DNA from: a virus | DNA length: 26,582 nucleotides | Reading direction: 5' to 3' (one strand) | Virus record (IMG/VR): IMGVR_UViG_3300017782_000177 | Coordinates: 1 to 26,582 of that record | In this document: piece after piece, positions 1-26,582 of the stretch | How positions within the stretch are numbered: position 1 is the first letter of the stretch | How the letters are laid out: each line of letters starts with the position of its first letter | The notes under the pieces: model-generated | Database searches by the model: none | What the model saw: only the letters and a program-made list of their open reading frames with translations | Told to the model about the DNA's origin: nothing | Translations under genes and position numbers: made by a program

Positions 1-16
1 AATTAAATAAATACAA

Positions 17-298
17 ATGAACTTAGAAACAAAATTTAAAAAAGAAACAGGTTTTGATGCTTATGCAGATAATGATTTAAAACCTAAAGTGCCAAGCAAT
101 TATTATGTAAAATGGCTTGAAGAGCAATTAACTTTAACCGATGTTGTAAAATCGTTACCGACTGAAGAAGAAATAAATTTAGCAGCTAATGGATGTAGCG
201 ATGTAAATGGAGTTATATGTGCAGATGAATACTGGGTAATAGCTAAAAATAATGGTTTTAAAGAAGGTGTAAAATGGCTAATTAATAGACTAAAGTAA
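17..298 (+). CDS. Small AT-rich hypothetical protein before the portal gene
   Basis: I do not recognise a function. The 93-residue product is acidic, has no signal peptide or membrane segment, and carries a pattern (ETGF near residue 10, then Y-V-x-W-L-E around residues 30-35) that looks like small phage proteins of Bacteroidota. The coding sequence is clearly richer in A and T than the head genes that follow, and it is separated from the portal gene by about 150 non-coding bases with two hairpins. Both points suggest a separately acquired moron between the (unseen) large terminase and the portal. The start is the first ATG after an AT-rich leader. A real gene is likely because codon use is consistent and the frame is open from the leader to a TAA. 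Confidence 0.6.
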   Translation: MNLETKFKKETGFDAYADNDLKPKVPSNYYVKWLEEQLTLTDVVKSLPTEEEINLAANGCSDVNGVICADEYWVIAKNNGFKEGVKWLINRLK

Positions 299-390
299 GG
301 CAATGTTTTACAACTTGCGGATAAACTTAGCCCAACGGAAACTGATTATTTATTCATAATTGTCCAATATTAACCAAGTTTTACCACGTC

Positions 391-413
391 AAAAAAAAGG
401 AAACTCAGTTTCC
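391..413 (-). terminator. Minus-strand intrinsic terminator-like hairpin
   Basis: GGAAAC (399-404) and GTTTCC (408-413) form a 6-bp stem with a 3-base loop. Eight A residues on the plus strand (391-398) become a T8 tract directly after the hairpin on the minus strand, which is the classic intrinsic terminator layout. What minus-strand transcript it would stop is not clear, since no minus-strand gene is seen upstream of it. Confidence 0.4.
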
Positions 414-442
414 CTTCTACCTCATTTTGAAGTAGAAGTTTT
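414..442 (+). terminator. Plus-strand hairpin followed by TTTT, just before portal
   Basis: CTTCTAC (414-420) pairs with GTAGAAG (432-438) across an 11-base loop, and four T residues follow. It starts at the base after the minus-strand hairpin. As a terminator it would isolate the small AT-rich gene from the head operon; as an RNA structure it would sit right at the portal start. The T tract is short, so termination may be partial. Confidence 0.35.
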
Positions 443-447
443 GCTAT

Positions 448-1698
448 GTGGAATTCAGTCTACTGTCATTCAAGTTGGGGGGGAACCGGAGGTCTTCTTC
501 TGGGGATTCATCTTTGAGATCACCGCGTCAATGGTTACTTGATGCAATAGGATCTCTTTATTCAACGTCTGGAAAAAAAGTTACTCCGGAGAAGGCACTT
601 ACGCTATCTGCTGTCTGGCGTGCTGTTTCACTTATCAGTGAGACAGTCGGTTCTCTTTCATTTGAAGTTGTTCGTAGGCTTGAAAATGGTGGTCGCGTTG
701 TTGAAACGGATCATCAGCTCTATCCACTGGTCCACACTCAGGTAAATAGCTGGCTAAGTAGCCAGATGTTTAGACAAACCATGCAGATGATCGCCTTGCT
801 GTATGGCAATGCAGTGGCGATTATACATAGAGATAAAGATGGATTTCCTCAGTCTTTTGAGATCCTAAAGCCAGGAAGCTTTAAAATCTTCCTGAATGAA
901 GGGAACAAGTGGTTCAAGCTAGTTGGAAAAGATATGCCCATTGCGGATGCTGATGTCATTCACATAATGGGGCAAAGTCTTAATGGTTACGAGGGGCTAT
1001 CGGCTATTCAATACCATGCTCGAACTCTGTCTCTTGGCATGGTCACGAAAGATTACCAAGAGAAGTTCTATAGAAATGGTGCTCATGTAAAAGGCGCGCT
1101 CAAATTTGCTGGGCAATTAAAAGAGGGTAGGCCAGCTGAGCTGTCCGAAGAGTGGGATAAAAACTGGGGCGGAGAGAATAGCTTTAAAACTCCTGTGCTT
1201 CATTCTGGAGCCGAGTACGAGAGATTCAGCCTTCCTCAACGTGATGCCCAAACCATTGAGCTTATGGGCTGGAATGTTGAGGATATCGCCAGGGTGTATG
1301 GTTTAACTCTGGATCGATTGTCCAGTGAGAAGAAGACCAGCTACAACTCAATAGAGCAGAACAATATGCGGTTTATTCAGGACTGCATTCGGCCAAAAGC
1401 CAAAATCTGGGAAGCAGAGTATGAAAGAAAGGTGCTCTATGGAGATTCTTCACTGAAGGCAGCACTAGATCTCAATAGTCTCCTTCGTGGAGATATCAAA
1501 ACAAGAATCAACTACTACAGATCTCTGTGGTATATGGGTGGAATCAATGTGAATGAGATCCGCTCTAAGGAAAATATGAACCCGCGTGATGGTGGTGATG
1601 AATACTTCAATCCCACCAACATGCAATCCGAATCCATGGCTGTGATCATGGAAAAACTTGCTGAACTCGAACTAGAAATGAAGAAAGATGAAGCGTGA
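448..1698 (+). CDS. Portal protein (HK97 gp3 family)
   Basis: The portal dodecamer forms the DNA channel at one capsid vertex, docks the terminase during packaging and later the head-tail connector. The 416-residue length is normal for HK97-type portals. The family signature near the N-terminus is visible around residues 49-70 (KALTLSAVWRAVSLISET), followed by the usual YGNAVA segment (about 114-119) and the I-H-x-x-G-Q-S-x-N-G-Y-E-G-L-S block near 170-183. The start is GTG at 448; an ATG two bases upstream is in another frame and stops quickly. The GTG frame gives the expected basic N-terminus before the conserved core. The gene overlaps the protease gene by 11 bases, so the two are probably translationally coupled. 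The terminase that should precede it lies outside the window. Confidence 0.93.
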   Translation: MEFSLLSFKLGGNRRSSSGDSSLRSPRQWLLDAIGSLYSTSGKKVTPEKALTLSAVWRAVSLISETVGSLSFEVVRRLENGGRVVETDHQLYPLVHTQVNSWLSSQMFRQTMQMIALLYGNAVAIIHRDKDGFPQSFEILKPGSFKIFLNEGNKWFKLVGKDMPIADADVIHIMGQSLNGYEGLSAIQYHARTLSLGMVTKDYQEKFYRNGAHVKGALKFAGQLKEGRPAELSEEWDKNWGGENSFKTPVLHSGAEYERFSLPQRDAQTIELMGWNVEDIARVYGLTLDRLSSEKKTSYNSIEQNNMRFIQDCIRPKAKIWEAEYERKVLYGDSSLKAALDLNSLLRGDIKTRINYYRSLWYMGGINVNEIRSKENMNPRDGGDEYFNPTNMQSESMAVIMEKLAELELEMKKDEA

Positions 1699-2293
1699 AT
1701 TGACAAATGCTCCACATCGTAGATATGTGACATCCCCGGTTACTGCCAAGCGCAATGTCTCAGAAGGTGAGTGGCAGCCTGCCACAATTGAAGGAATTGC
1801 TTCCAAGGTTGGAATCACCTATGATATGTACTACTTCAAAGAGCGCGTGGAACCAGGTGCTTTTGATGATGTGTTGGGCGATGATGTTCGCGCACTCTTC
1901 AACCATGACAACAATTATGTTCTTGGCCGTACTGCTTCCAAAACACTTGAGCTGTACTTGAATGATGAAGGCCATCTGGCTTACAGATACCGAACTCCAG
2001 ATAGATCTTTTGCCAGAGATCTGGAAGATATGATTCTCACCGGTGATGTCTCGCAGTGTTCATTCCAGTTTACCCTGTGTGATTATCACTGGGAAATGGA
2101 AGATGGTGATGATCTGTTGGTCATTACAAAAATGAAAACACTTCTGGACGTAGGTCCTGTGACTTTTCCGGCAAGTCAGGATACAGAAGTTGAGGCCAAG
2201 AGATCATTGGATATGATTTCTAAGCCAAAGCGCCGGAATGTAAAATCGGAACAAATGCAGCGACGCTTCAAGCTGCTTTCACTTAAACAATAA
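1688..2293 (+). CDS. Prohead maturation protease (HK97 gp4-like, U35/S78 type)
   Basis: This serine protease is packaged in the prohead and removes the N-terminal scaffolding domain of the capsid protein. The 201-residue product shows the family core: an E-G-I-A-S segment near 35-39, a G-A-F-D segment (57-60), catalytic His in the FNHD motif (H73), and the serine block G-D-V-S-x-C-S-F-x-F (119-128), in which S122 or S125 is the nucleophile, followed by V-G-P-V-T-F-P-A near 155-162. The tail after residue 170 is basic and probably self-cleaved or disordered. It sits between portal and capsid genes, the standard HK97 order. It starts at ATG 1688 inside the end of the portal gene. Confidence 0.92.
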   Translation: MKRELTNAPHRRYVTSPVTAKRNVSEGEWQPATIEGIASKVGITYDMYYFKERVEPGAFDDVLGDDVRALFNHDNNYVLGRTASKTLELYLNDEGHLAYRYRTPDRSFARDLEDMILTGDVSQCSFQFTLCDYHWEMEDGDDLLVITKMKTLLDVGPVTFPASQDTEVEAKRSLDMISKPKRRNVKSEQMQRRFKLLSLKQ

Positions 2294-2310
2294 CCAAAAA
2301 CAGAATCAAG

Positions 2311-3648
2311 ATGAAAAAGACATCTGTTCAACTGAAGCAGGAGCGCAAAGGCAAAGAAGACAAAATGCGCTCGCTGCTTTACAATGACAAAGGAGAAACG
2401 CGTGATCTTTCTCCGGATCAAGAAAAAGAGTTTGACACTCTGGAAAGTGAGATCCGCAGCCTGGACACACAAATTGAATCCGCTGAAAAGCGCGAGAAGA
2501 TGGAGGCTCGTCTGGCAAAAGACAAGGCCAAAAATGATGGGTTGAATCCTGAAAGCCGTGAAATTGAAAAGAATTACTCCATTACACGCCATCTAGGTTT
2601 TGCTGCCGAAAAGCGCGGAGCTGATGGTTTTGAGCAAGAAATGGAGCAGGAGGCCGAAAAGGAATTCCGAGAGGCCGGTGTTTCCGTCGAAGGTCGAGGT
2701 ATTTTGATTCCTCGTTCAGTTCTCAACTCTCGTGCTTTTGGAACCAAGCAGCGCTTTAAGCGCGATATGACAGCTGGCACCGGAACACAGGGTGGTTTCA
2801 CTGTTGAGACGGAAGTTCAAGGCCTCATTCCTGCACTTCGTGAGCAGAATGTACTTATGGCCGAAGGTGCCGGGGTCATGGAAGGACTTCAAGGGAATGT
2901 TGACATGCCCCGTGAGAATGCGGTAGCTGCCTTCACTCGTAAGGGGGAAACTGGTGATGCAGATGAAACATCTCCATCTTTTACCAATGTCGAGCTTCGT
3001 CCAAAGCGTTTGACTGGATTTATTGATGTCTCCAATCAGCTGCTTCGCCAGAGCAGTATATCGGTTCAGGCAAGAGTTGAAGATCAGATTGCCAAAGGGG
3101 TTGCTACCAAGCTGGATATTGAAGGCTTCCAGGGCACTGGTTCAAATGATCAGCCCACTGGAATCATCACAGATTCAGGGGTTGTAGTTGTGGCCATTGG
3201 TGCAAACGGTGGAGCTTTGACCTATGCGGGAATCCTCAAGATGGAGCAAGAGCTGGCCGATGTGTATGGCGACATGGCACCGGTCTTCATCACGACCAAT
3301 AAGGGCCGCAGAAAGCTGAAAAACACTGCGCTGGATGCTGGATCCGGTATCTTCCTTTGGGATCGCAAAGACAACAGCGTTGAGGGATATCCAGCAATGG
3401 CCACTAGCCATCTGCCAAACAATCTTGCCAAGGGTACTGGTACTGGTCTGAGTGCAGCCATACTGGGGTCTATCAATGCACAGACCCTGACTTACGCAAT
3501 GTGGGGTGGCCTTGAGATCATTGTGAACCCTTACACCAAAGGGAAGGCTGGAATCACTGAATTTATTGTAAACAGCTACAGTGATTTCGCAGTGCTTCAG
3601 CCCAATGCTTTTGTTGTTGTTAAGGACTTCGATACTGCTATCTCCTAA
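2311..3648 (+). CDS. Major capsid protein with N-terminal delta domain (HK97 gp5 family)
   Basis: The shell subunit, 445 residues. Residues 1 to about 100 are highly charged and heptad-like, matching the coiled-coil delta (scaffolding) domain that the upstream protease removes. The HK97 fold probably begins near residue 150, where the typical T-x-G-T-x-x-G-G-F-T-V-E-T-E sequence appears. The middle has the usual L-R-P-K-R-L-T-G-F-I-D-V-S-N-Q-L-L segment and the D-x-E-G-F-Q-G-T-G-S pattern (E-loop and P-domain regions of this family); the C-terminus carries the F-x-V-x-K-D-F ending. No separate scaffold gene is seen, consistent with the fused delta domain. A perfect GC-rich hairpin follows the stop codon. 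Confidence 0.95.
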   Translation: MKKTSVQLKQERKGKEDKMRSLLYNDKGETRDLSPDQEKEFDTLESEIRSLDTQIESAEKREKMEARLAKDKAKNDGLNPESREIEKNYSITRHLGFAAEKRGADGFEQEMEQEAEKEFREAGVSVEGRGILIPRSVLNSRAFGTKQRFKRDMTAGTGTQGGFTVETEVQGLIPALREQNVLMAEGAGVMEGLQGNVDMPRENAVAAFTRKGETGDADETSPSFTNVELRPKRLTGFIDVSNQLLRQSSISVQARVEDQIAKGVATKLDIEGFQGTGSNDQPTGIITDSGVVVVAIGANGGALTYAGILKMEQELADVYGDMAPVFITTNKGRRKLKNTALDAGSGIFLWDRKDNSVEGYPAMATSHLPNNLAKGTGTGLSAAILGSINAQTLTYAMWGGLEIIVNPYTKGKAGITEFIVNSYSDFAVLQPNAFVVVKDFDTAIS

Positions 3649-3674
3649 ATAGGAGGTAATGGTTGATTGGACCC

Positions 3675-3699
3675 GGGAGGGCAGCTGGTCTGCCCTCCC
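3675..3699 (+). promoter_or_regulatory. Perfect 10-bp GC-rich hairpin after the capsid gene
   Basis: GGGAGGGCAG (3675-3684) and CTGCCCTCCC (3690-3699) are exact complements with a 5-base loop. No T tract follows, so it is not a standard intrinsic terminator. It lies 26 bases after the capsid stop and before the ATG at 3710. It could protect the capsid mRNA from 3'-to-5' decay or reduce read-through to the less abundant downstream proteins. Confidence 0.6.
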
Positions 3700-3709
3700 A
3701 TCCAAATAC

Positions 3710-4132
3710 ATGAATAAAAAATCATTTATTGTGAGAAAGACAATCAAAGTAGAATTCATCTCAAATGCTGCGCATGCAGTGGGCCTGGCTTATGTCAAAG
3801 GTGAAGTGGCTGACTTAAAAGAAGAGTTGGCGAAACAAGTAATTGAAGATGGATACGCATTGGAAGTGCGAGTGGAGAGTGACCTTCCAAAGGACTTTCC
3901 AAAAAGAGATCTGCTTATAGAATCAGGTCTCACACGTCTAGAAGACGTTCAAAAAGCATCTGACAAGGACTTAGAAGCACTCAAAGGAGTTGGTGAGAAG
4001 ACTGTCGAAGAGATTCGAGATTACTTATCGGATGCGCCAAAGGCCATCGATGAAGAAAAAGAATCTCCTGAGGCGCCAGAAACCCAGCCTCCAGGAGATA
4101 ATAAGCCATCCTCTTCAAATCCAGAAGGATAA
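3710..4132 (+). CDS. Helix-hairpin-helix protein of the head region
   Basis: About 140 residues from the ATG at 3710. Residues near 64-103 (S-G-L-T-R-L-E-D-V through L-K-G-V-G-E-K-T-V-E-E-I) form a clear helix-hairpin-helix motif, a nonspecific DNA-binding fold that also occurs in the RNA polymerase alpha C-terminal domain. The tail is rich in Pro, Glu and Ser and looks disordered. Its place between capsid and connector genes suggests a minor head or head-DNA role, but no function is established. The frame is open from an ATG at 3659 preceded by AGGAGG, but that start would put the 25-base hairpin inside the coding region and has only two bases between the AGGAGG and the ATG, so I prefer 3710, which gives MNKKSF. 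Confidence 0.7.
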   Translation: MNKKSFIVRKTIKVEFISNAAHAVGLAYVKGEVADLKEELAKQVIEDGYALEVRVESDLPKDFPKRDLLIESGLTRLEDVQKASDKDLEALKGVGEKTVEEIRDYLSDAPKAIDEEKESPEAPETQPPGDNKPSSSNPEG

Positions 4133-4141
4133 AGAAATCAA

Positions 4142-4741
4142 GTGACAAGAGCATCAAAATACAGGTTGAATACTGCTGCTGAATTTATGGTGGTTAGTCT
4201 TGATCGTGCTAAAGAGCACCTCAAAGCTGACGGAATTGAAGCAGAAGATGCTCTTATCACTGATTACATAGAGGCTGCTACAGAATGGGCGCAAGACTAT
4301 TCTCAGAAAGCATTTATGAAACAAGTCTGGGAGGTTTATCTAGATGAATGGCCATATCATTCCTGTGTTGAAATCGGGCGATACAATCCGGTGTTGTCTA
4401 TTGATTCAGTTCAATACAAGGATGAGCAAGGAGACTATCAGGATCTATCTACTTCCAATTTCATTAAAGATCTGAATGGCCCAATTGCCAAAGTTCATTT
4501 CATCAACAATCTTCCATCCTTGCAAAGTGATCAGGTCGATAGGATCAAGATCACCATGACCGTGGGTTATTCTGCTTCGGCTAATGAAGCAGCACAGAGA
4601 TCTGCAGTTGATAAGCGTGTGATTCCTGCTGTGCTTCTAAAGGTGGCCGAAATGCATTTGTACAGAGAAGATCGCCAACAAAAGAGTGGCAATTTAACTG
4701 CAGCAGAGTATCTACTTCATCCATTAAAAGCCTCTATCTGA
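4142..4741 (+). CDS. Head-tail connector protein (gp6/gp15-like)
   Basis: This family forms the ring below the portal. The 199-residue product has the N-terminal pattern typical of the family: K-Y-R-L-N-T-A-A-E-F followed by S-L-D-R-A-K-E-H-L-K (about 19-28), then the helix D-x-L-I-T-D-Y-I-E-A-A-T-E-W-A and a beta-rich middle with R-Y-N-P-V-L-S-I-D-S-V. The helical C-terminus (A-V-L-L-K-V-A-E-M-H-L-Y-R-E-D-R) is also characteristic. The start is GTG at 4142; ATG at 4187 would remove the conserved leading strand. The stop overlaps the next start by one base. Confidence 0.85.
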   Translation: MTRASKYRLNTAAEFMVVSLDRAKEHLKADGIEAEDALITDYIEAATEWAQDYSQKAFMKQVWEVYLDEWPYHSCVEIGRYNPVLSIDSVQYKDEQGDYQDLSTSNFIKDLNGPIAKVHFINNLPSLQSDQVDRIKITMTVGYSASANEAAQRSAVDKRVIPAVLLKVAEMHLYREDRQQKSGNLTAAEYLLHPLKASI

Positions 4742-5073
4742 TGAATGCAGGAAAAATGGATAGAAGAATCGCGCTTTTGAGTCCAACCATTACAACTACT
4801 GGTACTGGTGAACAAACGGAATCCTTCAATCAGGTGGCTGAAGTCTGGGCTCAATTTTTAGATGGCAAAGGCAAAGAGGGTTTTGAGAATGATCAGAAGA
4901 AAAGCATTACGCATGCCTCATTTGTCATTCGATACAGAACAGATGTTCGCCCTAACTGGGAAATCTTCGCGGAGGGGAATATCAGGTATGAGATCACAGC
5001 AATTCAAGAGGTGTCGATCAAGGGCGTAAGTCGCCATCGATACCTGGCATTATTGAGCAAAAGGAAATACTAA
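4741..5073 (+). CDS. Head closure / head-tail adaptor protein (SPP1 gp16-like)
   Basis: The 110-residue product matches the small beta-barrel head-closure family: an early M-D-R-R-I-A-L-L-S-P segment, a central E-V-W-A-Q-F-L segment, and the terminal pair I-R-Y-E-I-T-A-I-Q-E and R-H-R-Y-L-A-L-L. It plugs the portal after packaging and makes the interface to the tail. Start and stop overlap the neighbours by one base on both sides (TGATG and TAATG), as in tightly coupled morphogenesis operons. Confidence 0.8.
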   Translation: MNAGKMDRRIALLSPTITTTGTGEQTESFNQVAEVWAQFLDGKGKEGFENDQKKSITHASFVIRYRTDVRPNWEIFAEGNIRYEITAIQEVSIKGVSRHRYLALLSKRKY

Positions 5074-5318
5074 TGGCAAAAGCAATTCCAACAAATGGTG
5101 AACGGCTTACTCCAAATGATTCTGGAGTATTTGCAAGTTCTGGTACCATCTATGTCAATGGCTCTGGGAACATCAATGTGCTCCTTGAGGACATGGTTGA
5201 AAGCGATGATCCCAATGACGGAATCATCTTCGAGGGTGTATCTGGGGATTTTCCAAGATCAGTCAAGAAGGTCTTTGCGACCAATACCACTATCTCAAGC
5301 TTCATTCTGGACAAGTGA
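5073..5318 (+). CDS. Small head protein resembling gene-transfer-agent spike base
   Basis: The 81-residue product has the pattern T-P-x-D ... A-S-S-G-T-I-Y-V-N-G-S-G-N-I-N-V-L-L ... F-E-G-V-S-G-D-F-P-x-S-V-K-K-V-F-A-T-x-T-T-I. This resembles from memory the RCAP_Rcc01079 spike-base family, small proteins carrying head spikes on Rhodobacter gene transfer agents and some siphophages. The location, within the head-tail joining block, is compatible with a capsid or neck decoration role. No transmembrane segment or signal peptide. The resemblance is by pattern only, so the assignment is tentative; the gene itself is well supported by one-base overlaps with both neighbours. Confidence 0.55.
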   Translation: MAKAIPTNGERLTPNDSGVFASSGTIYVNGSGNINVLLEDMVESDDPNDGIIFEGVSGDFPRSVKKVFATNTTISSFILDK

Positions 5319-5821
5319 TGAGCACATTGGTTGGTGTAGATATCAAAGGAATGGATGAGCTGATTCATAAGCTCAGCCAAATTGGTGATGCTCGTAAAAC
5401 CAGAAGAGCTCTGATATCTATTCATCGGCCAGTGCTTCGTCCAGTCGTTGCTGCTGCCAAGCGTGAAGCACCAAAGAGATCGTCAGTGATCATGAGTGGT
5501 CCGCGTGCTGGCAAAAAGCAATCGCAGAACAACAAGTTTGGGCCATCGCCAAACTTGAAAAAAGCTATTGGGATCATCGTTGGTAAAGGCAATCCGAACA
5601 TCAATATGTATGTGGGTCCTCGTGCGGGTTCGAAGAGGAAGAATGATGGTTGGTATGCACGGCTTATTCATTACGGATTCAAGGCAGGTGGTAGAACAAC
5701 TGTTCCGGCCAATCCATTCATGGATCGCGCATCAAGGCAAACAGTTCCTGGTGCTCAAAAGAAAGCTTTGAATATGGCTGCTAAGCAGATTGACAAACAG
5801 ATCAAAAAGCTCAGTAAATGA
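5318..5821 (+). CDS. Tail completion protein, HK97 gp10 family
   Basis: The 167-residue basic product carries the HK97 gp10 pattern: an N-terminal V-D-I-K-G-M-D-E-L-I-H-K-L strand-helix, A-K-R-E-A-P-K-R-S near 49-57, a central Y-V-G-P-R segment, the W-Y-A-R-L-I-H-Y-G-F block and P-A-N-P-F-M-D-R-A. Members of this family complete the tail's upper end and help join it to the head. An upstream in-frame GTG at 5315 exists, but the ATG at 5318 overlaps the previous stop by one base and is the likelier start. The stop overlaps the next ATG in an ATGA arrangement. Confidence 0.88.
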   Translation: MSTLVGVDIKGMDELIHKLSQIGDARKTRRALISIHRPVLRPVVAAAKREAPKRSSVIMSGPRAGKKQSQNNKFGPSPNLKKAIGIIVGKGNPNINMYVGPRAGSKRKNDGWYARLIHYGFKAGGRTTVPANPFMDRASRQTVPGAQKKALNMAAKQIDKQIKKLSK

Positions 5822-6228
5822 TAGGGTCGACCATCTATAAGATATTGCAAAGTAGCGGGGCTGTTCAGGCACTTCTCGGCTTTGAAGAGAGTGGAACTAT
5901 AAAAGTGAGGGTGTCGCCAATGAAGATCCAGCAATTGCAGGTGCTTCCAGCTGTATTCTACCAAGTTTTGGATAATGATCCCAATGACTCAAAGTATGGC
6001 TCCAGTCGTCTAGATGAAAAAAGGGTTCAACTGACCTGCTATTCCGACACATATAAAGAATCAGAGAATGTGATGTATGCCGTTCGTTTAGCGCTCGATA
6101 GGTATTCCGGAACAGTGAACGACCAGAAAATTCAAAGCATCCAATTTCTAACAGAAAGAGATGCGTACAGCGAAAGTGGGGAAGTTTCGGGAATCCAGAT
6201 GGACTTTAAAATTCGGGTGGCAAGATGA
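5818..6228 (+). CDS. Tail terminator-like protein (DUF3168 family)
   Basis: The 136-residue product shows the DUF3168 layout: an N-terminal helix (S-T-I-Y-K-I-L-Q-S-S-G-A-V-Q-A-L-L-G), an L-P-A-V-F-Y-Q-V strand, an R-V-Q-L-T-C-Y-S-D-T-Y segment, a helix with V-M-Y-A-V-R-L-A-L-D, and a final M-D-F-K-I-R-V strand. Family members cap the tail tube after the tape measure has set its length. It starts in an ATGA overlap with the gp10-like gene and ends in an overlap with the first tail-tube gene. Confidence 0.82.
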   Translation: MIGSTIYKILQSSGAVQALLGFEESGTIKVRVSPMKIQQLQVLPAVFYQVLDNDPNDSKYGSSRLDEKRVQLTCYSDTYKESENVMYAVRLALDRYSGTVNDQKIQSIQFLTERDAYSESGEVSGIQMDFKIRVAR

Positions 6229-6749
6229 GTAAGAACGGATCTGACATCCTGCTTCGTATTTCAGTTGACGGTGGTGTGAACTATGAGTACATAGCTATGA
6301 GTACGGAAGCATCTTATGGCCGTGCAAAGGAGACTAGGGAGGTCATGACCAAGTACTCTGGTGGTAATGCACAGCTGGCCAAAGGAGGAAAGAAGAGCTT
6401 TACAATTAATGGTTCTGGATTCGTGGTATTTGCCAGTTCTGAAGGTCATCTTACACCGTCTTCATTTGATTCTGTTTTTGAAAATGGAATTAGAGTCTGG
6501 GTAGAAGTGGTAGATGTCGAGGACTCAGTGGTTCGATTGGTGGGCCAATTGGAACAGGCCAATTATGACATCACTTCTGGAACAGAGGACGATCTTGTAT
6601 ATGACCTACAGTTTTCTGGGTCACAATGGTTTGCTAGAGGTTATCTGGCATATCTCGATAAACAAGCAACAAAACAAGGTGCCGTGCAGGTCGCAGGAGA
6701 CTGTGCTTCTGCCCTCATCAATTCATATAGAGCAATCAGTACAACCTAA
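6225..6749 (+). CDS. Major tail tube protein, copy 1
   Basis: A 174-residue siphovirus tail-tube protein, placed directly after the tail terminator. The core S-Y-G-R-A-K-E-T-R-E-V, K-Y-S-G-G, G-G-K-K-S and the later T-S-G-T-E-D-D-L-V-Y-D-L-Q-F-S-G are shared with the next gene, showing that the two are paralogues. This copy has about 26 more residues, mostly an extra C-terminal segment (after about 145) with two cysteines absent from copy 2. Which copy builds most of the tube cannot be told from sequence. Confidence 0.82.
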   Translation: MSKNGSDILLRISVDGGVNYEYIAMSTEASYGRAKETREVMTKYSGGNAQLAKGGKKSFTINGSGFVVFASSEGHLTPSSFDSVFENGIRVWVEVVDVEDSVVRLVGQLEQANYDITSGTEDDLVYDLQFSGSQWFARGYLAYLDKQATKQGAVQVAGDCASALINSYRAISTT

Positions 6750-6760
6750 AAACAAAATAA

Positions 6761-7207
6761 ATGGCTGCATCACAAGAACCCATCAATGGATCAGATTACG
6801 TCGTGGAGATTTCTACAGACGGGTCGACCTGGACAGGTTTGGCTTTCGCTGAGAACGCGAGTCTCAGTAGGGCGAAAGAAGAAAGAGAAGTGACCAACAA
6901 GTATTCCGGCGGGTACAAAGAGTTGGGTCGAGGAGGAAAAAAGAGCTGGGAAATGTCTTCGGACGGCTTCACAGTCTATGACGATCCGGACAACAGAATT
7001 ACTCCAGATACTCTTCATGAATATTGGGAGCAGGATAATCATCTCTGGTTCCGTTTCACGCATCAGGGTGCAAATGTGGGAGATTACCGCTACACTGGTA
7101 AAGGGTCTGTTAGGACATTAGATGAGAATTCCGGAACCGAGGACAGTGTGAAGTACACCATTGCCATAGCTGGATCTGGTGAGCTCAATGCCACTGAAAT
7201 CACATAA
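6761..7207 (+). CDS. Major tail tube protein, copy 2
   Basis: A 148-residue paralogue of the preceding tail protein. Matching blocks are S-L-S-R-A-K-E-E-R-E-V, K-Y-S-G-G, G-G-K-K-S-W, an R-I-T-P-D-T segment where copy 1 has H-L-T-P-S-S, and N-S-G-T-E-D-S-V-K-Y-T-I-A-I-A-G-S-G. It lies 11 bases after copy 1 on the same strand, with a similar AT-rich spacer. It could be the main tube subunit with copy 1 a specialised ring, or the reverse. Divergence between the copies is large enough to suggest an old duplication. Confidence 0.82.
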   Translation: MAASQEPINGSDYVVEISTDGSTWTGLAFAENASLSRAKEEREVTNKYSGGYKELGRGGKKSWEMSSDGFTVYDDPDNRITPDTLHEYWEQDNHLWFRFTHQGANVGDYRYTGKGSVRTLDENSGTEDSVKYTIAIAGSGELNATEIT

Positions 7208-7224
7208 TCTAAATCAGTCCAATC

Positions 7225-7581
7225 ATGTCAGATATCATTGAGATTAACGGAAAAGACATTCCATGCAGATTCGCCTTCTCAGCCATAAGAAAGTTTATGG
7301 CTGAGACTGGAGTTTCACTGGAAGACTTTGGAAAAGAATTTGGTCTTGACAAAGTGCAATCCATGGCAAAACATGGGTTCAATTGCGCTCGTCAGCTCAT
7401 AGGTGAAAAAGAGTTAAACGATCAAGAGGTAGAGAAGATCCTTGATAGTGATTTTAAATCAATGACCAAGGTCTTGGAGAAATTCACCGAAGATGTCAAA
7501 AAGCTTTTTCCTGAATCTGAACAACAGGGAAACCCAACAGGGGAAGCTCAACTGATTCCAGAAGCGTCTGGGAACGGCTGA
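7225..7581 (+). CDS. Tail assembly chaperone, short form (gpG-like)
   Basis: The 118-residue product is mostly helical (F-A-F-S-A-I-R-K-F-M-A-E-T-G-V-S-L-E-D-F near 16-35) and lies between tail tube and tape measure genes, the invariant position of the chaperone pair that coats the tape measure before tube polymerisation. The zero frame ends at 7581. A canonical slippery heptamer at 7527-7533 in the correct register allows some ribosomes to move to the -1 frame and make a longer product with the downstream segment. The C-terminal tail after residue 100 (low complexity) is the part replaced after shifting. Confidence 0.82.
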   Translation: MSDIIEINGKDIPCRFAFSAIRKFMAETGVSLEDFGKEFGLDKVQSMAKHGFNCARQLIGEKELNDQEVEKILDSDFKSMTKVLEKFTEDVKKLFPESEQQGNPTGEAQLIPEASGNG

Positions 7582-7865
7582 TCGCGTTATGTGCCCGTTT
7601 TGGGCTTTCCCTTACCGAGTTCTATGAAATGAATCCAGCTGAGTTTTCAGTTTGGATTAAGGAAAAGGAGGCTTTTGAGTCTGATCAGTTGGAGTTTGAG
7701 CTGTTACAGACCAGAATTATCTCCTTCTATGCTGCCGGTGGTCGCTTCAAAGATGTGAAGAGGCCAGAAGATATCATCGAGCTTAAGGCAGATAAGAGGA
7801 AACCAAAAAAGAAAGTGCCCACCATAGAAGAGGCAAAGAAAATATTGAACAGAGTTGGCCAATAA
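7521..7865 (+). CDS. T segment of the frameshifted tail assembly chaperone (gpGT-like)
   Basis: This is the -1 frame part of a fusion with the upstream chaperone. The frame is open from 7521 (after stops at 7512 and 7518) to the TAA ending at 7865. Read from the slip site it gives R-S-V-W-E-R-L-I-A-L-C-A-R-F-G-L-S-L-T-E-F-Y-E-M-N-P, the typical opening of chaperone T domains, where a tryptophan-containing helix is followed by G-L-S and an M-x-P-x-E-F turn. This conserved part lies upstream of the ATG at 7629, so independent initiation there would lose it; the fusion of about 213 residues is therefore the likely product. The C-terminal end is lysine-rich. The tape measure start overlaps its end. 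Confidence 0.82.
   Translation, partial: TTGKPNRGSSTDSRSVWERLIALCARFGLSLTEFYEMNPAEFSVWIKEKEAFESDQLEFELLQTRIISFYAAGGRFKDVKRPEDIIELKADKRKPKKKVPTIEEAKKILNRVGQ
7527..7533 (+). promoter_or_regulatory. -1 programmed frameshift slippery heptamer
   Basis: The sequence is G GGA AAC in the zero frame of the chaperone gene (codons CAG GGA AAC), exactly the X XXY YYZ form; lambda G-T uses G GGA AAG. It lies inside the only window (7521-7581) where both frames are open. A 5-bp hairpin (CCAGA 7558-7562, TCTGG 7567-7571) follows about 25 bases downstream and might stimulate slippage, though the spacing is longer than usual. Confidence 0.85.
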
Positions 7866-10014
7866 TCTTTCATCAATCAATATCGGATTCCATGTGAATC
7901 TGAAAGAGTTCCAGACGCAAATGCAGCGCGTAAGTAGCAGCATGAAGCGTACTGGTGATCAGATGAAGCAGATGGGCACTACTATGTCTACCTATCTGAC
8001 TGCTCCAATGTTGGCGCTTTCTGGTGTTTCTCTTCATCTTTGGGATACACAAGAACAGGCTCTTGCTCAGGTTAGAACAGGTCTTGAAAGTACAGGAGGG
8101 GCTGCAGGTAAAACATTGGAACAGCTCACCGAGCTAGCCAGTCAGATGCAGGATAAATCTCTATATGGCGATGAGAATATCCTGAAGAATGTCACTGCTC
8201 AGCTGCTCACCTTTACTAATATAGCGGGAGATCAGTTTGACAGAACCCAGCAAGCGGCACTAGATCTTGCCACTCGTTTAGGTGGAGACCTAAAGAGTGC
8301 AGCTATTCAATTGGGCAAAGCGTTGAATGATCCGGTCGCTAATCTTAGTGCACTCAGTAGATCTGGTATTCAATTTACAGATAGCCAAAAGGCTATGATC
8401 AATTCACTTTGGGAGGCTGGAGATGCTGCAGCTGCTCAGGGTCTGATTCTGGCAGAATTAGAAAAGCAATATGGTGGTTCTGCACAAGCGGCTGCAGAAG
8501 CTGGATTAGGTGGTTTTAAGCAATTGCAAAACTTAATCGGAGACCTAACGGAAGAAATTGGTGGTATCATTGCCAAGGCAATTTTGCCATTGGTTAGTCG
8601 ACTCAAAGAAGCTGTTAAATCATTACAAGCTCTTTCTCCAGAGGTTAAAGAAAAGATTGTTCTTTTCGGAGGTTTAGCGGCTGCCATTGGCCCGGCTCTA
8701 ATTGCCATTGGTTCTCTTACAAAGATCATGGGTTCTTTGGCCCTGGCAGGTGCTACCGTATCTGCTCCAATTCTTGCCATTGGTGCTGCAGTGGCGGGTG
8801 CTGCAGCTTTGATTATTAAGAACTGGCAGCCAATCAATGCATACTTTACAAGCGGTGAAGGTGCTCAGTTGTGGAATGGTATCAAGCAAGCAGCTGAAAG
8901 TGCCTGGCAAGGAATTCAGGTAGCCATTCAAGCTTTTGTGGGTCTTGTCAAAGTAATCTGGGATAAGTTCGGAACCGATATTCTTGCATTAGCCAGTGTT
9001 CAATTTCAGTCACTGGTCAATACAGTTACATCAGCACTTCAGATTATTGGAGATCTATTTTCCACTCTGTCTTACCTCCTTCAGGGGGATTGGGCCAATA
9101 TGTGGAAATCTCTTGGAAATGCCTTTATCACCTTCTATAACTGGATTGTGGGTATGGCAGGAAGTCTTGCCAAGGCTATTTTGTATCCAATACAAAAGAT
9201 TGCAGAGGGCGCTGGGTGGACGGGCTTGAGCGAAAAACTCGCTGAAGTAAGCCAGGGAATAGAATTCTTCACTGAGTTTATTAAGGCTAACAGATTTGAG
9301 GTTGATGGCGCTGAGAAATCTACCATCAATCTGTCTGATGCAATAGGTGGTTTGCAGGATCAAATTAGTGGTCTTTCAGATGAACCAATTAAAAGAGTGA
9401 CTACCTCTCTGGATCAAGCAGCGCGGTTAATTGAACCTGTTGTTCGGCTAAGGGTAAAAGCACCAAACTTAACGCCTGGTATTTCTCAAGATCAGGGCAT
9501 TCGGCAAGAAGTAGTTCCTGATGTTATTCCAACTGGAATAGATCAGTTTAAGGAGGAAACAGCTTTTCTGGAATCAAGGCTTCAAAATGTCGGGAATTCA
9601 CTCTCTAATTTGTTTGATGATGCTATTGCTGGTGTTGTAGATGGTGCTGGCGATATGACAGATGCCTTCCATAATTTCTTTACATCGCTACAAAAGGATA
9701 TCGCCCAGGCCATTGCAAAGTTTTTGGTATTAAGAACCCTCTCCGCTGCTTTCGGGATTGCTTCAGGAGGTACTGGTTTTCTGGGTGGAATACTTGGGGT
9801 TCCTGCATTTGCTTCTGGTGGTATTGTTACGGGGCCAACATTGGCCATGGTCGGTGAGGGTGGTGAAAGTGAAGCCATTCTTCCACTTTCAAAGCTTAGA
9901 GCATTAATAGGATCTAATGAAGGTGGTAATGTTCGCGTATCTGGTGAGTTTATGCTTTCTGGAGAAGTAGCGAAAGCCACTATTGAAAGATCAGATTACA
10001 GGAATTCGCGCTGA
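7855..10014 (+). CDS. Tape measure protein
   Basis: This 719-residue protein sets tail length and is ejected ahead of the DNA. The N-terminal third is helical and starts with the usual F-Q-T-Q-M-Q-R-V-S-S-S-M-K-R-T-G-D-Q-M block and M-S-T-Y-L-T-A-P; residues about 267-320 contain hydrophobic stretches (G-G-L-A-A-A-I-G-P-A-L-I-A-I-G and a later Ala/Ile-rich segment) that may cross the inner membrane during ejection. The end has the typical F-A-S-G-G-I-V-T-G-P-T-L-A-M-V-G-E-G-G-E motif. At the usual 1.5 angstrom per residue the tail would be near 110 nm (inference). The start is TTG at 7855 overlapping the chaperone; the next in-frame ATG at 7921 would delete the conserved first strand. Confidence 0.93.
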   Translation: MANNLSSINIGFHVNLKEFQTQMQRVSSSMKRTGDQMKQMGTTMSTYLTAPMLALSGVSLHLWDTQEQALAQVRTGLESTGGAAGKTLEQLTELASQMQDKSLYGDENILKNVTAQLLTFTNIAGDQFDRTQQAALDLATRLGGDLKSAAIQLGKALNDPVANLSALSRSGIQFTDSQKAMINSLWEAGDAAAAQGLILAELEKQYGGSAQAAAEAGLGGFKQLQNLIGDLTEEIGGIIAKAILPLVSRLKEAVKSLQALSPEVKEKIVLFGGLAAAIGPALIAIGSLTKIMGSLALAGATVSAPILAIGAAVAGAAALIIKNWQPINAYFTSGEGAQLWNGIKQAAESAWQGIQVAIQAFVGLVKVIWDKFGTDILALASVQFQSLVNTVTSALQIIGDLFSTLSYLLQGDWANMWKSLGNAFITFYNWIVGMAGSLAKAILYPIQKIAEGAGWTGLSEKLAEVSQGIEFFTEFIKANRFEVDGAEKSTINLSDAIGGLQDQISGLSDEPIKRVTTSLDQAARLIEPVVRLRVKAPNLTPGISQDQGIRQEVVPDVIPTGIDQFKEETAFLESRLQNVGNSLSNLFDDAIAGVVDGAGDMTDAFHNFFTSLQKDIAQAIAKFLVLRTLSAAFGIASGGTGFLGGILGVPAFASGGIVTGPTLAMVGEGGESEAILPLSKLRALIGSNEGGNVRVSGEFMLSGEVAKATIERSDYRNSR

Positions 10015-12377
10015 TGGGTCCAAAGTATCACAATGAATATTATGATCTCTTTGGAAATCTTCATCGATGGGAGATCTGGGATAAATTATTAACGCCATCT
10101 TCTCAATCTTTTGAGGTGGAAAGCTATGATGATGGCTTTACACTGGAAAGAGGTCAGGCAGGGGATAAGGTCTATGAGCCTATTATAAGAACTACTGGCA
10201 CAGTCAAGTGGAGGCTCTTTTCAACTAATGAGCTCAACTATTTGCAAGCTATTGCACAGGACCAAGAAGACCGATTCTTTATAAAGTATTACAAGAAGTC
10301 AAATCTTGAGTGGCAGGGAAATATTGTAGTTGATCTCATTCGGATTCCCAATCAACCAATTGAGCAGGGTTTGGAAGTTCAATTGGTGGCTCGTGATGGT
10401 TTGCAAAGACTCAAGGAGAATACATCGCCATTGACCTATGTCAGTGCCTTGAATTTGATCTTTAAGATGCTGAGAAACGTGGATACCGGTCCATTATTCG
10501 CGAATACAGATCCATTCATTCGAACGGCCATTCGTTGGTTCGAAGAAAGTATGGCATACGGTACCACACAAAATCCATTTGCACGGTGGACTGTAAATCC
10601 TGATAACACATTTAAAGATCCAGATAAGACTGAGTTTTATGATCACTATACCTGCCTGGAAAGAATGCTTTTGGCGTTTTCAGCCCAATTGGAAATGTCA
10701 GGTGGGTCGTGGCTTATAACCAATCATTCGGAAAAAGCTGATGGCACTATCAGAGAGCATATCTATCAGAGAAACTATTCACCGGGAGGAAATGATTTTC
10801 AGAATGAGTCTGGAATAATCAGTGCCGGAGTCATGGATTACCTGCCAACGACTGAAGGGAATCCAGTTTTTGTTGAATTTCTGGGGCCTCAGTGTAGCTA
10901 CACATACCGTCCAAAGCTGAAAAAAGCAGAAAGGGAGATAAAGTATGATGGTGGCACTCGTCTATGGTCAAGGACAAATTATGTGACCACTACGCAGTTC
11001 ATGACAGCTTCCATTACCGAATTGCCTTCTCAGGATAGCTTTATTCGAGTAGTGGGTAATTTCTATGTGAAAGCAAGAAGTGGTGTCGTTGCGAATGTGT
11101 ATAGAGAATATACAGTTACCCTCAAGCTGGTAGGAACAAATACTTGGTACTATAGCACGAATTCAGGTTGGGGAACAACGGCGGTGACAAGTAAGGTCAT
11201 TACAAGTTCAACTCAGATGCAGTTGAATATGGATATGTTTTTCAATGACGCTGTGAATATCGACACGGGTAACATACCTGGTTCAGGAACCTTATTCGTG
11301 GAAGTAGATCTCGCCTTTGTTTCGCAAAATGGAAATGGTCAAATTCCTCAGCTCATAACCATAGACATATTTAAAGCCACTGAGATATTTGTAGAGCATC
11401 TTCCAGAAGACATCACTAGGCTCAGGGATACTGTTATTTATGCCAAGGATCCAAGTTCGCAAAGTAGTGCTGTGGAGGTACTGCCAGATGCATATATAAC
11501 TGATGGCAGAGGAACTACCAACAATACTAAAATTCAGATTTGGACAGGCTCTCAATGGCAGGACAGCGTTGCTTGGCGTTTAGAAAACGCTGGTACACGA
11601 AGAAATATCGTGGCCTTTCAACTTGAGGAGTTGCTTCGGTTGTATAGTGTTCCAAGAGAGCTGCACACCGTACAAATGAATGGTAGTCTTAGTAGTCATG
11701 AAATGATACTTTGGGATTCAAAGTATTTCGCATTCACTCATTATGTCTATAAAACTGGAGAAGGACATATCTCTGGAGAGATCCATGAGCTCGCCCGGAT
11801 CACCACTGATTTTACAGTAGGAGAAATCACTGATATTCCACAGCAAGTCATGGCGGCAAAGATTGCTGGTCAGTCTATGCAGTATAGTTTACCTCCGGGG
11901 CTTGCATTGACATTTACCACAGCCAGCATAGCAGCAGGCACTTTGGATGCGGTTGATGTGCAGTCTTTGGGTTTTGATGGGCCAGTAGATGGGCAAAAGT
12001 TGATCATCGTGAACATGGCCACCATGGATGCAGAGGAAATAGAGTTGAGCGCGGATTTAAATTCAACTGATACATCGATCAGTTTTAATTCAGTGGCTTT
12101 TTCTGCCAACTATCCCGCAGGAAGCCTGATAATGATTCAGGCTCAAGAGCTGTCTAATCTGCTTGCGCGCAGATCATCAGGATTCTTGTGTGGATTGGCT
12201 CTTTCAGCCTCTAGAATTGGTTCAAGTCAAGATGCTCTTGAGCTTGACACTGCTTCTGGTGATGGTCGTTTTAATGGCCAATTGTCTGTGCCTAATATTC
12301 AGGAGAGCTCAGAGGCAGCTACTGGTGAATTATATGTGGATGGAGAAGGATTCATAAAGTTAAAAGAAGCACCATGA
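10014..12377 (+). CDS. Tail tip / distal tail hub protein
   Basis: This 787-residue protein follows the tape measure, where siphophages place the distal tail and tail-associated proteins. The N-terminal 130 residues (Y-H-N-E-Y-Y-D-L-F-G-N-L-H-R-W-E-I, later G-L-E-V-Q-L-V-A-R-D-G-L) look like the hub domain of Bacteroidota siphophage tail proteins, built on self versus reference-frame strands; the middle is beta-rich and the C-terminal 150 residues (after about 610) are Ala/Ser-rich with a repeated-strand character ending in L-Y-V-D-G-E-G-F-I-K-L, like the trailing end of a fibre shaft. No separate Dit gene is seen, so this protein may combine hub and tail-associated functions. It begins at a TGATG overlap with the tape measure. 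The family assignment comes mostly from position. Confidence 0.7.
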   Translation: MGPKYHNEYYDLFGNLHRWEIWDKLLTPSSQSFEVESYDDGFTLERGQAGDKVYEPIIRTTGTVKWRLFSTNELNYLQAIAQDQEDRFFIKYYKKSNLEWQGNIVVDLIRIPNQPIEQGLEVQLVARDGLQRLKENTSPLTYVSALNLIFKMLRNVDTGPLFANTDPFIRTAIRWFEESMAYGTTQNPFARWTVNPDNTFKDPDKTEFYDHYTCLERMLLAFSAQLEMSGGSWLITNHSEKADGTIREHIYQRNYSPGGNDFQNESGIISAGVMDYLPTTEGNPVFVEFLGPQCSYTYRPKLKKAEREIKYDGGTRLWSRTNYVTTTQFMTASITELPSQDSFIRVVGNFYVKARSGVVANVYREYTVTLKLVGTNTWYYSTNSGWGTTAVTSKVITSSTQMQLNMDMFFNDAVNIDTGNIPGSGTLFVEVDLAFVSQNGNGQIPQLITIDIFKATEIFVEHLPEDITRLRDTVIYAKDPSSQSSAVEVLPDAYITDGRGTTNNTKIQIWTGSQWQDSVAWRLENAGTRRNIVAFQLEELLRLYSVPRELHTVQMNGSLSSHEMILWDSKYFAFTHYVYKTGEGHISGEIHELARITTDFTVGEITDIPQQVMAAKIAGQSMQYSLPPGLALTFTTASIAAGTLDAVDVQSLGFDGPVDGQKLIIVNMATMDAEEIELSADLNSTDTSISFNSVAFSANYPAGSLIMIQAQELSNLLARRSSGFLCGLALSASRIGSSQDALELDTASGDGRFNGQLSVPNIQESSEAATGELYVDGEGFIKLKEAP

Positions 12378-13780
12378 TAGGATTGGGATTGAGAATAGGA
12401 GCAAAAAAATTAAGTGCTATATCCTTGGCTTGGAATAGGCTAATTGAAAGGGTTTTAAATGACTCAGGCGAAACAGTTGCATCACTAGCTGATGTTCACT
12501 CTCTCTTTTTTGAAGGGTGGGAAGACTTTGATTGGTTGTATATACCTGGAAACAGAAAAGCCTCCAAAGCCTACGCATTGATGCCAGAAGATGGGTCTGG
12601 AGATTTGGTCGTGAATAGAAACTCAAGTGCTTGGGAGCAAAGTGATGGAGGTGATCATCCTTATTACAAAGAGACGGCCAACCATGTACCGCGTCTTGAA
12701 TATGATGTTGATGGATCTTTTATTGGCCATAAAGTGGATACCTCTATTACTAATCTGCTTGAGAATAGCAAATTTGAAGATGCAGTTACCGGTTTAATTG
12801 ACGTAGATGCTGTGCTGCCAGATATTGGAGGTATATGGAATGAAGTTGCAGGTACAGATTCTTCACTTGTAGTATCGAATTCTGATGTAATCGATGGTGC
12901 GAAGTCTCTGGATATAAATCTTGACGATGGTAGAGCTTTCTGTCAGATTGCTATTCCAACCATGGATACAGGTGATACTTATAGAATTTCAGCCTTTGTA
13001 GAGTTTGATGGTGTGGCCAGTGTTAGAGATGTTTTATACCGAAATAGTGCGGTTGATTGTACATCTCAGCACTATCTCGATTATGCTTTAGTGGGTGCCA
13101 CAAATGTACCGTCTTCTGGATATCATCTTGTTTCATATATGATTCAAGCAAATATCGATGGAATAACAGGTAGGGAATTTAGGTTTGGGCTAGGTTGCAT
13201 ATCTCGAATAACAGCTGATGTCATTATTCATTCTGGCATCATCTCACTGGAGGATGTACCCAATCGGCCCATTCTTACATCTTTAGGTTTAACTGGCTCC
13301 CAAGTCGGCGAGATCACAAGTATTCAAGGTTCATCATTCCTGCCATCATCTTCTGGAACGGTAGTCTTCTGGGTGAAAGCCGCAGGGTATTATGAGCACA
13401 ATGCATATGTGGCAACATTTAGCTATGGTACATCATCTGCAAATCAAATTAGGGTCCGTGTAAAAAATGATAAACTTCAGTTAAATGTAAGGGCAGATGG
13501 TGGTTACAATCAAAGCTATTCAACATTATCATCGGGCTCTTTTCATCTATTTAAATGTGCAATTTCTTATGATGATTCGGCTCAAATTGTCAAGTGGGCT
13601 GTAAATGGTTCAGTGCTAAAAGTACACAACGGATCATTCAACGGATTTATTGGTGATCTAGATAAAATTAATGTAGGATCAAATCATTTAAATGGTGCTC
13701 AGGCTAATTTTAATCACTTGGTTTATGCAGCAAAAGCCGGCTTAAGCACAGATGCCGAAATGGAAAAATATACAACATGA
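12374..13780 (+). CDS. Tail fibre/minor tail protein with LamG-like C-terminal domain
   Basis: The 468-residue product has a short tail-attachment N-terminus, then a block around residues 80-135 with N-R-N-S-S-A and A-N-H-V-P-R-L-E-Y-D followed by T-S-I-T-N-L-L-E-N-S, which is the pattern shared by phage structural proteins with lectin-like domains. The centre looks like a carbohydrate-binding beta-sandwich (S-L-D-I-N-L-D-D-G through Y-R-I-S-A-F-V). The last 150 residues look like a concanavalin/LamG-type domain (G-T-V-V-F-W-V-K-A-A and L-S-T-D-A-E-M-E-K-Y at the end). A receptor-binding role is inferred. It starts in an ATGA overlap with the hub gene. Confidence 0.7.
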   Translation: MIGLGLRIGAKKLSAISLAWNRLIERVLNDSGETVASLADVHSLFFEGWEDFDWLYIPGNRKASKAYALMPEDGSGDLVVNRNSSAWEQSDGGDHPYYKETANHVPRLEYDVDGSFIGHKVDTSITNLLENSKFEDAVTGLIDVDAVLPDIGGIWNEVAGTDSSLVVSNSDVIDGAKSLDINLDDGRAFCQIAIPTMDTGDTYRISAFVEFDGVASVRDVLYRNSAVDCTSQHYLDYALVGATNVPSSGYHLVSYMIQANIDGITGREFRFGLGCISRITADVIIHSGIISLEDVPNRPILTSLGLTGSQVGEITSIQGSSFLPSSSGTVVFWVKAAGYYEHNAYVATFSYGTSSANQIRVRVKNDKLQLNVRADGGYNQSYSTLSSGSFHLFKCAISYDDSAQIVKWAVNGSVLKVHNGSFNGFIGDLDKINVGSNHLNGAQANFNHLVYAAKAGLSTDAEMEKYTT

Positions 13781-14037
13781 AAAAATTCATTTTTTTTAGT
13801 AAGTCTGAAATGACGCAATTCATTGAGTCATTGAAAACTCTAAATCCGCTCGTGCAAGATTATAGTCTAGCGGGTAGAAGTAGAAAACCCGAGATACAGG
13901 TTATGAATGGAGAAAGTATTGAAGTTCAACAGTGGTCGCCATGGTGGATAGATGTATTGGATGATAAATTAAATATTCCTGAAAACTATAACCAGGTATT
14001 TCCAAGTAGTCCACATCATACGGTGATAAGTCAATAA
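13777..14037 (+). CDS. Small protein between two fibre genes, unknown
   Basis: I do not recognise this 86-residue protein. It starts with MKKFIFF, which is not followed by enough hydrophobic residues for a clear signal peptide, and has a Trp-rich centre (Q-Q-W-S-P-W-W-I-D-V-L-D). It overlaps the preceding fibre gene by four bases (ATGA) and is 7 bases before the next fibre gene, so it belongs to the tail operon. A role as fibre adaptor or fibre chaperone would suit the position but nothing in the sequence proves it. Confidence 0.6.
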   Translation: MKKFIFFSKSEMTQFIESLKTLNPLVQDYSLAGRSRKPEIQVMNGESIEVQQWSPWWIDVLDDKLNIPENYNQVFPSSPHHTVISQ

Positions 14038-14044
14038 AGCAAAC

Positions 14045-15289
14045 ATGAACAACGCATTTGATAAGGCAAGTCTGTTTTTCATCCCTAGGTGGAGAAATGT
14101 ATTAAAGCCAATGGGTGTAAAGCCTCTGTCAAGTAAAGGTGTCTTGGTCTTGACGCGATCAGGAACTATTGGCACATACCTCAATTCATCTGGTAAGTAT
14201 GTAAATGAACCATTGGCAAACATGCCTCGATATTCAAATAATGGCAGCTGCCTGGAATTGTTGGTAGAAGGCAGATCTGAAAACACTTGCAAGAGTGCGG
14301 ATATCTACGATTTTGACTTGGCCAATGCTACTTTCAACCAAGTATCAGATTCACCTATAGATGCCATTCAAGGGGTGCAGCTCATTGAAAATATTGGCAC
14401 AGGAGTAGGGTACTTCTGTACCATGGTTGGCGACAAGTTCGTAAGTGGGCAGAATAACCTGGTGAGCTTTATGTATAAGCCATTGGCAGCTGGAGATACC
14501 AGGCATTTGAGTGTGATCTTGGCTGGGAATGGATCTGGAGAAGTCCGCTTGAATACAGTGACTAATACTTGGGTAGATTCATCGGATCAAGATATTGTTG
14601 CTGTCATTGCGCCAGAAGCCATTCCCAACAGTGGTGGCTGGTACAGGGCGGGAGTATTTGTAAATGCCACCTATACTGAAGCATCAGTTCGATATCGCTT
14701 GTATAATCCACTTGCAGGAAGCCTAGTATATGATGGAGATGGTGTTAGCGGTCTTCACTTACAAGGCCACAATATCACAACCGACACGGAGCTTACCAGT
14801 TACATTCCAAAGTATGATAATGATGGTGCTACAACTGTTGTTAGAGGGCAGGAAACTTTGGTTGTATCTGATCTTTTGACTGACTCATTGATCCGTAGTG
14901 GTGCTGGTACTGTTCAGATTCATTACAAAATGAGTGGATCATCTAATGACAATTTTTGGAGAATACGAGGTGCGTCTAATGATGATATGATTGCTCCGTC
15001 GGGTCAGGCTGTGGTATTTGAAAAAGATGGCTCCACTGAAAGTACTGTTGCTGCTGTACTTGCTTCAACCGGGATGAATATTTCCAATACAGTGATTGCC
15101 TGGGCTGATTCGAATGCGACTATTCACGCCAATAATTCGCTCATAGGGTCTGGAGCATTTACGGCTGCAGCTGATCTGACTGAAATCAGGATTCAGGGAA
15201 TTTCCGGAAAGACTTTTTCCCTTCTAAAGATGGCAGTGTGGCCATTTAAGATCATTGACTCGGCAGCTATGTCCATATCAAACCTGTAA
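14045..15289 (+). CDS. Second fibre-type structural protein with lectin-like domains
   Basis: The 414-residue product repeats the architecture of the protein encoded at 12374. Residues about 35-80 have the pattern L-T-R-S-G-T-I-G-T-Y ... A-N-M-P-R-Y ... L-E-L-L-V-E-G-R-S-E-N-T, which is the common opening of phage head/tail fibre proteins with an R-x-S...N-x-P-R...L-L-I-E-x-x-x-T-N signature. The middle is a beta-sandwich of carbohydrate-binding type (G-G-W-Y-R-A-G-V-F-V). The end, K-M-A-V-W-P-F-K-I-I-D-S-A-A-M, is the usual closing strand of LamG-like domains. Probable host-surface binding. It is the last structural gene before lysis. Confidence 0.7.
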   Translation: MNNAFDKASLFFIPRWRNVLKPMGVKPLSSKGVLVLTRSGTIGTYLNSSGKYVNEPLANMPRYSNNGSCLELLVEGRSENTCKSADIYDFDLANATFNQVSDSPIDAIQGVQLIENIGTGVGYFCTMVGDKFVSGQNNLVSFMYKPLAAGDTRHLSVILAGNGSGEVRLNTVTNTWVDSSDQDIVAVIAPEAIPNSGGWYRAGVFVNATYTEASVRYRLYNPLAGSLVYDGDGVSGLHLQGHNITTDTELTSYIPKYDNDGATTVVRGQETLVVSDLLTDSLIRSGAGTVQIHYKMSGSSNDNFWRIRGASNDDMIAPSGQAVVFEKDGSTESTVAAVLASTGMNISNTVIAWADSNATIHANNSLIGSGAFTAAADLTEIRIQGISGKTFSLLKMAVWPFKIIDSAAMSISNL

Positions 15290-15291
15290 AC

Positions 15292-15714
15292 ATGCAATGT
15301 TATAAGCCAGAGTTCTTTTCTATTAAGGAGCTAGTACATCCTCAAATTCTCAAAGCCATTGGTGCAACAAACTCGTGGATGCGGCTTGATGCCGATTGTT
15401 TGAGAGATCTGGATACCATTCGTAAAGCTTATGGCTCTGAGATCTATATCAATAAAGGAAGAAATGATAGCAGAGGGCTAAGACCTCCTAATGATTACGA
15501 TGGAAGTTTTTACTCTGTACACAAGCAAGGTAAAGCGTTCGATTTGGTACCTAAAGATGGAAATGTAGCAAAGCTTTTTGTTACAATAAAGATGTTAATC
15601 AAAGATGGAAAGTTGAAGAAATTTAATACGCTTGAAGATCTGGCGTTTACTCCTTCATGGGTCCATGTAGCCTGTATGAATCATGATCAGAAACCATATA
15701 TCATTAAGCCATGA
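15292..15714 (+). CDS. Endolysin, peptidase M15 family
   Basis: A 140-residue zinc peptidase predicted to cut the peptide part of murein. The M15 zinc motif S-x-H-x-x-G-x-A-x-D is intact (S75, H77, G80, A82, D84) and the third ligand is H125 in W-V-H-V. The usual general-base Glu a few residues before the last His is not obvious (the segment reads F-T-P-S-W-V-H); E115 may do the job. There is no signal peptide, so it needs the holin, encoded next. It is the first gene of the lysis cassette and starts two bases after the fibre gene stop. Confidence 0.85.
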   Translation: MQCYKPEFFSIKELVHPQILKAIGATNSWMRLDADCLRDLDTIRKAYGSEIYINKGRNDSRGLRPPNDYDGSFYSVHKQGKAFDLVPKDGNVAKLFVTIKMLIKDGKLKKFNTLEDLAFTPSWVHVACMNHDQKPYIIKP

Positions 15715-16133
15715 ACAAGGATGAAGGAATTATCTATTTAATGACCAAGCTTGGGGTTTGGATAGGGGTAATTATTAGCCCGATTATGCCAGTTATTGGC
15801 ACTGCCTTTATGGTCATTGGCTTAAATATAATCACTGGCGTAATGGCCTCTATAAAGCATAGGGATCAAGGGGATAAGTGGTGGCAAGTTTTGAGCTTGG
15901 ATAAGCTCTTTTGGGCGTTTACAAAATTCTTTATCTATTCCTTTGTGATCGTGGTTTCTTACAGCATTGAAAAAAATGTTATTCAATACGTTCCCTGGGT
16001 GCAGGTAATTTCAGGACTCATTACGGTTGTAGAGATCAAAAGTATCAGCGAAAATGTGAAGCGTATATATGGAATAGATTTACTCAATGGTATTAAACAT
16101 TATCTAAACAAAAAACCAAATAACGAAACATGA
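15711..16133 (+). CDS. Phage holin (Phage_holin_4 type)
   Basis: The 140-residue protein has three hydrophobic segments, about residues 14-46 (possibly two passes with a Pro turn), 67-86 and 92-108, and the pattern L-N-I-I-T-G-V-M-A-S-I-K-H-R-D followed later by V-E-I-K-S-I-S-E-N-V, which is typical of this holin family. It would form membrane lesions that let the M15 peptidase reach the murein. It overlaps the endolysin and spanin genes by four bases each (ATGA), forming a compact lysis operon. Confidence 0.88.
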   Translation: MNKDEGIIYLMTKLGVWIGVIISPIMPVIGTAFMVIGLNIITGVMASIKHRDQGDKWWQVLSLDKLFWAFTKFFIYSFVIVVSYSIEKNVIQYVPWVQVISGLITVVEIKSISENVKRIYGIDLLNGIKHYLNKKPNNET

Positions 16134-16693
16134 AAAAACTCTTATTTATAATTGGACTAAGTACAATTTTTTCGTGCCAATCTAAAAAAGTATCGATAGT
16201 TCAGCAAAGTTCAGTTGACAGCACTCAGGTTTATAAACAACAACTGATTATTGACAGTATTTATACTCATTATGAAAGAACAAAAGAAATACTTGTAGAG
16301 CGGGTAAAAGCTGATACAAGTAAAATGAGGATCAGGCTTGATCAAATTTGTGATTCAGCAATAAGAAATGCCTTAGACATTAATTATCAAAATTCTTCTT
16401 TGAACGTCAATATACAAGATGGGTTCATAAATGTGAATTGTATTACTCCAGAACAGTTGAATGCCTCCATTCATGAAAAACAAAGAGCTTTATCCTCTTC
16501 TTTTAGAGAAAGACTCGACAGTGCGCACCAGGTGTATCTCGATAAAGAGCTAAAAAGCAGCATTAAGGAAACAACTCGCTATGTCAAGGACATCTGGTGG
16601 ACAGTGAGAATTGTATGCCTGGCTATTCTTGTCACTTTCTTGTTGCGACCATTTATCATGAATCTTTTTCGGGGATTCATATCAGGATTATGA
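16130..16693 (+). CDS. Probable unimolecular spanin (lipoprotein with C-terminal membrane anchor)
   Basis: The 187-residue protein has a lipoprotein signal peptide (MKKLLFIIGLSTIFSC, lipid cysteine C16), a long charged periplasmic segment likely to form coiled coil and beta structure, and one strong C-terminal transmembrane segment at about 157-174 (I-V-C-L-A-I-L-V-T-F-L-L). An outer-membrane lipid anchor and an inner-membrane anchor in one chain is the u-spanin design of phage T1 gp11, which fuses the two membranes at the last step of lysis. Position directly after endolysin and holin supports this. Residues after C16 (Q-S-K-K) lack the acidic export signal of Bacteroidota surface lipoproteins, so the chain should stay periplasmic. 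No Rz/Rz1 pair is seen elsewhere. Confidence 0.75.
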   Translation: MKKLLFIIGLSTIFSCQSKKVSIVQQSSVDSTQVYKQQLIIDSIYTHYERTKEILVERVKADTSKMRIRLDQICDSAIRNALDINYQNSSLNVNIQDGFINVNCITPEQLNASIHEKQRALSSSFRERLDSAHQVYLDKELKSSIKETTRYVKDIWWTVRIVCLAILVTFLLRPFIMNLFRGFISGL

Positions 16694-16711
16694 TCACGAT
16701 GGGATCCTGAT
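16681..16711 (+). terminator. Possible late operon terminator
   Basis: ATCAGGAT (16681-16688) pairs with ATCCTGAT (16704-16711) across a 15-base loop that contains the spanin stop codon, and is followed by TTGCTG without a real T tract. The placement at the end of the late operon is right; the sequence support is weak. Confidence 0.3.
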
Positions 16712-17007
16712 TTGCTGTTGAGCCGTCCAAGTAATTCCTTGTTGATCTGCTGGACCTTGAAAAATCTTTAAAAGGTTTTTGCTTTAAGTATTTATTTTAC
16801 TGATAATAAGCTAATTATAAAAATATCCGGGTGACCTGTCAAGCAAGCGCTCTAAACCAACTGAGCTAATCACCCTATTTCCTTGCCCTGTTTACGGGGC
16901 TTCCCAGTTCATGGGCAATAACTGAGTCTGGGATATTTTGCCAAAGTTCTTCAATTTTTACCGATTTTCACCGTTTCAGTCTTGAAAATATCTTGAAAAT
17001 ATCTTGA
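16694..17007. other. Non-coding attP region between lysis and integrase genes
   Basis: This 314-base stretch holds no gene. It contains a tRNA-Val gene fragment on the minus strand (16829-16875), 11-bp tandem repeats next to the integrase start (16980-17009), a related CCTTGAAAAATC at 16755-16766 on the other side of the tRNA fragment, and inverted repeats such as CCCAG/CTGGG around 16903-16934. Together these are what an integrase attachment site with core and arm sites on both sides would show. Confidence 0.6.
16829..16875 (-). other. attP core candidate: 5' part of a tRNA-Val(GAC) gene
   Basis: Read on the minus strand, 16875 down to 16836 reproduces the first 40 or so positions of a tRNA: acceptor strand GGGTGAT, TA, D stem GCTC with loop AGTTGGTTTA and GAGC, one G, anticodon 5' stem CTTGC and loop TTGACAG, giving anticodon GAC (valine). 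The 3' anticodon stem and the whole T arm are missing; instead GTCACCC follows, which can pair with GGGTGAT. So it is not a working tRNA gene. A conserved tRNA piece beside an integrase gene is the usual mark of an attachment site, but phages normally carry the 3' part, not the 5' part. Confidence 0.65.
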
Positions 17008-17009
17008 AT
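16980..17009 (+). repeat. Tandem TCTTGAAAATA repeats, candidate integrase arm sites
   Basis: Two exact tandem copies of the 11-mer TCTTGAAAATA (16980-16990 and 16991-17001) and a partial third (TCTTGAAT, 17002-17009) overlap the integrase start codon. The 11-bp period equals about one helical turn. A similar sequence, CCTTGAAAAATC, is at 16755-16766 beyond the tRNA core. They could be arm-type binding sites for the integrase N-terminal domain and also allow autoregulation. Confidence 0.5.
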
Positions 17010-18183
17010 GACTATTCGGTTTAGACTCTGGCAACATTATAAGAACAAAGAAGGTAAATGTGCGCTGCAGCTCGTTATCTCGGACAAAGGAAAGGAGAAA
17101 ACAGTCAAGACTGGTATTCGAGTTGACCCTGAATTCTGGGATCAGGAGAATCAGAAGCTCAAGTCTGGATATCCACTTTACAAGAAAATAAATTTGGAAC
17201 TGTGGAATATAAGGCTGGTGTATGAGCAAGCTGCATTAAAGGCTGTGATGAATGGTGGAGACACCAATGATCTATTGAAAATAGTTTCTGGAGCTTCAGA
17301 TGATAGAAATTTCATAAGTTTTGGAAAAAGCCAAGTAATTCACCTGAAGTCTATGGGTAAAGACGGAACGGCCATAGCGTACAAACATGCAATCAACCAA
17401 CTTGATAAATCGTATCCGGAGATCAGATTTCAGGATCTTACACCTGAAGTGCTTAAAGAATGGAGAGATATGAAGATTGCAATGGGAATGGCACCCTCTG
17501 GGGTTCATTCATACTTGCGATCATTGCGAGCAATCTGGAACAAATCAGATACTGAGATGCCATCGCCATTTATCAAAGGGTTATTTCCTAAGATCACTAC
17601 TCGAATGCCAAGGAATAATAGTGTGGAAGATATAAAGGCCCTATTTAGGTATCGGCCAGGCGAAAAAAATACGGGTGCAAAGCTGGCCAGAGATCTGTGG
17701 TGTCTGGGTTTTCTGTTTCGAGGCATGGACTTCGTCGATCTCAGTAAATTAAGAGTGGAAGAATTGCAGAGCGACTACTTCATGTATCAGCGGCAAAAGA
17801 CCAGAGAAGAATTAAAAATTAGAATCTTCCCGGAAGCTAGAATCATCATAAATGATTGGAGTAAGACCGGGTACCTTTTTCCAATTAGACAAGGAAAGGG
17901 TGGTGAAGAGAGATCCTACATTGAGATTAAGAATCAGCTGAGCAGAGTGAACAGGGCGCTGGTTAAGATTAGCAATGAGGTTCAAGTAGGAGTCAAGCTG
18001 ACCACAAAGACTTGCAGATACAGCTTTGCTAGTATTGCCAAGGATGCTGGAATTGATTTTTCAGTAATCAGAGAAATGCTAGGTCATAAAGAGAGAGGAG
18101 TCACCGCCCTATATCTAGATAGGCATCCACAAAAGAATATTGATGATGCTCATAAAACGGTATTCTCAAAAGTTTGCACATGA
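17008..18183 (+). CDS. int: Tyrosine recombinase integrase
   Basis: The 391-residue enzyme has an N-terminal arm-DNA-binding domain (about 1-85), a SAM-like core-binding domain (about 100-200) and a catalytic domain (205-391). Catalytic residues are visible: Arg I at R238 (F-L-F-R-G-M-D), Lys at K264 in a beta turn, box II with R337 (K-T-C-R-Y-S-F), H360 in L-G-H-K, and nucleophile Y369 (T-A-L-Y-L). Box II has Lys instead of the common His at position 334, a variation also found in other phage integrases of Bacteroidota. The enzyme would recombine attP and a host site, probably in a tRNA-Val gene. It faces away from the lysis genes and its start codon lies within the 11-bp repeats. Confidence 0.95.
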   Translation: MTIRFRLWQHYKNKEGKCALQLVISDKGKEKTVKTGIRVDPEFWDQENQKLKSGYPLYKKINLELWNIRLVYEQAALKAVMNGGDTNDLLKIVSGASDDRNFISFGKSQVIHLKSMGKDGTAIAYKHAINQLDKSYPEIRFQDLTPEVLKEWRDMKIAMGMAPSGVHSYLRSLRAIWNKSDTEMPSPFIKGLFPKITTRMPRNNSVEDIKALFRYRPGEKNTGAKLARDLWCLGFLFRGMDFVDLSKLRVEELQSDYFMYQRQKTREELKIRIFPEARIIINDWSKTGYLFPIRQGKGGEERSYIEIKNQLSRVNRALVKISNEVQVGVKLTTKTCRYSFASIAKDAGIDFSVIREMLGHKERGVTALYLDRHPQKNIDDAHKTVFSKVCT

Positions 18184-18202
18184 AGAAACTAACTGACTGC
18201 AG

Positions 18203-18210
18203 TACTTTTG
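18203..18210 (+). promoter_or_regulatory. Bacteroidota -7 box upstream of dinD
   Basis: TACTTTTG matches TAnnTTTG exactly, 22 bases before the dinD start codon. A TTTG at 18173 could be the -33 element, but the gap of 26 bases is longer than the usual 19-21, so the full promoter is not perfect. It suggests dinD has its own transcript in addition to read-through from int. Confidence 0.45.
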
Positions 18211-18232
18211 CATTAAATAATTCTCAACTGTA

Positions 18233-19054
18233 ATGTCTCCTGAAGAAGCTCTGCCTCAAGATTCCATGTCGTTTGAAGATTTTGGCCATGACAATGGAAT
18301 CCGTTTTTGGTATGCTAGTTGGTTCTGCCAGGTTTTGGGGTATGCCAACATGAAGTCCTTCGAAAAGGTAATTCAAAGAGCAATTAAGGCTTGTATCAAT
18401 GCAGGTATTCCATATGAGGAGGACTTTAGAAAGGAGACTCTGCTTGTTGATGGTAAAAGTGTCTATGACTACAAGCTGAGCAGGATGGCTTGCTATCTGG
18501 TGGCCATGAATGCTGACTCCAAGAAGGAGGGGGTTGCTAAAGCACAGGTGTATTTTGCGGAACAGGTAGAGCAGATTAATCTCATGCTTGAAGGCCAAAA
18601 GGATCTTGAGCGTTTAGAGGTAAGGGAGGAGTTAAAAGAGAGTTTTAAAGCTCTACAGGATGCAGCAAAGGGGCATGGTGTCTTTGACTACGCTCTTTTT
18701 AATGATGCGGGATTTAGGGCAATGTATAATAAAGGACCAAAGCAAATAGCAGAGATTCGCGGTGTCAAGCATGGGCAGTTATATGATCACATGAGCCGTG
18801 TTGAGCTGGCCGCAAATTTGTTCCGAATGACTCTCACTGAAGAAAAGCTAAAGAATCTTCCTGGTAGGGCAGGACAGCATGGGGCAGAGAGAGTTCATGG
18901 TTCTATAGGTAAACAGGTAAGGGGTATGGTTCGGGATAATACTGGCATGAACCCTGAGAATTTGCCTCAAGAGCGAAAGTTACCTGAAGTTAAGAAAGAG
19001 CTTAAGAAAGCCCAGAAGAAACTGAAAGAAGTTGATAAGAAGAAGAAAAAGTAA
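18233..19054 (+). CDS. dinD: DNA-damage-inducible protein D (DinD)
   Basis: The 273-residue product matches Escherichia coli DinD in length and pattern. The N-terminal half has a Bro-N-like region (R-F-W-Y-A-S-W-F-C-Q-V-L-G-Y, then K-S-F-E-K-V-I-Q-R-A near 40-50) with the L-S-R-M-A-C-Y-L-V-A-M-N motif, and the C-terminal half has D-Y-A-L-F-N-D-A-G-F and the diagnostic D-H-M-S-R-V-E-L-A-A-N-L-F-R-M-T followed by T-E-E-K-L-K. E. coli DinD disassembles RecA filaments in vitro. The extreme C-terminus is a Lys-rich helix. In a prophage, next to the integrase and repressor, it may act on RecA during induction or recombination, or serve as an antirepressor since Bro-N domains are common in those. 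It is convergent with the beta-barrel gene. Confidence 0.88.
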   Translation: MSPEEALPQDSMSFEDFGHDNGIRFWYASWFCQVLGYANMKSFEKVIQRAIKACINAGIPYEEDFRKETLLVDGKSVYDYKLSRMACYLVAMNADSKKEGVAKAQVYFAEQVEQINLMLEGQKDLERLEVREELKESFKALQDAAKGHGVFDYALFNDAGFRAMYNKGPKQIAEIRGVKHGQLYDHMSRVELAANLFRMTLTEEKLKNLPGRAGQHGAERVHGSIGKQVRGMVRDNTGMNPENLPQERKLPEVKKELKKAQKKLKEVDKKKKK

Positions 19055-19084
19055 TAAAGCTGGATGGTGCCTATTATGTTCATT

Positions 19085-19642
19085 TCAAAACTTCAAAGCA
19101 ATTCCTGCGCTCAAGCTTCCAAGTATCTGCTCATAACCGGTGAGAAGTCGAAGCAATCCAAATCTGAATCCAACTCCGGCAAACACTCCTAGACGTTCAT
19201 TCAATCCAGGATTGATATTCTGCTCATAGTATTGATTGCCGTATTGAGCATACCTGTTTGTTCCAAAAGCAAACGATACGCCTGAGTGAATGAAAAACTT
19301 CTGATGTACATCCCATATAATGCCAGGTGTAAAGATGTGAAGACGGACAGCAGTACCCTTGTATGGCTGTCGGCTGAGAATTGCATCTGATATTGTGCCA
19401 CTGGTGGCCACATTGATTTCACGAGCCTTTGAGTTGATAAAGTTGTATTTGAGCAAACCTTTGACTTCTCCGGAGCCAAATATTAATCCTCCGCCAGAGA
19501 ATGATTTTCCTTCGAGAAGAAAGTTCGCAGATTCTGATGCGCCAAAGGTGGGGAGGTAAAGAATGCTGACTTCAGTAGAGTCTTCTTGTGAGTGTCCAAA
19601 AAGGAAGGTGAAGCAAAAAGCTAGAGTCAAGAGGTATTTCAT
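19085..19642 (-). CDS. Secreted outer-membrane beta-barrel protein (probable lysogenic conversion gene)
   Basis: The 185-residue product begins with a type I signal peptide (MKYLLTLAFCFTFLFGHSQ, cleavage likely after HSQ or nearby) and continues with alternating hydrophobic strands and Gly-rich turns, ending in A-L-K-F; a terminal Phe is the usual outer-membrane insertion signal. It has the size of a small 8-stranded barrel. The gene begins one base after the repressor stop, so both must share the repressor transcript and be made in the lysogen. That arrangement points to a moron that changes the host surface, for example blocking adsorption by related phages, but the actual role is unknown. 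It has no similarity that I recognise to a named porin. Confidence 0.75.
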   Translation of the reverse strand: MKYLLTLAFCFTFLFGHSQEDSTEVSILYLPTFGASESANFLLEGKSFSGGGLIFGSGEVKGLLKYNFINSKAREINVATSGTISDAILSRQPYKGTAVRLHIFTPGIIWDVHQKFFIHSGVSFAFGTNRYAQYGNQYYEQNINPGLNERLGVFAGVGFRFGLLRLLTGYEQILGSLSAGIALKF

Positions 19643-19643
19643 G

Positions 19644-20321
19644 TTACATGGTTCTTCTGCGAAGAATTCCTTTGACCCTGTACAAGTGATTCACTTTGTC
19701 TTTGATTATTTCCCAATTTGGATAGTCAGTATTAGCTGATTTTAGCATAATTGTCTCTGGTAATGATCCGGGGAAGACATACTTTACAACAGTCACTTCA
19801 TTGGTGATAATTAAATGTGGATCGCCAAAATTGATCAGGTCCATGTCTTTGACTGTATTGCACAGAATAACATCTCCATGGCAAAATACAGGTTCCATGT
19901 CTTGTCCGCTGATGTTTATTGCATAGTCGCAATCACTAAAACTTGGGATTACAAATCTATCAGTTACATGTGTCTCGTGGGGATCATTCCAAATATTAAT
20001 ATGTCTGTCAATTACATCGATGTTGTAAAATTTTATCGAATTATTCAAAAAAGGCGGGGGAGTCCTCAAAGAAACACTTTTTTTTGCAGTATCAGAATTT
20101 TCTGATGCTTTTTGGTCAAAACTACTCTTGAACGCTTTTTCGAATTTGTATAAAAAGCTATCAGGCGGTTCTATGTGTTTGTTGTAAATTTTACTAAGGT
20201 AGCCTCTGGTTACGCCTAGTTGATCCGCAATGTAGGAGATTTTCAGGCCCTGTGCCCTGAGCTGTTCAATTTGAAAGGCGACCTGCTCTCTTTTTGGGGG
20301 GAGGAGCTTCTCTTCTGTCAT
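19644..20321 (-). CDS. Phage repressor, HTH plus S24-like domain lacking the catalytic serine
   Basis: The 225-residue protein has an N-terminal helix-turn-helix (about residues 12-50: K-I-S-Y-I-A-D-Q-L-G-V-T-R-G-Y-L-S-K-I) and a C-terminal LexA/CI-like S24 fold (about 120-222) with the pattern S-G-x-x-M-E-P-V-F-x-x-G-D. In active members the motif reads G-D-S-M; here it is S138-G-Q-D-M, so Asp141 stands where the nucleophile Ser should be. K180 (V-T-V-V-K-Y-V) matches the catalytic Lys position. The linker (66-110) has no Ala-Gly or Cys-Gly. Autocleavage therefore looks impossible. The gene is divergent from a Cro-like gene and forms a two-gene transcript with the downstream beta-barrel gene. 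Confidence 0.9.
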   Translation of the reverse strand: MTEEKLLPPKREQVAFQIEQLRAQGLKISYIADQLGVTRGYLSKIYNKHIEPPDSFLYKFEKAFKSSFDQKASENSDTAKKSVSLRTPPPFLNNSIKFYNIDVIDRHINIWNDPHETHVTDRFVIPSFSDCDYAINISGQDMEPVFCHGDVILCNTVKDMDLINFGDPHLIITNEVTVVKYVFPGSLPETIMLKSANTDYPNWEIIKDKVNHLYRVKGILRRRTM

Positions 20322-20341
20322 TGGATTGATTGCTGTCGTTG

Positions 20342-20349
20342 CAAATGTA
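20342..20349 (-). promoter_or_regulatory. -7 box of the repressor promoter
   Basis: On the minus strand the sequence is TACATTTG, an exact TAnnTTTG match, 20 bases before the repressor start codon. A TTG at the usual -33 distance is not present, so the promoter may depend on an activator or be weak. Confidence 0.45.
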
Positions 20350-20352
20350 TTG

Positions 20353-20367
20353 AATTGATTATCAATT
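20353..20367. promoter_or_regulatory. Perfect dyad in the repressor/Cro control region
   Basis: AATTGAT (20353-20359) and ATCAATT (20361-20367) are exact inverted repeats around a single T. It lies just upstream of the repressor -7 box, in the -33 area, where a bound dimer would block or regulate the repressor promoter. It is a good candidate operator, though AT-rich dyads also occur by chance. Confidence 0.4.
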
Positions 20368-20376
20368 AGATTGTAC

Positions 20377-20444
20377 TAATGTGTGCATAAAATTCTTCTT
20401 AAGTGTACATTACTTCAAATTTATTTGTAGTATTGTGTACATTA
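20377..20444. promoter_or_regulatory. Three related elements GYRYACATTA between repressor and early operon
   Basis: GTGTACATTA occurs exactly at 20403-20412 and 20435-20444, 32 bp apart (about three helical turns). A third copy, GCACACATTA, is on the minus strand within 20377-20387. They cover the region where the early plus-strand promoter must lie (a TTTATTTG at 20420-20427 is one change from a -7 box). They are candidate binding sites for the repressor or the Cro-like protein. Confidence 0.5.
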
Positions 20445-20452
20445 TTTAGACA

Positions 20453-20722
20453 ATGGATTCATTTACGGTTACAATCAAAACGGATAGCCCTGAAATACAT
20501 AGGAAGGCATTGATGCTGAACCTGCGTCAGCATTTTAAGGAGATTGGTCTAAAGCATTACATGGCTTTATTTCTTCAAAGGTTTCCAGAGTATCAGGGTT
20601 GCACATCAACTGTCAAGAACGTATTCATTGGTCGTCAAGACGATGCTGAGATCGTAAGATGTTTCCAGGTTCTCGCCAGAGAGCATTCCAACAAGGATTA
20701 TGAGAGAGCTGCTAATGGATAG
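20453..20722 (+). CDS. Cro-like early regulator (small HTH-type protein)
   Basis: The first gene divergent from the repressor, 89 residues. The segment from about residue 45 to 80 (P-E-Y-Q-G-C-T-S-T-V-K-N-V-F-I-G-R-Q-D-D-A-E-I-V-R-C-F) follows the layout of short Bacteroidota phage HTH proteins, in which the recognition helix ends with V-x-x-V-x-x-G-R and then a helix starts at the D/N-x-E-I. The helical N-terminus has L-N-L-R-Q-H-F-K-E-I. By position it should repress or tune the repressor promoter like Cro, but the HTH call is by pattern only. Confidence 0.6.
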   Translation: MDSFTVTIKTDSPEIHRKALMLNLRQHFKEIGLKHYMALFLQRFPEYQGCTSTVKNVFIGRQDDAEIVRCFQVLAREHSNKDYERAANG

Positions 20723-21047
20723 GCATCTTTCATATGAGATCTGTCCAGATCTAAGTGCTCCTGAGTTAGTGAGCTTTCTTTCTGGTTTGATTGATGAATC
20801 ATATTTGGCTGATTCTAAATGGAAAGTCACAGTTTTTCGCAAAACGGATGATCGTGGCCCCGACAGTATTTCAAAAATACAGGTCCAAGAAATGCCTGTG
20901 GAATTTGTTCGTGAGCTCGGTATTCCACAGCCTAGGCTGGAGAAGTATGTGAGGACAAAAAGTGGAAAACTGCTTCCTATTGGAAAGAATAAGGCACCGC
21001 TGGCAGATCGCCAGCGCATCCAAAAAATAGTACAGAAGCTCAAATGA
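20715..21047 (+). CDS. Hypothetical early protein
   Basis: I do not recognise this product of about 110 residues. The first half is acidic with a D-L-S-A-P-E-L-V-S-F-L-S-G-L-I segment; the second half is basic and Pro-containing (L-G-I-P-Q-P-R-L-E-K-Y-V and a C-terminal L-A-D-R-Q-R-I-Q-K-I-V-Q-K-L-K), suggesting nucleic-acid or protein binding. The ATG at 20715 overlaps the previous stop by 8 bases; an in-frame ATG at 20700 would add five residues. Its stop overlaps the next gene by four bases (ATGA), so it belongs to the first early operon. Confidence 0.6.
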   Translation: MDRHLSYEICPDLSAPELVSFLSGLIDESYLADSKWKVTVFRKTDDRGPDSISKIQVQEMPVEFVRELGIPQPRLEKYVRTKSGKLLPIGKNKAPLADRQRIQKIVQKLK

Positions 21048-21310
21048 GCGGAATAATTCACATAGCTGAATCTGATCTCAGGAGTCTGCTTGAGGAGGCT
21101 AGCTATGAAGGTGCAGTTAAGGCTCTTCGCTTTGTCAGTAAGCCGATAAAGAAAGAGTGGGTGGATACCCATGAAGCTCTTTCTCTGCTGGGGAAGAGCA
21201 GAAGCACCCTGGAGAGGTATGTCGCGCAGGGCATGATCAAGGACAATGGTCAGGCATACAATAAGAGACGATTTCTGTCTCGTGATGTCATGAAAATTAT
21301 AGGAGGATGA
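21044..21310 (+). CDS. Excisionase-like HTH protein
   Basis: The 88-residue protein has a C-terminal winged-helix/MerR-like DNA-binding segment (W-V-D-T-H-E-A-L-S-L-L-G-K-S-R-S-T-L-E-R-Y-V through R-R-F-L-S-R-D-V-M-K-I), the pattern of HTH_17 proteins and phage excisionases. It could be the directionality factor that the integrase at 17008 needs for excision, or a transcription regulator. It sits in the early operon, expected to be on during induction. Start and stop overlap neighbours by four bases each. Confidence 0.6.
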   Translation: MSGIIHIAESDLRSLLEEASYEGAVKALRFVSKPIKKEWVDTHEALSLLGKSRSTLERYVAQGMIKDNGQAYNKRRFLSRDVMKIIGG

Positions 21311-21567
21311 ATGCATATCGATTAGCTGTTCGAGAACATCAGATTGCCTGTGCCAATGGAGACGAAGAAGGCCGAAAAAGGGCATTGGCTAAGATTCGTG
21401 CTTTTGATCTCGATCGTAAGTCTACAAAGCAGCTTCACATGAATTTGCAAAAGGCTGTGCAGGACCACAAGATTGCTTGTGCCATGCATAATGTTCCAAG
21501 CATTAATGCTGCAATGGTTCGAATAAATAAGTGGCAAAGGCATATTGATTTTTATGAAAAAAAGTGA
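21307..21567 (+). CDS. Small protein with an internal tandem repeat
   Basis: The 86-residue helical protein contains two similar units of about 30 residues: L-A-V-R-E-H-Q-I-A-C-A (6-16) and K-A-V-Q-D-H-K-I-A-C-A (49-59), each followed by a charged helix (R-A-L-A-K-I-R and A-A-M-V-R-I-N). The shared core is A-V-[RQ]-[ED]-H-[QK]-I-A-C-A. Each unit has one His and one Cys in the same place. No known function. It overlaps the excisionase-like gene by four bases. Confidence 0.6.
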   Translation: MNAYRLAVREHQIACANGDEEGRKRALAKIRAFDLDRKSTKQLHMNLQKAVQDHKIACAMHNVPSINAAMVRINKWQRHIDFYEKK

Positions 21568-21570
21568 TTT

Positions 21571-21813
21571 ATGAAAGGACTGAGTTTGTATGTAATTCTT
21601 GTGATTGGCCTCCTGCTTAGTATGCTTTTAGGGCTATGCATGGCTGGTCTTGATTTTGGTGCGTTAATGGAAATGCTGGGATTATTAACGCTCTCCTGTG
21701 TGGTGTGTCCTGGTTTAGGACTGCTGACCTTAGAGCTACTGCGACATGCAGTAGCTCGTTTGGTCGCCCGGTTGAATGAAATAGATAATTCAAATAATTC
21801 ATGGAATGATTGA
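21571..21813 (+). CDS. Small two-pass membrane protein of the early operon
   Basis: The 80-residue protein has hydrophobic segments at about 5-25 (L-Y-V-I-L-V-I-G-L-L-L-S-M-L-L-G) and 35-56 (L-G-L-L-T-L-S-C-V-V-C-P-G-L-G-L-L), and then an amphipathic basic tail (H-A-V-A-R-L-V-A-R-L-N). It is the last gene of the first early block. Early small phage membrane proteins often affect the host envelope or superinfection, but the sequence gives no specific function. Confidence 0.55.
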   Translation: MKGLSLYVILVIGLLLSMLLGLCMAGLDFGALMEMLGLLTLSCVVCPGLGLLTLELLRHAVARLVARLNEIDNSNNSWND

Positions 21814-22027
21814 TTGGCGCCTGACATTATCCAATTGTGTGCCAAAAATGTCATTACTGCACATTTATGTAATAAAATGCACACATGAGGTTACTTGAAT
21901 TCTGTGTACGAGCTGTGCTCAATCACTCTGATCGCTGGGTCCACATGGAAGATCCTTGTCGGAAATGAAAACAAACGGAAAGAAGGGTTGCCATGCACCA
22001 ATCAAACGAATTTAAATAGACAGCAAA
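21814..22027. promoter_or_regulatory. Second control region with operator-like elements
   Basis: Over 200 bases without a convincing gene. TGCACATTTA (21858-21867) and TGCACACATGA (21878-21888) resemble the GYRYACATTA elements of the repressor region; ATGCACACAT is shared exactly with the complement of 20379-20388. A weak -7-like TACTTG lies at 21892-21897 just after them. Inverted repeats TGACATT (21822-21828) / AATGTCA (21847-21853) and TTGGC (21814-21818) / GCCAA (21841-21845) lie upstream. A short 16-codon frame from 21966 could be a leader peptide. Likely a promoter for the replication operon, probably under the same regulator. Confidence 0.45.
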
Positions 22028-22438
22028 ATGAAAAAAAGACTTTTCGCGGACAAACCGCACATACAGAGAATTGGTCTACTTCGGTCTAATTCCGATAAAG
22101 TAAAAAAGTTAGAGTATCAAAAGAGAATCACATCAGATCAGTTGAATGAGCTGAAAGACTCTTTGGTAGAGCTAAATGTTCATCTCTCAAAACTTGAGGG
22201 TGAAAAGAAAGAGTATCTGGCCTCCATGAAATCAGAGATGAAACCGATGAAGGAGGAGATTTCTAGCATTATTGATAAGCTTAATAGTCAGACAGAGACT
22301 GTTGAAGAGGAATGCTACAAGTTTATTGACCAGGAAGAGGGTGAGGTCAATTGGTACAATGATCATGGTGAGCTGATCTTGAGCAGGAAGATTTATCCGA
22401 ATGAAAGGCAACTGAAAATTCACACAATCAATAAATAA
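22028..22438 (+). CDS. Coiled-coil early protein, unknown
   Basis: The 136-residue product has a basic N-terminus, a long charged helix with heptad character from about 20 to 100 (L-N-E-L-K-D-S-L-V-E-L-N-V-H-L and later E-E-I-S-S-I-I-D-K-L), and a C-terminal beta-like end with V-N-W-Y-N-D-H-G-E-L-I-L-S-R. Its shape resembles small accessory proteins in phage replication or recombination modules, but I cannot assign it. It is the first gene after the second control region. Confidence 0.6.
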   Translation: MKKRLFADKPHIQRIGLLRSNSDKVKKLEYQKRITSDQLNELKDSLVELNVHLSKLEGEKKEYLASMKSEMKPMKEEISSIIDKLNSQTETVEEECYKFIDQEEGEVNWYNDHGELILSRKIYPNERQLKIHTINK

Positions 22439-22441
22439 GTC

Positions 22442-23221
22442 ATGGAACAAGTGCACGTAAAATTAGAGAACGGAGTAAAGGAGCTAGTTGTAAGGCAAGG
22501 TGCTGCTCAAAAACCAGATGAAAGACAGCCATATTCTTTTTCAGGGAATATATGGGTGCCAAAACATGAGTTGATGGATCGTATTCGATTTATTAAAGAC
22601 TCTATGAGTCAGGATCAATTGGATTCAGAGGATCTTAATGATCAAATTCGTCAAGCGCTAATAGAGCATCATGGATCAAGTGTCTTAGAGGTCTCGGTAG
22701 ATGATGTTCAAGTATGCTTGAAAATGATTACCGGTAGAGGCTGGGATACTCAAGAGTCTTATGAAGGAAAACTTTTGGCAGAGCCAATTCTTCAAGAGCT
22801 TGGTATTAACTCAGGTAAAGCATGGTCTCCAAGAGATTTATCTGGTTTTATTAAGAAAAACCGAATTCTTTTTGAGAGCAGAGATCAGGCTATGGAGCTT
22901 GTGGCAGATTTACGTGATATTAAAGCTAAGATTGAGCGTGATCTGGAGGATAAGAGTGATGATAGAGGAAACAAGAGGAAGCTCGATGATCTTCAGGTCA
23001 GCACCAATATCATTGAATCCTTTGTCTTGAATTGCTTAATCTTCAAGGGTATTGGTAAAAGGAGATTTGAGGTAGAAGTATTCCTTGATGTACGAGGTAG
23101 TGAAGTGAACATATTTCTAGAATCTATTGAGCTCATAGAGATCCAAAGAGCAGGAGTACAGGATCTCTTGGATTCTTTGCATCTGGACTTTGGGCCATAC
23201 ATGCCCATTCTGCAGAAGTGA
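22442..23221 (+). CDS. Hypothetical protein, possibly DUF2303/YfdQ-like
   Basis: The 259-residue acidic protein has a W-S-P-R-D-L-S-G-F-I-K-K-N-R segment near 131-144, a helical linker (D-L-R-D-I-K-A-K-I-E-R-D-L), and a final half with I-F-K-G-I-G-K-R-R-F-E-V-E-V-F and F-L-E-S-I-E-L. This layout recalls phage early proteins of the YfdQ/DUF2303 type, which have no clear biochemical role. I make that comparison from memory and with low certainty. Three bases lie between the previous stop and its ATG; it ends in a one-codon overlap with the next gene. Confidence 0.6.
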   Translation: MEQVHVKLENGVKELVVRQGAAQKPDERQPYSFSGNIWVPKHELMDRIRFIKDSMSQDQLDSEDLNDQIRQALIEHHGSSVLEVSVDDVQVCLKMITGRGWDTQESYEGKLLAEPILQELGINSGKAWSPRDLSGFIKKNRILFESRDQAMELVADLRDIKAKIERDLEDKSDDRGNKRKLDDLQVSTNIIESFVLNCLIFKGIGKRRFEVEVFLDVRGSEVNIFLESIELIEIQRAGVQDLLDSLHLDFGPYMPILQK

Positions 23222-23427
23222 GTCATGCAATACATACCAAGCGAGAGCTGATCAGATTCTTGGAATCTGTGGATGTTCCGGATGAAACTATGATGGGCGT
23301 GGTTGTGGATACAGGTGGTCGGGATCCTATCCGGCCATTGTATTTGCAGAGATTGGAAGCAGAGAATGAGGACGGTAAAATAGCTCTTGCTCTTTGTGTG
23401 GTAATTGAAAAAGAGTCAGATGGCTAA
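23218..23427 (+). CDS. Small hypothetical protein
   Basis: The 69-residue product starts with GTG in a GTGA overlap with the preceding stop and is in turn overlapped by the replication initiator gene. It is a small alpha/beta protein (H-T-K-R-E-L-I-R-F-L-E-S-V-D-V-P-D-E-T then V-V-V-D-T-G-G-R-D-P). No family recognised. Confidence 0.5.
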   Translation: MSHAIHTKRELIRFLESVDVPDETMMGVVVDTGGRDPIRPLYLQRLEAENEDGKIALALCVVIEKESDG

Positions 23428-24241
23428 CAGATTTGTAGACACTGAATTATGGGATCGTCCATGGTTTATGGACTTGACTCCAAAATTGAAATGTTTGGTG
23501 CAATACTTCTGGGCGAAGTGTGACAACTCAGGAGTTCTTCGTCCAAGTTGGAAACTAATTAGTGTCCAGATTGGAGAAGAAGTCTCAGAGGAGGATTTGA
23601 TCTCAATAGATGGTGGTAAACAGTTTGAAAAAATAGATGGGGGGAAAATCTGGAGTTTAGACTTTATAAAGTTCCAACAGAAAGGAAAGCTGTCTCCATC
23701 TAAAAAACCTCATAAGCAGATAATTAACCTACTTCAGGAGCACGGAATTATTGAGAGGTTCTGTAAGCTTTTTCCTTCTATATCTGAAAGCCTAGAGATA
23801 AGCTTAACTAAGGTTAACGATAACCTTATCGAAGGTTATACCAAGGTTAACGATAACCTTTCAGAAATTTCTGAAAAGGTACAGGTAAAGGTTAAGGTAA
23901 AGGATAAGGTAAGAGGGGGTCTGGGGGAGATTTTTACTGTTGAGGAGTTTAGAGAGTTCAGCCGAAAGCAGACTGCGTGGAGAACGGATTTGCAGATGGA
24001 AATATTGAGGCGCTATAAGCGAAAGCTCACGGATGATGAGTTTGTAGCCATGGTAGATGATTTCCTTGGGTCAGTTCGCGCTGGTGATCAACCAGGGTGG
24101 CCAGATGAGCGAGAAGCTAAGAAGCATTGCTTTAATTCCTTGATGAAGAGATTGGGCAATAGTGATTCGGGGGGCAGTGTAGTGCAGATGCATTCTAGTG
24201 TTCCAAAGCATACCAACTGGAGACAGAAGTTGAAAGCATGA
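23420..24241 (+). CDS. Replication initiator / helicase loader-like protein
   Basis: The 273-residue protein has an N-terminal winged-helix-like domain (W-D-R-P-W-F-M-D-L-T-P-K-L-K-C-L-V-Q-Y-F and G-V-L-R-P-S-W) as in phage replisome organisers, a low-complexity middle (TKVNDNLIEGYTKVNDNL then K-V-Q-V-K-V-K-V-K-D-K-V at about 127-160), and a helical C-terminus (Y-K-R-K-L-T-D-D-E-F-V-A-M-V) likely to contact DnaB. The repeated middle codes for DNA repeats that look like an origin. It is followed by the DnaB helicase gene in a four-base ATGA overlap. ATG at 23420 (MANRFV) is chosen over TTG at 23405. Function is inferred from domain order and neighbour. Confidence 0.75.
   Translation: MANRFVDTELWDRPWFMDLTPKLKCLVQYFWAKCDNSGVLRPSWKLISVQIGEEVSEEDLISIDGGKQFEKIDGGKIWSLDFIKFQQKGKLSPSKKPHKQIINLLQEHGIIERFCKLFPSISESLEISLTKVNDNLIEGYTKVNDNLSEISEKVQVKVKVKDKVRGGLGEIFTVEEFREFSRKQTAWRTDLQMEILRRYKRKLTDDEFVAMVDDFLGSVRAGDQPGWPDEREAKKHCFNSLMKRLGNSDSGGSVVQMHSSVPKHTNWRQKLKA
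23810..23914 (+). repeat. Putative replication origin inside the initiator gene
   Basis: AAGGTTA-ACGA-TAACCTT occurs twice, at 23810-23827 and 23843-23860 (33 bp apart), each a perfect 7-bp hairpin. Overlapping the second is a perfect 18-bp palindrome TTTCAGAAA/TTTCTGAAA (23859-23876). Then 23881-23914 has a run of about six G-G-[TA]-[TA]-A-A type 6-bp repeats (GGTAAA, GGTTAA, GGTAAA, GGATAA, GGTAAG). Iterons within the initiator gene are the lambda O arrangement. Confidence 0.6.
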
Positions 24242-25641
24242 GCGAAGGAAGGCAGATGCCAAAGGCAATAGATCTAGAGGAAAGCATCTTGTCTTCAATG
24301 CTTCTGGACACGCGTGCCATGCCGAGAGTTATGTCGATGATTCAAGATCCTAGCGTTTTTTATGGAAAGGAACATGAAATTCTGTTCCAGGAATTTCAGA
24401 TAATGAATGATGCAGGAATAGAGATTGACCTTATGACTGTCGCTCAGCGGATGAAGGACAACGGCAAGCTGGACAAAGTGGGTGGGGTCAAGTGGCTGAG
24501 CAATCTTTCGCGAAAGGTTTCTTCTTCTGCTCATATCGATAGTCATTGCAGAATTGTTCTGGACAAATGGCTCCAACGTGAATTGATCCGTGGCAGTGCA
24601 GATATGCATGTAAAGGCATTTGATTCTGATGTCGATGTAGTAGATGTACTCACTGAACACCAGAAAGCGTTAGATGATTTGGTTATCCTTGGCACCAAGG
24701 GTAAGCGTCCAGATCTGATGCACTTTATTCAGCAAGCGAATGAAGAGATAATGGCATTGAGTGCAAGTGAGCACGGATTTAATGGAATTCCAACTGGATT
24801 TGAAGAGTTGAACAGACTCACCGGTGGCTGGAGGCCAGGGGAAATGATTGTAATAGGAGCTCGGCCAAAGATGGGCAAAACGGCATTGGCCACTCGTATG
24901 GCAAAGACAGCCGTTGGAGCTGGATACAAAACAGTATTTGTCTCAGGTGAAATGACCGAGAAGGATATGGTCAAGCGTATGATGGCGCTGGAAGCACCAA
25001 CGCTACATGCCAATCAGTTCTTCCTCCATGGATTAAAGAAAGATGCTTATCTGGAGGAATATCACAAAGATGTTCTACCAAGCATTGAGGCGATGAATAC
25101 GCACCTTCGGGTACTTCGGCAGACAGGAAATATCCGCCCACTCAAGATGGAACTTATGTCCATGAAGACCGAATGGGGATTGGATATGATTATCCTGGAC
25201 TATCTGCAGCTGTATGATGTGGGTCAGAAGCAAAGCAACAGAACGCAAGAGGTCAGCGAAGTTAGCAGGGCTGTGAAGAATATGGCACTTGATCTTGATG
25301 TGCCTGTGATTGCATTGGCACAGCTGAGTAGAGAGGTTGAAAGAAGGCCAAACAAAAGGCCGATGCTCTCAGATCTGAAGGAGTCAGGAAGCATCGAGCA
25401 AGATGCTGACAAGATCATCTTCATCTACAGAGATGAGTACTACATGAAGGATGAGACAAAGCTTCCAGGAATAGCAGAAGTGATTGTGGAAGTCCAAAGG
25501 AATGGTGCGCCTGGGATGATATATACTGGCTTCGATTCAAACAGAGTAAGATTCCATGATGATTATAGATTCCATGGGGTGGATAGCCAAGCTCAAGCAG
25601 AGCTTGTGTGTCAAGAAGTAGTAAGAGAAACAGTATTCTAA
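24238..25641 (+). CDS. dnaB: Replicative DNA helicase, DnaB family
   Basis: The 467-residue helicase has the N-terminal DnaB domain (about 9-110: D-L-E-E-S-I-L-S-S-M-L-L) and the RecA-like C-terminal domain: G-I-P-T-G-F-E-E-L-N (183-192), Walker A G-A-R-P-K-M-G-K-T (207-215), Walker B I-I-L-D-Y-L-Q-L (318-325), H4 motif V-I-A-L-A-Q-L-S-R (357-365) and S-D-L-K-E-S-G-S-I-E-Q-D-A-D (378-391). It would form the hexamer that unwinds phage DNA, loaded by the product of the upstream gene. The ATG at 24238 overlaps the previous stop; MPKAIDL at 24256 is an alternative start. Confidence 0.96.
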   Translation: MSEGRQMPKAIDLEESILSSMLLDTRAMPRVMSMIQDPSVFYGKEHEILFQEFQIMNDAGIEIDLMTVAQRMKDNGKLDKVGGVKWLSNLSRKVSSSAHIDSHCRIVLDKWLQRELIRGSADMHVKAFDSDVDVVDVLTEHQKALDDLVILGTKGKRPDLMHFIQQANEEIMALSASEHGFNGIPTGFEELNRLTGGWRPGEMIVIGARPKMGKTALATRMAKTAVGAGYKTVFVSGEMTEKDMVKRMMALEAPTLHANQFFLHGLKKDAYLEEYHKDVLPSIEAMNTHLRVLRQTGNIRPLKMELMSMKTEWGLDMIILDYLQLYDVGQKQSNRTQEVSEVSRAVKNMALDLDVPVIALAQLSREVERRPNKRPMLSDLKESGSIEQDADKIIFIYRDEYYMKDETKLPGIAEVIVEVQRNGAPGMIYTGFDSNRVRFHDDYRFHGVDSQAQAELVCQEVVRETVF

Positions 25642-25660
25642 AGAATAAGACAGCGAAGTT

Positions 25661-26032
25661 ATGAGTGAGAAAAAAGTAGGGTTGAGAGTAGCGCGAGTTA
25701 CAAATGAGGAAATACAGACGCTTAGGAATCTATTGAATGAACTAGATTCTTATGGCAGGTATTATCAATTCCAGGATCTCAAAGATGTAATCAAAGATAA
25801 ATCTGATGACTTTCCCGTGCTAAAAGACATTTCTCTAATGTCAGATGATCTAGCCGAAGGGATAGCAACTTATGTTAGTCGAATAAGGTGGGAAATGGTT
25901 TTATTCAATTTAGATGTACTCCTAGACAACTGTGCTGATCTTGAAAAAGATACTCTCGAATTCAGTCCAAGATTATCTAGAGCATTAGAGCTACTTGAAC
26001 AGAATGAATGTACTAGCAACGCAGGGGCATAA
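25661..26032 (+). CDS. Hypothetical early/middle protein
   Basis: The 123-residue acidic helical protein (T-L-R-N-L-L-N-E-L-D-S-Y-G-R-Y-Y and W-E-M-V-L-F-N-L-D-V-L-L-D) has no recognised domain. It lies 19 bases after dnaB and just before two small genes leading to the HNH endonuclease. Confidence 0.55.
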   Translation: MSEKKVGLRVARVTNEEIQTLRNLLNELDSYGRYYQFQDLKDVIKDKSDDFPVLKDISLMSDDLAEGIATYVSRIRWEMVLFNLDVLLDNCADLEKDTLEFSPRLSRALELLEQNECTSNAGA

Positions 26033-26033
26033 G

Positions 26034-26198
26034 ATGATTTATTCAAACGAGAAAAATAGAATGATTCCTGATGTAGAGACAGATTCTTTTGAATCTATTC
26101 TGTTTTCAATGCTTGAAATGATGGAGTACAACTGTTGGTATTCAAGTTATGGATGGATGTTGTGCTCGGATAATAATGAATTAACTGGATTGATATGA
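26034..26198 (+). CDS. Small hypothetical protein before the HNH gene
   Basis: A product of about 54 residues starting at the ATG one base after the previous stop (MIYSNEKNRM). The frame is also open from ATG at 25995, which would overlap the preceding gene by 38 bases. It is rich in Met, Trp and Tyr in the C-terminal half (M-M-E-Y-N-C-W-Y-S-S-Y-G-W). It overlaps the HNH gene by four bases (ATGA). Function unknown. Confidence 0.45.
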   Translation: MIYSNEKNRMIPDVETDSFESILFSMLEMMEYNCWYSSYGWMLCSDNNELTGLI

Positions 26199-26512
26199 AT
26201 AGTCCTAAACGTCTTGAGCTTGCTCACTTGAAGATTGAGGATAGAAGGAATCAAGTACATGATCCTTTCTATTCATCAAGAGCATGGAGAAGAGTTCGAG
26301 GTGCATACAAGGCTGCTCATCCAGTATGTGAAGAGTGTGAGAAGAATGGTAAGGTCACGCCAATGAAAGCAGTTGACCATATTAAACCAAGACGAGAAGG
26401 CGGTGCTGACTTTGATTGGGATAACCTACAGTCGCTTTGCCAGCGCTGTCATGATCAGAAGTCTTCGAAAGAAGGAAAGGCAATTCAATATGGAACAAAT
26501 AAATATGCATGA
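26195..26512 (+). CDS. HNH endonuclease (packaging-associated type)
   Basis: The 105-residue protein has the full HNH pattern: zinc pair C45-x-x-C48, D61-H62 in the V-D-H-I-K-P motif, N77 (D-N-L-Q-S-L) and C82-x-x-C85-H86. The S-R-A-W-R-R-V-R stretch (28-35) is typical of phage HNH proteins. Small HNH proteins next to the terminase take part in cos cleavage and packaging in HK97-like phages. The position at the end of the replication operon and just before a gene cut by the window edge fits that role. Confidence 0.9.
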   Translation: MNSPKRLELAHLKIEDRRNQVHDPFYSSRAWRRVRGAYKAAHPVCEECEKNGKVTPMKAVDHIKPRREGGADFDWDNLQSLCQRCHDQKSSKEGKAIQYGTNKYA

Positions 26513-26513
26513 A

Positions 26514-26582
26514 ATGAGAAGGGGTAGGGGTCAAAAAAATATGAGTTTGGTCACTGACCACCCACAGCTCTCTTCTTCTTTC
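26514..26582 (+). CDS. Start of a gene cut by the window end, possibly small terminase
   Basis: An open frame begins at ATG 26514 (one base after the HNH stop; ATG at 26505 is an in-frame alternative) and reads M-R-R-G-R-G-Q-K-N-M-S-L-V-T-D-H to the last base. The Arg/Gly-rich basic opening and the location after an HNH gene suggest a small terminase subunit. Only 23 codons are visible. Confidence 0.4.
   Translation, partial: MRRGRGQKNMSLVTDHPQLSSSF

Follow-up and report, generated by a model that had tools for sequence, protein, structure and literature searches.

The window analysed here, a virus record of 26,582 nucleotides taken as a whole, carries on the minus strand of positions 16835-16875 what is very probably the core of a phage attachment site (attP), which the tyrosine integrase encoded next to it at 17008-18183 would recombine with a host tRNA-Val(GAC) gene by a crossover in the anticodon loop, with the 5' half of the tRNA gene being restored in the process. 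The core is identical to the 5' part of a bacterial tRNA-Val(GAC) gene with boundaries at nucleotide 1 and next to the anticodon loop, it adjoins an intact integrase gene and is accompanied by repeats, it regenerates a whole tRNA when joined in silico to the bacterial gene, and the same anatomy is found in integrated relatives.

The tRNA-Val(GAC) part and its boundaries

Read on the minus strand, positions 16829-16875 consist of GGGTGATTAGCTCAGTTGGTTTAGAGCGCTTGCTTGACAGG followed by TCACCC. The 41 nucleotides from 16875 down to 16835 are exactly nucleotides 1-41 (nt 1-39 in standard tRNA numbering) of a tRNA-Val(GAC) gene called by ARAGORN in a Flavobacteriia MAG (L002, positions 107-182, minus strand; full sequence GGGTGATTAGCTCAGTTGGTTTAGAGCGCTTGCTTGACAGGCAAGAGGTCACTGGTTCGAATCCAGTATCACCCAC), which was the only exact match to this 41-mer among the 84,980 bacterial and archaeal genomes of the genome_contigs collection. 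From the acceptor 5' strand the identity extends over the anticodon loop TTGACAG to the next base, G39, and its 5' boundary is exactly tRNA nt 1, before which the phage has A and L002 has T. The D loop of the phage copy has an extra T, an unusual feature also present in the real L002 gene, and D loops with such a T, allowing at most one mismatch to a degenerate pattern, are scattered over 10 of 395 Bacteroidota genomes. An exact match of 41 nucleotides lies far beyond chance. No whole tRNA was called by ARAGORN in the window.

The first-pass annotation had taken the 5' part of a tRNA-Val gene for the attP core, and this is borne out by the exact match to a tRNA-Val(GAC) gene from nt 1, which is too long for chance, as well as by the same anatomy around related integrases. 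Of the interval that it had given for the core, 16829-16875, the part 16835-16875 matches the tRNA, and the last six bases (TCACCC, 16829-16834, minus strand) lie outside the tRNA identity. The departure from tRNA sequence, which it had put exactly at the end of the anticodon loop, is off by no more than one base, as the identity reaches G39. Since the identity ends one base past the loop and since the crossover of islands in the anticodon-loop class falls there (PMC4383910), the probable 7-bp crossover (overlap) region is the anticodon loop TTGACAG itself, at 16836-16842 on the minus strand.

The integrase, its candidate arm sites and the neighbouring phage genes

The integrase gene lies on the plus strand 132 bp from the core and encodes 391 amino acids with Arm-DNA-bind_5 (E value 7e-11), Phage_int_SAM_5 (2e-6) and Phage_integrase domains, the last of these with an E value of 6e-6 and a match just under Pfam's gathering score. 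This domain set is typical of Bacteroidota, and R171, R337, H360 and Y369 occupy invariant columns in an alignment of integrase relatives. Between the core and the integrase gene, just before its start, TCTTGAAAATA stands twice in perfect tandem (16980-17001, plus strand), giving 11-bp repeats that are a candidate for arm-type integrase sites; among 135-nt segments drawn at random from the window, only 0.5% contain a perfect 10/10 tandem at a spacing of 10-13 bp. Across the core, CTTGAAAAATCTTTAAAAG (16756-16774, plus strand) is a degenerate copy and a weak match, with 8/10 positions at 10-bp spacing, and may represent a second arm. The core is further flanked by AAAATATCC at 16820-16828 on the plus strand and by its inverted partner, the same sequence read on the minus strand, at 16931-16939. 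The octamer AAAATATC occurs four times in the 26.6-kb window, each time within 16820-17003, and two of these copies belong to this 9-bp inverted pair. Comparable repeat pairs with 11-bp spacing were recognised by eye on both flanks in integrase relatives, for example ACGTGCAAATTACGTGCA in L034, and the repeats near the integrase gene of the phage may function as arm sites.

To the left of the core, at 15292-16693 on the plus strand, lie genes of lysis type: an M15 peptidase-like gene, called from a weak Pfam M15_3 match, and genes probably for a holin-sized membrane protein and a lipoprotein-like product, to judge from their position and sequence. Portal, protease, capsid and tape measure genes follow farther left, and on the right an S24/HTH repressor-like gene (19644-20321) and a DnaB-type helicase gene are found. 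The gene directly after that of the integrase (18233-19054) encodes a protein with a BRO-N domain (Pfam Bro-N), which phrog_8036 matches over almost its whole length. At its start (1-448) the contig sets in just before the portal gene, and at its end (26195-26582) it runs out behind an HNH endonuclease gene. No terminase gene was recognised in the window, and the record probably lacks a small stretch holding the packaging genes.

These surroundings bear on whether the fragment might instead be host DNA at the attL or attR junction of an assembled prophage. As a virus contig the record may be a fragment, and a recognisable terminase gene is missing, but phage genes stand on both sides of the core, with the portal gene and those up to the lysis genes to its left and the integrase, repressor and helicase genes to its right, and the gap in the gene set falls at the contig ends rather than at the core. 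The site is thus read as attP of an unintegrated genome, and a prophage junction is considered highly improbable.

The proposed integration reaction and its two junctions

When the attP was joined in silico with the attB of L002 at the end of the identity, the integrase-side product was called as tRNA-Val(gac) by ARAGORN and the product of the other side gave no tRNA call, a result that speaks for sequence compatibility only and is not proof of a reaction. In the proposed mechanism, the integrase would recombine the attP core with the host tRNA-Val(GAC) gene by a crossover in the 7-bp anticodon-loop segment, and the phage copy of nt 1-38 would be placed before the host 3' half at the integrase-side junction to give a whole tRNA. 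It is because the phage carries the 5' half that integration would rebuild the tRNA at this junction, and because nt 1-38 are supplied by the phage the restored gene would have to be transcribed from phage DNA, starting upstream of the core between core and integrase gene and running divergently from the latter. That the restored tRNA is read from the phage side had been offered beforehand as one option, and it agrees with the in-silico joining, successful at the integrase side only, and with the integrated anatomy of the relatives. If the restored tRNA-Val gene is essential, a lysogen would depend on phage DNA for the expression of this tRNA.

A crude scan for a Bacteroidota-type promoter (TTTG, 17-21 bases, TAnnTTTG) upstream of the core gave nothing above background, and since it came out empty for L020, L093 and the L002 gene as well, it was uninformative. 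Neither a lysogen nor a close relative of the phage was present in viral_contigs or in 395 Bacteroidia genomes, and the genome of L002, the sole one with the exact 41-mer, contained no related integrase.

At the far junction, integration as proposed would leave the host promoter and the host 5' half, followed by TCACCCGGATA, so that a truncated tRNA would be read into the lysis side of the prophage. An earlier observation was that the seven bases GTCACCC after the anticodon stretch can pair with the acceptor strand GGGTGAT, from which a 47-base mini-tRNA without a T arm had been suggested, either transcribed and functional or left by a deletion inside a captured tRNA. The pairing does exist, with six Watson-Crick pairs and one G-U over the seven bases, and a host promoter would read into the 47-mer after integration; yet the predicted fold of the 47-mer stays within the range of shuffled sequences (z -0.94), with the D arm and the anticodon arm not kept, and the covariance search with the Rfam tRNA model reached 13.5 bits (E 5.3) at 16828-16875, a sub-threshold match below the gathering score of 29. 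When 20-nt tails were drawn at random from the window, about 2% of them paired as well as the phage tail, an estimate made once the match was already known. Of three relatives, L040 has at best a weak pairing at the equivalent positions (5.5% of draws), and L034 and L043 have nothing noteworthy. The mini-tRNA was rejected on the grounds of its shuffle-like fold, its Rfam score far below the cutoff and the weak, post-hoc acceptor pairing; both its functional form and the internal deletion are deemed extremely unlikely, and the pairing of GTCACCC with the acceptor strand is regarded as coincidence. A related thought, that the displaced host promoter makes a stable tRNA-derived small RNA, composed of the 5' half and GTCACCC and acting on host or phage functions, is given hardly any credence; if true, the phage would have made a regulatory RNA gene out of a tRNA promoter of the host.

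Related integrases and the 5' class of tRNA attachment sites

In the Islander database, a 5' tDNA fragment is recorded for 159 of 3919 tDNA islands, about 4%, with a 3' fragment in the other 3760, and 2083 sites are anticodon-centred versus 1836 in the T-stem region (PMC4383910). The phage site resembles the 5'-fragment, anticodon-loop class of Islander in its tRNA target, tyrosine integrase, anticodon-loop crossover, attP with the 5' part and displaced host 5' fragment, and differs from it in being a free attP in a phage record rather than an integrated island. A tRNA end fragment that runs from the 5' end to the anticodon loop, an adjoining tyrosine integrase gene and regeneration of the tRNA in silico were all found, and by these testable features the site appears to fit the 5', anticodon-centred class, an uncommon but already recorded arrangement. 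It would thereby furnish a free-phage example of this minority class.

The nearest integrases are about 24-31% identical to the phage enzyme. Among 56 regions around the best-scoring integrase matches in Bacteroidia genomes, which are not a random sample, 12 have a tRNA gene close upstream of the integrase gene, with its 5' end facing the integrase gene in seven and its 3' end in five. Four of the seven 5'-facing cases have at their far end the 5' part only of the same tRNA: nt 1-43 of tRNA-Ala about 26 kb away (L020/L040), nt 1-44 of tRNA-Ala (L013/L034), nt 1-44 of tRNA-Lys (L027/L043) and nt 1-47 of tRNA-Pro (L093). The remaining three comprise L017 (Met) with several stacked copies, L004 on a contig too short to tell, and L067, which is ambiguous, its far copy being a whole tRNA. 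The four clear elements share the integrase architecture of the phage as well as the 5'-only far copy, and in them the 5' end of the tRNA faces the integrase gene about 200-420 bp from the integrase match. Their identity ends at nt 43-47, in contrast to the phage, where G39 is the last identical base and the remainder of the 3' anticodon stem is not included. L020 and L093 are like the phage in sharing identity only from about nt 1 on, and all three must use a start of their own; L013 and L027 are unlike it, as 144 and 57 bp of DNA upstream of the tRNA were copied as well, so that the promoter region came along.

Other Bacteroidota phages and elements (for example L009 with Asn, L096, L104 and L113) have the same integrase family and the same placement upstream of the integrase gene as the phage but carry the 3' part, the usual choice. 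Partial far copies of 3'-facing cases span nt 33-75 (L009) and nt 21-74 (L007, Thr). The 3' kind dominates in viral contigs, where a motif scan of 53 loci turned up a 3' part at about 12 sites and a 5' part, a short one, at L102 only. Exact and degenerate patterns found no other viral contig with a tRNA-Val 5' part, and single-protein scans of viral_contigs with integrase and portal recovered no relatives. Nucleotide searches of the phage and plasmid collections with the att region were negative, as was a search of phages with the tail protein (10014-12374). A tree of 28 integrases requires four or more changes of the 5' label, which means that the 5' habit was gained or lost repeatedly rather than in one lineage; the phage integrase has no firm neighbours in it and ends a long branch (1.63). 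Bacteroidota look like a good group for studying why an element takes over the transcription of a host tRNA.

These comparisons also bear on the relic that the first-pass annotation had named as an option, here taken to mean that the 5' part is left from an old integration or an imprecise excision and that the phage now integrates elsewhere or is no longer temperate. The absence of a recognised promoter for the restored tRNA, the slightly earlier end of the identity than in the relatives and the absence of a lysogen from the collections would agree with it, but 41 nucleotides have stayed unchanged and end at functional boundaries, an intact 391-amino-acid integrase adjoins the core, the repeats are laid out like arm sites and a repressor-like gene is present, which together suggest a site in use. 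With the 5'-fragment class at about 4% of tDNA islands (PMC4383910) and several Bacteroidia relatives using the 5' part, the relic is not supported and is held to be improbable, and an attP in use is preferred.

Some further features were observed in the integrated elements. In the element of L013, the 144 bp of upstream DNA in the tRNA-Ala copy (L033/L034) contain a good TTTG/TACTTTTG promoter match, so the 5' half was captured along with its promoter region. At the far end of the L017 element (L037, 9171-9540) three 5' copies of tRNA-Met are stacked, two of them with an insert of ~45 bp in the D loop (CCCTCCTTCGCCCCGAG...CGGGGC...GGGAGC), which suggests that integration took place repeatedly and that displaced tRNA fragments took up a small palindromic insertion. 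A tRNA-Thr-like copy at the far end of the L007 element (L045, 6533-6650) has its D loop broken by ~32 bp (TGCGTTGGAGGCGAAGCCTCTGACGCTGAAAG).
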